Positions 1 to 64,000 of a stretch of 64,000 nt of DNA are shown here, one piece after another. The position numbers were made by a program, and so were the translations under genes. The notes beneath the pieces are model-generated. The model made no database searches. It was not told the origin of the DNA and was given only the letters and a program-made list of their open reading frames with translations. The DNA is taken from assembly GCF_008974185.1 (NCBI RefSeq), contig NZ_BKZP01000010.1, forward strand, positions 1-64,000, in the 5' to 3' direction. Position 1 is the first letter of the stretch; each line of letters begins with the position of its first letter. Origin of the DNA: Weizmannia acidilactici. GTDB taxonomy: Bacteria; Bacillota; Bacilli; Bacillales; Bacillaceae_C.

Positions 1-12
1 ATAGTAATATTT

Positions 13-80
13 AAAATATATCTTTAAGATAGTGTTTTCTTTTCATCAAAGTAATTATCCAAAATACATCTTTAAAAGAT
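13..80. promoter_or_regulatory. Duplicated AT-rich motif upstream of nsrR (possible NsrR half-sites)
   Basis: The 14-mer AAAATAYATCTTTAA-like motif occurs at 13-26 and again at 61-74, in the same orientation. It contains the half-site AAATACATCTT, which resembles the NsrR half-site known from other bacteria. Its position just before nsrR suggests autoregulation or control of a gene left of the window. This is inference from the repeat and the context only. Confidence 0.35.
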
Positions 81-138
81 TTGTCACAATCTCCTTTTTC
101 TGCAGTTTTTTTCGGAAACAAGTATATGGGGGATACAA

Positions 139-566
139 ATGCGTTTAACGAATTACTCAGATTACGCGCTGCGTGAACTGATTTCCCTGGCTTCGATGGA
201 AGACGGCAAATTGGCCAGTATTAAAGAAATTGCGGATGATTACGGTATTTCAAAAAATCACTTAATGAAAATTACTTATGAATTAAGCAAAATCGGGGGC
301 ATTAAAACGGTACGCGGGCGCGGGGGCGGGATTTGCCTTGCTAAACCACCCCGCAAGATCAATATCGGGAAATCATCCGCTACACGGAAGACGACTTTAA
401 ATTGGTGGAATGCATGGAAGGCGGGGCATGTATCATTACCCCTGTCTGCGGATTGAAGCATGTTTTGCATGAAGCGCTTGCTGCATTTCTCTGTGTTTTG
501 GATCAATATACGCTTGAAGATCTTGTCAAAAATCGGTTATCCTACCGACAGCTTTTAACAAACTAA
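139..566 (+). pseudogene. nsrR: Rrf2-family nitric-oxide regulator NsrR, frameshifted
   Basis: NsrR is a DNA-binding [Fe-S] sensor of nitric oxide that represses genes such as hmp. The first part, from ATG 139, gives a winged helix typical of Rrf2 proteins (LTNYSDYALR, then SKNHLMKI and RGRGGGI). The reading frame is lost at the GGG run at 367-369. Restoring one G gives INIGEIIRYTEDDF, then the three cluster-binding cysteines (CMEGGACIITPVC) and a normal C-terminus ending in TAA at 564-566, about 142 aa in all. The family assignment is strong. A one-base loss in a G run could be a real mutation or a sequencing error. Confidence 0.85.
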
Positions 567-580
567 CACTGGGAGGGGGT

Positions 581-946
581 TTATTCACTTGCCCGGTGTT
601 CCGCTTGTTCAAGATACTTTTTCAGCACAACCGCATGATTGTGCTCCCCATCTTCTGCTGCATACAGCAAGGTAACGTTTCCCGCCTGCCCCCACTCGAT
701 CAGCCGGTCCAGTTCCGTCCGGTCCTCCAGGTTGTCCAGTTCCTCCGTGTATTTGGCTCCAAATTCGGCAAACTTTTCCGGATCGTGGTTGAACCATTTC
801 CGCAGTGCGGGCGTCGGTGCCACGGTTTTCATCCAATCATCCAGCATGGCTTTTTCTTTCGAAACCCCACGCGGCCAAATCCTGTCAACAAGCACCCGTT
901 TGCCGTCATCTCCCGGTTTTTCGTAAATTCGTTTTAATTCGTACAT
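581..946 (-). CDS. DUF488 family protein (YeaO-like)
   Basis: A 121-aa soluble protein with the features of DUF488/YeaO proteins: ELKRIYE near the start, then VDRIWPRGVSKEKA, WFNHDPEKFAEF and TLLYAAEDGEHNHAVVL near the C-terminus. The family is widespread but has no settled biochemical role. It is the usual family length. It stands alone between nsrR, which converges on it, and the divergent MFS transporter. No membrane segment or signal peptide is visible. The family call is firm and the function unknown. Confidence 0.85.
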   Translation of the reverse strand: MYELKRIYEKPGDDGKRVLVDRIWPRGVSKEKAMLDDWMKTVAPTPALRKWFNHDPEKFAEFGAKYTEELDNLEDRTELDRLIEWGQAGNVTLLYAAEDGEHNHAVVLKKYLEQAEHRASE

Positions 947-975
947 TCGAACAGCTTCCTTTCATGGTATTTTAG

Positions 976-1092
976 TCATTTCGCCCGCTTCTTCCGTTCC
1001 AAACTGGCAGGGTTGCGTTCCATTTTCGCATAGGTCCATTCCAAAAAACAGTCCTCTAACTTTTCATTTAATCGTTGTTTTTCAAAATTTTT
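976..1092 (-). CDS. Possible small basic protein, unknown
   Basis: A short reading frame ends at 976 with protein-like sequence: EKQRLNEKLEDCFLEW, then YAKMERNPASLERKKRAK, amphipathic and rich in Lys and Arg. The frame stays open to 1164, but there it overlaps the start of the divergent MFS gene. No good start codon with a ribosome binding site is seen near 1080-1092, so the 5' limit given is arbitrary. It may be a real small gene just upstream of the DUF488 gene, or a chance frame. Confidence 0.3.
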   Translation of the reverse strand, partial: KNFEKQRLNEKLEDCFLEWTYAKMERNPASLERKKRAK

Positions 1093-1140
1093 CTGTGTAT
1101 GATAGTTTTGACGTCTATTCTGACAAATGAGGACATTTTT

Positions 1141-2397
1141 ATGAAAATACGCGATTGGGACCAAAATTTAAAAGTCCGTCTTTTCGGGGAATCATTAATG
1201 AATCTCACCTTTTGGATGTTCTTCCCCTTTTTGACCATTTACTTCACCGAGGAATTCGGTACGGGGCTTGCAGGCACCCTTTTAATTGTTTCGCAAGTTT
1301 TTTCCGCCATTGCCAACCTGCTCGGCGGTTATTATGCCGACCGCTTCGGCAGAAAAAAAATGATGGTGCTCTCTTCGTTCGGACAGGGCATCGCCTTTTT
1401 GTTTTTTGGGTTTGCCAACTCGCCATGGTTCGACTCTGCTCTTGTGGCTTTTATTTGTTTTTCCGTCTCCGGCGTATTCGGTTCGCTTTATTATCCGGCG
1501 AGCCAGGCAATGATTGCCGATGTTGTCGATGAAAAAAACCGTAGCCATGTATTTGCCGTTTTTTACACATCCGTCAATATCTCAGTCGTCGTCGGGCCGG
1601 TGATCGGCGGGATTTTCTTTGCGCATTACCGTTTCGAACTGCTAGTTTTCGCAGCCCTTTCATGCCTAGTGCTCGGCATCCTGCTCGTAAGATACACACG
1701 CGAAACAGCACCGCTTTTTGCAAACGGTCATCCCCAAAAAGAGAAAAAATGGTACAGTTCCCTTGTGGAGCAGGCCCAAAGCTACCAGGTCATCATCAAG
1801 GATAAAATTTTTATGCTGTTTATCTTTGCCGGCATTCTCGTCGCCCAGACGTATATGCAGCTTGATCTCATCTTGCCGGTCTATACGAAAAAAGCCTTCG
1901 ATGAAGCCGATTTTTTCAACCTGATCCATTTTACCGGAGAGCAACTGTTCGGTTTTATTTTATCCGAAAACGGCCTGATTGTCGCCCTTTTCTCCGTAGC
2001 GGCTACGAAATGGATGGCGAGATACAGGGAACGGGACGTGTTTGTGCTGTCTTCGCTGCTTTATGCCGTTTCCATTTATTTATTCGGCGTCTGGATATCA
2101 AGCTTTGGATTTATCTTCTCGATGCTCCTGTTTTCACTCGGCGAACTGGTTGTAACGGGTATCCAGCAAAACTTTGTCTCCAAGCTCTCGCCTCCTGACA
2201 TGCGTGCCCAATATTTTGCAGCTGCAAGCCTGCGGTACACACTCGGCAGAACAATTGCACCGATATCGATCCCCTTGGCCGGCATGATCGGCTACAAAGG
2301 AACGTTTGCCGTCCTGGCTGTTTTAGCTGTTGCGAGTGCTGGCATGTATATCGTGATGTTCCGGCAATATGAAAAAAGACGTCTGTCCGGTACATGA
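1141..2397 (+). CDS. MFS transporter, YttB-like drug/proton antiporter family
   Basis: A 418-aa membrane protein with about 12 hydrophobic segments and the MFS loop motif between the second and third (GGYYADRFGRKKM). It probably exports a small compound by proton exchange; the substrate cannot be read from sequence. The start is placed at ATG 1141 (MKIRDWDQNLKVRLFGES), because cytoplasmic N-termini of this family begin this way and AUGAGG lies 9 bases before it. A longer frame from 1075 would add a spurious hydrophobic stretch. It resembles Bacillus YttB from memory. It is monocistronic, with a terminator overlapping its 3' end. Confidence 0.85.
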   Translation: MKIRDWDQNLKVRLFGESLMNLTFWMFFPFLTIYFTEEFGTGLAGTLLIVSQVFSAIANLLGGYYADRFGRKKMMVLSSFGQGIAFLFFGFANSPWFDSALVAFICFSVSGVFGSLYYPASQAMIADVVDEKNRSHVFAVFYTSVNISVVVGPVIGGIFFAHYRFELLVFAALSCLVLGILLVRYTRETAPLFANGHPQKEKKWYSSLVEQAQSYQVIIKDKIFMLFIFAGILVAQTYMQLDLILPVYTKKAFDEADFFNLIHFTGEQLFGFILSENGLIVALFSVAATKWMARYRERDVFVLSSLLYAVSIYLFGVWISSFGFIFSMLLFSLGELVVTGIQQNFVSKLSPPDMRAQYFAAASLRYTLGRTIAPISIPLAGMIGYKGTFAVLAVLAVASAGMYIVMFRQYEKRRLSGT

Positions 2398-2416
2398 AAC
2401 CGGGCAGACTTTTTTT
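2381..2416 (+). terminator. Rho-independent terminator of the MFS gene
   Basis: Stem GTCTGTCCGG / CCGGGCAGAC (one G-U pair) followed by seven T. The left arm lies inside the last codons of the gene. Confidence 0.8.
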
Positions 2417-2522
2417 CATGAACAGCGGCATTTTGATCCATACTACTTTTGAAAAGTTTGTGCCCTTTGCTTCGGTAGTAAAAATCATCAACACACCTTT
2501 GTAAAGAAAGAAGTGGTGAAAG

Positions 2523-3284
2523 ATGCTTACACAACAACAACTGGACCATTTCCGAACGATTTTAAAGTCGCAACTTGACGGCTTTCAAAAAGAATTGGAC
2601 CAAAATAACCATTATCAATTAGAATCCGCGCACCCTTATGATTCCGTCGGAGAACTTTCGAGTTACGACAACCATCCTGGCGATACCGGAACTGAACTGT
2701 ATGAACGGGAAAAAGATATTGCTCTGAATAACCACGCCGAATATGAAGAGGAAAAAATCAGGGCAGCTCTTAAAGCAATGGAAGACGGCACATACGGAAA
2801 ATGCAAAAAATGTGGCAGGGACATCCCGATCGAGCGGCTGGAGGCACTCCCGTCAACGCTGTACTGCAAAGAGCACAGCCCGGATTCTACGATCCCGGGG
2901 CACCGGTCCGTTGAAGAAGATGTGCTCAATCCGCCGTGGGGAAAATTCAATTTCGACGATTCAAAAGATGAGTCGGTTGTCTTTGATGCGGAAGATTCCT
3001 GGCAGGCTGTTGCGAAATGGGGCACTTCTGAATCACCTTCCGATTTTGAAACCCCACCGGACAGCTATAACGAAATGTACACGGAATCGGACGATCATGA
3101 CGGCTATGTGGAAGACTTTGAAAATTTCTCAGGTAACGACATTTCCGGCAAACATGTAAAAATTTATCCAAATAAAGAATACGAAGAAGAACTGGACGAA
3201 GTGGACATGATGACACCATTCGAGGATCTGCCGCGGAATGAAAAAAATCCATATGTGGAAGAAAATGAAAAAAATCGGAAATAA
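2523..3284 (+). CDS. YteA-family regulatory protein, TraR/DksA zinc finger
   Basis: A 253-aa acidic protein. The N-terminal third is helical (LTQQQLDHFRTILKSQLDGFQKELDQ), followed by a DksA/TraR-type finger at about residues 96-122 with CKKCGRDIPIERLEALPS and then CKEH. The last ligand is thus a His rather than the usual Cys. The long acidic tail (about 125-253) is typical of the Bacillus YteA family. These are regarded as sporulation-associated regulators that may act on RNA polymerase; direct function is not shown here. ATG 2523 has AAGAAGTGG upstream. The gene is monocistronic with its own terminator. Confidence 0.85.
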   Translation: MLTQQQLDHFRTILKSQLDGFQKELDQNNHYQLESAHPYDSVGELSSYDNHPGDTGTELYEREKDIALNNHAEYEEEKIRAALKAMEDGTYGKCKKCGRDIPIERLEALPSTLYCKEHSPDSTIPGHRSVEEDVLNPPWGKFNFDDSKDESVVFDAEDSWQAVAKWGTSESPSDFETPPDSYNEMYTESDDHDGYVEDFENFSGNDISGKHVKIYPNKEYEEELDEVDMMTPFEDLPRNEKNPYVEENEKNRK

Positions 3285-3316
3285 AAATCAGGTTTATTTG
3301 CTGAACCTGATTTTTC
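3283..3316 (+). terminator. Terminator after the YteA-family gene
   Basis: AAAAATCAGGTT / AACCTGATTTTT hairpin with a 9-base loop, ending in a T run. Confidence 0.9.
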
Positions 3317-3360
3317 TTTGAAAAAATTCCGGATGGAAGCCTTTTTTCTTTACGTTTTTG

Positions 3361-3390
3361 TTCGTATATTACAGCCGATTTTGTTATAAT
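3361..3390 (+). promoter_or_regulatory. Probable sigma-A promoter of the thioesterase gene
   Basis: A perfect TATAAT at 3385-3390 with an extended TG element (TGTTATAAT), and a weak -35 TTCGTA 18 bases upstream. It lies about 70 bases before the start codon. Confidence 0.5.
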
Positions 3391-3458
3391 TTTTTATATG
3401 ATAAAAGGAAAAGTTAAACCGCCGCCACGAGCGGCATCAACATAATGGAGTGAGATTT

Positions 3459-3974
3459 TTGGGAAACAGACCAAAAAAATATATGCGTGAAACCCGCACA
3501 GTGAAAACAAGCTATGTTTTTCCGCCGGATACAAACCACCTTGGCACGCTATTCGGGGGAAAATTAATGGCTTATATTGATGATACAGCATCGATTGCGG
3601 CCGCCAAACTGGCCAGATGCACCGTTGTAACGGCTTCGACCGACTCTGTCGATTTTATTGCCCCGATCCGCGTCGGGAATGTCGTCACAGTTGAAGCGAT
3701 AGTGACCTGGACTGGCCGCACCTCAATGGAAGTTTTTGTAAAGGTTAGTGCGGAAGACTTAAAAACAGAAGAAACATCGATTGCCGCCATTTCTTTTCTA
3801 ACCTTTGTGGCGCTTGATGAGAACGGGAAACCGACACCGGTGCCCGAAGTCGTTCCGGAAACAGATGAGGAGCGCTGGTTAAATGAAACGGCAAAACAGC
3901 GTGCCGAACAAAGATTGCTGCGAAAAAAACAAAGTGAGGAAATGGCGCGCTATTTTTCAAACGCCATGTTATAA
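3459..3974 (+). CDS. Acyl-CoA thioesterase, hot-dog fold (YkhA-like)
   Basis: Hydrolyses acyl-CoA to free acid and CoA. The 171-aa protein has the YkhA/BFIT-type thioesterase pattern: FPPDTNHLGTLFGGKLMAYIDD, with the catalytic Asn/Asp region, then SVDFIAPIRVGNVVTVEA and a basic C-terminal tail. I place the start at TTG 3459, because GGAGTGAG ends at the right distance before it. The in-frame GTG at 3450 overlaps that ribosome binding site. It is a single gene between two terminators, in the cytosol. Which chain length it prefers cannot be told. Confidence 0.88.
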   Translation: MGNRPKKYMRETRTVKTSYVFPPDTNHLGTLFGGKLMAYIDDTASIAAAKLARCTVVTASTDSVDFIAPIRVGNVVTVEAIVTWTGRTSMEVFVKVSAEDLKTEETSIAAISFLTFVALDENGKPTPVPEVVPETDEERWLNETAKQRAEQRLLRKKQSEEMARYFSNAML

Positions 3975-3996
3975 GATTGAAGAACCTGTTCTGCAG

Positions 3997-4030
3997 AAAA
4001 AATTCCTTTTTGTCACAAAAGGAATTTTTC
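3997..4030 (+). terminator. Terminator after the thioesterase gene
   Basis: AAAAATTCCTTTT / AAAAGGAATTTTT with a short TGTCAC loop and a T run. Symmetric enough to work in both directions. Confidence 0.85.
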
Positions 4031-4252
4031 CTTTCTCCTCCATTGTGAAAAATTTTACAAAAAGATTAATTTTGTATGGTAGCTGCAGCCTTTTTACAGA
4101 TTTTTAAGGAATTGCCGCGACATGTTTTTGTAATGTGATGGATTGGAAGAAAGTGCTACCGACGGCACGGACAAAAAAAGCTATACTGAATGGGAATGAC
4201 TATGGTACCATACTATGCTTTAAAAGATCATGAAGGTTAGGTGACATAATAC

Positions 4253-5263
4253 ATGTTTTCAGGGAACGAAATTGGAATCGATTTAGGAACTGCGAATGTT
4301 TTGGTGTATTCTAAAAAAGAAGGCGTGATTTTGGACGAGCCATCCGTTGTGGCAATAGATAACCAAACAAAACAAGTGCTCGCCTTCGGGCATGAGGCAA
4401 AAGCCATGATCGGCAAAACGCCGGAAAAAATTACGGTTGTCCGCCCGCTAAAAGGCGGCGTAATTGCCGATTTTGACATGACGACAGAAATGTTGAAACA
4501 AATTATGAAAAAAATCAATAAACAAAGCGGCATCTCCATCCGCAAGCCGAATGTCATTGTATGTGCCCCATCCGGCGCAACATCGGTTGAGCGCCGTGCC
4601 ATTGAAGATGTGGTAAAAAACAGCGGGGCCAAAGCTGTCCATTTAATTGAAGAACCGGTTGCCGCCGCAATCGGCGCCGATCTGCCTGTAGATGAACCGA
4701 TCGCGAATGTTGTTGTCGATATTGGCGGCGGCACGACAGAAGTCGCCATCATTTCTTTCGGCGGCGTTGTCACGTATAATACGATCCGGATCGGCGGCGA
4801 TAAAATGGATGATGATATTATGCAGCATGTTAGAAAAACGTACAACCTTTTAATCGGCGAACGGACCGCGGAACAAATCAAAATGGAAATCGGCCATGCT
4901 TTAGTCGACCATCGGGAACAGACAATTGAAGTCCGCGGACGGGATCTTGTGACAGGCCTGCCGAAAACCGTGATATTAAGCTCTTATGAAATCCAAGAGT
5001 CATTGCGCGACTCACTTCTGCAAATTTTGGAAACGATTCGCGCAACGTTGGAAGACTGCCCGGCTGAATTGAGCGGAGATATCGTAGACCGCGGTATTGT
5101 GTTAACCGGGGGCGGCGCCCTTCTGCAAGGCATGCAGGAATGGATGAGCAACGAAATTTTCGTGCCTGTGCACCTGGCGCCAAATCCGCTGCAATCCGTC
5201 GTTGTCGGCGCAGGCCGCTCCCTCCAGTTCATCAACAAAATGACTGCAGACGCAGCGAAATAA
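4253..5263 (+). CDS. mreBH: Rod-shape determining protein MreBH (bacterial actin)
   Basis: A 336-aa actin-fold ATPase that polymerises under the membrane and guides lateral wall synthesis. Visible motifs: phosphate-1 loop IGIDLGTAN, phosphate-2 [16 protein letters not shown] around residue 155, [36 protein letters not shown] and the adenosine motif [11 protein letters not shown]. The [17 protein letters not shown] start and the [12 protein letters not shown] segment match MreBH better than MreB or Mbl as I remember them. It stands alone, unlike mreB of the mreBCD operon. In B. subtilis mreBH is linked to LytE and the SigI regulon; I could not see a convincing SigI promoter here. Confidence 0.9.
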
Positions 5264-5456
5264 GGTTTTGCAGGTCCGGGAGTTTTCCGGAGTCAAAAAC
5301 TTGCTGACCATCACCAAGAAATAAGCTGGCTGAAGATTCGAAAGGGGCGCGGCTGCAGAATTGACTGCCTTTGCCACAGTTTCAGTGCAGCGATTTTGGA
5401 AAACACATTGGGGACAGGATTAGCACAGTACGCAGGATTTTCCCCTAGGATGATAA

Positions 5457-5498
5457 AACGGCTGGAATCGGGTAATGCGCGGTTCCAGCCGTTTTTTT
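5457..5498 (+). terminator. Terminator downstream of mreBH
   Basis: ACGGCTGGAA / TTCCAGCCGT hairpin followed by seven T. It lies about 195 bases after mreBH; nothing else coding is seen in between. Confidence 0.85.
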
Positions 5499-5559
5499 GT
5501 GTTTGATTTTCTATCGGTGGTGAACAATAGAATATACTATAGAAAAAGCAGGTGTTTTG

Positions 5560-5781
5560 ATGACAAACGAACAAATTGCCGACACGTTCGAATATTTTGG
5601 GCTCGGGCAGCTGTATCAGCATTTGCGTACACCCATTGAACTTTCCGGAATTTTGGACTCCTTCTCTCGCCAAGATTTGGAAGCTTTTTTGGAAGTGTAT
5701 GATTTTTCTTCCTACCGTCAACTCTTATTTGATGAATTCCGTTACTTTTTTCTGACCTACCAGAAGGGGTTTATCCGGTAA
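5560..5781 (+). CDS. Small conserved-looking protein, unknown function
   Basis: A 73-aa acidic protein (TNEQIADTFEYFGLGQLYQ, later DLEAFLEVYDF and FRYFFLTYQKGFIR), rich in aromatic residues with no membrane segment. ATG 5560 is preceded by GCAGGTG; an in-frame TTG at 5557 is less likely. The composition and the short leader after the preceding terminator look like a genuine gene. I do not recognise the family. Confidence 0.55.
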   Translation: MTNEQIADTFEYFGLGQLYQHLRTPIELSGILDSFSRQDLEAFLEVYDFSSYRQLLFDEFRYFFLTYQKGFIR

Positions 5782-5811
5782 AGTCAAAAATGGAAAGGCA
5801 CTTGCCGTACC

Positions 5812-7332
5812 CTATTTTACTTCCTGTTCCATCAAAACCGGTTCCGGCTGCGGGACTTGTGCCTGCTGTTTTCCGGATAAACTTTCGAGCATTTCGCGGA
5901 TATCGATGCCGCTCGATGCTTTCAACGTTTCCTGGAGTGTTGCCATCAGGTCGGTGGCATAACCGGTGATTTTGTTCGCACCCCCATTTGTGCCGCTGCC
6001 CGTATCGACAACTGTAATGGAGCCGATATTGGAAAGCGGGCCCGCCACTTGTTTCGCGTATTCAGGCAGCACCTTCAAAATCATGTCAAGTACAGCAGCC
6101 TGGCCGAACTGTTCGTATGCTTCCGCAATTTTTCTTTTTGCTTCCGCTTCCGCCAAACCTTTCAGGCGGATAATTTCCGCTTCGGTTTCCCCTTGGGCGC
6201 GCTGGGCGTCCGCTTTTGCCGTACCATCGATGCGGACGCGTTCCCCTTCCGCTTTTGCCATTGCTTCAATGCGGTATTTATGGGCATCGGCTTCGGCGAT
6301 TTGCTTCATTTTTTCCGCAATCGCGGCCTGCTCCACAGCATAACGGTCGGCATCCGCTTTTTTCTTCACTTCGGAGTCGTATTGGCGTTCGCGACGTAAA
6401 ATTTCCTTTTCTTCCAGTTCGATCTGCTTTTGCCGTTCGATTATCTTAATTTCCATTTCCTGTGCCGTCACTTCCTGTTTGGAACGGGCCGTTTCCAAAT
6501 CGTACGCCTGGTCGGCCCTCGCCCTTGCAATATCCTGCTCGCGGCGGAACTCGGCAATTTTTAATTGGTTGAACTTTTCAGCTTCCGCAATTTCTGTTGC
6601 CCGCTCGAGTTCTGCGCGTTTTGCTTCTTTTAACGCTTCTGCCCGGCGGATCCGCGTTTCTTTTTCCGCTTCTGCGGTCGCAATGTCAGCATCCCGTTTG
6701 ACCTGGGCAATCCGCGGCTTTCCGAGCGCATCGAGATAACCGTTTTTATCTTTTACTTCTTTAATTGTAAAGGATACGATAACGAGCCCCATTTTCGCCA
6801 AATCCTGGGAAGCGACACGCTGGACTTCCTGCGAAAACTTGTCGCGGTTTTTATAGATTTCTTCAACGGTCATGGAACCTAAAATGGAGCGCAAATGGCC
6901 TTCCAGCACTTCCCTCGCTTCATTTTCACGGTCTTCTTTTGATTTCCCGAGAAATTGTTCGGCAGCTGTGGCAATCTCCCCGATCGATCCGCCGATCTTG
7001 ATAATCGCAATCCCGTCGGCCATAACCGGAACGCCTTGTTCGGTATAGACTTCCGGCGTTGTGACTTCCAGTTTGCTCGATAACAGGCTGAGCGGTTTTG
7101 CCTGTTGGAACACCGGGAATACGAATGTCCCTCCGCCGCGGATGATTTTAATCCGGTTTCCCGCTTCGTCGACATGGACGTTTTTGCCGCCCAAAAAACT
7201 TCCGGTGACGATCAATGCTTCATCCGGGCCCGCCGTCCGGTATTTTGTAATAAATACGCCAATCAGTGCAATCACCAAAAATACAACAATGCCAATGATA
7301 ATCCAAATGCCCATTATTCCGCTTGCAAACAT
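5812..7332 (-). CDS. floT: Flotillin-like membrane scaffold protein FloT (YuaG)
   Basis: A 506-aa flotillin that organises ordered membrane domains. An N-terminal membrane segment (about residues 6-27) is followed by the SPFH/band-7 domain (about 30-200: GSFLGGKNVHVDEAGNRIK, VASQDLAKMGLVIVSFTIKE). Next comes a long Ala/Glu/Lys-rich coiled coil (about 205-400, with repeated AEAEKE and AKADAQRA elements) and a flexible C-terminus. ATG 7332 follows AAGGGGGGAAC. It is the second gene of the yuaF-floT operon, 12 bases after yuaF, under a sigma-W promoter. Length and domain order match the family. Confidence 0.95.
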   Translation of the reverse strand: MFASGIMGIWIIIGIVVFLVIALIGVFITKYRTAGPDEALIVTGSFLGGKNVHVDEAGNRIKIIRGGGTFVFPVFQQAKPLSLLSSKLEVTTPEVYTEQGVPVMADGIAIIKIGGSIGEIATAAEQFLGKSKEDRENEAREVLEGHLRSILGSMTVEEIYKNRDKFSQEVQRVASQDLAKMGLVIVSFTIKEVKDKNGYLDALGKPRIAQVKRDADIATAEAEKETRIRRAEALKEAKRAELERATEIAEAEKFNQLKIAEFRREQDIARARADQAYDLETARSKQEVTAQEMEIKIIERQKQIELEEKEILRRERQYDSEVKKKADADRYAVEQAAIAEKMKQIAEADAHKYRIEAMAKAEGERVRIDGTAKADAQRAQGETEAEIIRLKGLAEAEAKRKIAEAYEQFGQAAVLDMILKVLPEYAKQVAGPLSNIGSITVVDTGSGTNGGANKITGYATDLMATLQETLKASSGIDIREMLESLSGKQQAQVPQPEPVLMEQEVK

Positions 7333-7344
7333 GCGGTTCCCCCC

Positions 7345-7899
7345 TTATGATTGATAAAATGTTTCATGATTCAAACGGTAATTTTCGTAAGGCACGACAT
7401 ACAGCACGCCATTTTTCACTTCAATGACCAGCACCTGCGTCCCTTCTTCGATCTGCGTGTCCTGCACGCTGGCAGCCGGTTTTGAAATCGTTCCGGTTTT
7501 GCTGTCAATCACGACTTCCCCAAACCCGCCTTTCGGAATCGAAAGAATCGTTTTTCCAACCCTTCCTTTCAAAGACTCTTCCGTGTAGGCGAGCGATTCT
7601 TCAGCAGTGGACAATGGAACGAACACAAACACGTTCAGCAATGTATCCAATATCAAGGCAATAACAATTGAAATCGTGATAATGAGCAGATGGGAAAGAG
7701 GTGTCAGTTTTTCCAAAATATACCCGCCTGCCGAGAAAAAGGTGAAAAATGCCAGGATCAGAGCAGGATGGATAAAATTGACCGCATCCGCTATACTGCC
7801 GAGCAAATCGTTAAACAGCAAATAAAGCACCGTCAAACAGCCTGCCGTGATCAATACAGCCAAATATGCCGTCTCAATCGGCACGCCAAACACTTCCAT
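7345..7899 (-). CDS. yuaF: NfeD-family membrane protein YuaF
   Basis: A partner of flotillin, 184 aa. Three membrane segments lie in the first ~90 residues (AYLAVLITAGCLTVLYLLF, HPALILAFFTFFSAGGYIL, LLIITISIVIALILDTLL). A C-terminal soluble OB-fold NfeD domain follows (KTILSIPKGGFGEVVIDSKTG, VLVIEVKNGVLYVVPYE). I start it at ATG 7899 behind AAGGGATG; GTG 7908 and TTG 7905 are in-frame alternatives. It is followed by floT, as in B. subtilis yuaF-floT. NfeD proteins support flotillin assemblies under membrane stress. Confidence 0.93.
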   Translation of the reverse strand: MEVFGVPIETAYLAVLITAGCLTVLYLLFNDLLGSIADAVNFIHPALILAFFTFFSAGGYILEKLTPLSHLLIITISIVIALILDTLLNVFVFVPLSTAEESLAYTEESLKGRVGKTILSIPKGGFGEVVIDSKTGTISKPAASVQDTQIEEGTQVLVIEVKNGVLYVVPYENYRLNHETFYQS

Positions 7900-7959
7900 A
7901 TGCAACACATCCCTTCTATTGCACGGGCCCCTTTCATCAATTTTTTTATGTACTTTTAT

Positions 7960-7985
7960 TACGGTTTAAAATGGCACAGGTTTCA
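7960..7985 (-). promoter_or_regulatory. Sigma-W promoter of yuaF-floT
   Basis: On the minus strand TGAAAC (7980-7985), a 16-base spacer and CGTA (7960-7963): an exact match to the Bacillus sigma-W consensus. It sits about 60 bases before yuaF, an operon known to belong to the sigma-W regulon in B. subtilis. Confidence 0.92.
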
Positions 7986-8228
7986 TAAAGTGGAAAAAAT
8001 TTTTACAATATGCTCAGGTCGTATTTACGGTATTTTCCATTTCTGGTGTATGGATGGTTGAGGGAGGTGAGGAGATTGTAAGCAATATTTTTAGATTAGA
8101 TTTGAAGAAACCATCTCAATTCATAATATGGAATCCTTGATTCAATGATGAGTGAATCACTTTTAGAGTATCAGAATGTGCGTACTTATCTTTTTTTCCT
8201 GCTAATACATTTAATTGCTCTTTTATAA
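7986..8228. other. Intergenic stretch without recognisable gene
   Basis: AT-rich spacer between the divergent yuaF promoter and the end of mccB. A 28-codon frame near 8056 has a purine-rich lead but no recognisable similarity. I see nothing else. Confidence 0.5.
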
Positions 8229-8260
8229 ACAAAAAACCCGCTCCCCAACGAGAGCAGGCT
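8229..8260 (-). terminator. Terminator of the yrrT-luxS-mccA-mccB operon
   Basis: Minus-strand hairpin CCTGCTCTC / GGAGCGGG with a short loop, followed by TTTTTT, directly after mccB. Confidence 0.85.
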
Positions 8261-8266
8261 TAAATT

Positions 8267-9397
8267 CTAATCTAATGCATTCCCTAAATCTTCAAGCAGA
8301 TCTTCTGCATCTTCAATTCCGACTGAGATGCGGATCAAGCCGTCTTCGATGCCGAGTTCAAGCCGGCGTTCGCGCGGAATCGAAGCATGGGTCATCAGCG
8401 ATGGGATCGAAATCAGGCTTTCCACCGCGCCCAGGCTTTCCGCCAAAGTAAAATAGCGGGTTTGATTCAAAACATCCAGCGCTTTTTCCTGGGATTCCAC
8501 CGTAAAAGAGATCATACCGCCGAACCCATCGGCCTGGGAACGGTGCACTTCATGTCCGGGATGATCCGCAAGGCCCGGATAGTACACTTTTTCAACCGCA
8601 GGATGCGCCACCAAAAATTCAACAATCTTCCGCGTGTTTGCTTCAATTTCTTCCATGCGCACGCCCAGTGTTTTAATGCCACGGATCAAAAGCCAGCTGT
8701 CCTGCGGGCCGAGAATGCCGCCTGTTGAATTTTGGATAAAATGCAGGTCTTCGGCCAGCCGCTCATCTTTTACAACCACGAGTCCGGCAACAACATCGCT
8801 ATGCCCGCCGAGATATTTCGTCGCGCTGTGCACAACAATATCCGCTCCTAAAACAAGCGGATTTTGCCAATACGGTGTGCTGAATGTATTGTCCACAATA
8901 AATTTCAACCCGTTTTCACGCGCCACACCAGCAATCGCCCGCAAGTCCGTAATTTTCAACAGCGGATTGGTCGGCGTTTCCACATAAATTGCTTTTGTAT
9001 TCTGCCGGATCGCTGCCCGCACCGCATCCAAATTGCTTGTATCGACAAATGTCACATCAATATTAAAGCGGTTCATCACCTTTGTCAGCACGCGGAAAGT
9101 GCCGCCGTACACATCATCGGTCGCCAAAATATGGTCGCCGGCCGAAAATAACTGGATAACTGCCGTAATGGCCGCCATTCCGGAGCCGAATGCAAAACCG
9201 CGCGTGCCTTCTTCAATATCGGCGATCAGTTTCTCCAATGCTTCGCGCGTCGGGTTGCCGGTCCTTGCGTATTCATATTTAAAATTGCCGACGCCGTCCT
9301 GCTTGAATGTGCTCGCATGGTGAACCGGCACGGAAACGGCACCTGTATATGGGTCACGGCTGATGCCGCCGTGAATGAATTTTGTTTTTTTACGCAT
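8267..9397 (-). CDS. mccB: Cystathionine gamma-lyase / homocysteine gamma-lyase MccB
   Basis: PLP enzyme that cleaves cystathionine to cysteine, ammonia and 2-oxobutyrate, the last step of reverse transsulfuration. It has 376 aa, the usual length. Visible are YARTGNPTREALEK, GSGMAAI, YVETPTNPLL, FIVDNTFSTPYW and the PLP lysine in HSATKYLGGHSD. The start is ATG 9397 (MRKKTKFIHGG) behind AAAAGGAGATG; a longer open frame reaches 9490 but lacks a ribosome binding site. It is the last gene of yrrT-luxS-mccA-mccB. MetB/MetC relatives look alike, but the neighbours decide for MccB. Confidence 0.93.
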   Translation of the reverse strand: MRKKTKFIHGGISRDPYTGAVSVPVHHASTFKQDGVGNFKYEYARTGNPTREALEKLIADIEEGTRGFAFGSGMAAITAVIQLFSAGDHILATDDVYGGTFRVLTKVMNRFNIDVTFVDTSNLDAVRAAIRQNTKAIYVETPTNPLLKITDLRAIAGVARENGLKFIVDNTFSTPYWQNPLVLGADIVVHSATKYLGGHSDVVAGLVVVKDERLAEDLHFIQNSTGGILGPQDSWLLIRGIKTLGVRMEEIEANTRKIVEFLVAHPAVEKVYYPGLADHPGHEVHRSQADGFGGMISFTVESQEKALDVLNQTRYFTLAESLGAVESLISIPSLMTHASIPRERRLELGIEDGLIRISVGIEDAEDLLEDLGNALD

Positions 9398-9503
9398 CGA
9401 TCCATCTCCTTTTTTATATCTTTCCGCAAGACAATCCGTGGCTGCCTTGTTCGCTTTTCCGCAGAAATTCCAAAATACGCGGTAATACAATTACATGGAC
9501 GAA

Positions 9504-10421
9504 TCAACCAGAATAGATCCCGCTGCTGATATACCGTTCGCTGCTGTCCGGGAAAATCGTAACGATATGGGTGCCCGGTTTTGCCCGCTGTGCTTCCCGC
9601 AGGCTCGCTTCTAATGCGGCACCCGAAGAACTGCCGATCAAAAGGCCTTCAAGGCGGGCCGCTTCCGCCAACCGCTTAAAAGCCGCATCGTCCGAAATCG
9701 TGTGGATCGCATCAAAATACGAGCGATCCATAAACGGCGTCAAGAATTCCATGCCGATCCCTTCCGTGCGGTGGCCGTGCGCCTCGCCGCCGTTTAAAAT
9801 CGAGCCCTCGGGTTCCACGACCACAGCCTTCAGATCCGGATTTTTCTCCTTTAAAAAACGGGCCGTGCCCATAAAAGTGCCTCCGGAGCCGGCGCCCGCC
9901 ACAAAAACATCGACATGGCCGTCGAGCGCATCCCAAATTTCAGGGCCGAGCGTTTTATAATAGGTTTCCGGGTTGGCAGGATTTTCAAACTGGCCCGGAA
10001 AATAAGAATTCGGCGTTTCGGCAAGGAGTTCTTTCGCTTTCGCAATCGCACCTTCCATGCCGAGCGCAGTCGGCGTGTTGATGACTTCCGCTCCGAGCGC
10101 CCGCATCAGCGTCTGCTTTTCCATGCTGAATTTTTCCGGCACGACAAACACTGCCCGCACACCGAACCGGATCGCAGCCAGCGCAAGCCCGATCCCCGTG
10201 TTGCCGGCGGTCGGTTCAATGATCGTCCAGCCGCGCTTCAGTTTGCCTTCCTTAAACGCTCGCTCCAAAAGGTATGCGCCGAGCCGGTCCTTGATGCTAC
10301 CGCCCGGATTTAAATACTCAAGCTTTGCAAACAGGCGGACATCTTCCGACAGATCAAATGCCGTAATTTCCACCAACGGCGTGTTGCCGACCAGTTCATG
10401 GACATTTTTTGCAAACTTCAT
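9504..10421 (-). CDS. mccA: O-acetylserine-dependent cystathionine beta-synthase MccA
   Basis: PLP enzyme joining homocysteine to O-acetylserine to make cystathionine. It has 305 aa, with the PLP lysine in GGSIKDRLG (about residue 44), GNTGIGLALAA, the phosphate-binding loop GAGSGGTFMGTA and GSSSGAALEA near the C-terminus. The start at ATG 10421 gives MKFAKNVHELVGNTPLV, as in the family. The extended frame to 10460 runs into luxS. It lies 14 bases behind luxS and 106 bases before mccB. A cysteine synthase role is the alternative; the operon favours MccA. Confidence 0.92.
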   Translation of the reverse strand: MKFAKNVHELVGNTPLVEITAFDLSEDVRLFAKLEYLNPGGSIKDRLGAYLLERAFKEGKLKRGWTIIEPTAGNTGIGLALAAIRFGVRAVFVVPEKFSMEKQTLMRALGAEVINTPTALGMEGAIAKAKELLAETPNSYFPGQFENPANPETYYKTLGPEIWDALDGHVDVFVAGAGSGGTFMGTARFLKEKNPDLKAVVVEPEGSILNGGEAHGHRTEGIGMEFLTPFMDRSYFDAIHTISDDAAFKRLAEAARLEGLLIGSSSGAALEASLREAQRAKPGTHIVTIFPDSSERYISSGIYSG

Positions 10422-10435
10422 CTGAAGCGTCCCCG

Positions 10436-10915
10436 TTATTCGGCAAAAACCTGTGCCCATTCATCACGTTTTGCCAGCATCTTTCTTGCAATCTCCTGCG
10501 CGCCTTCCAATGAATGGCTCGCCGCCCAGCCGCACTGCGTTTCATTGCACGCCGGCACTTCGGTTGCTTGAAGCACGTCATTCAATGTTTTTTCAATGAT
10601 ATCGAGCACCTGGTTATAATCGTCCAAATTGATGACCAAAAAATAAAAACCGGTTTGGCAACCCATTGGGCTGATATCCACAATTTTGTCTGTATAATTG
10701 CGGGCGAATTCCGCCATCATATGTTCCAGTGAGTGAAGTGCCGGCATCTCTATATGCTCTTTGTTCGGCTGGCAGAAACGGATATCGTATTTGCGGATCA
10801 CATCGCCGTGAATTCCTTCTTTCACCCCTGCGAGGCGCACGTATGGCGCTTTTACTTTCGTATGGTCCAAATTAAAACTTTCTACATTCATTTTTTGCAT
10901 TTCAGCCATTGTCAT
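10436..10915 (-). CDS. luxS: S-ribosylhomocysteine lyase LuxS
   Basis: Splits S-ribosylhomocysteine into homocysteine and DPD, the precursor of autoinducer-2. The 159-aa protein has the metal site HSLEH (His61, His65) with Cys128 in CNETQCG, and the catalytic Cys86 in [14 protein letters not shown] 10915 follows AAAGGAGTG and overlaps the end of yrrT by 14 bases, so the two are translationally linked. In B. subtilis this operon position holds mtnN. Here luxS feeds homocysteine directly to MccA and MccB. Confidence 0.96.
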
Positions 10916-11555
10916 GCACTCCTTTCAATTTTGCATCAATCAACCATACAAAACGGTTTAATGGATCGAACGAAACTTCAAAATGATTGTCTTTGAAAAT
11001 AGAAGCTAGCACAGGGACCGTCGTGTAGTACTCGCTTTCCAAGTCTTTTGCAAGCCGGCTGAACCCTCTGTTTTTTGCCTCCTGGATCATCTCCCGCTTT
11101 GCTTCCTCTGATTTAAAAACGGTATCTGCAAAAACAATTTTGCCGCCAGGGTTTAAAAACCCCCGGTACAAGGAAATGGCATACCGCTTTTCTGCATCCG
11201 TCAAGTGGTGAAAAGCATAGGTGCTCACAATCGTATCCACTTTTTTCGGGACTGTAAAATTTAAAAAATCCCCATCTGTTATTTTAACACTCGGATGCTT
11301 GTGTTGTGCAATTTTTCTCATATTGGCAGAAGGTTCTATGCCAATTACAGACAGCCCTCTCTGCAGCAGTTTTCCCGTTAAATTCCCGGTGCCGGGGCCA
11401 AATTCAATAACAAACCCTTCCGCACGGCCAGCGACAGCATCCAAAATTTTATCATATTGAAAGAATACTTCCCCGTATTCGGAATCTTTGCCGGAAACTG
11501 TTTGATCATAAGAGTGGGACCATTCATCGAACAGCGCATCAAATTCTCTGCCCAA
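10902..11555 (-). CDS. yrrT: SAM-dependent methyltransferase YrrT
   Basis: A 217-aa class I methyltransferase with the SAM-binding motif [16 protein letters not shown] (about residues 47-62), the acidic GIEP loop, DGDFLNF and the [14 protein letters not shown] stretch. The substrate is unknown. It heads the operon that recycles S-adenosylhomocysteine to cysteine. TTG 11555 is chosen as start: GGAGGG lies 7 bases before it and the product then begins [12 protein letters not shown], like B. subtilis YrrT. The upstream ATG 11570 overlaps that ribosome binding site. Confidence 0.93.
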
Positions 11556-11594
11556 TCTTAATCCCTCCATTTCCTATAAAATAACTATGAATTA

Positions 11595-11623
11595 AATGTA
11601 CCACGTATTATTATTTTTTGCAA
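11595..11623 (-). promoter_or_regulatory. Possible promoter of the yrrT operon
   Basis: On the minus strand TTGCAA (11618-11623), 17-base spacer, TACATT (11595-11600), about 40 bases before the TTG start. No clear CymR box was recognised. Confidence 0.4.
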
Positions 11624-11716
11624 ACTTTGGGACTGAATATTAATCACCATTTTAAACGTTTTTACTTTCATTCATGGCGGTTGTATTTTAAAATATTCTG
11701 GAAAGGATGAGATGTG

Positions 11717-12280
11717 ATGACATTATTGGATAACATTATGGCTTTCAATGAGGAATTTGTGGAGAAAAAAGAGTATGAGCCTTATACCACTTCCAAATTT
11801 CCGGACAAGCGCATGGTAATTTTTACTTGCATGGATACAAGGATTATCGAATTATTACATAAGGCGATGAATATTAAAAACGGCGATGCGAAAATCGTGA
11901 AAAACGCCGGGGCCATCCTGACAAGCCCGTTTGACAGCACGATGCGGAGCCTGCTTGTCGCCATCTACCAGTTGAAGGCGGATGAAGTATTCGTCATCGG
12001 CCACTATGACTGCGGCATGACTGGTTTAAAAGGGGAATCTGTGCTTACGAATATGAAAAAACGCGGGGTAGAAGAAAAAACCATTGAGACGCTCACCAAC
12101 GCTGGGATCGACCTGGGCGAATGGCTGAGCGGTTTTGACCGAGTGGAAAACAGTGTCGAAAAAAGCGTCGGTATCATTAAAAATCATCCGCTCATGGACA
12201 AAAAAGTGCCGGTACACGGCCTCGTGATTGACCCGGAAACAGGGAAGCTCGATCTTGTCATCAACGGCTATGAAAATTAA
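11717..12280 (+). CDS. Beta-class carbonic anhydrase (YtiB-like)
   Basis: Interconverts CO2 and bicarbonate using a zinc ion. The 187-aa protein has the first zinc ligand and catalytic dyad in CMDTR (Cys38, Asp40, Arg42). The other ligands are in GHYDCG (His96, Cys99), and NAGA sits between. Length fits the short beta-class enzymes of Bacillus. ATG 11717 is preferred over GTG 11714; both lie behind GGAAAGGATGAG. It is transcribed divergently from yrrT and appears monocistronic. Confidence 0.92.
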   Translation: MTLLDNIMAFNEEFVEKKEYEPYTTSKFPDKRMVIFTCMDTRIIELLHKAMNIKNGDAKIVKNAGAILTSPFDSTMRSLLVAIYQLKADEVFVIGHYDCGMTGLKGESVLTNMKKRGVEEKTIETLTNAGIDLGEWLSGFDRVENSVEKSVGIIKNHPLMDKKVPVHGLVIDPETGKLDLVINGYEN

Positions 12281-12435
12281 AACGTTCACCTGAGAGATTG
12301 CTTCGCCCAGTTTTTCCTATTTTTTAGTACCTTTGTCACATGACAATTTTCCTACACTTCCATGGTAAAATAAATTAGACGGCTTGGCCGGCCAAACATC
12401 ATGAATGTACACCTGGAAAAAGGACGGTGGCTCCA

Positions 12436-12792
12436 ATGAAAAAAAACGTTTTGCTTGTGGATGATTCGATGTTTATGCGGATGAAACTGAGGGCATTGCT
12501 GGAGAGGCACGGTTACCAGGTTGTTGCCGAAGCCAGTGATGGCCTGGAAGCGGTGGAAAGATATACGGCATACCGCCCTGATATTGTCCTGCTCGACATC
12601 ACGATGCCACACATGGATGGGGTCGCGGCGTTAAAAGAATTGATGAAAATCGACGAAAACGCCAATGTGGTCATGTGCACTGCGCTCGGGCAAAAGTCGC
12701 TCATGCTGGAAGCTCTTCAAAGCGGAGCGAAAGATTTTATTGTAAAGCCTTTTTTCGACAACCTGATCCCCGTTTTGGAGAATCTGGGTTAA
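12436..12792 (+). CDS. Orphan CheY-like response regulator receiver
   Basis: A stand-alone receiver of 118 aa with Asp9/Asp10, the phosphorylation site Asp54 (VLLDITMP), Thr82 (MCTALGQ) and Lys104 (FIVKPF). It has no output domain. The closest remembered relative is CheY, with shared DSMFMRMKL and AGAKDFIVKP-like segments. There are no chemotaxis genes nearby, so whether it serves the flagellar motor or another kinase is unknown. ATG 12436 follows AAAGGACGG; an in-frame GTG at 12427 overlaps it. Confidence 0.88.
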   Translation: MKKNVLLVDDSMFMRMKLRALLERHGYQVVAEASDGLEAVERYTAYRPDIVLLDITMPHMDGVAALKELMKIDENANVVMCTALGQKSLMLEALQSGAKDFIVKPFFDNLIPVLENLG

Positions 12793-12939
12793 CCCAATCT
12801 TATGGAATCCTCATTAAAATATTATATTTTTTTCACAGCGCTTTAGGATTTGGCCTTTATCATAAACGGTGTAGCGAGGACAAGCAGCAAGCAAACACGC
12901 TGGACAAATTGCCCTATTTGTCTTACCCCCCTTTCTTTT

Positions 12940-12966
12940 AGCCGGCCTTTAGCGCCGGTTTTTTAA
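12940..12966 (+). terminator. Terminator after the CheY-like gene
   Basis: AGCCGGC / GCGCCGGT hairpin with CTTTA loop and a run of T. It lies about 150 bases after the gene; the stretch before it holds nothing recognisable. Confidence 0.75.
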
Positions 12967-13034
12967 GCCTTTTTTAAGATACGAAAGGCTATAATGGCAG
13001 GGAATTCAAATTTTTTACGAAACAGGTGACATTG

Positions 13035-13379
13035 ATGCAAATCAGTTCAGTTTCTTTCCAAACCGTTACAAGCACGGCAGCAGCTTCATCCAGTTCTTCA
13101 TCCCAATTGGAAAAATTGCAAAAGCAAAAAACAGAACTGGAAGCGGAAATTAAACAATTGAGTGCTTCTTCTTCGGGATCCACGGACAATTCTCAGCAGT
13201 TAAAGCAGCTGCAGACGCAATTGCAGCAAATTGAAGTGGAAATCCAAAGATTGGAAGCCGAAAGCAAGTCGGATTCAACTCCTGCGGCGGCACAAGCCCA
13301 ATCGCAGGACGAGGTGACGATCAGCAACGCGGCTTATGCGCTGTATAACCAGTTGCAAGCAAACCCGGCATCGGAGTAA
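13035..13379 (+). CDS. FlxA-like coiled-coil protein
   Basis: A 114-aa protein: Ser/Ala/Thr-rich N-terminus, then a coiled coil (about 28-85: LEKLQKQKTELEAEIKQLS and QLKQLQTQLQQIEVEIQRLE) and a Gln/Ala-rich tail. This is the pattern of FlxA-like proteins, whose role is unclear. ATG 13035 lies behind AGGTGA. It converges with the amidase and shares a bidirectional terminator with it. Confidence 0.75.
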   Translation: MQISSVSFQTVTSTAAASSSSSSQLEKLQKQKTELEAEIKQLSASSSGSTDNSQQLKQLQTQLQQIEVEIQRLEAESKSDSTPAAAQAQSQDEVTISNAAYALYNQLQANPASE

Positions 13380-13407
13380 TGGAAAAACACAGAGAACATA
13401 TTCAATG

Positions 13408-13446
13408 GAAAAAAGCAGGCGCCGATGATAGCCCCTGCTTTTTTCT
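13408..13446. terminator. Bidirectional terminator between FlxA-like and amidase genes
   Basis: AAAAAAGCAGG / CCTGCTTTTTT hairpin, with A and T runs on both sides, between two convergent genes. Confidence 0.85.
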
Positions 13447-14135
13447 TATTTTACGCGCAATCTTTCCCCGACATAGATCGTATAGTCATCATCCAAATTA
13501 TTCCATTCCTTGATTTGCTGGATGCTGGAACCATATTCTTTGCTTAACGAATAGACTGTATCCCCTTTGACCACTTTCTGGTACGTTGCCCCGCTCTTCT
13601 TTTTCAGGCCGAACGCCTTGGCCAACCCGTTGACATGCCCTTGCGCGACATCTTCTATCCAGCTGTTTTGTTTCATTTTTGCCGCATCGCTTGCCCGGTC
13701 AATAAAGCCGTTTTCCGTCAGCAACGCCGGCATGCGCGATTCCCGGAGCACATGGAGGTCGGCCTCTTTTCTGCCCCTGTCCTGTAAATCATTGAGTTTC
13801 AGCACTTCCTGGTGGATCGTCTTTTGGTATGTTGTGGTAGGGGAGCAGACATCGGGGTAAACATAACTTTCAAATCCCGTCCCCGCTCCTGAATTAATAT
13901 GGATCGAGAGAAAGTAATCAGCACCCCAGCTGTTCGCTGTATCGGTGCGGTCTTCCAAGGAAATAAATGTATCGGTCGTCCGCGACATTTTTACGGAAAC
14001 ATTTTCGTAATCATTTGTTAAAATGGTCCGGATTTTTTTGCCAATCACCAAAGTAATATCCTTTTCTTCCAGCCCGTTTCCTGTTGCGCCCGGGTCTTTT
14101 CCTCCATGCCCGGGATCAAGAAAAAGTTTAAACAT
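13446..14135 (-). CDS. N-acetylmuramoyl-L-alanine amidase with LysM domain (CwlC-like)
   Basis: Cleaves the amide bond between muramic acid and the stem peptide. The 229-aa protein has an Amidase_3 domain (1-175) with zinc and catalytic residues in DPGHGGKDPGA, the GLEEKD glutamate, SIHINSG and LLTENGFID. A single C-terminal LysM repeat follows (about 186-229: VVKGDTVYSLSKEYG). There is no signal peptide, as in CwlC-type mother-cell amidases or phage endolysins. ATG 14135 follows AAAAGGGG; GTG 14144 is less likely. A ruined holin gene lies just upstream on the same strand. Confidence 0.9.
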   Translation of the reverse strand: MFKLFLDPGHGGKDPGATGNGLEEKDITLVIGKKIRTILTNDYENVSVKMSRTTDTFISLEDRTDTANSWGADYFLSIHINSGAGTGFESYVYPDVCSPTTTYQKTIHQEVLKLNDLQDRGRKEADLHVLRESRMPALLTENGFIDRASDAAKMKQNSWIEDVAQGHVNGLAKAFGLKKKSGATYQKVVKGDTVYSLSKEYGSSIQQIKEWNNLDDDYTIYVGERLRVK

Positions 14136-14193
14136 TTTCTTCACCCCTTTTCGTTTCCCTCACTCCCTACATATCTTTTAAACTGAATTCCGG

Positions 14194-14427
14194 TCACTTT
14201 CCCGCCATATGTTTCGCGCCGCTTTACAATCCGCTCGCTGACAGCCCGAGCATAAACCCTTTGATGATCCCTTCTTTCAAATTGCTTCCGGTATAAAAAA
14301 TTCCGAACCCGAGGCCGAAAATAACGGCAAGAAGCGGGAAATATTTTGCCGGAAACCCGATCCGCTTGAACATTTCCCCCAAGCCCATGATGATTGGGAT
14401 CATGCCAACCTGATAGACGTCTTACAT
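14194..14427 (-). pseudogene. Holin-like membrane protein, two nonsense codons
   Basis: AAAGGGGGACGG leads to ATG 14427, but the second codon is TAA. Reading on gives a two-helix holin-like protein: DVYQVGMIPIIMGLGEMFKR, then IGFPAKYFPLLAVIFGLGFG, a TGSNLKEGIIKGFMLGL segment and SASGL. A second TAA (14224-14226) follows where Tyr is usual, then SGAKHMAGK and TGA. Without the two stops it would be about 77 aa. The ribosome binding site and uninterrupted similarity suggest recent decay. Paired with the amidase it resembles a holin-endolysin lysis cassette. Family assignment is from memory of small phage and bacterial holins. Confidence 0.65.
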
Positions 14428-14433
14428 ATACCG

Positions 14434-14714
14434 TCCCCCTTTTCCATATGCTATTCAAGGGGTTAGAATTAGAAGCGGGAAATCTCGTGGCAGGAAAATT
14501 TGCCTTTATCCTCCACAAAAAATAAAGATTTGGAAGTGCTTTAAACTGAATTTATTACGGTTAAATTGATTAATATATTACTAAAGATATAAAACAACAT
14601 CGGTGCCATTGCAAGATGGATCACAAATTTATTTCTCTACGTGCAGAAGAAAACCGTCCTCGCCTGGATACCTTAGTAAAGCTGCAACAAATCCGCCGAA
14701 AAATGCAAAAAGGC
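14434..14714. other. Intergenic stretch without recognisable gene
   Basis: AT-rich, no convincing reading frame on either strand, between the holin relic and the tRNA-Arg promoter. It may hold the promoter of the relic. Confidence 0.5.
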
Positions 14715-14743
14715 TTTTCAAAAACAACTTTTTCGTATATAAT
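14715..14743 (+). promoter_or_regulatory. Promoter of tRNA-Arg
   Basis: TTTTCA (14715-14720), 17-base spacer, perfect TATAAT (14738-14743), 30 bases before the tRNA. Confidence 0.7.
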
Positions 14744-14773
14744 AATATCTGTTCATTTTAACAACACAGATAT

Positions 14774-14846
14774 GGCTCCGTAGCTCAGTGGATAGAGCGT
14801 CGGTTTCCTAAACCGTGCGTCGGAGGTTCGAGTCCTCTCGGGGCCG
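14774..14846 (+). tRNA. tRNA-Arg (anticodon CCT)
   Basis: A full cloverleaf of 73 nt: acceptor GGCTCCG / CGGGGCC, D arm GCTC / GAGC, anticodon loop TTCCTAA with CCT, and T arm GGAGG-TTCGAGT-CCTCT. A U-U mismatch closes the anticodon stem. CCA is not encoded. It reads the rare AGG codon. Confidence 0.95.
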
Positions 14847-14860
14847 CTTATATAGAGAGA

Positions 14861-14893
14861 AAGCACAAGGGAAGGTTGCCCTTGTGCTTTTTA
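14861..14893 (+). terminator. Terminator of tRNA-Arg
   Basis: AAGCACAAGGG / CCCTTGTGCTT hairpin and T run directly behind the tRNA. Confidence 0.9.
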
Positions 14894-14963
14894 TCATGTC
14901 GTTTCCCATGGCTCCAAAGCTTTCAGGATGTCATTGCGTGGAAATTTTAAGGGGGATTATAAA

Positions 14964-16091
14964 ATGAAAAAAGCTGGCTTTGGTTGCCTTGGATTTTTTG
15001 TCGTTCTGGCGGTCATCGCTGTTGTCATAAATGCCGTTAAATTTTTGTTTTCACATATTAACGGCTTTTTCCTGGCTTTCGCATTCCTGTCCTTGCTTTT
15101 TGCTTTTTTAAGTTTTTTCTTCCCGCGCCTCGGCTTTTGGGCAAAGAAAAAAACAAAGTTTTCTTCCAGTACGGGATATTTCATCCTTGCCATCATTTTT
15201 TTCATTCTTTTCGGAATCACGGCACCAACACAGGATACAACGCATCAAAAGAGTGATTATCAAACAGCTGCTACCAAAGCGAAAAACACCGCCGGCAAGT
15301 CCGGCAGCAATCCTAAAGAAGATAAAAGCAAACCGGCTGAGGCTGCGGTACCTGCAGTAAAAAAACATAAAAAAATTTCCACTCCATCCAACCAGCATGC
15401 CGCAACATTGGTAGAAACGGTTGATGGGGATACAATCAAAGTCATCTATAAAGGGAAAGAAAAAACAGTGCGCTATTTGCTGGTGGATACACCGGAAGAG
15501 AAAAAACCGGGTACCTGCGTCCAGCCGTATGCCGTGAGTGCCTATAACAAAAATAAACAATTGGTCAACAGCGGCAAGTTGACGCTGGAATTCGAAACAA
15601 ACGGCGATACCCGCGATAAATACGGCCGTCTTCTTGCCTATGTGTATGTAAATGGAAAATCGGTGCAGGAAGAATTGCTGAAAGACGGTTATGCCCGGGT
15701 CGCTTATATTTATCATCCGCCGTACAAATATTTGTCAAAATACGAAAAAGACGAAAAGATTGCAGAAAACAAGCACTTACATATTTGGTCTCAAAAAGGA
15801 TATGCCACCGATTCCGGATTTAACGGCTGCTCGAAATCAACTGCCGCTGCGAAATCATCATCCGCAAAGCAGTCCGGTACGGGCGGGGCCGGAAGCTCAA
15901 GTGCATACCAAAACAACCCTGCAGATGACCAGGAAAGCAACATGGTCTGCAAAGGAAAAATTAAAGGCAATGCAAACAGCAAAATTTATCATTTACCGGG
16001 GAATCCATATTACAACCGGACAAAGGACAATATTGTATGGTTCTGTACAGAGGCGCAGGCGAAAAAAGCCGGGTACAGGCCTTCCAAATAA
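14964..16091 (+). CDS. Membrane-anchored thermonuclease-like protein (SNase domain)
   Basis: A 375-aa protein. Three hydrophobic segments fill residues 1-85, then a Ser/Lys/Ala-rich linker. A staphylococcal-nuclease domain follows (about 150-290), with ETVDGDTIKV, the catalytic Arg in TVRYLLVDTPE and the second Arg in DKYGRLLAYVYV. A Ser-rich linker leads to a C-terminal module with MVCKGKIKGN and KIYHLPGNPYY, of the kind found after many extracellular nucleases. It probably degrades DNA or RNA with calcium at the outer membrane face. ATG 14964 has AAGGGGGAT upstream. It is monocistronic. Confidence 0.85.
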   Translation: MKKAGFGCLGFFVVLAVIAVVINAVKFLFSHINGFFLAFAFLSLLFAFLSFFFPRLGFWAKKKTKFSSSTGYFILAIIFFILFGITAPTQDTTHQKSDYQTAATKAKNTAGKSGSNPKEDKSKPAEAAVPAVKKHKKISTPSNQHAATLVETVDGDTIKVIYKGKEKTVRYLLVDTPEEKKPGTCVQPYAVSAYNKNKQLVNSGKLTLEFETNGDTRDKYGRLLAYVYVNGKSVQEELLKDGYARVAYIYHPPYKYLSKYEKDEKIAENKHLHIWSQKGYATDSGFNGCSKSTAAAKSSSAKQSGTGGAGSSSAYQNNPADDQESNMVCKGKIKGNANSKIYHLPGNPYYNRTKDNIVWFCTEAQAKKAGYRPSK

Positions 16092-16120
16092 ACACAAGGG
16101 TACCATGCCCTTGTGTTTTT
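16090..16120. terminator. Bidirectional terminator between nuclease and MBL-hydrolase genes
   Basis: AAACACAAGGG / CCCTTGTGTTT hairpin with a T run, overlapping the stop codons of two convergent genes. Confidence 0.85.
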
Positions 16121-16844
16121 ACTTTTCTCCGTATGGTTTTACAACTTGAAAACCGAGTTTTTCAGCTTCATCCCTGTCAAAACCCTCGTCCTGGTGCATA
16201 CAGTACACTTTATCCCTGAATGCCGGGCCGATGATTTCTGCCAATTTGCGGAGCGACAAGTGCACATTGTCTTCGTAATCCGCTTTGCACGTATCCTGAT
16301 AAAAAGCGCCAAATACACCGCCGGTTAGTTTTTCTAAAATAGACGCGGGAATTTCACAACAGTCGCCACTGTAATAAATCAACTCGTTTTGAATCCTCAG
16401 CACATAGCCGAAACAGTGCAGTTCGGGAACATGCCTGACCGGAACCGCTTCAAACCGGATAGAAAGTTCTGGAATTTCAATCTCTTCTCCGGGAGTGAAT
16501 TCTTTCAGGATATACGTTTTTTCCTCCGCGCCCATCATGTCCAATAGCATACGGATGTTTAAGTCTTTAGGCGCATAGACCGTTACAGCCGGCTCCGCCA
16601 TTTTCCCTATGATCCAATAACCATAAAGCACCAGATCCCCAAGCGATCCTACGTGGTCGGCATGCGTATGGGTCAAAACGACATGGATTCGGTCCGCTTT
16701 TTGCAAAATCCCTGATTCCCGCAGCCTTGCAAATGTGCTACTCCCGCAGTCAATGAGAAAAAGCGTCTGGCCTTTTATGTAAAAAGCGCTATTGTTTCCG
16801 AGTTCCGTATGAAAAGCGCTGCCGCAGCCAATAAATTCAAGCAT
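16119..16844 (-). CDS. MBL-fold metallohydrolase (RNase Z / PhnP-like)
   Basis: A 241-aa metallo-beta-lactamase-fold hydrolase with the two-metal site THTHADHVG, a further His in PVRHVPEL and Asp in YYSGDCCE. The start motif FIGCGSAFHTELGNNSAF is typical of the RNase Z/arylsulfatase-like subgroup. Substrate unknown. Three ATGs in tandem follow AAGGAGG; I take the third (16844), 7 bases from the Shine-Dalgarno. It lies 62 bases downstream of the flippase gene on the same strand. Confidence 0.85.
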   Translation of the reverse strand: MLEFIGCGSAFHTELGNNSAFYIKGQTLFLIDCGSSTFARLRESGILQKADRIHVVLTHTHADHVGSLGDLVLYGYWIIGKMAEPAVTVYAPKDLNIRMLLDMMGAEEKTYILKEFTPGEEIEIPELSIRFEAVPVRHVPELHCFGYVLRIQNELIYYSGDCCEIPASILEKLTGGVFGAFYQDTCKADYEDNVHLSLRKLAEIIGPAFRDKVYCMHQDEGFDRDEAEKLGFQVVKPYGEK

Positions 16845-16905
16845 CATCATCCCTCCTTGTTTCCCCCATTTTAAACGTAAGGAATGCCGCATGTCCATAA
16901 GCGCG

Positions 16906-18234
16906 TTAAAATGTGTGTTTCATCGGCTTCCGCAAAATGAGGGAAACTTCAATTTTTTTGCAAATCGTTAAATAATGCATCATCATTACAAGAAGCGTCC
17001 CCGTATTCATTGCGATCATGACACCCGCCATTTGATACTGCGGATTGACGCCGAGAAAATAAATCAGACAGTACATCACGGCCGTTGACCAAACAAAATG
17101 CGCCAATGCATCCCTGACCAGCCCGAGCCCGATTAAAAACGCCTGCATCGGAATGACAAAATAATGGAACAAAAAATACGGCCATAAAAGCTGCACATAA
17201 ACGGCCGCGGCGGCAGAATGTGAAAACAGCGCAGCGAGTGGAACAGCGAATAGATAAATGATCACTACGGCCGGCAACCCGTAAACGAATGTCATCATCA
17301 TGACCTGCTGCAACAGTTTTTGCAGCTTCAAGCCGTCTTTTTTGACGTATGCTTCCGAAACGGTCGGAATCAGCACCGTTGATAAGGAGTGGGCAATAAA
17401 AGCCGGGAAAAAACCGATCGTAAAAGCTACGCCCGCCATCAGCCCGAAATGTTCATTCGCCATTGTTTCCGTCATACCCGATTTGACGAGCACCCATTTA
17501 ATAAAAAATGGCTCAATGGCGTTTGTAATCGAATGAAAGACGCGCATGCCAGTTGTCGGCAGGGAAACTGCAAGCAAACTTCTCCGGATCGTTTTCCCGC
17601 CCATCTCCGCCTGTTCTTTTTTCTTCAGCATTTTCATTTGTAGCACAAACATATGGAAAAGATACAGCAGCACAATCAGGTCGCTCCCGACAAGCGTGCA
17701 CAGCGCAATGAAAATGGACAGCTCCAAATCAAACTGAATCCAATGGAATAGAAAAACAAGCAAAACGAGTTGCATGATTTTTCTCAGGAAATTGGCGACG
17801 GCAATTTTTCCCATTTGCTGGACACCCATAAAATACCCTCTTGCGATCGAGGAAAATGCTATAATCGGGATAAGGGCAACGATCAGCCAACGGATATACG
17901 GATGGTAATGCCGGAAAACCGGCAGTGCGTGAAGCCACAAAACGGCTGCTGCCATCAAAAGAAGCACAAACAGAATCGTCAGGCGGATCGTATACTGCAG
18001 CATGCCGCGGTGGTATTTTTCTTCTTTTTCAGCAATAAATTTTGAAATCGAGATCGGCAGTTCCATGCTGGCAATCGTCACAATTAAAAAAATCACCGGC
18101 AAAATCGACATATACAAACCCATGCCATGTGCCCCGAGTTCGTTCGCTAGCACCATATTGGTCAAAAATTCAATGCATTCTCCTATAAAAGCGACACCGA
18201 TCAGAATCAGCGCTCCTTTAAAAAACACTGCCAT
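16906..18234 (-). CDS. SpoVB/MurJ-like polysaccharide flippase family membrane protein
   Basis: A 442-aa protein with about 14 membrane segments and the pattern of the MVF/oligosaccharide-flippase group (GLYMSILPVIFLIVTIASME, SKFIAEKEEKYHRG, ARGYFMGVQQMGK). Such proteins move lipid-linked sugars across the membrane; SpoVB acts in spore cortex formation. Whether this is SpoVB itself or a paralogue cannot be settled. ATG 18234 follows AGAGG; the open frame continues upstream but overlaps the divergent acetyltransferase gene. Confidence 0.8.
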   Translation of the reverse strand: MAVFFKGALILIGVAFIGECIEFLTNMVLANELGAHGMGLYMSILPVIFLIVTIASMELPISISKFIAEKEEKYHRGMLQYTIRLTILFVLLLMAAAVLWLHALPVFRHYHPYIRWLIVALIPIIAFSSIARGYFMGVQQMGKIAVANFLRKIMQLVLLVFLFHWIQFDLELSIFIALCTLVGSDLIVLLYLFHMFVLQMKMLKKKEQAEMGGKTIRRSLLAVSLPTTGMRVFHSITNAIEPFFIKWVLVKSGMTETMANEHFGLMAGVAFTIGFFPAFIAHSLSTVLIPTVSEAYVKKDGLKLQKLLQQVMMMTFVYGLPAVVIIYLFAVPLAALFSHSAAAAVYVQLLWPYFLFHYFVIPMQAFLIGLGLVRDALAHFVWSTAVMYCLIYFLGVNPQYQMAGVMIAMNTGTLLVMMMHYLTICKKIEVSLILRKPMKHTF

Positions 18235-18340
18235 GTTCTGCCTCTTCTCCTTATCTTGGAAAACTTTTTCAATATTAAAGGATATGAGGCAAGCCCGGAG
18301 AAACATTACAATAAAAATATGCAAGATTGGAGAAGCCTGT

Positions 18341-19171
18341 ATGTCAGAAGAACAAGTCATCCGCAAAAAACATATCTTGGTCACAAAAGAAAGGCTTATG
18401 GAAGATTTCCGCAAACTGGGGCTTGCGGAAGGCATGACCGTGATCGTCCACTCTTCTTTAAGCTCGATTGGCTGGGTTTGCGGGGGAGAAGTTGCCGTAA
18501 TCCAAGCATTAATGGAAGTCATTACCAATCAAGGGACCATTGTGATGCCGGCGCAAACAACGAATAATTCGGATCCGGCTTATTGGGAAAATCCGCCTAT
18601 CCCGGAAGAATGGTGGGATGAGATCCGCAAATCCATACCGGCCTTCGATCCGCGGATTACCCCCACTTATGGGATGGGCCGGATTGCTGAACTTTTCCGG
18701 ACATTCCCGGGCGTTTTAAGGAGCAATCACCCAAACTGTTCGTTTACAGCATGGGGCCGTGACGCAAAATATATTGTGGAAGGCCACTCGCTTGACTTCC
18801 CGTTCGGGGAAAAATCCCCGCTCGCCCGCATTTACGATAAGAACGGGTATATTTTGCTGCTCGGGGTTGATTATCTTTCCAATACTTCGATGCACCTTGG
18901 CGAATACCGTTCGTCGCGGTACACAACCGTATTTAAACAGAGCTGCGCCATGATGGTAAACGGCAAAAGGGTATGGAAGTCATACAAAGATTATGAAGAA
19001 AACTCCGATTTGTTCAATAAAATCGGCCGCGCTTTTGAACGCAGCCACAAAGTGAAAACCGGTTTTGTCGGCGCGGCCCTGTCCAGGCTGATGAAACAGC
19101 GGGCGCTGGTCGATTTCACCGAACAATTTTTGGATAATTCTCAGAAGCATGATGAAGGAGATAACGAGTAA
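18341..19171 (+). CDS. Aminoglycoside N(3)-acetyltransferase family protein (YokD-like)
   Basis: A 276-aa acetyl-CoA-dependent acyltransferase of the AAC(3) antibiotic-acetyltransferase family: VIVHSSLSSIGWVCGGEVAV, PAQTTNNSDPAYWENPP, GMGRIAELFRTFPGVLRSNHP and HLGEY. Length matches Bacillus YokD. Chromosomal members often do not give resistance; the natural substrate is unknown. ATG 18341 has GGAG 8 bases upstream. It is divergent from the flippase gene. Confidence 0.87.
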   Translation: MSEEQVIRKKHILVTKERLMEDFRKLGLAEGMTVIVHSSLSSIGWVCGGEVAVIQALMEVITNQGTIVMPAQTTNNSDPAYWENPPIPEEWWDEIRKSIPAFDPRITPTYGMGRIAELFRTFPGVLRSNHPNCSFTAWGRDAKYIVEGHSLDFPFGEKSPLARIYDKNGYILLLGVDYLSNTSMHLGEYRSSRYTTVFKQSCAMMVNGKRVWKSYKDYEENSDLFNKIGRAFERSHKVKTGFVGAALSRLMKQRALVDFTEQFLDNSQKHDEGDNE

Positions 19172-19187
19172 GTTATCTTCTTTTTTG
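19158..19187 (+). terminator. Weak terminator after the acetyltransferase gene
   Basis: GATAAC / GTTATC stem with a 7-base loop, then TTCTTTTTT; it includes the stop codon. Confidence 0.5.
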
Positions 19188-19202
19188 GAACGCAGCTTAC
19201 AC

Positions 19203-19273
19203 TTCATGCAGATTTGCTACGCAGATTCATGCGAGTTCAGCTTTTTTTCATGCAAAATTCACACGCGTTCATG
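19203..19273. repeat. Four TTCATG(C) repeats at 21-23 bp spacing
   Basis: TTCATGC at 19203, 19226 and 19247, and TTCATG at 19268, all in the same orientation, in the gap between two convergent genes. Distances are 23, 21 and 21 bases, near two helix turns. Function unknown. Confidence 0.6.
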
Positions 19274-19308
19274 TTCCGAATCCCCGATTTATGTGGATAT
19301 CTTAACTT

Positions 19309-20235
19309 CTATGATCCGGTAATCGTGCCGCCGTTAACATGAAGAACCTGCCCGGTAACATAGCTGGAATCACCGGATGCAAGATATACATAAGCCGGCG
19401 CCAGTTCATACGGCTGGCCGGCACGTTTCATCGGCACGTCGCGTCCGAATTTTGCAACCTGCTCAGCGCTGAAGCTCGACGGGATCAGCGGCGTCCAGAT
19501 CGGACCGGGCGCCACCGCATTTACACGGATCCCTTTCTTAACAAGATTTTGCGACAACGACCTTGTGAATGCCACAATCGCTCCTTTTGTCGAGGCATAG
19601 TCAATCAAAGATTTATGCCCTTCATAAGCAGCAACCGATGTTGTATTGATGATCGAACTGCCCGCTCTCAAATAAGGCAGCGCGGCTTTTACCATATAGA
19701 AAAAGCTGTAAATATTGTTTTTAAACGTCAAATCCCACTGCTCGTTTGTAATATCGAGGAAGTTATCCTGGGTAAACTGCATCGCATGGTTGTTGACAAG
19801 AATATCCAGGCGCCCGAAAGTGTCGATCGTTTGTTTCACCACATTCCGGCAATGAGCCGGCTCCTTCAAATCCCCTGGAATAAGCAGGCACCGCCTCCCC
19901 AGCTCTTCAATTCTCCGTTTCGTGCGCTCGGCATCTTCGTTTTCGTACTCGTAAAAATACGGGATTACCATATCTGCGCCTTCTTTGGCAAAAGCAATCG
20001 CAACGGCCGCCCCGATTCCGCTGTCCCCGCCGGTCACAATTGCCATTTTATTTTTCAATTTGCCCGATCCCGAATACGATAGATCTTCCACCAACGGGCG
20101 CGGGTTCATCAGCTTCTCGATCCCCGGCTGTTTCGGCTGATGCTGCGGCGGAAACGTATATTTCGGCCTGTGATGCCGTGAAACCGGTTCATGCTGTGGC
20201 GGATAAAAATATGCATAAGGCTGCTGCCAATACAA
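19309..20235 (-). CDS. SDR-family oxidoreductase (YhdF/YdaD general-stress type)
   Basis: A 308-aa NAD(P)-dependent short-chain dehydrogenase. An unusual Pro/His/Tyr-rich leader (1-45) precedes the Rossmann fold: [16 protein letters not shown], and catalytic Ser/Tyr/Lys in [10 protein letters not shown] and DYASTKGA. The leader is typical of the stress-induced YhdF/YdaD subgroup of Bacillus. Substrate unknown. TTG 20235 is the start; AGAGGTGAT lies just before it and no nearer ATG exists. It is monocistronic. Confidence 0.88.
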
Positions 20236-20306
20236 AATGGATCACCTCTTTATCCAGGCTTTTTCCATTTAGTGTATTCGCCATAAGAAATTCCGTGACA
20301 GCCGCA

Positions 20307-21956
20307 CTAATTTCCCAGAACCGTTTCCAATACAATTTCATCAAAATTTTTTACGAAAGCCATTTCCGGGTCGATACAAAGCGGATCATGCCATGTTAAC
20401 TGAAGAAATGCTTCGACAACGGATTTTTGACGTTCCCCGGTCCCTGCATCTTCCAACGCGACCACGCTTTCGAAAATTTTCACCATTTGCTTGGCGATCC
20501 GTTTGCAATGGTAAGTTTGGGCTGCCTCGTCTTTCGCTTCCATGACAAACCGGCAAGTTTCTTCCAGCTGTTCAATCCCGGCAGATAACAAGGCTCCCGC
20601 CTGCAAGACAGAAGTTTTTCTTTTCATCTCTTTAATGAACATTTCATGGGCGTTGAATTTCCGCATCAGGCGCAGCACTTCAAGTCCGAGAATATTGGCT
20701 GTCCCTTCCCAGGCGGTAAGCACCTGTGCATCGCGCAAAAGCCTTGGTGTGACAAAGTCTTCAATATAGCCGTTCCCTCCGTGCATTTCGATCGCTTCAT
20801 GCGCAAAATGGATCGCCTGCTCGGCCGTCTCCATTTTTAAGAGTGCAATCAGAAGGCGCGCCATGATTTGTTCTTTTTTATCCGCTTTTCCGAAAGCAGT
20901 CCGGTCAAAAAGTCGGGCAAGTCTGAAAACGGCACTTGTTTCAACTTCCTGCTTCGCCGCCATTTTGACAAGCGTTTCTTTCACCATCGGGTAATCGGCA
21001 AGCCTATGGCCAAATGCCGTTCTTCTTAGCGCATATGCCCGTGCTTCCCTGTAAGCCCGGCGCATAATACCAATTGAAGCAACGGCATTGCAGACGCGCG
21101 AAAGGTTTAACGCCTCCATCATATAGTAAAAACCTTTCGCAGGATCCCCCACGAGATAAGCTTTCGCGCCATCAAACACGACTTCGGCGGACGGCACCGC
21201 GCGCACGCCGAGTTTATCTTTCAAGCGGCGGATATAAATGCCGTTCTTTTCACCGTTTTCTTTTTCCCACGGCACTAAAAATAAGCTTAAGCCTTTCGTT
21301 CCGGACGGCACCCCTTCACGCCTTGCCAATACCATAGCCACGCCGCACATCCCTGCATTGGAGGCAAAATATTTTTCACCGTAAAGCCGGTAATGGCCCC
21401 CTTCTGCAACTGCCCTCGTTTCATTGGCGCCGACATCAGAGCCGCCCTGCCGTTCCGTTAAAAAAGTCGCCCCTTCAAAACGCTCAACTTCCCCCGTTGA
21501 AATGAGCTGCCGCAAATAGGCCTGTTTGAGTTCTTCGCTTCCGTAATGGTCGAGCAAAAATGCAGCCGCCGCCGTCAAGGTTACCGGGCAGTAAAACCCG
21601 GGTTCCGCCTGCGACAACAAATAGCCTTGCGTAAACGCATACACATAGTTGCCTCTACGGCCCAAATCTGGAATGTTTTTATGGACATAGCCGACAATTC
21701 CTTTGTTGTATACCTGCTCAACCGTTTTTAAATAGCCTTCATTCACCCATACTTTTGACACATCTTCCCCGTAACGGTTGTATTTGATGAGTTTCGGCCG
21801 GCCTTCGCGGTCGGTGTGCGCCGCACGCTCATCGATCTCCTCCGCACACATCGCCCCGAATTCGGTGCATTCTTTTTCAGCCCACTCAAAAAACTGCGGA
21901 TCTAAATATTTTTGCAGCAGCCGTCCTAAATTCGGGTCGTCAAGATAAAAGTTCAT
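20307..21956 (-). CDS. Acyl-CoA dehydrogenase, AidB-like
   Basis: A 549-aa FAD-dependent acyl-CoA dehydrogenase that introduces the alpha-beta double bond of acyl-CoA. Visible are GATFLTERQGGSDVGANETRA, GEKYFASNAGMC, the YALRRTAFGHRLADYPMVKE stretch and AHEAIEMHGGNGYIEDF, then LRDAQVLTAWEGTANI. The long N- and C-terminal parts place it with AidB/ACAD11-like enzymes, longer than the usual 380 aa. Its ATG overlaps the ligase gene by 17 bases, so it is the third gene of the MerR-ligase-dehydrogenase operon. Confidence 0.92.
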   Translation of the reverse strand: MNFYLDDPNLGRLLQKYLDPQFFEWAEKECTEFGAMCAEEIDERAAHTDREGRPKLIKYNRYGEDVSKVWVNEGYLKTVEQVYNKGIVGYVHKNIPDLGRRGNYVYAFTQGYLLSQAEPGFYCPVTLTAAAAFLLDHYGSEELKQAYLRQLISTGEVERFEGATFLTERQGGSDVGANETRAVAEGGHYRLYGEKYFASNAGMCGVAMVLARREGVPSGTKGLSLFLVPWEKENGEKNGIYIRRLKDKLGVRAVPSAEVVFDGAKAYLVGDPAKGFYYMMEALNLSRVCNAVASIGIMRRAYREARAYALRRTAFGHRLADYPMVKETLVKMAAKQEVETSAVFRLARLFDRTAFGKADKKEQIMARLLIALLKMETAEQAIHFAHEAIEMHGGNGYIEDFVTPRLLRDAQVLTAWEGTANILGLEVLRLMRKFNAHEMFIKEMKRKTSVLQAGALLSAGIEQLEETCRFVMEAKDEAAQTYHCKRIAKQMVKIFESVVALEDAGTGERQKSVVEAFLQLTWHDPLCIDPEMAFVKNFDEIVLETVLGN

Positions 21957-23463
21957 TCGTCATCCCCCTCAACACTTGTTTTTGAATTTTGCCCGTGGCG
22001 TTCCTCGGCAGCTCATCGATTACTTCATACAGTTTTGGAATTTTATAGGAGGCAAGTTTTCCAGATAGGAAGCGATTGCATTCTCCTTCAATATCACCGA
22101 TCGGTTCCTCCAACACGAGAAAAGCTTTTACAGTTTCGCCCCATTCCGGATGCGATACACCGATGACCGCAACTTCTTTTATTTTCGGATGGTTAATCAA
22201 CACATCCTCGATTTCTTTCGGATACACATTGACGCCGCCTGAGATGACCATATCTTTTTTTCGGTCTACTACCCAGAAAAAGCCGTCTTCATCTTTTCTT
22301 GCAAGATCACCCGTGAGCAGCCAGCCGTTTTGTAAGACGAGGTTTGTTTCCTCGGGATCGCGGAGATAACCCTTCATCACACTCTCCCCATATAACGCGA
22401 TTTCACCGACTTCTTTCATTCCCACTTCTTCCCCTTGATCATTCACAAGCCTGATTTCCGTTCCAAGGGCTGCGCGTTTCCCTATGCTTCCCGCTTTTTC
22501 TTTGTGTTCTTCCGGTAGCAGCAAGGTTCCACTTGGCCCCGCTTCTGTCAGACCGTAAACGCATACAAGTCGGTCTGTTTGAAAAGCTTTCTGCACCATT
22601 TCGACTTCCTGTTTTAAAAGCGGTGCGCCGCCGTACACCCAATATTGCATGCTGGATAAATCGTAATCGTTCAAATTTGGCAGTTTTGCCGTAAACAAAT
22701 AAGCAACAGGGGCACCAAAGAAATGGGTAATGCGTTCTTGTTCGACCGTTTCGTCCAGCGCTCCCGGCGTAAAAACAGGCGAAAGCACATGGGTTGCACC
22801 TACAATCGTGCCCGCAACCAAAAACAGGTGCAACGGTGCCGAATGGCTGAGTGGCATCATATGCAAAATTCTGCTTTCCGGTTTCATCGACATTTCTACA
22901 CACATCATCCAAGCGGAAGTCAAAATATTACGGCAAGTAAACAGCACGCCTTTTGGTTTCCCTGTCGTGCCGGAAGTGTAGAGAATGGATGCATCATCGT
23001 CTTCCTTTAAAAGGCAGCGGATTTCCGTATCGGTCGCGTTCCCGATCAGTTCTGTAAAAGTTTGCCAACTGGATGCAGCAGTACCGGTTTTTATTTTCAA
23101 AAGTTGCTCCGGAAACTCCGCCTTTTTTATGCCGTCAAAAAGCCGTTCATGAACCAAAAACGCGGATGCTTCGCTGTGCTCTAAAATATATTCGAGTTCA
23201 GCACGGCTTGATTTAGCATTGATCGGTACCGCTATGCCGCCAAGGCGGAGTACGGCAAAATAAGAAATGACAAATTCAACAGTGTTCGGCATCATGATTA
23301 CCGCTCCGGCGCCCGGCCGGAAGCCGCGGTTTTGAAGAGCGTTCGCCAAACGGTTCACTTTTTTGTCCAGTTCCCGGTACGTCAGCCGTTCATCCGGTGA
23401 AACAACGGCTTCCTGGAACGGATACTTTCGTGCATTTCGTGCCAATAATTCAGGAATGTTCAT
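21940..23463 (-). CDS. Acyl-CoA synthetase (AMP-forming fatty-acid CoA ligase)
   Basis: A 507-aa ANL-superfamily enzyme activating a fatty or branched acid with ATP and CoA. Motifs: YTSGTTGKPKGVLFT (about residue 163), YGLTEAGPSG, TGDLARKDEDGFFWVVDRKKD and C-terminal PRNATGKIQKQVLR with the catalytic Lys. It starts in ATGA overlap with the MerR regulator gene and overlaps the dehydrogenase gene. Together they look like an inducible acid-degradation operon. The exact substrate is not evident. Confidence 0.92.
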   Translation of the reverse strand: MNIPELLARNARKYPFQEAVVSPDERLTYRELDKKVNRLANALQNRGFRPGAGAVIMMPNTVEFVISYFAVLRLGGIAVPINAKSSRAELEYILEHSEASAFLVHERLFDGIKKAEFPEQLLKIKTGTAASSWQTFTELIGNATDTEIRCLLKEDDDASILYTSGTTGKPKGVLFTCRNILTSAWMMCVEMSMKPESRILHMMPLSHSAPLHLFLVAGTIVGATHVLSPVFTPGALDETVEQERITHFFGAPVAYLFTAKLPNLNDYDLSSMQYWVYGGAPLLKQEVEMVQKAFQTDRLVCVYGLTEAGPSGTLLLPEEHKEKAGSIGKRAALGTEIRLVNDQGEEVGMKEVGEIALYGESVMKGYLRDPEETNLVLQNGWLLTGDLARKDEDGFFWVVDRKKDMVISGGVNVYPKEIEDVLINHPKIKEVAVIGVSHPEWGETVKAFLVLEEPIGDIEGECNRFLSGKLASYKIPKLYEVIDELPRNATGKIQKQVLRGMTNELLS

Positions 23464-23846
23464 CCCTGCTCCTCCCTTAGCTTTTTTAAGCGTGTTTGAA
23501 AGTCAGATAAGTATTTTTCCAATTCGGCCTGTAGTTCCCGAAGTTCCTGAATTTTCCGGATGACTTCCTGCCGTTTCTGCTCGCCGTATTCAATCGTTTT
23601 TTCCAATTGTTTGATACCGGTGCGGTCGCGGTCAAACAGCTCAATCATTTCTTTGATTTCTTCGAGAGTAAAGTGTAATTGTTTCCCGCGGAAAATGAGT
23701 TTTAGCCTTGTGTAGTCTTTTTTGGAGTAACATCTTCTGCCGTTCGGAGCGCGTTTTGGTTTAAGCAGGCCGAGTTCTTCGTAGTAGCGGATCGTCCGGG
23801 TCGTCACGTCGAACTCGCCCGCCAATTCGGATGTGGTATAAGGCAC
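23460..23846 (-). CDS. MerR-family transcriptional regulator of the acyl-CoA operon
   Basis: A 128-aa protein with a MerR winged helix (1-70: YTTSELAGEFDVTTRTIRYY, EELGLLKPKR, GRRCYSKKDYTRL) and a dimerisation coiled coil (about 75-128). It has no metal-binding cysteines. It is the first gene of the operon, overlapping the ligase gene by 4 bases. Position and target operon resemble LiuR-type regulators of fatty or branched-chain acid breakdown. It probably binds the palindrome inside its own promoter spacer. Confidence 0.88.
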   Translation of the reverse strand: MPYTTSELAGEFDVTTRTIRYYEELGLLKPKRAPNGRRCYSKKDYTRLKLIFRGKQLHFTLEEIKEMIELFDRDRTGIKQLEKTIEYGEQKRQEVIRKIQELRELQAELEKYLSDFQTRLKKLREEQG

Positions 23847-23872
23847 CTCACTCCCCTCCTGTCTTTTGAACT

Positions 23873-23903
23873 ATCATACTATTTACGTTAACGTTAACTT
23901 CAA
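23873..23903 (-). promoter_or_regulatory. MerR-type promoter with 19-bp spacer and internal operator
   Basis: On the minus strand TTGAAG (23898-23903), a 19-base spacer and TATGAT (23873-23878). The spacer carries the near-palindrome TTTACGTTAACGTTAA, with the perfect 12-mer GTTAACGTTAAC at 23887-23898. An over-long spacer holding the operator is the classical MerR-activated promoter design. Confidence 0.85.
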
Positions 23904-24081
23904 TATGATAATACAGATTCCTTTTTGCATTTGCGAAATTCCATTAGATCTCTGCTTTTTCGGGGGATGGAACAACTTCAAATGGGAACGCACAACCCCA
24001 TTTTGGAATGAACCAAAACTTCAACTATATTCCATTCCACACTTTAGTGCTAAAACCGCTCATTTTGAAACAAACCGGCTT

Positions 24082-24136
24082 ATATGTAAACCTATTTAAA
24101 ATTTAAGTTGACATATATTTACTGTTTTTTTAATCT
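24082..24136 (+). promoter_or_regulatory. BirA-type operator overlapping the bioY promoter
   Basis: Inverted arms ATATGTAAACCT (24082-24093) and AAGTTGACATAT (24105-24116) match at 10 of 12 positions and resemble Bacillus BirA operators. The right arm contains a perfect -35 TTGACA (24108-24113). A weak -10 TAATCT follows after 17 bases (24131-24136). Biotin-loaded BirA would block the promoter. Confidence 0.8.
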
Positions 24137-24173
24137 ATTAGTATACAAAACAAGAAAAAGGGATGTGGAATAA

Positions 24174-24755
24174 ATGTCAGCAAAAAAATTCCGTGCCATT
24201 GACTTGTGTTATGCGGGGATGTTTGCCGCGCTGATGGCGATTGGGACAAATATTACATCAATTGCGCCGTTTCTTGTCGTCGGAGGGGTGCCGATTACAT
24301 TACAAACCTTTTTTGCCGTGCTGGCGGGGGCAGTACTCGGGAGCATGCTCGGGGCCCTATCAATGGTTGCTTATATGCTGATCGGCTTATTGGGGGCGCC
24401 GGTTTTTGCGCAGTTCAGCGGCGGGTTCCAAACCGTCGTAAGCCCGTCATTCGGATTCATTCTCAGTTTTATTGCAGCCGCATATGCAACCGGCAAAGTC
24501 ATTGAAAAGCGCCAAAATCTAACAGCGTACTTCATCGCTGCCATCATCGGTCTGGTTCTCAATTATTTCATAGGAACCAACTGGATGTACGCTGCCTATA
24601 AAATTTGGGCACAGGCCCCGCAGGCGTTCAGTTACAAAATGGCCTGGCTTTGGATGGCTGTGCCGCTTCCGAAAGACATCATCTTATCGCTGTTTGCGGG
24701 CTGGCTGGCACACCGTATCCGGGCGGTTTCCCCAGTCATCGCGTTAAAACGATAG
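24174..24755 (+). CDS. bioY: Biotin transporter S-component BioY
   Basis: The substrate-binding membrane subunit of an ECF biotin importer. It has 193 aa and six hydrophobic segments, with the family hallmarks GVPITLQTFFAVLAGAVLG, GAPVFAQFSGGF and SPSFGFILSF near the middle, and FIGTNWMYAAYK. ATG 24174 follows AGGGATG. The upstream BirA-like operator supports control by biotin. There are no biotin synthesis genes in the window. Its last 20 bases overlap the convergent map gene. Confidence 0.94.
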   Translation: MSAKKFRAIDLCYAGMFAALMAIGTNITSIAPFLVVGGVPITLQTFFAVLAGAVLGSMLGALSMVAYMLIGLLGAPVFAQFSGGFQTVVSPSFGFILSFIAAAYATGKVIEKRQNLTAYFIAAIIGLVLNYFIGTNWMYAAYKIWAQAPQAFSYKMAWLWMAVPLPKDIILSLFAGWLAHRIRAVSPVIALKR

Positions 24756-25479
24756 GCTTGCCTTTTGTTACAATGACGGTATGTTCCACTTGCGCCACAA
24801 AACTCCCGTCCGGCGTCACATATGTCCATCCGTCACCTGATTCGACCACTTCATCGGCGCCGGTCGACACAAACGGTTCAAATGCAATGACCATACCGTC
24901 TTGTAACAAATCTGTATCTTCCGGATCGTAATAATTTAAAATATACTCCGGATCTTCATGCAGCGCCCTTCCTACACCGTGGCCCGTCAAATTCAGCAGC
25001 ACCTCGAATCCGCTTCTGTACACTTCTTTTTCAACCGCCCGACCGATTTGGTTTTGTTTTTTCCCAGCCCTGATCTTTTCAAGGCCCCGGTCGAACGCCC
25101 TTTGCGCACATTCGCAAAGGGCGAAAAGTTCCGAATCCCCTTTTCCAACCACAAAAGAGATCCCCGTATCGGCATAATATCCGTTCAACGATCCCGATAC
25201 ATCGACATTCACAAGATCCCCTTCGCGCAGTACTCTGTTTCCGGGGATTCCGTGTGCCACTTCTTCATTTACGCTGATGCATGTGTAACCCGGAAAATCA
25301 TACTCTCCTTTTGGGCCTGAAATTGCCCCGTTTTCTTCAAATCTTCTACCTGCCAATTCATCCAATTCTTTCGTCGAGATGCCGGGTTTTGCCTTCTCTT
25401 TTAATTCGTCGCGGATCGCCGCAACGAGCCGGCCGATTTTTTTTAATCCTTCCAAATCTTCTTCTGACCTGACAATCAT
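24736..25479 (-). CDS. map: Methionine aminopeptidase type I
   Basis: Removes the initiator Met from new proteins. It has 247 aa, with the five metal ligands visible in order: Asp in NVDVSGSLNGYYADTG (two Asp), His in LTGHGVGRALHEDP, Glu in IAFEPFVS and Glu in AQVEHTVIVT. The start is ATG 25479 behind AAAGGAACG; the open frame to 25593 has no ribosome binding site. It is not beside secY and infA, so it is likely the second copy (MapB/YflG type). It overlaps convergent bioY by 20 bases. Confidence 0.93.
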   Translation of the reverse strand: MIVRSEEDLEGLKKIGRLVAAIRDELKEKAKPGISTKELDELAGRRFEENGAISGPKGEYDFPGYTCISVNEEVAHGIPGNRVLREGDLVNVDVSGSLNGYYADTGISFVVGKGDSELFALCECAQRAFDRGLEKIRAGKKQNQIGRAVEKEVYRSGFEVLLNLTGHGVGRALHEDPEYILNYYDPEDTDLLQDGMVIAFEPFVSTGADEVVESGDGWTYVTPDGSFVAQVEHTVIVTKGKPIVLTR

Positions 25480-25762
25480 CGAGATCGTTCCTTTCAATAG
25501 TGGAGTGCATGCTTCCATTATATAAAAATAAATTTTTAATTCAAAATTAGACATAATTCTGCCAGTTTGAACGGCACTCCCCTTAACAAACAAAAAAGAT
25601 TGGCAACTGAACCCTCTGTTTATTAAGACAGAACAGTGCCACTCATTTAAAATTTTGTCGTTTATGTAATGTTTTTGTAATATTATTTAATGTTAGCGTA
25701 ACCAAAAATTCGACAAAAATTGGTATATTGGATTTGCGTGATTACGAGATAGAGGTGGAAAA

Positions 25763-26206
25763 ATGAGAAAGATAGCTCCAATACTGCTTTCTTGTATGTT
25801 AGGTTTTGGTTTTCTGCTTCCATCTAAACAAACGGAAGCCGCTACATACTCACCGGCAAAAGTTGTAAAAACAGCAAAACATTACATTGGCACGCCGTAT
25901 AAATGGGGCGGAACTACTCCATCCGGTTTTGATTGTTCAGGATTTGTAAAATATACTTACAAAAAGAACGGAAAAACCCTCCCAAGAACAGCAGCCGCCA
26001 TGTATACAAAAGGCAAAAAAGTCAGCAAATCGAAATTAAAACCGGGAGATCTGGTTTTCTTCCATACCTATACAAGAGGAGTATCGCATGTTGCCATTTA
26101 TATTGGCCATAACCAAGTCATCCATTCCGTATCGCAAGGGGTAAAAATCGACAGCCTGAATAATCCTTATTGGAAACCACGTTATATCGGCGCAAAAAGG
26201 CTATAA
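25763..26206 (+). CDS. Secreted NlpC/P60 cell-wall hydrolase
   Basis: A 147-aa DL-endopeptidase cutting peptidoglycan stem peptides. A signal peptide (about 1-26, ending TEA) leads directly into the NlpC/P60 domain. The catalytic Cys is in FDCSGFVKYTY, the His in VSHVAIYIGHN and the polar third residue in HSVSQG. There are no LysM or SH3 binding repeats, so it is a minimal form. ATG 25763 follows GAGGTGG. It ends in a strong terminator. Confidence 0.92.
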   Translation: MRKIAPILLSCMLGFGFLLPSKQTEAATYSPAKVVKTAKHYIGTPYKWGGTTPSGFDCSGFVKYTYKKNGKTLPRTAAAMYTKGKKVSKSKLKPGDLVFFHTYTRGVSHVAIYIGHNQVIHSVSQGVKIDSLNNPYWKPRYIGAKRL

Positions 26207-26243
26207 CCCTCAAAACTTTAGGGACCTTTGCCGATATTTTTTT
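26183..26243 (+). terminator. Terminator of the NlpC/P60 gene
   Basis: Outer stem ATATCGGC (26183-26190) / GCCGATAT (26230-26237), continued inside by AAAAGG / CCTTT, then a T run. The left arm lies inside the coding end. Confidence 0.75.
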
Positions 26244-26516
26244 GCTTTTTTATGAAGCTTTCCACTGGTTGCTTCCATTATTCCAGTGACAATCTTGCTT
26301 GTTTACCAATGGTGCTTACCCCACGGAAAAAACACCGCTTATGGTTTACCGTTACAACGGCGGTTTTTGGTTTCTTATTCAAGCCGTTCGAAATACGGGT
26401 TATTTTTCTCATTTACTCTTTCCTTCGCAAAGCCCGGCATTGCAAAATATTTGCATGGATGGGCAAACAAACTTTCGTGCAGCGGTGGACGCTTGCCTGT
26501 AAAAAAAGCAACCGGA

Positions 26517-26577
26517 TTATTTCCGATTACTTTTTCCTTGTTCAACCATTTTCCCGCGTACAAATTCTTTTCTTTTT
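26517..26577 (-). pseudogene. Severed 3' end of the DEAD-box helicase gene
   Basis: Joining 29607 and above (minus strand) to this stretch across one copy of the 8-bp target site gives an open frame. It continues the helicase as ...DLDLKRKEFVRGKMVEQ, then GKSNRK and TAA at 26517-26519. These last codons were cut off by the transposon at 26578-29598. The reconstruction is exact at the DNA level. Confidence 0.85.
26570..26577 (+). repeat. Left 8-bp target-site duplication
   Basis: TTCTTTTT immediately before the left terminal repeat, identical to 29599-29606. Confidence 0.9.
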
Positions 26578-26778
26578 GGCTCTGTTAAATTTCCATGTTG
26601 ATTTTTATTTAACTAACGGAGCAGTTTAGTTAAATAAGCTGAGGGTGTTGGTTATTGATTTAAAAGGAATTATTTAGTCCTTGTTGAATTAAATGATTGG
26701 AGATTAATGATAGGAGTGAGTTGGAATGAACAAAAATCCGATAAGATAAAAATTAATAAACAATATGGAGGAATTTAT

Positions 26779-27536
26779 ATGCTTAGTTATAAAAATTCTA
26801 CAAAAGAATTATTAGAAAGTGGCACGGATACAGCTATTTTATCTGTTGGAGCCACGGAACAATTCGGTCCATATTTACCGATGCATTTGGATACTTTAAT
26901 TGCAGAATTATATGCTGAAGCCTATGGGAAAGAGTTAAATGCTTACGTATTACCTACTCTTCCTTTTAATACATCTGAAGAACACGCTAACTGTAAAGGA
27001 ACGGTTACTGTAAGTCCTAATGTATTACTAATATGTTAGAAGAGATTATAGTTAATTTAAATAGGCAGGGTTTTAAAAAGTTCGTTCTTTGTTGTGGTCA
27101 CGGGGGTTCCTACTGGGAAGCAGCGTTTATCAAGCATATCAACTATAAGTATCAAGATTTGATTGTTATAACCCCTCATCATAACGGTCGTACTCCTTGG
27201 GAAGAAGCTATTAAAGCAGCTGGATTAGAAGGACTTAATGAGATGCACGGTGGTTTATTATCAGTATGTACCGCAATGTGGTTATGTCCTGAACTTGTAA
27301 AACTAAAATCTATGGGTTCGGATGTTCCAACAGAAAATCGAATATACGCTGATTATATCTTCTGGGATAAATTGACGAAGGATGGATGTTGGGGAAAATT
27401 TGATGAAAATAGTTTTACTCCTGAAGAACTTGCAGAAAAAGGTAAGAAATTCTGGACAACATTTATTTCAAAAAAATGTGAAGGTTTAAAATCAGTATTG
27501 GAAGAAGCCTATCGCAAAAAGACTAGCCGAAGTTAA
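26779..27536 (+). pseudogene. Creatininase-family amidohydrolase, frameshifted
   Basis: The frame from ATG 26779 (GGAGG upstream) begins a creatininase/MftE-type hydrolase: SVGATEQFGPYLPMHLDTL with the Glu, His and Asp metal ligands, then SEEHANCKGTVTVSPNV. It stops at TAG 27037-27039. The rest, in another frame to TAA 27536, has LCCGHGGSYWEAAF and NEMHGG, which complete the metal site. One base lost near 27027 explains the break; restoring it reads SPNVLTNMLEEI. Intact length would be about 252 aa. It is cargo of the IS1595-type element; the substrate is unknown. Confidence 0.85.
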
Positions 27537-27539
27537 TTA

Positions 27540-27571
27540 AAAAATCTCTTCCTTAGATGGAAGGATTTTTA
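27540..27571 (+). terminator. Terminator behind the creatininase-like gene
   Basis: AAATCTCTTCC / GGAAGGATTT hairpin with one bulged base and a T run. Confidence 0.65.
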
Positions 27572-27641
27572 GATTGTATTAATTAAATCTTATTCAATCT
27601 TAATGAACTAATGAGTGCGAGAGTTGAATAGAACAAGTACA

Positions 27642-27676
27642 AAAAAAGCTACCTTATCATCATAAGGTGGCTTTTC
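27642..27676 (+). terminator. Second hairpin terminator within the transposon
   Basis: AAAAAAGCTACCTTAT / ATAAGGTGGCTTTT with a CATC loop, A run and T run on both sides. Confidence 0.7.
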
Positions 27677-27744
27677 ATTTGGTCGAAAATTAGCAATTAA
27701 CGATAACAAAGCCTTTCAAAAAATCAGAAAAGGAGTGTTGCGAC

Positions 27745-27872
27745 ATGGCAGAAATGCGCGAGTCGAACAATCTTAAAATTAGTGAAGATGCATTGTATGT
27801 AAGGAGAAAAATTGTCGAACGATGTTTAGAAGTGTTTAACTCCAGAACAGGTTGAAACGGTTTTAAGTATTT
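27745..27872 (+). pseudogene. Small gene interrupted by an internal transposon end
   Basis: A strong AAAGGAGTG precedes ATG 27745. The frame reads MAEMRESNNLKISEDALY, then VRRKIVERCLEVFNSRTG and TGA (36 aa). In the next frame the sequence continues convincingly as LTPEQVETVLSIW, up to the internal terminal repeat at 27873, where the repeat itself adds LC and a stop. This suggests a small protein that lost a base near 27836 and was also cut by the repeat. Family not recognised. Confidence 0.5.
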
Positions 27873-27905
27873 GGCTGTGTTAAAGGTTAATGTTGATATA
27901 GCACA
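27873..27905 (+). repeat. Internal copy of the IS1595-type terminal repeat
   Basis: GGCTGTGTTAAAGG followed by TTAATGTTGATAT. It matches both outer ends in the core GGCTSTGTTAAA-N6-TGTTGAT and has the orientation of the left end. It would delimit an inner element of 1,726 bp (27873-29598) holding only the HIT gene and the transposase. Confidence 0.8.
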
Positions 27906-27979
27906 AAAATTTAGGAACTTCGGAGTTAAGAAAGTTCTTCTTTTCTTGAAATAACGCCATCGTTAGCTGATACAGATTA

Positions 27980-28417
27980 TTATTTAACAGCGTATATTGC
28001 CTCTTGTAATTTTAACATTACGTCCCTAAGATTTTTTACTTTATTATCATTTTCTGTCTCATCTTCTAAGTAAAAATCTGAAAAAGACTGATTTTCGTAT
28101 CTTGGTACAATATGCATATGATAATGGGTTAATTCATTAAAAATACCACCATTTTGACAAATTGTAATACCATCAGGTTTATACAATAACTTAATAGCCT
28201 TTGAAACAAGTATAGATGCCTTCATAATTGCATTTGCTGTATCCACATTGAGTTCTTCCACGTCTTTAAAATGTTTCTTTGGTAGTATCAAAGTATGTCC
28301 ATCATTAAAGGGAGCGTGGTCTAAGATACAAGTCACATACTCATCTTCGTACACAACATAAACTGGTAGTTTTTTGTTTGCTAATTCACTTCCTAAACAA
28401 TACTTTTCTTGTGGCAT
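27980..28417 (-). CDS. HIT-family nucleotide-binding protein (transposon cargo)
   Basis: A 145-aa histidine-triad protein with the motif HYHMHIVPR. FNDGHTLILPKKHF, the usual HIT beta-strand segment, lies at about residues 37-50. HIT proteins hydrolyse or transfer nucleotides from small nucleotide conjugates. ATG 28417 follows AAAGGGGGAAAC. It lies just downstream of the transposase on the same strand, inside the inner element, and shares its low G+C content. The substrate is unknown. Confidence 0.88.
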   Translation of the reverse strand: MPQEKYCLGSELANKKLPVYVVYEDEYVTCILDHAPFNDGHTLILPKKHFKDVEELNVDTANAIMKASILVSKAIKLLYKPDGITICQNGGIFNELTHYHMHIVPRYENQSFSDFYLEDETENDNKVKNLRDVMLKLQEAIYAVK

Positions 28418-28480
28418 ATGTTTCCCCCTTTTTCTTCGTAATCTGTTTAGTTAGTCGGAAAAGAAAACTTTATTCATAAA

Positions 28481-29512
28481 TTACACACTGAATTTAGATA
28501 AACGTAAACTATCATAAGTATCGGTCATTTCAAATACAAATGAGGATAGTAGGAACTCTTTGATATTGTGTTTTGTGCTTTCATTACTGCGACTATCTAT
28601 AAACAAGAACCAAGCAAGGTAATTATCAAGATATTTTGTAGCCACATCTTTAAAACGGTCAATCCACTTCTTCATCCGAGAATGAAAACTGTTGACATTT
28701 TGAATGTGATATAAGCCTTTTATAACGTGCTTTCCATCATCGGATTTGATTCGGTAATGCTTTAACCCTTTTTCTTTTGCATAGGTTTTGTATGCTCTCC
28801 AAGCATCTGTAACAAGCACATTGTCAGACGATAGTTTAGTACCAATGATAGTTTCAATTTTGGTTTTTACAATACGCCCCATACAAGATACTTTGGAGAC
28901 GGTTGCTTTTGTACGGTCTCTTGCAACAAGAACACATACTTGTTCGTGGCTGATTCCTCTGTGTTTGGATTTTCCTCCACGTTTTCGAGGCTTCCGTTCT
29001 GTAATGCCACGTTGCCCTTTTTGAGAGTACAAGAAATAGGTATCGTCAACTTCAACGATACCTTCAAAATGGTCAAAATCCATTTGCTTTAAGGCGGATA
29101 GCAGTTTATGTCTCCAGTAAAAAAGTGTAACCCAAGTAACCCCTACGATTTCAGCCGATTTACGCAGGGAGTAGCCTTTGAACATACAATCCACAAATGT
29201 AATCCATTCATCACCTTTTCGGGTGCGAAAAAGAACGGGGTTAGTCGTATCCGTAAAGGTTTTAAGGCAACTTTTACAACGATACCGTTGACGACCCTTG
29301 ACTTTTCCGAATCGAACAACGTGTTCAGATGTACAATGGGGACACTCGAAACCATCTTTAAAACGAGTTTCCCTCATTTCGTTAATCAATCTACCACCAA
29401 CGGAAGAGGTCGGGTCAACATAACGTTTTACCCATTGATATACTCGTTCCTTTTTAGTATGGGGTAACTTGTCGATGTATTTTAATAGGTTACTGAACGC
29501 TTTGTCCATCAT
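28481..29512 (-). CDS. IS1595-family transposase
   Basis: A 343-aa transposase. An N-terminal zinc ribbon has CPHC at about residue 57 and CKSC about 22 residues later. Next comes a helix-turn-helix-like stretch (YSLRKSAEIVGVTWVTLFYW) and the ISXO2-type catalytic core: first Asp in VEVDDTYF, second Asp in LVTDAWRAY and the third motif NSFHSRMKKW. There Asn/His replaces the usual Glu, as known for part of this family. The frame is intact. ATG 29512 or 29509 follows GGGAGTG. It belongs to the element ending at 29598. Confidence 0.93.
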   Translation of the reverse strand: MMDKAFSNLLKYIDKLPHTKKERVYQWVKRYVDPTSSVGGRLINEMRETRFKDGFECPHCTSEHVVRFGKVKGRQRYRCKSCLKTFTDTTNPVLFRTRKGDEWITFVDCMFKGYSLRKSAEIVGVTWVTLFYWRHKLLSALKQMDFDHFEGIVEVDDTYFLYSQKGQRGITERKPRKRGGKSKHRGISHEQVCVLVARDRTKATVSKVSCMGRIVKTKIETIIGTKLSSDNVLVTDAWRAYKTYAKEKGLKHYRIKSDDGKHVIKGLYHIQNVNSFHSRMKKWIDRFKDVATKYLDNYLAWFLFIDSRSNESTKHNIKEFLLSSFVFEMTDTYDSLRLSKFSV

Positions 29513-29587
29513 TAACACTCCCGAACCTTTGTTCTAATTGTAATTATAGCAAGAACTTGGTTGCGTTTCAAATATCAACAATGTTCT

Positions 29588-30694
29588 TTAACAGAGCCTT
29601 CTTTTTAAATCCAAATCCCTCGCTTTTGCATATTTTTTCAAAACGGTTTCTTCTTTTGGCGTAACGAGGGAAATAACGGTGCCTGCAATGGATCCGAGCC
29701 GGCCTGTCCTCCCTGAACGGTGCACGTACCGGGAAACATCCTCCGCCAAATCAAAATGGATCACATGGGTAATCGAAGGAATATCCAAACCGCGCGCAGC
29801 CACATCTGTTGCCAAAAGGAGCGGAGCAGCCCCGTTCCGGAACAGCCGGACCGCTTTTTCCCGTTCTTCCTTCCGCATATCGCCATGCAGTTCGGCAGCA
29901 ACAATTCCTTTATATCGCAGTTTTTCCGCCGCAACCGAAACATCCCATCTGTCATTCAAAAATACAAGCGCCCGGACACCACCCATACGGGCAATTTTGC
30001 GCAGCTGTTCGATTTTATCGCGGGGGTCGCCGGTTACGATATATACATGCTCTACCGGTTGTGCCGCATGATCTACTTTAACGTGGACAAGCATCGGATC
30101 TTTCATCAGTTCTTTTGCCTTTTGGACGACTGCTTCAGGTAAAGTCGCCGAAAAAAGCAGCAACTGGCAGTCCCGCAGAGCGGATTTGACAATTTTTCCA
30201 ACTGTGCCGCTGTATTCTTTCCCAAGAAGCTGGTCCCCTTCATCGAGCACAATCGTTCTTACTTCATGCATTTTCAATTTTTTCTGCCGGATCAGTTCCA
30301 GGATGCGCCCGGGTGTGCCGGCCACAATTTGCGGGTGCTTTTTCAGTTTTTCAATCTGCCTTTTCACATTTGCACCGCCGATCAGCGAAGCAGCCTGGAT
30401 GCCGCTTCCCTCCGCCCATTTTCCGATTTCCGCCGTAATTTGCATGACGAGTTCCTTTGATGGGGCCAAAATCACGGCCTGGACATTTTTCTTTCCGGTT
30501 TCGATACGCTCGAGCACCGGTAGCAGATAGGAGAGCGTTTTTCCGGATCCTGTCGGCGATTCCGCGATCACATCCCGGCCATCTAAAACAAGCGGGATTG
30601 TTTTTTCCTGCACGCCCGTAAGGTGTTCAAACGAAGATTTGTCCCAATTTTGCCGCAAAAAAGTCTGTAGCGAATGAACGATAGTGTTTCCCAT
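29588..30694 (-). CDS. DEAD-box RNA helicase (YfmL-like), 3' end replaced by transposon
   Basis: A 368-aa ATP-dependent RNA helicase with ESPTGSGKT (motif I), GTPGR, LDEGD as motif II (Gly for Ala), LFSATLP, LATDVAARGLDIP and YVHRSGRTGRLG. All core motifs are present. Resembles Bacillus YfmL, linked to ribosome assembly and cold growth. The last residues RLC and the TAA come from the terminal repeat of the IS1595-type element. The original tail of 17 residues lies at 26517-26577. ATG 30694 follows TTAGGAG. The truncated protein may still work. Confidence 0.9.
   Translation of the reverse strand: MGNTIVHSLQTFLRQNWDKSSFEHLTGVQEKTIPLVLDGRDVIAESPTGSGKTLSYLLPVLERIETGKKNVQAVILAPSKELVMQITAEIGKWAEGSGIQAASLIGGANVKRQIEKLKKHPQIVAGTPGRILELIRQKKLKMHEVRTIVLDEGDQLLGKEYSGTVGKIVKSALRDCQLLLFSATLPEAVVQKAKELMKDPMLVHVKVDHAAQPVEHVYIVTGDPRDKIEQLRKIARMGGVRALVFLNDRWDVSVAAEKLRYKGIVAAELHGDMRKEEREKAVRLFRNGAAPLLLATDVAARGLDIPSITHVIHFDLAEDVSRYVHRSGRTGRLGSIAGTVISLVTPKEETVLKKYAKARDLDLKRRLC
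29599..29606 (+). repeat. Right 8-bp target-site duplication
   Basis: TTCTTTTT directly after the right terminal repeat, within the helicase coding sequence, identical to 26570-26577. Confidence 0.9.
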
Positions 30695-30752
30695 TTTTTT
30701 CTCCTAACATTTGTTTTTCAGTGCTTTTATCATACACTACCCCGGCCGGAAA

Positions 30753-30804
30753 AGAAAAGAACCCGGACCGGCAGCCCTTCAAAACGGGAGCCGGCACCGG
30801 GCTG
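30753..30804 (-). terminator. Terminator of adhE
   Basis: Long minus-strand hairpin CCCGGTGCCGGC / GCTGCCGGTCCGGG, followed by TTCTTTTC. Confidence 0.8.
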
Positions 30805-30816
30805 ATTGTATCATGA

Positions 30817-33429
30817 TTACTTTTCTTCAACACCGTCAAAAGCTTTGCGCAAAATTTCCTCCAATTCGCTGACAAGCGGCAGTTTCGGGTTAGCAGGCGT
30901 GCATTGGTCTTCAAATGCACGGTCTGCAAGCAGGGAAACGCGTTTTTCGAAGTCTGCCCTTTTCACGCCGGCTGCTCTAAGGCTGAGCGGCATGTTGAAC
31001 ATTTTCGCCATCCGGATGATCTCCTGGATGAGGCTCTCTACGCCTTCCTCTGTTGTACTGGCTGGAAGGCCGAGGATTCTTGCGATCTCTGCATAGCGCT
31101 TGTCGGCTGTGAAATGCTCGTATTTCGGGAATGCCGCAAATTTTTTCGGTTTCACCGCATTATAGCGGATCACGTGCGGCAGTAAAATGGCATTGGCGCG
31201 GCCGTGCGGAATATGGAATTCGGCGCCGATTTTATGGGCAAGAGAATGGTTGATGCCCAAGAATGCGTTCGAAAATGCCATCCCTGCCAGGGTCGATGCA
31301 TTGTGCATTTTTTCGCGCGCCAACGCATCATTACCGTCCGCATACGCTCTCGGCAGGAATTCGTGGACAAGCTGGATTGCTTTGATTGCCAGGCCGTCCG
31401 TATAGTCATTGGCCATGTTCGAAACGTATGCTTCAATCGCGTGCGTCAGAACATCCATCCCGGTATCCGCAGTGACCGATTTCGGCACCGTCATGACGAA
31501 TTGCGGGTCAATGATCGCTACATCCGGCGTCAATTCATAGTCCGCCAGCGGGTATTTCATATTGTTCTTTTTATCCGAAATAACGGCAAAAGATGTTACT
31601 TCAGATCCGGTTCCGGACGTTGTCGGGATACATACAAGCTGCGCTTTTTGGCCGAGTTTCGGGAATTTTGCAACCCGTTTGCGGATATCCATAAATTTCT
31701 GCCTTAATTCATTGAAGTCGACTTCCGGATGTTCATAGAACAGCCACATGCCTTTGGCCGCGTCCATCGCAGAACCGCCGCCCAGCGCAATAATTACGTC
31801 CGGCTGGAAGCTTTCCATCGCCGCTGCGCCTTTGCGTACCGTTTCAATGGAAGGATCCGGCTCTACTTCAGAGAAAATTTCACAGTGGACATAGTCCGGG
31901 CGTTTTCTTAAATAGTACAATACTTTATCGACATAGCCAAGCTTTACCATATCCGGGTCGGTGACGATAAAAGCGCTCGAGATGTCAGGCATTTTTTCCA
32001 GGTACTGTACCGAATTCTTTTCAAAATAGACGCGTGGCGGAATTTTAAACCATTGCATATTGACTCTCCGTTTTGCCATTGTTTTTACGTTATACAGGTT
32101 GATGACGCCGACGTTTGTAGAAACAGAGTTACCGCCGAATGTGCCGCAGCCCAGTGTCAAAGAAGGCATGTAGGCGTTGTAAATGTCGCCGATTGCCCCT
32201 TGGGAAGACGGAGAGTTTACGATAATGCGGCCGGCTTTCATCCTTAAACCGTATTGTTTGATCACTTCATCATTTTGCGAATGGATGACGGCTGAGTGGC
32301 CAAGGCCGCCGAATTCCAGCATCGCTTCCGCAAATTCAAAACCTTGTTTCGTGCTGTTTGCTTTGAAGCAGGCAAGAACCGGACTCAGTTTTTCCCTTGA
32401 AAGCGGATAGTCAGGACCAACGCCGGAGAGTTCCGCAATTAAAATTTTTGTATCTTCCGGAACATCGATTCCCGCCATTTTTGCGATTTCATAGGCCGGT
32501 TTGCCGACAATCGCGCCGTTCACCGATTGCGTTTTTTCGTTGATCACGGTTTTTTCGACTTTTTTCTTTTCGCTTTCGTTTAAGAAATAGCATTTGTTTG
32601 CGATCAATTCATTCTTCACTTGATCGTAAATTTCTTTGTCAATAATAACCGCTTGTTCGGATGCGCAGATCATGCCGTTGTCAAACGTTTTAGATAATAT
32701 TAAGTCGTTGACGGCCCTTTGAATATCTGCGGTTTTTTCAATATAGCAAGGAACGTTGCCGGGTCCGACGCCGAGAGCCGGTTTGCCGCTCGAGTACGCG
32801 GATTTCACCATGCCCGATCCGCCCGTTGCAAGAATGAGCGAGATGCCCGGATGGTTCATTAATTGCTGTGTGGCTTCAATGGCCGGTTTTTCGATCCATT
32901 GGATGCAGTTTTCCGGCGCCCCCGCTTTAACAGCTGCATCGAGCATCACTTTCGCCGCATAGCTGCTTGATTTTTGCGCGGACGGATGGAACGCAAAAAT
33001 GATCGGATTTCTTGTTTTAATCGAAATCAAAGCTTTAAACATTGTTGTTGAAGTCGGGTTGGTAACCGGTGTAACCCCTGCAATGACGCCGACCGGTTCA
33101 GCGATTTTTACAATTTCTTCATTTTCATTTTCTTCAATAATGCCGACGGTTTTGTTGTATTTGATGTTGTGGTAAATATATTCCGTCGCAAATAGGTTTT
33201 TCGTAATTTTATCTTCGTAGACGCCGCGTTTCGTCTCTTCGACTGCCATTTTTGCCAGCACCATATGCTGTTCCAAACCTGCCAGTGCCATTTGTTTCAC
33301 AATGTGATCCACTTGTTCTTGGCTTAACTCCATAAATTCGCGCAGCGCTTTTTGCCCTTTGGCTACGAGCGAATCCACCATTTCCGTAATTTGAGCTGAT
33401 TTGTCTACAACTTTTTCATCATCCGCCAT
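30817..33429 (-). CDS. adhE: Bifunctional acetaldehyde/alcohol dehydrogenase AdhE
   Basis: Converts acetyl-CoA to ethanol in two NADH-dependent steps and forms spirosomes. It has 870 aa. The N-terminal aldehyde dehydrogenase domain (1-440) has the catalytic Cys in GMICASEQAV and LATGGSGMVKSAYSSGKP. The C-terminal iron alcohol dehydrogenase (460-870) has GGGSAMDAAK, PTTSGTGSEVT and the iron-binding His residues in GINHSLAHKIGAEFHIPHG. The start is ATG 33429 (MADDEK), 8 bases behind GGAGG, rather than 33444. Two Rex operators and a cre-like site lie upstream, so NADH excess should relieve repression. Confidence 0.97.
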   Translation of the reverse strand: MADDEKVVDKSAQITEMVDSLVAKGQKALREFMELSQEQVDHIVKQMALAGLEQHMVLAKMAVEETKRGVYEDKITKNLFATEYIYHNIKYNKTVGIIEENENEEIVKIAEPVGVIAGVTPVTNPTSTTMFKALISIKTRNPIIFAFHPSAQKSSSYAAKVMLDAAVKAGAPENCIQWIEKPAIEATQQLMNHPGISLILATGGSGMVKSAYSSGKPALGVGPGNVPCYIEKTADIQRAVNDLILSKTFDNGMICASEQAVIIDKEIYDQVKNELIANKCYFLNESEKKKVEKTVINEKTQSVNGAIVGKPAYEIAKMAGIDVPEDTKILIAELSGVGPDYPLSREKLSPVLACFKANSTKQGFEFAEAMLEFGGLGHSAVIHSQNDEVIKQYGLRMKAGRIIVNSPSSQGAIGDIYNAYMPSLTLGCGTFGGNSVSTNVGVINLYNVKTMAKRRVNMQWFKIPPRVYFEKNSVQYLEKMPDISSAFIVTDPDMVKLGYVDKVLYYLRKRPDYVHCEIFSEVEPDPSIETVRKGAAAMESFQPDVIIALGGGSAMDAAKGMWLFYEHPEVDFNELRQKFMDIRKRVAKFPKLGQKAQLVCIPTTSGTGSEVTSFAVISDKKNNMKYPLADYELTPDVAIIDPQFVMTVPKSVTADTGMDVLTHAIEAYVSNMANDYTDGLAIKAIQLVHEFLPRAYADGNDALAREKMHNASTLAGMAFSNAFLGINHSLAHKIGAEFHIPHGRANAILLPHVIRYNAVKPKKFAAFPKYEHFTADKRYAEIARILGLPASTTEEGVESLIQEIIRMAKMFNMPLSLRAAGVKRADFEKRVSLLADRAFEDQCTPANPKLPLVSELEEILRKAFDGVEEK

Positions 33430-33455
33430 GATCGTGGCCTCCATTCAAAAAGGTT

Positions 33456-33473
33456 TTGTGAAAATTTTCACAT
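33456..33473. promoter_or_regulatory. Rex operator 1 upstream of adhE
   Basis: TTGTGAA-AATT-TTCACAT matches the Rex consensus TTGTGAA-N4-TTCACAA at 13 of 14 defined positions. It lies 27 bases before the start codon. Confidence 0.85.
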
Positions 33474-33493
33474 GCAAAACCAAAAAAATATAA

Positions 33494-33511
33494 TTGTGAA
33501 TGAGTTCACAA
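33494..33511. promoter_or_regulatory. Rex operator 2 upstream of adhE
   Basis: TTGTGAA-TGAG-TTCACAA is a perfect Rex site. Its centre is 38 bases from that of operator 1. Confidence 0.92.
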
Positions 33512-33563
33512 ATATGTGTTGTGAGGCATCTCTTCCTCTTGACTCCATTATAAACGATTTCAC

Positions 33564-33592
33564 ATAATATAACTGTGTCTGATTTGTGACAA
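33564..33592 (-). promoter_or_regulatory. Probable adhE promoter
   Basis: Minus strand TTGTCA (33587-33592), 17-base spacer, TATTAT (33564-33569). Both Rex operators lie downstream of it, in the leader. Confidence 0.65.
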
Positions 33593-33680
33593 ATGAATAA
33601 AAGATTAATAATCCTTTTTCAAAAAATATTGCTTTGCTGCTTAGGTTCAATTAAAATAAATGTTTTTATTATTTCACTGT

Positions 33681-33694
33681 TGTAAGTGCTTTCA
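33681..33694. promoter_or_regulatory. cre-like catabolite control site
   Basis: TGTAAGTGCTTTCA agrees with the cre consensus TGWAANCGNTNWCA at all defined positions but one. It is about 90 bases upstream of the adhE promoter. Confidence 0.5.
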
Positions 33695-33760
33695 TTTTTG
33701 ATGAATAAATATGCACATATATACAAAGATCTCACTTGTGAAAAATGCGCATTCACAATG

Positions 33761-33801
33761 AAAAATAAAAAAGGAGATGAATTTTATGCAAAAACATCTC
33801 C
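33761..33801 (-). terminator. Terminator of corA
   Basis: Minus-strand GGAGATG / CATCTCC hairpin followed by a T-rich run. Confidence 0.8.
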
Positions 33802-33816
33802 CCACAGCTAACTGTT

Positions 33817-34758
33817 TCAAAAATATTTTTTCTTCCAAAAAATGACAGCCGTTACACAGGAAAGTATCAATGAGGTCAGGAAAGCCATCCAGAAACCGTG
33901 CGCACTTGAATGCCATGGCATGCCTTGCAAGTTCATGCCGAAAAAACTGGAAACCATCGTCGGCAGTGACAGGATAATCGTGAAGGTTGTCAAAAATTTC
34001 ATTACAGCGTTCACGTTATTGGAAATGACTGACGCATACGCATCCATCATGCCGCTTAAAATGTTGCTGTGCACTTCACACATTTCAATCGCCTGTTTGA
34101 CCTCAATCATGACATCATCCAGCAGATCCATATCATCTTCATACACTTTCAAGAAATGCTGCCGCGTCATTTTTTCCATCACAATTTTGTTGGCTTTCAG
34201 AGAAGTGGTAAAATAAACGAGCGTTTTTTCGAGGCTCAGAAGTTCAAAAAGTTCTTCATTCCGCATCGACTCGTGCAGTTCGCGTTCGATCAGGCTCGAT
34301 CGGCGGTCAATATATTTCAAGTAATTCAAATAATAGCTTGCAATTTCATAAAGGATTTGAAGGGTAAATCTCGTTTTCATGTAGGAGTAAAATCCCCGTA
34401 CCCGCCTGTGGATAAATTTTCCGATTATCGGATTTTCCTGCAGGCAAACGGTAATGAAATAAAAAGGCGTGACGATAATCCCGAGCGGAATGGTATCATA
34501 CAGCGCGGAGTCCACATCGTCTTTTACCTTTACAGGAAGGCCGACAATGATTAAAATATCATCGTCTTCTTTTTCAATACGTGAGCGTTCGTCAACATCC
34601 AAAGGGTCTTTAATAAAATCAACCGGAATATTGGTTTGTTGTACGACCCAATTGATTTCTTCTTCTGTCGGATTCACAAGGTTCATCCAGCACCCTTTTG
34701 ACAAGGTGTCTATTTCTTGCAGTTTGCCGCTTTCATTCGTTAAATATATATTTAACAT
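33817..34758 (-). CDS. CorA-family magnesium/divalent cation channel
   Basis: A 313-aa pentameric ion channel: a large cytoplasmic N-terminal domain with long helices, then two C-terminal membrane segments. The signature GMN lies at the mouth of the pore (SFFGMNLQGMPWHSSAHGFW). ATG 34758 follows AGGAGGTGG; the open frame extends upstream without a better site. Mg2+, Co2+ or Ni2+ transport is possible. A tiny reading frame lies 42 bases upstream on the same strand. Confidence 0.92.
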   Translation of the reverse strand: MLNIYLTNESGKLQEIDTLSKGCWMNLVNPTEEEINWVVQQTNIPVDFIKDPLDVDERSRIEKEDDDILIIVGLPVKVKDDVDSALYDTIPLGIIVTPFYFITVCLQENPIIGKFIHRRVRGFYSYMKTRFTLQILYEIASYYLNYLKYIDRRSSLIERELHESMRNEELFELLSLEKTLVYFTTSLKANKIVMEKMTRQHFLKVYEDDMDLLDDVMIEVKQAIEMCEVHSNILSGMMDAYASVISNNVNAVMKFLTTFTIILSLPTMVSSFFGMNLQGMPWHSSAHGFWMAFLTSLILSCVTAVIFWKKKYF

Positions 34759-34800
34759 GCAGCCACCTCCTCTTGTATTTTGAGGAAGCTCATGCATACT

Positions 34801-34905
34801 TTACTCTTCCAGAGATTGATAACCTTTTGGATTTGATGAGGTCAGTATGAAGACTTCCTCTTGCGTATGTTTCATGTACGACCTCGGATGCGCGTCTGAA
34901 TCCAT
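34801..34905 (-). CDS. Possible 34-aa protein upstream of corA
   Basis: ATG 34905 has a strong AAGGAGATGAT 6-8 bases upstream. The frame reads MDSDAHPRSYMKHTQEEVF, then ILTSSNPKGYQSLEE and TAA. It is polar with no membrane segment. It may be a small protein or a translated leader of corA. The family is not recognised; the ribosome binding site is the main support. Confidence 0.45.
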   Translation of the reverse strand: MDSDAHPRSYMKHTQEEVFILTSSNPKGYQSLEE

Positions 34906-35061
34906 AAGTTATCATCTCCTTTTTTCCTTGTATGATGATTTGCGGCCGATTTCCGCAACCACCTTATTATACCACAATATAGTATGCGTGAATATGTCCG
35001 CCCGTTATTTTTTTGCTGGACAATTTTTCGTACTCCACGTCCAGGAAAAGTTTTTTTAAGT

Positions 35062-35107
35062 ATAAAAAAAGCAATATAACCGCACATCATGCCGATTATA
35101 TTGCTTT
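35062..35107 (-). terminator. Terminator of tRNA-Lys
   Basis: Minus-strand AAGCAATATAA / TTATATTGCTT hairpin with a run of T, just after the tRNA. Confidence 0.85.
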
Positions 35108-35111
35108 GCTA

Positions 35112-35184
35112 TGGGACATGAGGGGCTCGAACCCACGACCCGCTGATTAAGAGTCAGCTGCTCTCCCAACTGAGCTAATGTCCC
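35112..35184 (-). tRNA. tRNA-Lys (anticodon CTT)
   Basis: Cloverleaf of 73 nt on the minus strand: acceptor GGGACAT / ATGTCCC, D arm AGCTC / GAGC, anticodon stem GCTGA / TCAGC with loop CTCTTAA, T loop TTCGAGC. The anticodon is CTT. CCA is not encoded. Confidence 0.95.
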
Positions 35185-35200
35185 GCTGATGACAATAGAT

Positions 35201-35229
35201 ATATTAGCACAATTTCTGGATGCGGGCAA
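35201..35229 (-). promoter_or_regulatory. Promoter of tRNA-Lys
   Basis: Minus strand TTGCCC (35224-35229), 17-base spacer, TAATAT (35201-35206), 16 bases before the tRNA. The -35 lies in a GCGGGCA / TGCCCGC hairpin that may also end panF transcription. Confidence 0.7.
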
Positions 35230-35286
35230 GAATAAAATTTTTCCTGCCCGCCAACAGGTGTGAAATGGGTTTTCACTATTTAAGGC

Positions 35287-36735
35287 TCACTCCGTTTTTA
35301 CCGGAATGGCGGCTGCTTTATGTCTGAACAAGAGGCTTGCCGCGATAAATCCTGCGCATGAAATCAAAATCGGCAGCACGACCGTATGCATGCCGAACGG
35401 GTTCGGATGGAGCCGGTCAAACAAAATATAAGAGCCCATGCCAAGCACCATGGAAGCAACGGCGCCGTATTTGTTGCCTTTCTTCCAATACAGCCCGAAT
35501 ATCACCGGCCAAATAAATACGGATTCCAATCCGCCGAAGGAAAACAAATTGAGCCACACAATCAGGTTCGGCGGGCTGAGGGAGAGCAGTACAACAATGA
35601 TCCCCATCGCCGCGGTCACGCCGAAACTGGCCGCCTTGATATGTTTGATGGAAGCGTTTCGTTTCACATAATTTAAATAAATATCCTTCACAAGCGCGGA
35701 GCTGACCAAAATCAGTAGGGCATCAACAGTCGACATAATGGCAGCCATCGGGGCGGCGAGGACAATACCGGCAAAAAATGGCGGCAGCACCTTCATGGAC
35801 AAAAGCGGCATCACCGTATCCGGTATTTTCACGCCGGGCATGACGGCACGCGCCATAACACCGATTAAATGCATGCCGAGCATGATGAAGCCGACGACAA
35901 TGGTTCCAATGATAATTGCCCTGTGCATCGCCTGTGAATTTTTATAAGACATTGCGCGCACCGTAATTTGCGGCAAACCGGCCACACCGACTCCGACCAA
36001 AATCCAAAAGGACGATACGTATACAGGCTTGAGCCCATGGCCAACACCGAACGGGGTAATCAAATCCGGATTTTGCGCGGCTAGCTTGGTCATGATATGG
36101 TCCATGCCGCCGCCCGCTTTGACCGTAGCCACGAGTAAAATCAATGTCCCCGTAAACATCACAACGCCCTGGACCGCATCGGTAACCGCGACAGCCCTGA
36201 ATCCGCCGACAATCACAAATAAAGTGACCGAAGCGGCAAAAATCAACAGGGATGCCGTATACGACATACCGGTCAGCGATTCAACGAGCCGCGCGCCGCC
36301 GATCCACTGCGCCGTCATGGACGAAAAAAGGAAAATGATGATGCTTAAAGCCGATAAAATAACAACCGCATCGCTCTGGTAACGCCCTTTTAAAAAATCA
36401 ATCAACGTGACCGCTTCGTATTTACGCGCCATGATAGCAAATTTTTTCCCGAGCACCATCAGGACGAAATAGCCTGTTGAAAGTTGCGCCATGGCTAGCA
36501 GCACCCAGCCGAGCCCCTGCGTGTATGCCACGCCCGGTCCGCCGATGAAACTGCTCGCGCTTCCGTACGTTGCCACCATTGTCATTGCGAGGATAAAACC
36601 ACCTAGCTGCCGTTCCCCGAGAAAATACTCCTGTACAAAGGAGTGTGTTTTGATGACGTATTGATTGGCCCAGAAACCAACGGCAAAAATGGTAATAAGA
36701 AAAATAAGCAATGGGGTAATGACCGGCCAATTCAT
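35287..36735 (-). CDS. panF: Sodium:solute symporter, PanF-type (sodium/pantothenate)
   Basis: A 482-aa member of the SSS family with about 13 membrane segments. Family marks are FLGERQLGGFILAMTMVATY, SSFIGGPGVAYTQGLGWV, GGFRAVAVTDAVQGVVM and AAPMAAIMSTVDALLILVSS. It starts in an ATGA overlap with yhdT. The yhdT-panF pair is the arrangement known for pantothenate uptake, so that substrate is likely. An AbrB-type transporter gene precedes both. Confidence 0.88.
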   Translation of the reverse strand: MNWPVITPLLIFLITIFAVGFWANQYVIKTHSFVQEYFLGERQLGGFILAMTMVATYGSASSFIGGPGVAYTQGLGWVLLAMAQLSTGYFVLMVLGKKFAIMARKYEAVTLIDFLKGRYQSDAVVILSALSIIIFLFSSMTAQWIGGARLVESLTGMSYTASLLIFAASVTLFVIVGGFRAVAVTDAVQGVVMFTGTLILLVATVKAGGGMDHIMTKLAAQNPDLITPFGVGHGLKPVYVSSFWILVGVGVAGLPQITVRAMSYKNSQAMHRAIIIGTIVVGFIMLGMHLIGVMARAVMPGVKIPDTVMPLLSMKVLPPFFAGIVLAAPMAAIMSTVDALLILVSSALVKDIYLNYVKRNASIKHIKAASFGVTAAMGIIVVLLSLSPPNLIVWLNLFSFGGLESVFIWPVIFGLYWKKGNKYGAVASMVLGMGSYILFDRLHPNPFGMHTVVLPILISCAGFIAASLLFRHKAAAIPVKTE

Positions 36736-37016
36736 GGCTCGCCCCCCTTTTCGCCATCAAAAGGAATGTCACGGAAAAAGAATTTGACCAGTACGATGAC
36801 AAGCAGCGTGACAACGATGTATCCGGCAATGCAGCTGTAAAAAAACCATGCGGGCATCCCAAACACATAATGGAACGATTTTACGGGGCGCGAACCGAGC
36901 CCGTAAGCAAAACCGTACCACCATAAAAAATTAAACACGACAAGCCCGACGCCGATTAGAGCCTCCTTGTGCGCCTGTTTAAATCTTTTATCTTCTGTTT
37001 CCAGTCTTTTTTTCAA
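36732..37016 (-). CDS. yhdT: YhdT family membrane protein (DUF997)
   Basis: A 94-aa protein with two membrane segments (ALIGVGLVVFNFLWWYGFAY; SCIAGYIVVTLLVIVLVKFF) and the conserved FGMPAWFF between them. This small partner is regularly encoded just before panF. It overlaps both neighbours by 4 bases, so the three genes form one translationally coupled operon. Its biochemical role is not known. Confidence 0.9.
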   Translation of the reverse strand: MKKRLETEDKRFKQAHKEALIGVGLVVFNFLWWYGFAYGLGSRPVKSFHYVFGMPAWFFYSCIAGYIVVTLLVIVLVKFFFRDIPFDGEKGGEP

Positions 37017-38128
37017 GGTGTGCCTTCCTTTCCATTTACTTGTTTAGCCGCCGGTAGCCTGCGCTTAAACAGCCACCTTAATACGGGCGGCACCGCTGTT
37101 AAAATGAAGAAAATCCGGAACATTTGATAGGATGAAACAACCGATAGATTCGCATGGACTTCCTGCGCCAAAAGCCCCATCTGGTCCATCCCCCCTGGCG
37201 CAACGCTCAGGAAACTTGTTACCACTGACGCTCCGTATAATTTTACAAGAATAAATCCGAGAAAAAATGAAGCCGTGATTAACCCGGCGCCCGTTAAGAT
37301 AGAGAGGGAACTGACCCTTGCTTTATTTTTCAATTGTTCCGGTTTCATCATCAATCCGAGGTAAGCGCCCATTAAGATTTGTGAAATATCAATGAACAAT
37401 TGCGGCAAACGGCTTCCACCGACCCCGGCGAGATTCAGCAGGCAGGTGGCAAGAATCGGCCCGAGCAGGAAAGGTGTCGGCAGTTTCAATTTTTTCCCGA
37501 GCATACCGAAGACGGTGCACATAACGGCAAAAAGGAAAATATTCGGGGACAGGTCATGCCAGCTGCCAGCTGTATGCCGAACGGCTTCCCCTGTGCCCGG
37601 GCCATGAAAAAGCGGGCTAAACACAAGGAGCGGGATGCAAAACACAATCATGAGCAGCCTTGTCACCTGGATAAAGGTCACCACGGTCAGGTCAATGCCT
37701 TTCATTTCTTCCGCCAATGTGACCATTTGTGATAAGCCGCCCGGTATGCTGCCGGTTAAAATCGTCGGATAGTTGATTCCGGTCGCTTTCGACACCACCC
37801 AGGCAAAAGCGGCGCTCGCAAGCAGCAAAAGCACCGTAACGGAAAGCATGAGCGGCAGCTGCAGCACCATTTCCTTGATCGCCTGCTTCGTAAAAGACAG
37901 CCCGATCGTATAGCCTACAATAATAAGCCCTGCATTACGCAACTGTTGCGGCCAGTACAGCCTCACCTTTCCGATCCGCGAACCGGCCATGACGGCGGCC
38001 AAAGATCCAAGCAACCACGGAAGCGGCAGATGGATAAGGCTGAACAAATAACCGCCTATAAGTGACCAGGCAAGCGTGAAAAGGATCCTTGCCGCCAGAT
38101 GTTCCCCGTTGAAATACAGCGATTTCAT
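37013..38128 (-). CDS. AbrB-type membrane transporter family protein (PF05145)
   Basis: A 371-aa protein with about 10 membrane segments built from two related halves. Each half carries a Pro/Gly motif: LPLPWLLGSL and SIPGGLSQMVTL in the first, LPTPFLLGPI and SVAPGGMDQMGLL in the second. Despite the AbrB label these are membrane proteins, sometimes tied to export of small organic molecules; the substrate is unknown. It is first in the operon with yhdT and panF. Confidence 0.85.
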   Translation of the reverse strand: MKSLYFNGEHLAARILFTLAWSLIGGYLFSLIHLPLPWLLGSLAAVMAGSRIGKVRLYWPQQLRNAGLIIVGYTIGLSFTKQAIKEMVLQLPLMLSVTVLLLLASAAFAWVVSKATGINYPTILTGSIPGGLSQMVTLAEEMKGIDLTVVTFIQVTRLLMIVFCIPLLVFSPLFHGPGTGEAVRHTAGSWHDLSPNIFLFAVMCTVFGMLGKKLKLPTPFLLGPILATCLLNLAGVGGSRLPQLFIDISQILMGAYLGLMMKPEQLKNKARVSSLSILTGAGLITASFFLGFILVKLYGASVVTSFLSVAPGGMDQMGLLAQEVHANLSVVSSYQMFRIFFILTAVPPVLRWLFKRRLPAAKQVNGKEGTP

Positions 38129-38215
38129 TCCATCACTCTTTCATTCTATTTCTGTTTTCATCTTAAAACTTGTTGGCGATTTTTTCAATTCTAACCAAAA
38201 TTGGACATGTAAAAT

Positions 38216-38265
38216 CAAAAAAGCGCCTGTTTTCGGCAGATGCTGGCACTGCCGAAAACAGGCGC
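38216..38265 (-). terminator. Strong terminator of galU
   Basis: A 17-bp perfect stem (GCGCCTGTTTTCGGCAG and its complement) with a 9-base loop, then TTTTTTG on the minus strand. Confidence 0.95.
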
Positions 38266-38319
38266 CGATCGGTTACCGGGAAAACCGCAGGATGAGCGGC
38301 GGATAACAATCCATAGCCT

Positions 38320-39204
38320 TTATATAAGATGGTTTTTGATTTTCAACTGTAAATCTTCGAGATACTTGAGCAGTTCATCCCGCAGATCGTCGCGGGTGAG
38401 CGCCATTTCAATCGTTGATTTGATAAAGCCGAACTTTTCTCCGACATCGTAGCGCTTCCCATCATATGCATAAGCATACACTTTTTGGATGCCATTCAGT
38501 TTTTCAATGGCATCGGTTAGCTGAATTTCGCCCCCGGAGCCGACCTGCTGCAGTTCTAGGAAATTAAAGACTTCCGGCGTTAAAATATAGCGCCCGATAA
38601 TCGCCACATTGGACGGTGCCTCTTCCACTTTCGGCTTTTCGACAAAGCCTTTCACGTCGTACAAACGACCCTTTTGGCCGAGCGGGTCAATGATGCCGTA
38701 GCGGTCCGTTTCTTCCCTTGGCACTTCCATGACCGCAATCACACTTGACTGGACTTCTTCAAATACATCTATCATTTGTTTTAAACAAGGCGGTTCGGCC
38801 TGAATGATATCGTCGCCAAGCAGCACCGCAAACGGTTCATTCCCGATAAATTTGCGCGCACACCAAATGGCATGCCCCAGCCCTTTAGGTTCTTTTTGCC
38901 GGATATAATGGATATCCACTTCGGCAGGCTGACGCACTTTTTCAAGCAGATCGAATTTTTCTTTTGCAATCAAATTATCTTCCAATTCAAAAGCATGGTC
39001 AAAATGATCTTCAATCGCCCGTTTTCCTTTCCCGGTTACGATGATGATGTCTTCAATGCCCGAGTCTATTGCCTCTTCCACAATATATTGGATCGTAGGC
39101 TTGTCGACAATCGGAAGCATTTCTTTCGGCATCGCCTTTGTTGCAGGCAGAAAACGTGTGCCTAAACCGGCTGCCGGGATAATCGCCTTTTTGATTTTCT
39201 GCAT
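38320..39204 (-). CDS. galU: UTP--glucose-1-phosphate uridylyltransferase
   Basis: Makes UDP-glucose for wall teichoic acid, glycolipid and exopolysaccharide synthesis. It has 294 aa, the usual length, with the nucleotide-binding start [44 protein letters not shown] and [11 protein letters not shown]-like [20 protein letters not shown] 39204 follows AGAGGTGAT. It is monocistronic. In Bacillus the orthologue is also called gtaB. Confidence 0.95.
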
Positions 39205-39269
39205 ATTTCTATCACCTCTTTGTTAAACAATCCCCACTTTCGAATGGGGTGGCGCTTCTCTTTTTCAGA

Positions 39270-40724
39270 CTAATTTACGCAAAGCTTTTCCAATTTATGC
39301 ATGACTCTTGGGAGCAGTTGGGAAAAATCATGTGCTGTGAGCGTTGCAGCGCCGTTTTCCCGGATCCAAAGGTCTGCGCAGGCGCCGTGTATGTAAACGG
39401 CATTCGCAACCGCTTCTTTGATGTTATCATGCGTACATATATTTGCCAAGAGCATGCCTGTCAGTGTATCTCCGCTTCCACCTTTTGCCAGGCTGCCGTT
39501 GCCGGTCGGGTTTACAATGCCGCTGCCGTCCGGAAAAGCAATAACCGTGTACTGTCCTTTCAATACGACAACAACGCCCTGTTCCCGTGCATAAGCTGAA
39601 GCAAGCCGGATCCGGTCGGCCGCAATGGTTTTAGAAGGTATATCTATCATACGCGAAAATTCTCCCGGGTGCGGCGTTACAATCACTGGTGCCGTCCTTT
39701 TCGGGTACGTCCTTTTGCTTAACGCCCCTGCATCAAGCACGACCGGCAACGGTTCTTGAAATGCAGCAGCAATAAAGGCTTCAAACGCCTCATTCGGTTC
39801 AATCCCCGGACCGATGGCAATCCCGGCAAATTTTTGGCCAAGGTCTCCGATTTTCTTTGAAAAATCCCTTTGAATATAAGTTGCTTCCGGTACGAGCGCG
39901 GCGATTACATTTTTGGCGCCGCTTTCCGTAAATACCGACAGCTTTCCAATGCCCATCCGCATGGCGCCGATTGCAGCCAGTGCCGCGCTGCCCGGCATAT
40001 CATCGCTCCCGGCAACCAAAAGCCCTGTGCCGTATGTACCTTTATGTACATTGCCGTCCCGTTTCGGCAGCGTGCGGGCAACATCCTCTTCCGTCCACAC
40101 CTTCCATGTGGAAGTCTGCGGCAAACCGATATCAATAACCCGGGTCTCCCCAAAATAATCGGAAGAAGGGAATAAAAAACTTGACGGCTTAAACCCGTGT
40201 AGCGAAAATGTGTAATCCGCACGAACCGCGTGTTCATCCGCCTCGCCCGTATCGCTCGCCGCACCCGTCGGCACATCAATCGCCACAACTTTCGCACCTT
40301 GCGCATTGATCCATTTTGTGACATCCTTTAGCTCCCCCCTTAACGGAAGCTTCACACCGACGCCGAGCAGCCCGTCAATGATCCAGTCGTATTTTTTTCC
40401 TTGGCCAAAAGGGGTCTCTTCAAAGCCGCACGCTTTAAAATAGGAAAAATGCTGTGAAGCTTCTTTTGTTTGCGGCAGCCCTAACGGAAAAATCAAGTCC
40501 GCTTTGTATCCGTTCAGCTTTAAATAACGAGCAAGCACGATCCCGTCGCCGCCGTTGTTTCCTTCGCCGGAAAGGATGGCAACGTCTTCCTCTTTCGAAA
40601 GCAACGGGGCGAGTTCCCGGTACAAGCCGCTCCCGGCATTTTCCATCAACGCAAACGTTTCCATTCCTAAAGAAGCAGCCAATTGATCCGCCTCTTTGAG
40701 TTCCCTGCTTGTATAAATATACAT
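39270..40724 (-). CDS. nnr: Bifunctional NAD(P)H-hydrate repair enzyme (epimerase + dehydratase)
   Basis: Repairs damaged NAD(P)H. The 484-aa fusion has an N-terminal YjeF_N epimerase domain (1-205: SGEGNNGGDGIVLARYL, WIIDGLLGVGVKLPL, AIDVPTG). The C-terminal ribokinase-like NAD(P)HX dehydratase domain (about 220-484) shows YGTGLLVAGSDDMPGSA, VVLDAGALS, VTPHPGEFSR and the active-site AKGGSGDTLTGML. The start is ATG 40724 behind GGAGGTG. B. subtilis keeps the two activities apart; fusion is common elsewhere. Confidence 0.93.
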   Translation of the reverse strand: MYIYTSRELKEADQLAASLGMETFALMENAGSGLYRELAPLLSKEEDVAILSGEGNNGGDGIVLARYLKLNGYKADLIFPLGLPQTKEASQHFSYFKACGFEETPFGQGKKYDWIIDGLLGVGVKLPLRGELKDVTKWINAQGAKVVAIDVPTGAASDTGEADEHAVRADYTFSLHGFKPSSFLFPSSDYFGETRVIDIGLPQTSTWKVWTEEDVARTLPKRDGNVHKGTYGTGLLVAGSDDMPGSAALAAIGAMRMGIGKLSVFTESGAKNVIAALVPEATYIQRDFSKKIGDLGQKFAGIAIGPGIEPNEAFEAFIAAAFQEPLPVVLDAGALSKRTYPKRTAPVIVTPHPGEFSRMIDIPSKTIAADRIRLASAYAREQGVVVVLKGQYTVIAFPDGSGIVNPTGNGSLAKGGSGDTLTGMLLANICTHDNIKEAVANAVYIHGACADLWIRENGAATLTAHDFSQLLPRVMHKLEKLCVN

Positions 40725-40872
40725 CAGTACACACCTCCATCCCGATAGTTTTATTGTAACACTGGCAGCGCGCAGGAACATAAAATTTGCGATTTTAGAA
40801 TCCTTTTCTTGTTTTGTACGTATGTATTTGAAGGAATGCTTTTGATAAGATTTTAGAAAAGGGGTGCAATGA

Positions 40873-41292
40873 ATGAAACGGACCGGTGAAATCGTGCTGA
40901 GTGTGATTGGGGCGATCTTAAACGGGCTTGCCGCGCTGATGGTGATTTTTGTCGCGGCTGTGCTGAAAAACCAGGATTTTGTAAACCAATTTCAAAAGGA
41001 AATCAATAACGAACCCGCTTTGCAGCAAGCCGACGTTCAAAAAGCATTGGATACGTTCCAGGCACTCGGCTGGGGCCTTGCGGTAATCCTTGCCATCGGC
41101 ATGGTGCTCGGCATTGTTGCAGCTGTAAAACTAAGGGGCAATAAAGGCCCAAAACTGGCAGGCATTTTGCTGATTATCGGGGCTTTGCTCATGTTCTTTT
41201 TTTCCATCGGGATCGGCTGGCTTCCGGCATTGCTTTATCTGATCGCCGGCACTATGAGCCTTGTACGAAAAGTGCCGAAAGCAATTGATTAA
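40873..41292 (+). CDS. DUF4064 membrane protein
   Basis: A 139-aa protein with four hydrophobic segments (residues 5-30, 66-86, 95-113, 115-132) and a polar loop after the first (NEPALQQADVQKALDTFQAL). This is the layout of DUF4064 proteins, whose role is unknown. ATG 40873 follows AAAAGGGGTG. It is divergent from nnr and has its own terminator. Confidence 0.8.
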   Translation: MKRTGEIVLSVIGAILNGLAALMVIFVAAVLKNQDFVNQFQKEINNEPALQQADVQKALDTFQALGWGLAVILAIGMVLGIVAAVKLRGNKGPKLAGILLIIGALLMFFFSIGIGWLPALLYLIAGTMSLVRKVPKAID

Positions 41293-41300
41293 CGGGACAT

Positions 41301-41335
41301 AAGCCTTTCTTTCTTAAAGGGGAAAGGCTTTTTTC
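41301..41335 (+). terminator. Terminator of the DUF4064 gene
   Basis: AAGCCTTTC / GAAAGGCTT hairpin followed by TTTTT. Confidence 0.85.
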
Positions 41336-41445
41336 CATATTCCCCGGCAAATATGATAGAATAGAAACAAATATCGTTTCAATATTCCGCCATCAAGGAA
41401 ACCTGTTTGCAGCCGATCGATTATTCTTAAAGGAGATGGAGAAAG

Positions 41446-42225
41446 ATGGGTTTATTGCATAAAGGTGTAACGATTTTGGCATTTGATGAAACGTACGACG
41501 ACCAGAAAACAGTCCAGTCTTTTACACATGAAACCATTAATCTAAAAAACTTGCACCATACGAATCTTTTTTGCGAAGAAGATTCCCTCCGCAAAATTGA
41601 AGCCGCACTGAAACGCCGTACGCAAAGGGGCATTACTTTTCTCGGCAGCGGCAACTACCACTATGTTTCTTCTCTGCTTTTAAAAGAGGCGCCAAAGCCT
41701 TTCACCCTTGTGCTGTTCGACAATCATCCCGACATGGATAACGGTTTTGAACAAAAAATGCTCTCATGCGGGTCTTGGGTCTCTTACGCCCTGAAAACCA
41801 ACCCGCTTCTTGAAAAAGTGGTCATGATCGGACCGACTTCGATTCAAGCACACTTTCGCCCTCCGTATTCCGTCCAAATTTTCCCTTTTACGAAACAGCA
41901 TCATGAAGACCGTAATTTGGTTTTATCAGCCATCCATACCGATATGACCTACATCAGCATTGATAAAGATGTCCTTGATCCGGATTTTGCCGAAACAAAC
42001 TGGGACCAGGGCGTAATGGACAAGCAGGAACTATTTTCGTATATAGCAGCTATTCTCGAAGAAAAACAGGTTTTCGGCATTGATATATGCGGGGAAACCC
42101 CAGTCTCACCAGCCGAACGCTTTTTGCCGCATGCTTCCGGCATCATCCGTAAAAATGATGCGGTCAACGCAGAAATATTGGCACTGTGCCTGCAGGCGGA
42201 ACCCCGACACGTTGTTGGTGCATAA
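41446..42225 (+). CDS. Arginase/agmatinase-fold protein, divergent
   Basis: A 259-aa protein keeping the two-manganese ligands of ureohydrolases: His72 in GSGNYHY, Asp92, His94 and Asp96 in LFDNHPDMD, and two Asp in YISIDKDVLDP. It is shorter than true arginases (about 300 aa) and the flanking sequence is divergent, so the substrate is uncertain. Arginase, agmatinase and formiminoglutamase are all possible relatives. ATG 41446 follows AAAGGAGATGG. It precedes hom-thrC-thrB but has a separate intergenic region. Confidence 0.8.
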   Translation: MGLLHKGVTILAFDETYDDQKTVQSFTHETINLKNLHHTNLFCEEDSLRKIEAALKRRTQRGITFLGSGNYHYVSSLLLKEAPKPFTLVLFDNHPDMDNGFEQKMLSCGSWVSYALKTNPLLEKVVMIGPTSIQAHFRPPYSVQIFPFTKQHHEDRNLVLSAIHTDMTYISIDKDVLDPDFAETNWDQGVMDKQELFSYIAAILEEKQVFGIDICGETPVSPAERFLPHASGIIRKNDAVNAEILALCLQAEPRHVVGA

Positions 42226-42256
42226 AAATTTTTCCTACTTTTTTAAAAAGAAAGTC

Positions 42257-42285
42257 TTGATCTTCCTCTTTAATCATGTTTTAAT
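42257..42285 (+). promoter_or_regulatory. Possible promoter of hom-thrC-thrB
   Basis: TTGATC, 17-base spacer, TTTAAT, about 57 bases before hom. No T-box or other leader structure was seen. Confidence 0.4.
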
Positions 42286-42341
42286 GTCTACTATACAAAG
42301 ACATTTGTTCTCTTCAAAAATACATAAAGAGGTGTGATCAA

Positions 42342-43637
42342 ATGAAAACGGACGTTTCAATCGGCTTGCTCGGCTTAGGGACCGTCGGCTGCGGCGTCGT
42401 CAAACTAATCCGCCAGCATCAGGAAGAACTAGTCCATCAGCTTGGATATGAAGTGAAGGTGAAACGCATATTGGTGCGCGACATCGAAAAAGACCGCGAT
42501 ATAGAAATTGATCCCGCCTCGATTACCTTAAATCCCGATGACATATTGAATGATCCGGAAATTGATGTAGTGGTCGAAGTGATGGGTGGCGTCAACGAAG
42601 CTCGCCAATACATTATAAAGGCGCTGGAAAATAAAAAGCATGTTGTCACCGCCAATAAAGATTTAATCGCTTTATACGGCCCGGAACTCCAGGAACTTGC
42701 CTGGAAAAACCAATGCGACCTACTGTATGAAGCGAGCGTCGGCGGCGGGATCCCGATTATCCGGGGACTGACTGACGGACTTGTTTCCGACCGGATCCAA
42801 AAAGTAATGGGCATTGTCAATGGAACAACGAATTTCATTTTGACGAAAATGATGGATGAAGGTGTTTCGTACGAAGAAGCGCTAAGAGATGCGCAGGCGC
42901 TTGGATTTGCCGAAGCCGACCCGACCGCGGATGTGGAAGGACTCGATGCGGCGAGGAAAATGGCGATTTTGGCAAGGCTTGCATTCTATACAAATGTAAA
43001 ACTGGAAGATGTGGAGGTGGGAGGGATTACGAATCTATCATCGGAAGATTTGCATTACGGGAAAACGCTCGGTTATACGATGAAGCTGATCGGTGTGGCG
43101 GAGTGCCAGGATGAGCAAATCGAAGTCTGCGTGCAGCCGACTTTTGTAGCCCAAAATCATCCGCTCGCTTCAGTCAAAAATGAATTCAACGCCGTCTATA
43201 TCAACGGGGAAGCAATCGGAGAGGCGATGTTTTACGGTCCGGGCGCCGGAAGCATGCCAACTGCAACAGCTGTGGTGAGCGATGTGGTCGCCGCCATTAA
43301 AAACATGCAGCTCGGTGTGAACGGCAGGAATTTGCGGGGCCCGCGCTTTGAACGGAAATTGATGCCGCTCGATCAGCGCTACGGTCAGTTTTATATCCGC
43401 TTGCATTTAAAGGATCAGGTCGGCGCTTTTTCAAAAATTACCTCTGCGTTCAGTGCATTGGACATCAGTTTTAAACGGATTTTGCAGACGCCTGATAAAC
43501 GGGATGAACTTGCGGAAATCATCATTGTAACCCATAAAGTTTCGCTTGACCGTTTCCAAAAAGTACTGCTGCAATTAAACGAAATGCCTGTCGTTAAAGA
43601 AGTGAACAGCTATTACCTTGTTGAAGGAGAGGCGTAA
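42342..43637 (+). CDS. hom: Homoserine dehydrogenase
   Basis: Reduces aspartate semialdehyde to homoserine with NAD(P)H. It has 431 aa. The N-terminal nucleotide-binding fold (LLGLGTVGCGVVKLI) is followed by TANKDLIALYG, the catalytic domain (GGGIPIIRGL, GIVNGTTNFIL, EADPTADVEGLDAARK) and a C-terminal ACT domain (about 350-431: RLHLKDQVGAFSKITSAFSA) for feedback by threonine. AAGAGGTG lies before ATG 42342. It is the first gene of hom-thrC-thrB, with 3 bases to thrC. Confidence 0.97.
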   Translation: MKTDVSIGLLGLGTVGCGVVKLIRQHQEELVHQLGYEVKVKRILVRDIEKDRDIEIDPASITLNPDDILNDPEIDVVVEVMGGVNEARQYIIKALENKKHVVTANKDLIALYGPELQELAWKNQCDLLYEASVGGGIPIIRGLTDGLVSDRIQKVMGIVNGTTNFILTKMMDEGVSYEEALRDAQALGFAEADPTADVEGLDAARKMAILARLAFYTNVKLEDVEVGGITNLSSEDLHYGKTLGYTMKLIGVAECQDEQIEVCVQPTFVAQNHPLASVKNEFNAVYINGEAIGEAMFYGPGAGSMPTATAVVSDVVAAIKNMQLGVNGRNLRGPRFERKLMPLDQRYGQFYIRLHLKDQVGAFSKITSAFSALDISFKRILQTPDKRDELAEIIIVTHKVSLDRFQKVLLQLNEMPVVKEVNSYYLVEGEA

Positions 43638-43640
43638 AAT

Positions 43641-44705
43641 ATGAATCAATGGCCAGGATTATTAATACAGTATGAAGCATTTTTACCCGTAACAGACAAG
43701 ACACCGGAACTGACTTTATATGAAGGAAATACACCGCTCATTCCATTTGCGCGCCTCTCGGAAAAACTCGGCGTGGAACTGTACGGAAAATTTGAAGGCT
43801 TAAACCCGACCGGATCTTTTAAAGACCGCGGTATGGTGGTGGCCGTCGCCAAAGCGATCGAAAACGGCAGCAAATCGGTGATTTGCGCTTCAACCGGAAA
43901 TACCTCGGCTTCTGCTGCTGCATACGCGGCCAAAGCGGGGATCCGCGCGATTATCGTCATTCCGAGCGGAAAAATCGCACTCGGCAAACTAGCCCAGGCA
44001 GTGATGTACGGAGCGGAAATTGTAGAAATTGAAGGCAATTTTGACCAAGCGCTGAAAATCGTAAGGAAGGTGAGCGAAACATCGCCGGTCACGCTTGTAA
44101 ACTCCGTCAACCCTTACCGTTTGGAAGGCCAAAAAACGGCCGCATTCGAAATTTGCGAACAGCTCGGTTCGGCGCCGGATGTGCTTGCGATCCCGGTCGG
44201 AAATGCCGGAAACATCAGTGCTTATTGGAAAGGGTTTAAAGAATTCCATGAAAAGTTCCGGACAGGGTTGCCGGAAATGCACGGCTTTGAGGCGGAGGGC
44301 GCCGCGGCGATTGTCCAAAACCGCGTCATCGAAAATCCGGAAACCGTTGCAACGGCAATCCGCATCGGCAATCCGGCAAGCTGGAAATTGGCTGTTACTG
44401 CCCGCGATGAATCCAACGGTGACATCGATTCGGTTTCAGACCCGGAAATTTTGGAAGCTTTCCAGCTGCTTGCCCGCAATGAAGGGATTTTCGCCGAACC
44501 CGGTTCATGCGCTTCAATCGCCGGTGTGATCAAGCAGGTGAAAACGGGACAGATCAAAAAAGGAAGCAAGGTTGTTGCCGTCCTCACCGGAAACGGATTA
44601 AAAGATCCGCAAACTGCCATGTCACAAGTAAATGTCCGGCCTGCCGTGCTGCCGGCTAATGAAAAAGCCGTGATGGACTATCTTTCAAATGTGATCCATG
44701 TATGA
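43641..44705 (+). CDS. thrC: Threonine synthase
   Basis: PLP enzyme converting O-phosphohomoserine to threonine. It has 354 aa, with the PLP lysine in [44 protein letters not shown] and LTGNGLKDP at the C-terminus. This is the short Bacillus type. It sits 3 bases behind hom and overlaps thrB by 4 bases (ATGA). Confidence 0.97.
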
Positions 44706-45622
44706 ACAGGTTGACAATCCGCGTGCCCGCCAGCACGGCAAACCTCGGGCCCGGATTTGACTCTGTCGGGATGGCGCTTAACCGCTTTTTGACGCTCGAA
44801 GTATATGATCATGATGAATGGGTTTTTGAGCAGGTTTCGCCGCTTTTGCCGCCGCTGCCGGCAGACGGTGATCCTTTTATCTTAAAAATTGCACGGCAAA
44901 CCGCTGATTTGCATCACGCTTCTCTTGCCCCGTGCAGAGTGGTTGTAGACAGCGAAATCCCTCTCGCCCGCGGGCTCGGAAGCAGCGCCTCGGCTGTGGT
45001 CGCCGGAATAGAACTGGCCAACTACGCCGGAAATCTCGGCCTTTCCCCGCAGGAGAAACTGGATCTCGCTTCCAAGATTGAGGGGCATCCCGATAATGTT
45101 GCTGCGTCGTTATTTGGCGGGCTGATTGTCTCGGCGGAGCATGGGGACGGACGATTCGAAGTTGTACCATTTTTTGACATTATGGCCGATTTGCTGCTGT
45201 TTATCCCGGATTATGAACTGAAAACAGAAGACGCGCGGAAAGTGCTCCCTGAATTTTATGTTAGGAAAGAAGCTGTAAAGGGGAGCGCAGCCAGCAATCT
45301 TTTCATCGCCGCACTCATCGGCGGGCAGTATGAACTGGCCGGCAAAATGATGGAGCAGGACCGTTTTCATGAACCGTACAGGATCAAATTAATTCCGGAA
45401 TTTATGGAAATCCGGCAGTTGGCCAAATCGCTCGGCGCATACGGCACTGTGATCAGCGGCGCCGGCCCGACGATCATTTCGTTGGTGCCGTTCGGTCGTG
45501 CAGAAGCAATGGCGGAAACGCTTCAGGCGCATTTTCCCCATATGTCAGTAGAAGCAGCCAAAATTGACCATACAGGCCTTGTCGTCGAAAAATTTGCGGC
45601 ATTCAATATGCTGAATCATTAA
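44702..45622 (+). CDS. thrB: Homoserine kinase
   Basis: GHMP-family kinase phosphorylating homoserine with ATP. It has 306 aa, with [20 protein letters not shown] at the N-terminus, the ATP loop [17 protein letters not shown] (about residue 85) and [10 protein letters not shown] near the end. It overlaps thrC by 4 bases and closes the threonine operon before a strong terminator. Confidence 0.97.
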
Positions 45623-45660
45623 AAAAAGGTGTTGATGCCCAAGCATCAACACCTTTTTTC
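45621..45660. terminator. Bidirectional terminator between thrB and thiZ
   Basis: AAAAAAGGTGTTGATGC / GCATCAACACCTTTTTT with a 4-base loop, between convergent operons. Confidence 0.95.
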
Positions 45661-45693
45661 ATCATTCGACATTGCCAGTTCCGCTTATTCTTG

Positions 45694-46443
45694 TCACCTT
45701 CCTAAAAAGGAAGCAAGTTCACTTAACAGTTCATCCTTATCTTTTTTCAATTCTTCTGAAGCGAGCATGTCCAGTTTGCGCGGCCGCGGCAGGTTCACTT
45801 TCAGCTCGTGGATAATTGACGATGGCTGCTGCGACATCACAAAGACGCGGTCCGATAACAAAATCGCTTCATCCAAATCATGGGTCACCATTAAGATTGT
45901 CTGGTTCCCTTTCTCCCATGAATCGAGAAGCCAGCGGTGGACATCCATTTTCGTAAAAGCATCAAGCTTTCCGAACGGCTCGTCCAGCAGCATGAGCGGC
46001 TTTTCACACAAATACGTCCGCAAAAAACTGATCCGCTGCCGCATGCCTCCGGATAAAGAAGAAGGATAGTGGTCCGCATAATCTTCCAGCCCGAATTGCC
46101 GAAGCACATCCCTTCCCCTGGAAATACGATCCCGTTTCGGCATACCCTTCATTTCCAGCGGAAGGACGATATTTTGCAGTGCGGTCCGCCATGGCAAAAG
46201 CAAATCCTGCTGTGGCATAAAACTAATCGCATCCTGAACAGCTGACGGCCGGCTGCAGAGCCTCACTTCCCCGCTGTCCGCCTTTTCGATGCCGGCAATG
46301 ATATTCAGCAAGGTGCTTTTCCCGCAGCCGCTCGGGCCGACAAATGCGCAAAACTCGCCTTCCCGGATGTCGGCGCGGATATCGGATAATACTTTATTTC
46401 CCCCAAACGTTTTCGAAACGCCGTCAATTTGCAAGTACATCAT
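45694..46443 (-). CDS. thiZ: ABC transporter ATP-binding protein, thiamine-precursor uptake
   Basis: A 249-aa ATPase of the nitrate/sulfonate/taurine importer type: Walker A GPSGCGKST, Q-loop PQQDLLLPW, signature LSGGMRQRISF, Walker B LMLLDEPFGKLD and switch His in VTHDLDEA. It starts in ATGA overlap with thiY. As last gene of the TPP-riboswitch operon it powers uptake of a pyrimidine precursor of thiamine. The symbol follows the thiXYZ system described in Bacillus. Confidence 0.88.
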   Translation of the reverse strand: MMYLQIDGVSKTFGGNKVLSDIRADIREGEFCAFVGPSGCGKSTLLNIIAGIEKADSGEVRLCSRPSAVQDAISFMPQQDLLLPWRTALQNIVLPLEMKGMPKRDRISRGRDVLRQFGLEDYADHYPSSLSGGMRQRISFLRTYLCEKPLMLLDEPFGKLDAFTKMDVHRWLLDSWEKGNQTILMVTHDLDEAILLSDRVFVMSQQPSSIIHELKVNLPRPRKLDMLASEELKKDKDELLSELASFLGR

Positions 46444-47438
46444 GGCTGTCCAGGAAGAAATTCATTTGTGTAGGCAGCTTTGATGTCAATTTTTTTCTTG
46501 ATGACCTTATGTTTATAAAGGAAGTTCATATACCTGCTCCACACTTCTTCCTTCTGAACCCCCCATTCCTTCGCATCATCCTGGTATTTTGTGCTCAGCC
46601 ATTTTTGGCTTGCACGGATCAGGCCTTTATTTGTATCCGGCACGTCTTTGATAAAAATATCGGCCGCCTGCTCCGGATGCTTAATCGAAAACTCATATCC
46701 TTGCGCAGTAGCTTTCATAAAAGATTTGACAAGTTTTTTATCATCTTTCGCCAGCTTTTCGCTTGTAATAATGACAGGGCTGTAATAATCAAGTGCAGGA
46801 TCCAAATCTTTCACCAGGATAATGTTCAATTTTTTCCCTTCACGCTCTGCCTGGATGCCGTCCCAGCCGTAATAAATCCATTCAAAATCGGCTTCACGCC
46901 CGATCGATTTGAAAAAATCCGTCTGCCCGAGCACGATGTTTTTGACTTTGCTGTAGTCGGCACCGTATTTTTCCATGACTGTTTTAATCACAGCTTCTTC
47001 AGATGGGGAGCCCCATCCCCCGTAACGTTTCCCCTCAAAATCTTTCGGCGAGGTGATATTGTCCTTTTTCAGGGAAGCAAAACCCGATGTGTTGTGCTGG
47101 ATAATGGCGGCAATCGAAACAATCGGAATACCTTCCACCCGGGCTGTTGTCACATTTTCCTGGTAGCTGATCCCGAAATCGGCTTTGCCGGATGCAACCA
47201 TTTGTTCAGCGGTAATATTGTCGCCGGGCTGGATGATTTTTACATTCAAGCCTTGTTTTTTATAGTAGTTTTTCGTTTTGGCCACATACAGGCCGGTATG
47301 ATTTGTGTTCGGGTACCAGTCCAGTACAACCGTCACTTTTTGCAGCGCTTTTTTGCTGCTGCTTTTCTTCCCGCTGCCGGAGCATCCCGCCGCAAGAAGC
47401 AGCATAACAGCAGATAGCACAATCCAAATTTTTTTCAT
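46440..47438 (-). CDS. thiY: Substrate-binding lipoprotein of thiamine-precursor ABC transporter
   Basis: A 332-aa periplasmic-binding-type protein with a lipoprotein signal (MKKIWIVLSAVMLLLAAGCS, lipobox Cys at about 19). The NMT1/THI5-like domain follows: VTVVLDWYPNTNHTGLYVAK, PGDNITAEQMVASGKADFGI and GGWGSPSEEAVIK. Related proteins bind formyl-aminopyrimidine. ATG 47438 follows AAAGGAAGAC; the longer frame to 47465 lacks a site. It overlaps thiX and thiZ by 4 bases each. Confidence 0.9.
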   Translation of the reverse strand: MKKIWIVLSAVMLLLAAGCSGSGKKSSSKKALQKVTVVLDWYPNTNHTGLYVAKTKNYYKKQGLNVKIIQPGDNITAEQMVASGKADFGISYQENVTTARVEGIPIVSIAAIIQHNTSGFASLKKDNITSPKDFEGKRYGGWGSPSEEAVIKTVMEKYGADYSKVKNIVLGQTDFFKSIGREADFEWIYYGWDGIQAEREGKKLNIILVKDLDPALDYYSPVIITSEKLAKDDKKLVKSFMKATAQGYEFSIKHPEQAADIFIKDVPDTNKGLIRASQKWLSTKYQDDAKEWGVQKEEVWSRYMNFLYKHKVIKKKIDIKAAYTNEFLPGQP

Positions 47439-48232
47439 TGATCGTCTTCCTTTCTGTAAAACCATGGCGCAGATAATCTTTGCAGCGTTTCAACGGCGCC
47501 ATATAAAAGAAATGTCAGTGCTACAATGATGGCCGAGATGGCAAACAGGCGGGCGGTCATAAAAGATTTCGTTGCCCTTGTCAGCATGACGCCGAGCCCT
47601 TCGCTTGCGCCGAGCCACTCGCCGATAATGGCGCCCATCACACTATATGTAACGGCGATTTTTAAGCCGGAATAAAAATAGGGAAGCACAGCCGGAAATT
47701 TGACTTTCCGGTACACTTGCCATTTTGTCGCATGCATCGTCTTTAAAAGTTTGATCAGATCCTTGTCCACGGTTTGGAACCCTTCCAAAATGCTTAACGC
47801 CAGCGGAAAGAAGCAGACCAAAATCACAACGATCACTTTTGGGCGCAGGCCGAAACCAAACCAGACGATGAGAAGTGGTGCAATCGCCACAATCGGTACC
47901 GTTTGCGAGACCACGAGCAGCGGCTGGATGAACGCCCGGAAAATGGGAACCATGTCCATCAAGACAGCAATGGCCGCACCGATGGCAATGGAAAAGGTTA
48001 GCCCGATCAGTACTTCTTTTAAAGTTTGCCAAATATTGGGCCAAATCATCCCTTTCATGCCTGCCATTTCCTGCCACACCTCCGTCGGCTTCGGCAGCAT
48101 CCATTCACTAACATGAAACCCTGTCGTAACCGCCTGCCATAAAAAAAGCAGAAAGACGAGCCAGGCAGCAGTGAGGCAAGCGTTAACGAACGGGCTGCGG
48201 CGCTTGTGTGCGGTACTTTGCAATTTTTTCAT
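47435..48232 (-). CDS. thiX: ABC transporter permease, thiamine-precursor uptake
   Basis: A 265-aa integral membrane protein with six hydrophobic segments and the permease EAA-like loop (KTMHATKWQVYRKVKFPAVLPY). It belongs to the SsuC/TauC/ThiX group. ATG 48232 follows GGGGTGA and overlaps the end of the thiamine-binding gene by 50 bases; TTG 48235 is an alternative. It works with ThiY and ThiZ. Confidence 0.88.
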   Translation of the reverse strand: MKKLQSTAHKRRSPFVNACLTAAWLVFLLFLWQAVTTGFHVSEWMLPKPTEVWQEMAGMKGMIWPNIWQTLKEVLIGLTFSIAIGAAIAVLMDMVPIFRAFIQPLLVVSQTVPIVAIAPLLIVWFGFGLRPKVIVVILVCFFPLALSILEGFQTVDKDLIKLLKTMHATKWQVYRKVKFPAVLPYFYSGLKIAVTYSVMGAIIGEWLGASEGLGVMLTRATKSFMTARLFAISAIIVALTFLLYGAVETLQRLSAPWFYRKEDDQ

Positions 48233-48506
48233 CAATCGTCACCCCGGTGCTTGGGCGGTAATGGATCTTGATCGAGGTGACCACATCAATGGCCCCGGCT
48301 TCGATGCAGGCATCCTGCGCTTTTTTAATGATTTCAAGCAGTTCGTCCAAATCGCCCTCCATCGTGGTTTCCATCGCGCCGACTTCATAACGCACGCCGG
48401 ATTTTTGGACCACTTCAATCGCGCGGTCGACGACACCATATAAGTCATCGGTTTTGATATGCGGAACCACCGAAAACGAAACGGTTACTTGCTTTGATTT
48501 TCCCAT
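48183..48506 (-). CDS. Thiamine-binding protein, MTH1187/YkoF-like (PF01910)
   Basis: A 107-aa cytosolic protein with a ferredoxin-like fold (VTVSFSVVPHIKTDD, KSGVRYEVGAMETTMEGDLD, AIDVVTSIKIHYRP). Family members bind thiamine or its pyrimidine and are often encoded with thiXYZ. It is the first gene behind the TPP riboswitch. ATG 48506 follows AAGGAGGAG. The name rests on family and context. Confidence 0.88.
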   Translation of the reverse strand: MGKSKQVTVSFSVVPHIKTDDLYGVVDRAIEVVQKSGVRYEVGAMETTMEGDLDELLEIIKKAQDACIEAGAIDVVTSIKIHYRPSTGVTIDEKIAKYRTQAPQPVR

Positions 48507-48532
48507 GATTTTCTCCTCCTTTGGTCAATAAA

Positions 48533-48566
48533 TAAAAAAGGCTTTCATTGCGTGCGCAAGAAAGCC
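48533..48566 (-). terminator. Riboswitch-controlled terminator of the thi operon
   Basis: Minus-strand GGCTTTC-TTGCG / GCAAT-GAAAGCC hairpin followed by TTTTTTATTT. It lies between the TPP aptamer and the first gene, as expected for transcription attenuation. Confidence 0.9.
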
Positions 48567-48596
48567 AGTCATTCCCAAAACATGATTCTTTATATG

Positions 48597-48680
48597 GCTC
48601 CCTACGCTGGTATTATCCAGATCAGGTTAAAGGGTCGATGCCAAACCGCATCCTCTCAGCCAAACCGGCTCCCCTGCTCT
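48597..48680 (-). ncRNA. TPP riboswitch (THI box)
   Basis: On the minus strand: GGGGAGCC, GGCTGAGA, then ACCCTTTAACCTGATCTGG and ATAATACCAGCGTAGGGA. These are the conserved parts of the thiamine pyrophosphate aptamer in the right order. It controls the thi operon via the terminator at 48533-48566. Confidence 0.96.
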
Positions 48681-48733
48681 TTTCCTATTCGGCTCTGTTC
48701 ATCATCAATGCGGACCAAATCCTTCTGTTTATT

Positions 48734-48761
48734 ATTGTAACATGAAATCCCGGTTGCACAA
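48734..48761 (-). promoter_or_regulatory. Possible promoter of the thi operon
   Basis: Minus strand TTGTGC, 16-base spacer, TACAAT at 48734-48739, about 55 bases before the aptamer. Confidence 0.45.
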
Positions 48762-48772
48762 CAAAAAATTGT

Positions 48773-49405
48773 TTACACCGTTTTCCCTGCTTTTTGCAGC
48801 ATCTTGTCCAAGTATTTCAAAATCTCTTCGCGGTTGCCGCTTACCTTTGCTTCCCGCTCTTCGTCTTTTCTCAGCTTATTCGCCGCTTTTTGATAGACTT
48901 CTTCTTCTTTCTCCCGGGGCACGACAACAACCCCGTCCGCATCCCCGACAATGATATCCCCGGGGCGTACCGGTACGCCGCCGCAAGAGATTGGGACATT
49001 CACTTTGCCGTTTCCCGCCTTTCCGCCGGCTGCAACGGTTGTACCTTTTGCAAAGACCGGAAAATCCAACGCCAAAACTCCTTTAATATCGCGGATCACG
49101 CCGTCAACGACAACACCTTGGATGCCGAGCGTTTTCGCCATCCCGAGAACAAAATCACCGGCAATCGCCCGGTATAAATCGCCTTTTGAATCAATCACCA
49201 GCACATCCCCCGGTTTTGCTTCCCGTATTGCCTGAATCACCGCAAGATTATCCCCGACCGGCATTTTCACTGTAAAAGCCCGGCCGGCTAATCTAAAACC
49301 ATCGTTTAAAGGCTTGATCTCCGGATCGAGGTTGTTCATTCCATTCATCGCATCGGATATGCAGGTTGTCGGCAAATGTAAAAACTGTTCAATCATCATC
49401 TCCAT
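48773..49405 (-). CDS. RraA-like protein / HMG aldolase family
   Basis: A 210-aa member of the RraA superfamily: TTCISDAMNG, KPGDVLVIDSKGD, GIQGVVVDGVIRDI (with the catalytic Arg-Asp), and VRPGDIIVGDADGVVVVP. Such proteins are divalent-metal aldolases for 4-hydroxy-4-methyl-2-oxoglutarate or oxaloacetate decarboxylases; some inhibit RNase E in other bacteria. The second in-frame ATG (49405) is taken as start because AAAGGGAG lies 7 bases upstream; ATG 49411 is too close to it. It is apparently monocistronic. Confidence 0.85.
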   Translation of the reverse strand: MEMMIEQFLHLPTTCISDAMNGMNNLDPEIKPLNDGFRLAGRAFTVKMPVGDNLAVIQAIREAKPGDVLVIDSKGDLYRAIAGDFVLGMAKTLGIQGVVVDGVIRDIKGVLALDFPVFAKGTTVAAGGKAGNGKVNVPISCGGVPVRPGDIIVGDADGVVVVPREKEEEVYQKAANKLRKDEEREAKVSGNREEILKYLDKMLQKAGKTV

Positions 49406-49487
49406 GTTCATGCTCCCTTTGTTTGATTATTCTTACTATATTGTACCGCGAAAAAACACCTTTGAAAATATTGTTTTGGCATCGGTT

Positions 49488-50978
49488 TCAAAAATTCAGA
49501 TTTTCTTGCGTCCCAACCCAAAGTTCGGACTGTTCAATCGCACAGGACACATCAAACAGCCAGTGCTCATTTCCTTTTGGAGCAATCAACTGGACACCAA
49601 TCGGAAGTCCGTCTGCCGTTAAATGGACAGGCACGCTGACAGCCGGCTGTCCGGTTAAATTCGCCAACTGTGTAAACGGGGAAAATGTCAGGCTCGGCTC
49701 AAACATTTCATAGACAAGGGCCTGCTGTTTTTCTTTCGGCAGGTCGGTAACCCGGAGCAGTTTTTCCCTTTCCTCCCAAGTTTGCGTCAGTTCCCCGATT
49801 TTCGGTGCCGAAAAAGCGGTGGCCGGCGTCATAAAAAGATCGTATGTTTGATGGAATTCGGCCATTTGTGCTGCGGCTGTGTCCCATTCGGCAAGGCTGC
49901 GTGCATATTCGGCGGCTGTTACATTTTTTCCGGCTTGATACAGCACCCATGAAACGATTTCCATGTCTTTTTCTGTAAGCAGGCGCCCCATTGCTTTTTC
50001 CAAGTCTATCATTTCAGCGGCCATTTCCCCGCAGTTCATCAAATAATAGTTTTCCATCAGCCGCCTGCCGTCCACACCGTTTTCCGCTTCTTCCACTTCA
50101 TGCCCCTGCGTTTCAAGCCATTTGGCCGTTTCATAGACAGCCTGCTTTGCTTCGCGGCTGACGGGTGTTCCGACCGGGGATTCAACGGAGAAGGCGATCC
50201 GGTACTTCTTCACGCCGCTGCGTTCGATTTCTTGTAAATAACTGCCCGAAAAAAGCGGTGTTTGGAATGCGGCTTCCGGCTGGAACGTTTGCAGTACGTC
50301 AAGAAGCGCTGCGCTGTCCCTGACCGTCCGTGTAAGCACAAAATCAACCGCGGCACCCTGCCATTGCCGTCCCCTTCCCGGCCCGACCGGCGTCCGCCCC
50401 CTCGTCGGTTTTAATCCTATTAAACTCGTAAAAGAAGCCGGGATGCGGATGGAACCGCCGCCATCATTTCCACCTGCGACCGGCACCATTCCTGATGCGA
50501 CGGCAGCCGCCCCGCCCCCGCTTGATCCGCCCGGCGAATGCCCGGGGTTCCACGGATTTCTTGCCGGCCCGTACAACTCGGGTTCCGTAATATTTTTCAG
50601 CCCGAATTCCGGCACATTCGTATGGCCGAGGATCAAAAAACCTGCTTCTCTTAATGTTGCCGTAAAATAGGAATCTTCCCTGGCGAGGTTTCCTTGCAGC
50701 AATTTCGAGCCGGATGCAAGGGGTTCATCTTTTACCGCCTGCGAAATATCCTTTAATAACACCGGTACTCCGGCAAACGGCTGTTGATCCAAATTGATCT
50801 GTTCTGCTTCCGCCCTTGCTTTTTCATAACGCGTCCGGATTACGGCATTCAAGCCCTGGTTTGTTTTTTCAATACGGTCGATTGCCGCTTCCAGCACTTC
50901 TTTTGCATCCACTTCTTTCCGCTTGATCAGTTGGGCCAGCCCAACGGCATCTTGGGAAAGGTAGACTGATTCTTCCAT
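49488..50978 (-). CDS. Amidase signature family enzyme (GatA/NylA-like)
   Basis: A 496-aa amide hydrolase with the Ser-Ser-Lys triad: Lys in PVLLKDISQ, Ser in HSPGGSSGGGAAAVASG and Ser in GNDGGGSIRIPAS. The GGNDGGGSIRIPAS form occurs in amidases related to 6-aminohexanoate cyclic dimer hydrolase, more than in GatA itself. No gatB or gatC is nearby, so it is not the tRNA amidotransferase. ATG 50978 follows AATGGAGGG. The substrate is unknown. Confidence 0.88.
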   Translation of the reverse strand: MEESVYLSQDAVGLAQLIKRKEVDAKEVLEAAIDRIEKTNQGLNAVIRTRYEKARAEAEQINLDQQPFAGVPVLLKDISQAVKDEPLASGSKLLQGNLAREDSYFTATLREAGFLILGHTNVPEFGLKNITEPELYGPARNPWNPGHSPGGSSGGGAAAVASGMVPVAGGNDGGGSIRIPASFTSLIGLKPTRGRTPVGPGRGRQWQGAAVDFVLTRTVRDSAALLDVLQTFQPEAAFQTPLFSGSYLQEIERSGVKKYRIAFSVESPVGTPVSREAKQAVYETAKWLETQGHEVEEAENGVDGRRLMENYYLMNCGEMAAEMIDLEKAMGRLLTEKDMEIVSWVLYQAGKNVTAAEYARSLAEWDTAAAQMAEFHQTYDLFMTPATAFSAPKIGELTQTWEEREKLLRVTDLPKEKQQALVYEMFEPSLTFSPFTQLANLTGQPAVSVPVHLTADGLPIGVQLIAPKGNEHWLFDVSCAIEQSELWVGTQENLNF

Positions 50979-51095
50979 GGTTTTCCCTCCATTTTTCGCT
51001 TTCATTTCTATATTTGCCGAATTTTCTGTTCCTGTCAAAGTCTATGAAACCTGGTTACTCCTATTTCTACCGAGTAAAAGTCCAATATCATCTCA

Positions 51096-51614
51096 ATGGA
51101 GAAAGATAGACGTATCAAAAAAGTTGTCGGCATTTCCCCAACTCTGCAGGATACGATTGATGCAGTGGACCGGTTAACCACAAAAGGCTACAGCAATTCC
51201 AATATTTCAGTCATTACGAATGGAAATGATACTGGTTAACTAGAAAACCGGACCGGCGCAATGTTGATCATTCGGCGACACTCCAAAAAGAACAAAACGG
51301 TTCGCTTTGGGATAAATCAAAGATTTCTTTACCACTGATTACTATTGGAAGATGGAAAAACAGATGTAGCTGTTGACGGTTCGGAAACGATTAAAGTGCC
51401 GATCGTAGAAGAACGGGTAGAAGTGACCAAAAAACCGGGGAAAACAGAAGAAATCGTCATCGGTAAACGCACTGTCGAAGATACTGAACATATATCTGAA
51501 ACGGTGAAAAAAGAGGAAGCCCACGTCAGGCAAAAAGGGACAGGCAAAGTGGACAAAAGACAAACGGGTAATATTAAAGCAGCAAAACCAGCCCGGAAAG
51601 GAGAACCTTTCTAG
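51096..51614 (+). pseudogene. General stress protein of the YflT/YsnF type, decayed
   Basis: Three frames must be joined. The first part reads IKKVVGISPTLQDTIDAVDR, then LTTKGYSNSNISVITNG (YflT-like domain), and stops at TAA 51236-51238. Then LENRTGA continues, after a frameshift near 51261, as NVDHSATLQKEQNGSLWDK. After a further break a DUF2382-like segment follows (VPIVEERVEVTKKPGKTEE, IVIGKRTVEDTEHISETVKK). GGAGAAAG stands before ATC 51111, where ATG would be expected, so the start may be lost too. A clear relic, not a working gene. Confidence 0.8.
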
Positions 51615-51624
51615 GCTGGTTTAT
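51584..51624. terminator. Hairpin terminator between the stress relic and prpB
   Basis: AAACCAGCC / GGCTGGTTT with an inner AAAGG / CCTTT stem; A-rich and T-rich ends, usable for prpB on the minus strand. Confidence 0.7.
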
Positions 51625-51626
51625 GT

Positions 51627-52541
51627 TCATTTATCCGGTGTGACCGGAAGAATCGTCTTGGCAATCGACCGGTCGAGCGCTTCAAACTCATCATAAGAAA
51701 TGATGCCGTACAGTTCTTTCCTTGTCTGCATATCGGAAAGGGCATTTTTTTGCGTGCCTTCGTTTTTGATCTTTTCAAATACCCGTTCATATGCTTTTGC
51801 GGCGACGCGCAGCGATGTGACCGGATAAATGACCATCGCATAGCCCATATCCGCGAATTCTTCCGCGGTGTAATACGGGGTTCTGCCAAATTCTGTCATA
51901 TTCGCGAGAAGTGGGGCTTTGATTTTTTCCACAAACATCCGGAATTCATCGGCAGATTGCAATGCTTCGGGGAAGATCGCATCCGCCCCTGCTTCTACAT
52001 AGGCATTTGCACGCTCCAAAGCCTGTTCCACGCCTTCCACACCCCTTGCGTCCGTACGGGCAACGACAACAAGCGTCGGAGCCACTTCTTTCAGCGCCCT
52101 GATCTTTTCGCACATTTCCGACGCTTCAACAAGCTGTTTCCCGTTCAAATGGCCGCATTTTTTAGGCAGCTGCTGGTCTTCGATTTGCACGGCCGCAACC
52201 CCCACTTCAACCATTTCACGCGCTGTCCGGGCAACATTCAGCACACCTCCAAACCCGGTGTCAATATCGACAAGCACCGGGAGATCGGCCGCGCGCACAA
52301 TATCACGCGCGCGCTCCGCCATTTCACTCGATGTGATCATGCCGAGATCCGGGATCCCTTTGCTGGCGGTATAAGCGGCGCCGGACAGGTAAAGCGCCTC
52401 AAAACCCGTATTTTTCGCAACCAATGCTGCCATTGCATCATGTGTGCCCGGGATTTGCAAAATGCCCGGCGCCTGCATCAGCTCTTTAAACCGCTTTGCA
52501 AGCACCTCCTGCGAAGACGGCTGATTGACAATCCAAACCAT
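51627..52541 (-). CDS. prpB: 2-methylisocitrate lyase
   Basis: Cleaves 2-methylisocitrate to pyruvate and succinate, the last step of propionyl-CoA breakdown. It has 304 aa and the isocitrate-lyase fold with SGAAYTASKGIPDLGM, LVDIDTGFGG, the active-site KKCGH loop and ARTDARGVEG. Third gene of prpC-prpD-prpB, 15 bases after prpD. B. subtilis calls it mmgF/yqiQ. Confidence 0.95.
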   Translation of the reverse strand: MVWIVNQPSSQEVLAKRFKELMQAPGILQIPGTHDAMAALVAKNTGFEALYLSGAAYTASKGIPDLGMITSSEMAERARDIVRAADLPVLVDIDTGFGGVLNVARTAREMVEVGVAAVQIEDQQLPKKCGHLNGKQLVEASEMCEKIRALKEVAPTLVVVARTDARGVEGVEQALERANAYVEAGADAIFPEALQSADEFRMFVEKIKAPLLANMTEFGRTPYYTAEEFADMGYAMVIYPVTSLRVAAKAYERVFEKIKNEGTQKNALSDMQTRKELYGIISYDEFEALDRSIAKTILPVTPDK

Positions 52542-52556
52542 GGTGCAACACCCTTT

Positions 52557-54005
52557 CTACAAGGTAAATAGATTGACAAACTCATTCACGTTCATCTTTT
52601 CAAGCGTTTCCCCCTGCAGGCAAGCTGCTTTGATCCGTTCCTGCTGCTTGGCCGAATAATGGGTCGCCAGGTTATTCGAAAACTTGCAGATGATTTTCGG
52701 GATCGCTTCTTCCCTTCTGAAGCGGTGGCCGAGCGGATATTCAACCTCGACTTTTTCCGTGCTCGTGCCGTCTTTGAAAAAGACTTGCACTGCATTGGCG
52801 ATTGAGCGCTTGTTCGGATCGAGGTAGTCGATGCTGTACTGTTTGTTTTCCACTACGCTCATTTTTTCCCTTAGTGCATCGATGCGCGGGTCTTTCGCTG
52901 CATCGTCTTCATAGTCATCGGCCGTAATATTGCCTTTGATCAAACCGACAGCCGTAACATACTGGATGCAGTGGTCGCGGTCGGCAGGGTTACGTAACGG
53001 ACCTGTTTTGTCAATGATGCGGATCGCGGACTCATGCGTCGTGATCGTAATGCTCTGGATGTCATCCAGCCTTTCGGCGACCAGCGGATGGAGCTTTACC
53101 GCAGCTTCCGCAGCTGTCTGCGCATGGAACTCGGCAGGATACGATACTTTGAATAAAACATTTTCCATGACATAGGAGCCGAGCGGCCGTGCCAGTGTCA
53201 ATTCTTTCCCTTTAAAGAGGACATCCTGGAAGCCCCAGCCCGGTGCGGACAACGGCGTGTTATAGCCCATTTCCCCTTTCATGGCGATGAGGGCAAGTGC
53301 AACGCCCCTGCTCGTCGCATCACCAGCTGCCCATGATTTGCGTGAACCGGTATTCGGCGCATGACGGTATGTGCGGAGAGGCGCATTATCAATCCAGGCA
53401 TGGGAAACGGCGTTCATAATTTCTTCCAGTCCCCCGCCGAGCATTTTTGCCGTGACAGCGGCCGTTGCCACTTTAACAAATAATACATGGTCAAGCCCGA
53501 TGCGGTTTAAGCTGTTTTCCAAAGCCAGCACACCCTGGATCTCATGGGCTTTAATCATAGCTTCGAGCACATCGCGCATCTTTAGTGGATCTTTCCCGTT
53601 TGCCACGCGTGTCCGGCTTACATAATCCGCGACTGCGAGGACGCCGCCCAAGTTATCGGAAGGATGGCCCCATTCCGCGGCAAGCCAAGTATCATTATAA
53701 TCGAGCCAGCGGATCATGCAGCCGATATTGAACGCGCCCTGCACTGGATCGAGCACGTAGGAAGTACCCGGCACATGCGTCCCGTTCGGCACAATCGTTC
53801 CCGGCACAACCGGCCCGAGCATTTTTACGCATTCCGGGAACTGGAGGGCAAGGATACCGCAGCCGAGCGTGTCCAAAAGCCCGTAACGCGCTGTCTCAAA
53901 AGCTTCCGGACTTGTAATCTCCGTTTCATAAACATAACGTGCAATTTCTTCAACCAATGCATCTCTTTTATCAACTTTTTCATTTGCTGCTGTTGTACCG
54001 GCCAT
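52557..54005 (-). CDS. prpD: 2-methylcitrate dehydratase
   Basis: Dehydrates 2-methylcitrate to methylaconitate. It has 482 aa of the MmgE/PrpD family: [35 protein letters not shown] with the active-site residues, and [20 protein letters not shown]. The start is ATG 54005 behind AAAGGGG; the frame stays open to 54029. It is the middle gene of the methylcitrate operon, 26 bases after prpC. Confidence 0.94.
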
Positions 54006-54031
54006 TTTTTGTTTTCCCCTTTCCTGCATGT

Positions 54032-55153
54032 TTAGTCGTTTGGATGCAAACCGCGTGGGCCTCTATAGTTTACACGTGGGCGGAACAAGCGGTTGTTTTC
54101 GTGCTGCTCCATCACGTGCGCACTTAGTCCGGCTGTCCTTGAACTGAAGAAAATCGGTGTATAAAGCGGGATCGGAATGCCGAGCATCCAATAAACAGGC
54201 GCGGCGTAGTAATCCAAATTAGGGAAAAGCCCTTTTTCCTGCGCCATGATTTTTTCGCCGACCTCGCACATTTCAAAGAGCGTATTGTCCCCTTTCGCCT
54301 CACTTAGTTCTTTTAACGCTTCTTTCATCATGAGGGCGCGCGGATCCATCTTTTTCATGTACACACGGTGGCCGAAGCCCATGACTTTTTCCTTGTTTTT
54401 CAGTTTTGTATACAGCAATTCTTCAAATTTTTCCACCGTGCCAGCTTCCTTCAGCATTTCCATGACTGCTTCGTTGGCACCGCCGTGCAGATGCCCCTTT
54501 AGCGAAGCCACTGCGCCTGTTAATGCGCCGTACAAGTCGGAAAGCGTGGATGCAATGACCCTTGCCGTAAAGGTGGAATTTGGCAGTTCATGCTCGCTGT
54601 ACAGGACAAGGGAGCGGTCAAAAATCCTTTCTTCCATTTCGGACGGGACTTTCCCGGTGATCATGTACAAAAAGTTTGCGCTGTACGACAAATCCTGCCG
54701 CGGCTCGACCGTTTCTTCGCCGTTTAAAATATGGTAGCTGTTTGCGACGATATTCGGGACGTTTCCGAGCAAATGGTACGCACGGTTTAAATTCGACTCA
54801 TGGGAGCGATCCAAAATATCTTTATCATAACCGGAAAGTGCTGAAACCCCTGTGCGGAGTGCGTCCATTGGATGAGTGGATTCCGGCAGCAGCTTTATCA
54901 TTTCCATCACGGCTTCCGGAACGTGATAGTTTTTCTTCAAACTTTCTTCCAGCGCTTTTTTCTCGGCTTCATTCGGAAGCGAGCCTTCCATAAGCAAATG
55001 CACGATGTCTAAATAGCCTTTTGACTTTGACAATTCGATTAAGTCATACCCCTTTAAAACAATCTCACTTTCGACCGTGTCGAGAAAAGAGATTCCCGTT
55101 TCAACAGCGACAACACCTTCAAGCCCCGGGACAAATTGCATTGTATTTCCCAT
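54032..55153 (-). CDS. prpC: 2-methylcitrate synthase / citrate synthase II
   Basis: Condenses propionyl-CoA with oxaloacetate. It has 373 aa and the citrate-synthase fold with the catalytic His in [11 protein letters not shown], the second His in [15 protein letters not shown] and Asp in [13 protein letters not shown]. The context (prpD, prpB) favours methylcitrate synthase. ATG 55153 is chosen, 6 bases behind GGAGG; ATG 55159 overlaps that site. First gene of the operon. Confidence 0.93.
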
Positions 55154-55178
55154 ATCCATCCTCCGTTCAACAATTTGT

Positions 55179-55202
55179 CAAACTGTAAGCACTTACAGTT
55201 TG
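55179..55202. promoter_or_regulatory. Perfect 24-bp palindromic operator upstream of prpC
   Basis: Arms CAAACTGTAAG and CTTACAGTTTG around CA, fully symmetric apart from the centre. The core TGTAAGCACTTACA differs from the cre consensus at one position. It may bind CcpA, a dedicated regulator, or both. Confidence 0.75.
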
Positions 55203-55413
55203 GTACAAAAAAAGATGCGCTGTTGCCAAAATCCCTGATGCCTTTCATAAAAAACATATCATAACATTTGCAAAATTACAACGTTCCGGGGGCTGCATCC
55301 GCTTTTTCCAGGTCAAAAAACCGCTGACAGGGGCAGCGGACCCGTTCCAGTACCGGATAAAAACAGCCGGCGTTTATTATCTGGTTCCACGACAAACATG
55401 CCGTCTCAGGCAG

Positions 55414-55444
55414 ATAAAAAAAGACAAGTTTCAACCTGTCTTCA
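55414..55444 (-). terminator. Terminator of the DUF956 gene
   Basis: Minus-strand AGACAGGTT / AACTTGTCT hairpin followed by TTTTTTT. Confidence 0.8.
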
Positions 55445-55453
55445 TATAAAAAA

Positions 55454-55834
55454 CTATTTCTTTTTAAATTTAAACAGATGCTTCAAGCCGCGTTTCACAA
55501 CCTGAAAGAAACTTAATGATTTAACCATATGATTTGGGTCAACGTATTCACGAATCGCTCTTAAAACTTTTTTTGGATCCCTGGAAGAAAAAGTAAACAT
55601 CCCGTTTCGCTTCGTTTTAATCGCAAAACGGGGAATCCATTTTCCTCTGAACATGACGGATGCGATCACGTAATCCACTTCTTCCCACGGAATTTGAATA
55701 AATTTTCGTGCATCACGGTCATTGTAGAATTCAAATCCTTTATCTCCAATCATGATCTTACCATAATCTGCAAGTCCCATATGTGAGGTTGCATTCGTGA
55801 CTAAATCGACTTTTGTGTTGATTGATTGGACCAT
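55454..55834 (-). CDS. DUF956 protein, mannose-PTS associated (ManO-like)
   Basis: A 126-aa protein: ATSHMGLADYGKIMIGDKGFE, then IQIPWEEVDYVIASVMFRGK and WIPRFAIKT, ending in a Lys-rich tail. DUF956 proteins occur almost only next to mannose-family PTS genes, and the Listeria and Lactobacillus members are called ManO. The role is probably accessory. It lies 218 bases after the IID gene, with a terminator between, so it needs readthrough or its own promoter. Confidence 0.88.
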   Translation of the reverse strand: MVQSINTKVDLVTNATSHMGLADYGKIMIGDKGFEFYNDRDARKFIQIPWEEVDYVIASVMFRGKWIPRFAIKTKRNGMFTFSSRDPKKVLRAIREYVDPNHMVKSLSFFQVVKRGLKHLFKFKKK

Positions 55835-56018
55835 TTGATCTACTCCATTTCTTACCTTTAATCATTATTTATTATAAAGCGGGTTAATGCTTTAAGCAAA
55901 AGATACCGGAAAAAGTGCTGGGCAGCCGCTAATACCGTATTCATCATAATTCGCTTCGTACCGTGTTTTCAGGACATATTTACAAGCCGGTTTCCACCAT
56001 CCATTATTATTTGATTTT

Positions 56019-56044
56019 GAAAAAGCCCGGGCAAAAGCCCAGGC
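56019..56044 (-). terminator. Terminator of the mannose PTS operon
   Basis: Minus-strand GCCTGGGC / GCCCGGGC hairpin with a TTTT loop and TTTTTC behind. It may be leaky towards the DUF956 gene. Confidence 0.8.
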
Positions 56045-56052
56045 ATTTTTTG

Positions 56053-56964
56053 TTACATCAAGTGGATTAAGTGGAAGACGATACCAACCACGAACAACCC
56101 GAGAATCATGATAATCGGAGATACTTTCTTTTTCAGCAACCACATGCAAAGAAGTGTTAACAGCAGTGCAGCCAGGCCAGGAATTAAGCTGTCCAAGTTG
56201 TCTTGTAAAGTTGTTACCTTCGTGGAATCCAATGAAAGTCCGGCAGCTTGTTGTTCCAGCGCGGATTTAATTCCCTGTGCTCCGGAAGGTAAATTATCCC
56301 AGTCAATATACGCGCCTTTATCGAGTTTAACTTTAGATACAATTGGCGTGAATTTTATCGATACCCAGCGGTTAACCAATGAACCCAGAATGAACATACC
56401 AAGAATAGATGCACCTTTTGTAATATCCTGAAGTATTCCGCCGGACAAGTCTTCCGTAATTCTGGAACCGGCTTTGTAACCAAATTCCTGTGTATACCAC
56501 ATGAATGCCATACGGATAATATTCCAAGCAACAAAGTAGATGATCGGGCCAAGGATGTTACCGGTAATTGCAAGAGAAGCTGCTAACGCACCAAGGATTG
56601 GTTTAACTGTGAACCAGAAAACCGGGTCCCCGATACCAGCCAAAGGCCCCATCATACCGACTTTAACCCCTTGAATGGCTACATCGTCAACCGGTGCCCC
56701 ATTAGCACGTTCTTCTTCAAGTGCCAGCGTTACACCAATAATCGGTGAAGCAACGTAAGGGTGAGTATTAAAGAACTCCAGGTGACGTTGCAGTGCAGCA
56801 GCACGATCTTCTTTTGTTTTATATAATTTTTTGATGGCAGGAATCATTGTATATGCCCAGCCGCCGTTTTGCATACGTTCATAGTTCCAGGAACCTTGGA
56901 TGAAAGTTGAACGCCACCATACAGAAATACGATCTCTTCTAGATAATTTTAATTCTTGAGCCAT
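56053..56964 (-). CDS. manZ: PTS mannose-family IID component
   Basis: A 303-aa membrane subunit of the mannose-type permease. Marks of the IID family are STFIQGSWNYERMQNGGWAY, FFNTHPYVASPIIGVTLALE, VGMMGPLAGIGDPVFWFTV and the C-terminal hydrophobic LLLTLLCMWLLKKKVSPIIM. ATG 56964 follows AAGGAGGCGG; the frame extends into the IIC gene. Together with IIC it forms the sugar channel. Confidence 0.95.
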   Translation of the reverse strand: MAQELKLSRRDRISVWWRSTFIQGSWNYERMQNGGWAYTMIPAIKKLYKTKEDRAAALQRHLEFFNTHPYVASPIIGVTLALEEERANGAPVDDVAIQGVKVGMMGPLAGIGDPVFWFTVKPILGALAASLAITGNILGPIIYFVAWNIIRMAFMWYTQEFGYKAGSRITEDLSGGILQDITKGASILGMFILGSLVNRWVSIKFTPIVSKVKLDKGAYIDWDNLPSGAQGIKSALEQQAAGLSLDSTKVTTLQDNLDSLIPGLAALLLTLLCMWLLKKKVSPIIMILGLFVVGIVFHLIHLM

Positions 56965-56983
56965 TTTCCTGTCCGCCTCCTTC

Positions 56984-57793
56984 TTAGTAATTGTCAATAA
57001 TATCGCCTAACGGATCGCCGATGTTTGCGTTTCCGCCGCCATTACCTGAACCGCCTTGTTTCGAAAGCGCTAAATAGATGAGAGCGAGTGCGATACCGAT
57101 ACCGCCAAGACCGATAAGTGTGATCGAAGAAACAGTCGCTAATACAAAACCAATAATGAAGAACGGCCATACTTCCCGTGTCGCCATCATGTTAATAACC
57201 ATTGCATAACCAACGGCTACGACCATGCCCCCGCCGATGGATAAACCGTCTGTCAGCCAGGTTGGCATTGCTTCAAGCAAGCCTCTAACCGGTCCTGCAC
57301 CAATCGCCAGAATTAATGCAGCCGGAATGGCAATACGCAAACCTTGCATGCAGATCGCAACGATGTGCCAGAATTCAACTTTGCCGATACTTCCTTCTTT
57401 CGCTGCAGCATCCATAAAGTGTACAAATGCTGTTGCAATTGTACGGCAGATGATGGTCAATAACAAACCTGCAACGGCAAGCGGAACGGCAATTGCAATT
57501 GCTGAAGATACACCGGCTTTACCTGCCCCGCTTAAAACTAAAATAATTGCTGATGCAACAGATGCCAGTGCAGCATCTGGCGCTACGGCAGCCCCGATGT
57601 TTGCCCAACCTAAAGCGATCATTTGAAGCGTACCGCCCAGGATAACACATGGTACTAAGTTTCCTGTAACTAGGCCTATTAACGTACAGGCAATAATTGG
57701 TTGGTGGAAGTGGAATTCATCCAAAATGCCTTCCATACCAGCTAAAAATGCTACGATAAAGACTAGTATCATTTGGACAATATTCAAATCCAT
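56984..57793 (-). CDS. manY: PTS mannose-family IIC component
   Basis: A 269-aa membrane protein with about seven hydrophobic segments; QPIIACTLIGLVTGNLVPCV and LGGTLQMIALGWANIGAAVA, with the conserved GA and PD motifs, mark the IIC family. The C-terminus is Gly- and Asn-rich (GGSGNGGGNANIGDP). It lies between the IIAB and IID genes, 30 and 19 bases away, in one operon under the sigma-54 promoter. Confidence 0.95.
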   Translation of the reverse strand: MDLNIVQMILVFIVAFLAGMEGILDEFHFHQPIIACTLIGLVTGNLVPCVILGGTLQMIALGWANIGAAVAPDAALASVASAIILVLSGAGKAGVSSAIAIAVPLAVAGLLLTIICRTIATAFVHFMDAAAKEGSIGKVEFWHIVAICMQGLRIAIPAALILAIGAGPVRGLLEAMPTWLTDGLSIGGGMVVAVGYAMVINMMATREVWPFFIIGFVLATVSSITLIGLGGIGIALALIYLALSKQGGSGNGGGNANIGDPLGDIIDNY

Positions 57794-57823
57794 AATTATT
57801 ATTCCTCCCTTTTCTCCTGATGA

Positions 57824-58801
57824 TCAGGATTTATTTTGTTTGTTTAACTCTTCTTGAGCTCTCCTGATAATTTCGTCCATGTCGCCTTTTGAATCACTCG
57901 GCACTTTACGCACATCGAAATTCACACCAAGCTGTTTTAACTTGTTGAATGTGTCGATATCATCCTGGCTGAAGGCCAGTACTTTATTCGGCTGAACTTT
58001 ACCAGGCGAGTGTGCCATGGAACCGACGTTGATGGTCTTCAATGGAACGCCGCCTTCAACCGCTCTGAGCGCATCCTGCGGGTTTTCAAAAAGAAGCAGT
58101 GCGCGCTGGCCGCCGAAGTGCTGATCATCTTTTGCAAGTTCGATCATTTTAGCGACAGGAACAACGTGTGCTTTTACACCAGGAGGCGCAGCCTGCTGGA
58201 TTAATTTCTTACGAAGATCATCTTTCGCAACTGCATCCGATACAACAATGATCCGTGTAGGCCGTGTTGTTTTTGTCCAGGCAGTTGCGACTTGTCCGTG
58301 AAGCAGACGGGAGTCGATCCGTGCCAGTACGTATTCAAACTTACCAGGAGCGCCTACATTGGACGGACCTGCAGCAGCTTTAGCAGCTGGTGCTGCCGGT
58401 TCCAGACTTTCCGGTCTTACTTTAACCCCTTCTTTACCTGCGCCCAAAATATGCGCAGCAATTTCATGCGCTGTATTCATGGAGAAGCGCGATGCAAAAG
58501 CTTCTATTAACATTGGTAAATTTAAACCGGCAACGATTGCCCATTTGTCTTTATGTTCTTCAAACAAACTGTTCGCCTGATTGAACGGAGTTCCACCCCA
58601 AAGATCGACTAAGAATAATACTTCATCCTGGTTGTCGAAAGAGGCGATTGCTTCTTTCATTTTTGTCTTTACATCATCAGGTCCTTCGCTCGGCATTAAT
58701 GTAACGGCTTTTACATTTTCCTGTTCCCCGAAAATCATTGATCCGGATTGCAGGATACCATTGGCAAATTCACCGTGAGTAGCAATGATAATCCCTACCA
58801 T
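57824..58801 (-). CDS. manX: PTS mannose-family IIAB phosphotransfer protein
   Basis: A 325-aa soluble protein that carries phosphate from HPr to sugar. The IIA domain (1-130) has the phospho-His9 in IIIATHGEFANGI. An Ala/Pro-rich linker (about 138-158) leads to the IIB domain (about 160-325) with its His in RIDSRLLHGQVATAW. It is the usual fused form of mannose/glucose permeases. Unusually, a separate IIB gene lies just upstream in the same operon. Confidence 0.95.
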   Translation of the reverse strand: MVGIIIATHGEFANGILQSGSMIFGEQENVKAVTLMPSEGPDDVKTKMKEAIASFDNQDEVLFLVDLWGGTPFNQANSLFEEHKDKWAIVAGLNLPMLIEAFASRFSMNTAHEIAAHILGAGKEGVKVRPESLEPAAPAAKAAAGPSNVGAPGKFEYVLARIDSRLLHGQVATAWTKTTRPTRIIVVSDAVAKDDLRKKLIQQAAPPGVKAHVVPVAKMIELAKDDQHFGGQRALLLFENPQDALRAVEGGVPLKTINVGSMAHSPGKVQPNKVLAFSQDDIDTFNKLKQLGVNFDVRKVPSDSKGDMDEIIRRAQEELNKQNKS

Positions 58802-58877
58802 CTTCTTACCTCCTTATAATTATTGTTACAGCTTAAAGAATCATATAAATAGTTATAAAAAAACCTGTAACCAAAAT

Positions 58878-59375
58878 TCATTCATGCAGCAACTTTTCTT
58901 TTTTGATCAGTTGCATCAGATCCGTTTTCCGATCTGCAGGTACTTGGCGGATTTCAAGCTCGATCCCCAGATTGGCCAACTTTACAAAGGCTTGAACATC
59001 CTCATTATCCAGGGAAATAAAATTTGTGACCATCTTTTTGCCTTCAGAAAAACGCATCCCGCCGATATTAACCGATTTTAAATGAACACCTGCGAGGACT
59101 ACTTCCAGTACATCTTGTGGTGAAGCAAACAACAACATAATCTTCGTCCCGTCAAACAGTCCGCTTTGATCGATATCAATCAGTTTTTGTTTCGTAATGA
59201 CGTGGGATTTGATGCTTGGTGGTGTAGCTTGTTTCAATAGAAACTTTCGCAACTCATCATGGGCGGCTTCATCACTGACCACTAAAATTCGTTCGATTCC
59301 CGTTGCCTTCGACCAGGCAGTAGCAAGCTGGCCATGAATCAAACGGTCATCAATACGAGTGAGTCGTATATCCAT
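58878..59375 (-). CDS. Stand-alone PTS mannose-family IIB protein
   Basis: A 165-aa IIB subunit with phospho-His14 in RIDDRLIHGQLATAW, LVVSDEAAHDELRK, IMLLFASPQDVLEV and VNIGGMRF. It is complete and clearly related to the IIB half of the next gene. ATG 59375 gives the family-typical MDIRL start, 10 bases from GGAGG; ATG 59381 (4 bases from it) is possible. It is the first gene behind the sigma-54 promoter. An accessory phosphotransfer or regulatory role towards LevR is possible. Confidence 0.93.
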   Translation of the reverse strand: MDIRLTRIDDRLIHGQLATAWSKATGIERILVVSDEAAHDELRKFLLKQATPPSIKSHVITKQKLIDIDQSGLFDGTKIMLLFASPQDVLEVVLAGVHLKSVNIGGMRFSEGKKMVTNFISLDNEDVQAFVKLANLGIELEIRQVPADRKTDLMQLIKKEKLLHE

Positions 59376-59581
59376 TCTCATCCCACCTCCAACTGTAAGC
59401 CTGTTCACTACTGAACTTTTTCTTGAAGGCCTCGGCGGATTTTCTCCGGCTTTCCATCAAGGGATAATACCGACAAGTCGGATCAAGCGATTTTCTTTAT
59501 CTCATTTTCCGCCATAAGGTAGAAAAAATTCTTCTGCAAATTTTGTTGATTTACCTCTTTTGCTTTTCTGCCTTTTTATAA

Positions 59582-59598
59582 TGCAAGATGCGTGCCAA
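59582..59598 (-). promoter_or_regulatory. Sigma-54 promoter of the mannose PTS operon
   Basis: On the minus strand TTGGCAC-N5-TTGCA, an exact -24/-12 element (GG of -24 and GC of -12 with correct spacing). It gives a leader of about 200 bases. The nearby LevR-type activator with its GAFTGA loop is the obvious partner. Confidence 0.93.
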
Positions 59599-59660
59599 CT
59601 TTTGAGTATCAATGTCGAATCTTGACGTATAAGCGTTTTCTGAAAAACCTTTCATGCTTA

Positions 59661-59729
59661 TAATACACAAACACCCTTTTTAATACACATTAAAAATGTA
59701 TTTCATCTTTCATTTTTATTACTGTATTA
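59661..59729. promoter_or_regulatory. Candidate upstream activating sequence for LevR
   Basis: TAATACACA occurs at 59661-59669 and 59681-59689. Inverted half-sites TGTATT (59697-59702) and TGTATTA (59723-59729) follow. They lie 63-131 bases upstream of the -24 element, where enhancer sites of sigma-54 activators sit. Confidence 0.55.
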
Positions 59730-59854
59730 AAAAAGCCCGCGATATCATTTTGATACTTTGATCTTAAACATGTATTCTGTATCGCAAACAAACGATTTCC
59801 GGCATCTGTTGAAAAAAGAAATTCCTGGCAAGTTCCTGTTCTTTTTTGACGATA

Positions 59855-60609
59855 ATCGAGTAGGAGGAGGTGACTAGCCCCCGTCCTCTCACACCACCGT
59901 ACGTACGGTTCCGTATACGGCGGTTCAATCAAATAAATGACGCTTGTCACAATACTTTTCATACAGGCTTTTCAGTCCTTGGTGATTTCAGTAGGAGTTA
60001 CCAAGGGTTTTGTGTAATATTGGACTTTTAGAAATTCGCCAATATGCTTTCCTTGAGTTTCCCCCTCAATGACCCATTTGTATCCTCTTTCAATAAACCT
60101 GTTCTGGCTCCACCCTCTTGAGGTCCCTCATGGAATTCACCACTACTTTCCTCAAGTAAGTCCACTACGGATTGTCTGTGTCATTGCCATACAGAATTTC
60201 CAGACGAAAACTTCTCTTTGATTGTTCAGTCCTTCCAAAACGGGAGCGACCCGTATTGTACTATGACCTCTGCTGACTTCTGACTGTTCAATAACCTATC
60301 ACTAGGCTAGTTACCAACTTAGTCGGCGTACCAGTCAGACCTCCCTGGGTAAGACTGCACTCTTTCCTCCACCTATCTGCCTCATTTACTCTGTATCACC
60401 TTTGGCAGTATGGACTTTACTTTGTTCGGCAAGCTCATCCAATGATACCTAGCCTTGTATGAGGTTCGTGTTCCTCAAGAATCGGAGGTTTGCCGCTCGC
60501 TTCCTTCAGATTCCGCATCACTACGGACACCCTTGCGTTAGGCTATCGCTACTACTGCCTTCGCGATTCGGGACTTTCACCCTATAGAGTGCAGCCACGC
60601 CAGGCGCAC
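59855..60609 (-). mobile_element. Group II intron relic, maturase mostly deleted
   Basis: On the minus strand the element begins GTGCGCC (60609), the usual 5' end, and continues with typical domain I sequence. Near the 3' end it has a domain V-like hairpin (CCGCCGTATACGG, then CCGTACGTACGGTGG). A domain VI region (GGGGGCTAGTCACCTCC) follows, ending in CCTACTCGAT near 59855. It is about 755 nt, whereas complete elements with maturase reach roughly 1.9 kb. It lies directly behind the levR terminator T-run, the preferred site of bacterial class C introns. Exact ends are inferred. Confidence 0.85.
59925..60131 (-). pseudogene. C-terminal fragment of intron maturase with internal TGA codons
   Basis: The frame inside the intron reads EPEQVY, stop, KRIQMGH, stop, GGNSRKAYWRISKSP, then ILHKTLGNSY, stop, and NHQGLKSLYEKYC up to TGA at 59925-59927. 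This is the C-terminus of group II intron reverse transcriptases. At least the first and third TGA stand where Trp (TGG) is usual. The reverse transcriptase domain is missing. Confidence 0.8.
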
Positions 60610-60610
60610 T

Positions 60611-60650
60611 AAAAAAGCCTGTAAACAGCAGTTTTCCTCTGTTTACAGGC
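60611..60650 (-). terminator. Terminator of levR and target of the intron
   Basis: Minus-strand GCCTGTAAACAG / CTGTTTACAGGC perfect stem, then TTTTTTA, followed within one base by the intron 5' end. Confidence 0.95.
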
Positions 60651-60655
60651 AAAAA

Positions 60656-63520
60656 TCACTGCACACCCGCCGTCTGCCGGGAGGATAAATTGTCGATCAT
60701 ATCGACAATATAATACAGTTCATCATCCGAAAGCTTCAGTTTCAGCTGGTCTTCAAAAATTTTCGCTGCTTTTTTATAACTTTCTTTCTTCTCTTCTTTT
60801 TCCGGGGTAATTTCATTTTTATAAATGAGTCCGGCATGTGTGACCACTCTTTCCAGCGCACATCCGATATGAATATTCATATTGATTTTCGAAGCGTTAT
60901 TAAACGGCCTTTCGGCAAGCCTTTCAATAGAAGATACAAACTCCGTTATTGCGCCGACCACTTTTTTTGGATTTAAAAATGTTAAAAATTCATTCAGGCT
61001 TTCTTCCGTCATTTCACGCACCATTGCCGGAGACCTTGGCGGCGTCTGCAGCAGCTGCTGATTTTGGATGAGATGCATAACCTGTGCTTCCCCGTCGCCC
61101 ATAAACAAGGCCTCTACCGGAATAAACGGGGCATGTACTTTCGGATCGACAATTCCGACGGTTAGAAGAATGTCATACTTATGCATATACGTTTCTTTTT
61201 TATCTTCAACTTCATTAATCTGCAGCGGAATCACGGTTATGTCGCTTCTGCCGATGTTTTTGAGCAATTGCTCGACAAGCTGTTTCAGTTTTTCCGCCGT
61301 CCCTTCCCCGGTTGAGCAGACGGAAAGGATGGCCGGCGGTTTTTGCGGCTGCCTTGTTTCCTCTGTTTTCTGCTCCACCTGGTAAGATCCGTAGCCGCGG
61401 AAATCTTTTAACGACTCGTAAATATCTTCAAGGTCCATTTCCATAATGGTCGCTTTGCGGATCGCCTCAATGACAAGCGCCGTTGTGACCATATCGATTG
61501 TCCGTGTTTTGATGCCCGTTTCCTGTGTAATAATATCGCCAAAACCAGTCAGAGACCCCATATCGACAAGCAGCAGCACGCCTTTTCCCATGTCAATTTC
61601 TTTCACCCGTTTTTTCATTTCTTCCAACACATATTTTGGGCTCATATCAAGCGGCATATCGATGCTGTCGACGTTTGATTCGCCAAGCAGGCTCTTTACC
61701 ACGCTCACCATACTGCTTGCTGTGCTGCTCCCGTGGGCGGCAACAAGAATGGCGACCTGTTCGGCTTTTTGGTCGTCCAAAAGTGACGTGAGCAGGATCG
61801 TCAAGTACATTGCTTCTTTAACCGGCACATGGACGCGGTACCTTTTTTCGATCATTTTGCAAATGTCAAGAGACAACTGGTACTCTTCCGGGCGGTCATT
61901 GATCACATTTTCGATATTTGTATAATTGGCGACCTGCTGGTTTTTCACCCGCTTCAGGAAAGAAGTCAAATGCAGGCTGAACGCAAACAGAAAGCGGTCA
62001 TTGACTTTGCGTTTCAGCCGTTTTTCCACAATTTCCTGCACTTCCTCGCTGAAATCAAGAATATCTTCACTCACGATTTTTAAAATTTTCTCGCGGTTCA
62101 GTGCATTGCTGGAAAACTTATTGTAAAACTTATTCAAGTGGATATCAATATCCAGTTTTAAAAACCGGTTGATGTCTTCATCCGAAACATCCTGATCCAT
62201 CATAAAGCTGACTTTATCCCCGATAATATTGTATAAGTTGAAATCGGGTTCATAAGGGTCCTCTTCAAAGAGCGCCTTGTTTTCCCCTTCCGGATACACT
62301 GTCAAATACGAATCAATCAACTCCGACAGTTCCTGAATTTCCTGCCGCTTCCTACTCAAATAGAAAAAGCCGTTTTTCAGTTCGGAAGGCAGGTCTTTAA
62401 AGTTGATAGTAATGACATCATCGTTCAGGCAATGCAAAAATCCGTTGGCGCACACAAGCTGGATGTTCGATTTCAGTTGCCCGACATTTCCGTATGAAGT
62501 ATTCCCGATTAAAGCTTTCATCGATTCCGCATCAATCTTAATCGGCTTTTGGACGCGATTTGCTTCGATAGCAAGCAGGAACTTCAGGATTTCGATTTTA
62601 TCTTTTGCAGGCCGCTCTTCAAAGGACGGAATCCGGATCAGGATCGGAATCCGCCGGACAAATGTTTTTAATAATGAAGAATCCGGATCTTCCGTTGTCG
62701 CCCCGATAATCAGGACATTCGCTTTCCGGTTCCGTTCCGTTTCCCCAAGCTTCGCATACGTCCCTGTATCCATAAAATAAAACAACATTTCCTGGCCTTC
62801 AGGCGGGAGCCGGTGAATTTCATCAAGGAACAGCATGCCGCCGTCCGCTTTTGTGACAAGGCCGTCTTTTTCACTGTCAGCCCCCGTAAACGCACCCTTG
62901 GTATGGCCGAAAATATGGGAAAGCAAAAGCTGCGGGTTATTTGCGTAATCTGCGCAGTTAAACACGATAAATTGAGCATCTTCATCCATAAACGGCGCCG
63001 AAGATTTTGCATAATTAAACATCATATTGGCAAACAGCGTTTTCCCGACACCGGTCTGCCCGACAATTAACGTATGGAGACCGTGCGGCGGATACAGGAC
63101 CGCTGCCTTCGCCTGTTCAACCTGCACTTTTAAGCTTGTTTTTGAACCGATTAGGTCATCAAAAGGATTCGGCTCTTCCGAAGCATCCGCATTTCCCTTT
63201 GCAGCGGGCCTTATTGTTGGAGATTGAAAGCTTAAAAGCTCGTTCATATTTTCATATTCATGCTGGTCATCCGGCAGTTTGCACCCCAGCAGTTTTTCGA
63301 TGCTGCTTTTGACCAAATAATGCACCGGCCGGCCTTTAATTTTGATGATGGAGTTTTGCCGCAGCAGTTTATTGAGTTCCGCGCTGACATTATTCCTTAA
63401 AATATCAAGATCGTTGGCAATATCAGAAGCTGTAAACCCTTCCATGTGGACAAAGTCATCCAGCGTTTTTCCTTCTGACTGCTCAACCAGGTAGGCATAG
63501 ATCCGATCAATACGCTTCAT
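60656..63520 (-). CDS. levR: LevR-type sigma-54 activator with PRD and PTS domains
   Basis: A 954-aa activator of the mannose PTS operon. An N-terminal HTH region (1-75) is followed by an AAA+ domain (about 120-370) with Walker A GQTGVGKT, the sigma-54 contact loop GAFTGA and LDEIHRLP. Next come PRD1 (about 440-560), an EIIA-Man-like domain (about 585-715, His in LVAAHGSSTASS), an EIIB-like segment (about 740-830) and PRD2 (about 845-950, NIHIGCALERV). Phosphorylation by HPr and by the PTS should set its activity. ATG 63520 follows GAGGTGGG. Confidence 0.95.
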   Translation of the reverse strand: MKRIDRIYAYLVEQSEGKTLDDFVHMEGFTASDIANDLDILRNNVSAELNKLLRQNSIIKIKGRPVHYLVKSSIEKLLGCKLPDDQHEYENMNELLSFQSPTIRPAAKGNADASEEPNPFDDLIGSKTSLKVQVEQAKAAVLYPPHGLHTLIVGQTGVGKTLFANMMFNYAKSSAPFMDEDAQFIVFNCADYANNPQLLLSHIFGHTKGAFTGADSEKDGLVTKADGGMLFLDEIHRLPPEGQEMLFYFMDTGTYAKLGETERNRKANVLIIGATTEDPDSSLLKTFVRRIPILIRIPSFEERPAKDKIEILKFLLAIEANRVQKPIKIDAESMKALIGNTSYGNVGQLKSNIQLVCANGFLHCLNDDVITINFKDLPSELKNGFFYLSRKRQEIQELSELIDSYLTVYPEGENKALFEEDPYEPDFNLYNIIGDKVSFMMDQDVSDEDINRFLKLDIDIHLNKFYNKFSSNALNREKILKIVSEDILDFSEEVQEIVEKRLKRKVNDRFLFAFSLHLTSFLKRVKNQQVANYTNIENVINDRPEEYQLSLDICKMIEKRYRVHVPVKEAMYLTILLTSLLDDQKAEQVAILVAAHGSSTASSMVSVVKSLLGESNVDSIDMPLDMSPKYVLEEMKKRVKEIDMGKGVLLLVDMGSLTGFGDIITQETGIKTRTIDMVTTALVIEAIRKATIMEMDLEDIYESLKDFRGYGSYQVEQKTEETRQPQKPPAILSVCSTGEGTAEKLKQLVEQLLKNIGRSDITVIPLQINEVEDKKETYMHKYDILLTVGIVDPKVHAPFIPVEALFMGDGEAQVMHLIQNQQLLQTPPRSPAMVREMTEESLNEFLTFLNPKKVVGAITEFVSSIERLAERPFNNASKINMNIHIGCALERVVTHAGLIYKNEITPEKEEKKESYKKAAKIFEDQLKLKLSDDELYYIVDMIDNLSSRQTAGVQ

Positions 63521-63655
63521 GGTCCCACCTCAATTCAATTTTTATCCGTACTGTATCTTTATAGTATCACGAATGTATCAAATACGACAGTAGAAATGTA
63601 TTATGATCGATAAAATTCATAGATACACTTTTCCAGCCGCAGGAATGGCAGGAAG

Positions 63656-63705
63656 TAAAAAAAAGCGGCGCCGTATCAAAAAATTGAATTTGGCGCCGCC
63701 ACGTT
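63656..63705 (-). terminator. Terminator of the gene entering from the right
   Basis: Minus-strand GGCGGCGCC / GGCGCCGC hairpin with a 19-base loop, then eight T. Confidence 0.9.
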
Positions 63706-64000
63706 TTACACTTTTTGTCTTGCTTTGGTATTTATCTGCATCCATTCGAACTGGCGGAGTTTCAGTTCGAACAGTTTTAACGGATCCTGATACACTTCAG
63801 GGTTTTCTTTCATATTCGACAATTTTTCTTTACTTTCGTCAATGACCGTCTCTGTTTCTGTAATCGTATCACGCAGTACCGTTTCCGGATTTTTAAAGAA
63901 CATGCGGATATCCCTTTCGAGCCCCTGCTCAAACAGCTCAAACTGCAGCATTACTTTATTGGTAATCAAGCCTGCGATATCCTGGTAATCTTCACTTTCA
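63706..64000 (-). CDS. 3' part of an unidentified gene
   Basis: The frame is open to the window edge; the C-terminal 98 residues are visible. They read SEDYQDIAGLITNKVMLQF, ELFEQGLERDIRMFFKNPET, a helical Glu/Lys-rich stretch, and end EWMQINTKARQKV. Soluble and probably all-helical. I do not recognise the family. It is transcribed towards levR but ends in its own terminator. Confidence 0.7.
   Translation of the reverse strand, partial: ESEDYQDIAGLITNKVMLQFELFEQGLERDIRMFFKNPETVLRDTITETETVIDESKEKLSNMKENPEVYQDPLKLFELKLRQFEWMQINTKARQKV

Follow-up and report, generated by a model that had tools for sequence, protein, structure and literature searches.

A multicopy ORF-less group IIC-type intron behind the levR terminator of Weizmannia acidilactici

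The levR–PTS locus and the anatomy of the intron

The window analysed in this study is a stretch of 64,000 nt from contig NZ_BKZP01000010.1 of Weizmannia acidilactici. On its minus strand, a levR gene and its intrinsic terminator are followed by an intron and then by a mannose/sorbose-type PTS operon (Table 1). The gene is called levR on the strength of its domains (Sigma54_activat, PRD and EIIA-man in Pfam); the nearest NCBIfam model to the product was DagR, with a score below the cut-off. The levR relative in H. coagulans was 87% identical. The promoter-like TGGCACGCATCTTGCA ahead of the operon was the only match to the -24/-12 pattern on both strands of the window, and one letter differed in the H. 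coagulans loci L049 and L050. A TPP riboswitch (RF00059, 71.6 bits in Rfam) was annotated elsewhere in the window, at 48582-48685 on the minus strand.

Table 1. Features of the levR–PTS region and of the intron, in window coordinates.
Feature	Position	Strand	Basis
LevR-type sigma-54 activator with PRD and EIIA domains, host gene	60656..63520	-	Pfam
5' exon: levR intrinsic terminator hairpin (60650-60617), T-run (60616-60611) and A60610	60610..60650	-	
ORF-less group IIC-type intron, 755 nt, GTGCG...CTCGAT	59855..60609	-	Junction reading, Rfam, sister copies
RF02001, part of DI-DIV core	60354..60527	-	Rfam, 119.8 bits; pair counts
RF01998, part of DI-DIV core	60229..60313	-	Rfam, 68.6 bits; pair counts
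Presumed domain IV, 5' part, up to ORF deletion	60086..60228	-	Alignment to the ORF-bearing G001 intron until query position 524
Junction stretch between the two parts alignable to the full-length relative	60065..60085	-	Sequence common to four copies
Maturase C-terminal remnant, native TGA at 59927-59925	59925..60064	-	Alignment to sister maturase
Domains V and VI (RF00029)	59855..59925	-	Rfam, 46.5 bits
-24/-12 (sigma-54 type) promoter-like TGGCACGCATCTTGCA ahead of the PTS operon, downstream of the intron	59582..59597	-	Pattern scan
Mannose/sorbose-type PTS operon, first gene (EIIB), host gene	58878..59408	-	Pfam

The motif GTGCG started directly after the terminator hairpin, six T and one A, where an earlier sequence-only reading of this DNA had placed it. 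A GTGCG-type start is typical of class C introns. The 49-nt stretch containing the terminator folded at -21.3 kcal/mol, which was equalled by none of 200 shuffles. The three families RF00029, RF02001 and RF01998 all scored above the Rfam gathering score, which no further group II match in the window reached; both domains V/VI and the DI-DIV core of a group II intron were thus found, and these models bear on group II identity, not on the IIC subclass. The covariance-model search bore out the sequence-only reading, which had seen a group II intron with domains V and VI still in place, and added the core blocks that it had missed. The span given there (59855-60650) had the right start, but its end took in the terminator, and the intron itself ends at 60609. 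The 5' segment that follows the core blocks is one we take to be domain IV. The RT/maturase ORF that class C introns hold in domain IV was absent. Most of the maturase had been reported as gone, and indeed only about 47 last codons matched the sister maturase described below. Because this C-terminal remnant is all that is left, the window intron is not classed as a complete class C retroelement.

The insertion left the levR terminator whole; the intron has levR on its 5' side and the PTS operon's promoter region on its 3' side. When the intron flanks were joined, the region aligned with H. coagulans, the first ~70 nt 3' of the intron poorly. The sequence GATACAGAAT, 71 nt after the intron, starts a series of blocks that are conserved in H. 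coagulans and interrupted by small gaps. The intron had been said to separate levR from the enhancer region of its target operon; this is right as to position only, and the enhancer itself was not located. Since the conserved blocks from GATACAGAAT to the -24/-12 promoter all lie 3' of the intron, no effect of the intron on the control of the lev/PTS operon would be expected.

Dispersed copies, deletion junctions and insertion sites

The draft genome that contains the window (3.19 Mb in 123 contigs, down to 201 bp) gave 22 matches to the 755-nt query. Two further complete copies were found at C22:28540-29293 and C22:36231-36984, 99.2% and 98.8% identical to the window copy, and a match on C27, cut off by the contig end, covered the final 271 query positions at 97%. 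A full-length relative of about 1,887 nt was present in the sister genome G001, with ribozyme parts 93.2% identical to the window intron. The window intron aligned to positions 2-523 and 1678-1887 of this relative, with 21 nt between both parts. The window copy, the two C22 copies and C27 carry the 28-nt ORF-deletion junction without a single differing letter. Because one deletion junction stands at four places, the ORF-less form itself appears to have dispersed after the loss of the ORF.

Four more complete ORF-less copies, of 605-656 nt, were found on C51, C39 and twice on C9, and were 82-89% identical to the query over the matched 5' parts. This class aligned to positions 2-530 and 1816-1887 of the G001 intron, which is a different deletion, and C9a had an additional loss upstream of it. 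One junction at four places and a second class of four copies together make the pattern of an ORF-less mobile intron. A quick tree placed the four shorter copies in a single group with support 1.000, and their ribozymes differed from one another by as much as 8.4%; the deletion of this class is therefore likely older than that of the 755-nt class.

At seven further places (C1, C4, C6, C7, C14, the start of C22, and C35) the contig stopped after only 47-183 nt of the intron's 5' end. C13 held a 3' end with an internal gap, and C3 and C55 held small fragments inside contigs. The copy count of eight used here is made up of the seven complete copies and C27, leaving out the fragments and the gapped C13 end; some of the loci seen as 3' ends only (C27, C13) may be the far ends of copies that entered the junction count through their 5' ends.

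The ends of the copies were the ends of the intron itself. At E ≤ 1, no common stretch of more than 13 nt was found in the 600-nt flanks of the three complete 755-nt-type copies. Among the flanks of all seven complete copies, one long match was found (208 nt at 77%, C22b versus C9b), together with a few others of 15-21 nt. A dispersed repeat of about 120-130 nt (L063 6174-6304, L065 8181-8299) has 12 near-full matches listed in genome G003, and the 208-nt flank stretch seems to belong to the repeat with these 12 listed matches.

The readable 5' junctions of this genome, namely those of the seven complete copies and seven 5' ends, with C27 and C13 left out as 3' ends only, all lay behind a hairpin of -11.5 kcal/mol or stronger (14/14). 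A U-run of 4 or more was present at 12 of them, and C22b and C1 had three U. In a random control with positions drawn from the window itself, intron included, a hairpin of -8 kcal/mol or stronger was found at 82 of 600 positions, and such a hairpin plus a U-run of at least 4 at 9 of 600. The hairpin-adjacent junctions fit the terminator preference reported for IIC introns, and the sequence-only reading, which had pointed to this preference, was right here. Three junctions from other genomes stand outside the 14. The B. smithii junction had a hairpin of -9.8 kcal/mol with a U-run of 6, and that of G004 a hairpin with a U-run of 2. The ORF-bearing intron of G001 (L059 2966-3042, G001 C15), with a U-run of 1, immediately follows domain VI of a different group II intron, whose DVI hairpin seems to have served it as a terminator-like target.

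The intron was absent from H. coagulans at all five orthologous sites tested, with the window site compared in L049 and L050 and the sites of C22a, C22b, C9a and C9b in G003; C51 and C39 stand outside this comparison. The C22b site had 36 nt between matched flanks in G003 versus 45 non-intron nt in the own genome, the C9a site 71 versus 170 nt, and the C9b site 68 versus 340 nt, the repeat included. The C22a site was the least clean, with 227 nt and other DNA in G003 versus 51 nt in the own genome.

Own EBS1-IBS1 pairs were compared with swapped pairs over the seven complete copies. The four offsets gave p values of 0.99, 0.23, 0.125 and 0.68, none of them significant; the value at the likely offset was 0.23, with four of the seven loops identical. 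The window intron's own EBS1-IBS1 pairing was weak. A loop match of C9b to its exon was set aside as proof of this pairing, as no offset was significant in the swap test.

Ribozyme structure, maturase and relatives

The pairing of the ribozyme was examined on the Rfam structure in 12 sequences, namely the seven complete ORF-less copies and relatives from G001, G004, B. smithii, G021 and G009. In these rows, which mix ORF-less copies and larger relatives and whose kinship limits the test, 88.6% of cells in the core helices paired, versus 34-42% in the slid control. Both sides changed in 24 of 70 helix pairs (shuffle mean 11.7), which was reached by none of 500 shuffles. The 'further pair types' of the core alignment showed no excess over shuffles in the 12 sequences, and core helices 2 and 11 paired in just 48% and 67% of cells. 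Under the same limit of kinship and mixed rows, 98.9% of cells in domains V and VI were paired over 12 distinct sequences, with 4 of 22 pairs changed on both sides, a number that 11 of 500 shuffles reached.

Three larger relatives, among them G004 C11 with its broken ORF, scored 141-144 bits against RF02001, and the seven complete ORF-less copies 117-126 bits. These lower scores indicate that there is some drift in the ORF-less copies. RF00029 was below threshold in C39, C27 and both G004 introns, one of the latter with an intact ORF. C39 passed RF01998 only at 39.9 bits, and it looks like the weakest ribozyme of the complete copies.

The G001 intron encodes a protein of 421 aa without stops, with RVT_1 and GIIM as its sole Pfam families at E ≤ 0.001. 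It scored 435.7 bits against TIGR04416 in NCBIfam (cut-off 300). The nearest solved structure was the GsI-IIC RT, matched end to end over query residues 3-417 (E 1.8e-166). The C-terminus of this maturase (residues 374-420 of 421, 85% identity) lies within the window part aligned to positions 1678-1887. The sequence-only reading had counted three in-frame TGA codons in the remnant. The count is literally right in the maturase frame, but one of them, the last in the frame, is the native stop codon. A second TGA stands where both C22 copies have retained a Trp codon, and the third precedes an extra G that is absent from the C22 copies. The idea that an 84-codon open frame of the C22 copies might encode a small protein was dropped, as the frame is broken in the window copy.

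Full-length copies in the same genome had been proposed as a source of maturase in trans. This did not hold for the draft assembly: none was found there, and one was found in the sister genome G001. The profile search of the own draft assembly gave no RVT_1 or GIIM match at E ≤ 1, and a protein search of it with the G001 maturase at E ≤ 10 found C-terminal remnants only. The other four congeners had one to four RVT_1 matches each, some of which are perhaps not intron RTs. In the draft of G001, 13 of the 14 protein matches were C-terminal pieces of ~40% identity, and a single RT body was present in the assembly. Of these 13 pieces, nine lay no more than 18 nt from the start of a contig, and another lay at the end of one. 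Draft assemblies therefore lose multi-copy RT bodies, as the clustering of pieces at contig ends and the single assembled body show. Up to seven contig-end copies could hide an RT in the own genome, and its true absence is possible but rather doubtful.

An ORF-less cousin of 640 nt, unannotated in the record, was found in the Bacillus smithii plasmid NZ_CP012025.1 (L085 1479-2118). It sits behind a hairpin and T-run, and its deletion junction is unlike both classes of the own genome. G021, from another genus of the same family, had 14 equal-scoring matches, each of 76%, to the first 512 nt of the query (e.g., C6:141255), and its intron was 1,888 nt long at both places where the 3' end was seen (C1, C6). 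Matches were found in 461 plasmid records, none of them with 80% query coverage in one place, and the B. smithii record alone was examined closely. Phage records gave four weak partial matches only, and the junction pattern was not found in viral contigs.

Origin of the copies and comparison with known systems

We consider it highly probable that an ORF-less intron that looks structurally complete stayed mobile and was spread in trans, by an RT-maturase, to terminator sites. The maturase/RT gene would have been cut out of domain IV, leaving ~47 C-terminal codons. The shortened intron RNA would then have been spliced out and, carried by a trans-supplied RT-maturase, would have entered DNA by reverse splicing right behind terminator hairpins and been copied in. 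Such retrohoming would have placed the intron at levR and at least three other places. The driver may have been a relative of the intact 421-aa protein of G001, and dispersal driven in trans by a G001-like maturase would most simply account for the copies. Splicing, the trans supply and the choice of this protein as driver are our inferences.

The sequence-only reading had called the window intron a relic. This is fair for the protein gene, but not for the ribozyme, which looks complete with its core, nor for a lone dead element, as the form stands at four places. If a full-length intron had inserted behind levR and lost its ORF in place, the remnant could well be more decayed in the window than in the C22 copies, as it is (TGA for Trp, extra G). 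However, an identical deletion would have had to occur repeatedly, which is not credible for one junction at four places with unrelated flanks for the three complete copies, and both the core and domains V and VI are present and paired. A dead relic is thus very unlikely. Small ORF-less multicopy elements are often driven by transposases, and the 208-nt, 77% repeat common to the C22b and C9b flanks could likewise suggest that DNA transposition or recombination, not retrohoming, spread the copies. We regard this as, if anything, less likely still, given that the copy ends are the intron's own ends, a hairpin precedes all 14 readable 5' junctions, and the three 755-nt-type copies have no common flanks.

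As several of the 123 contigs of this draft genome end inside the intron, an assembler might have fused the 5' and 3' ends of full-length copies. Such an artefact is extremely improbable: there are two distinct deletion classes, each of the seven complete copies has substitutions and flanks of its own, and a separate ORF-less cousin lies in the complete B. smithii plasmid record. Retrohoming of an ORF-less intron in trans is the reading that we prefer.

ORF-less group II introns are described as rare in bacteria and as nearly always found beside RT-bearing relatives, with C.te.I1 of Clostridium tetani cited as the single exception (PMC4424553). Like the window intron, C.te.I1 is ORF-less and no related IEP gene was found in its genome; it differs in that it is reported to self-splice in vitro (PMC4424553), whereas the genome studied here has many copies and is a draft. 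The group IIC RNA class applies with or without an IEP, and class C introns such as B.h.I1 also insert after intrinsic terminators (PMC4424553). The sister copy in G001 resembles them in encoding an RT/maturase nearest to the GsI-IIC RT, while the window intron differs from the B.h.I1 type by its missing ORF. In a later survey, 888 of 13,041 bacterial introns were without an IEP, and ORF-less introns were also increased in certain genomes (PMC8919778).

The closest parallel is Thermosynechococcus elongatus, for which 17 ORF-less introns with one common deletion are reported, some of them mobilised by RTs of other introns (PMC2882425). Its TeI3 ORF-less introns are likewise multicopy with one ORF deletion of common break-points, and they keep N/C-terminal ORF remnants as the window intron keeps a C-terminal one (PMC2882425). 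In TeI3 the RTs are known and mobility was assayed (PMC2882425), whereas the window intron is of IIC type behind terminators, and no RT was found in its draft assembly. ORF-less, RT-driven multicopy introns are therefore already known, and a possible lack of any RT could be the one feature that sets the present case apart. Judged by title and abstract, no work on group II introns in Weizmannia, Heyndrickxia or Bacillus coagulans was found in the literature searched, and the papers that pair Bacillus coagulans or Heyndrickxia with 'group II intron' concern genetic engineering.

We tentatively suggest, as a less than even possibility, that two ORF-less IIC-type lineages with at least eight copies spread in a Heyndrickxia-related genome that now holds no RT, the driver maturase having been lost later or coming and going on mobile DNA. 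If this is true, ORF-less introns would be obligate hitch-hikers on visiting RTs, and the ORF-less cousin on the B. smithii plasmid would show a possible travel route for them. The case also shows that an 'intron relic' that seems to stand alone may have sister copies, which should be looked for before the element is declared dead. A multicopy IIC-type case with a close RT-bearing sister would offer a compact system for the action of a maturase in trans, and a maturase driving introns in trans is a step in models of the origin of the spliceosome.
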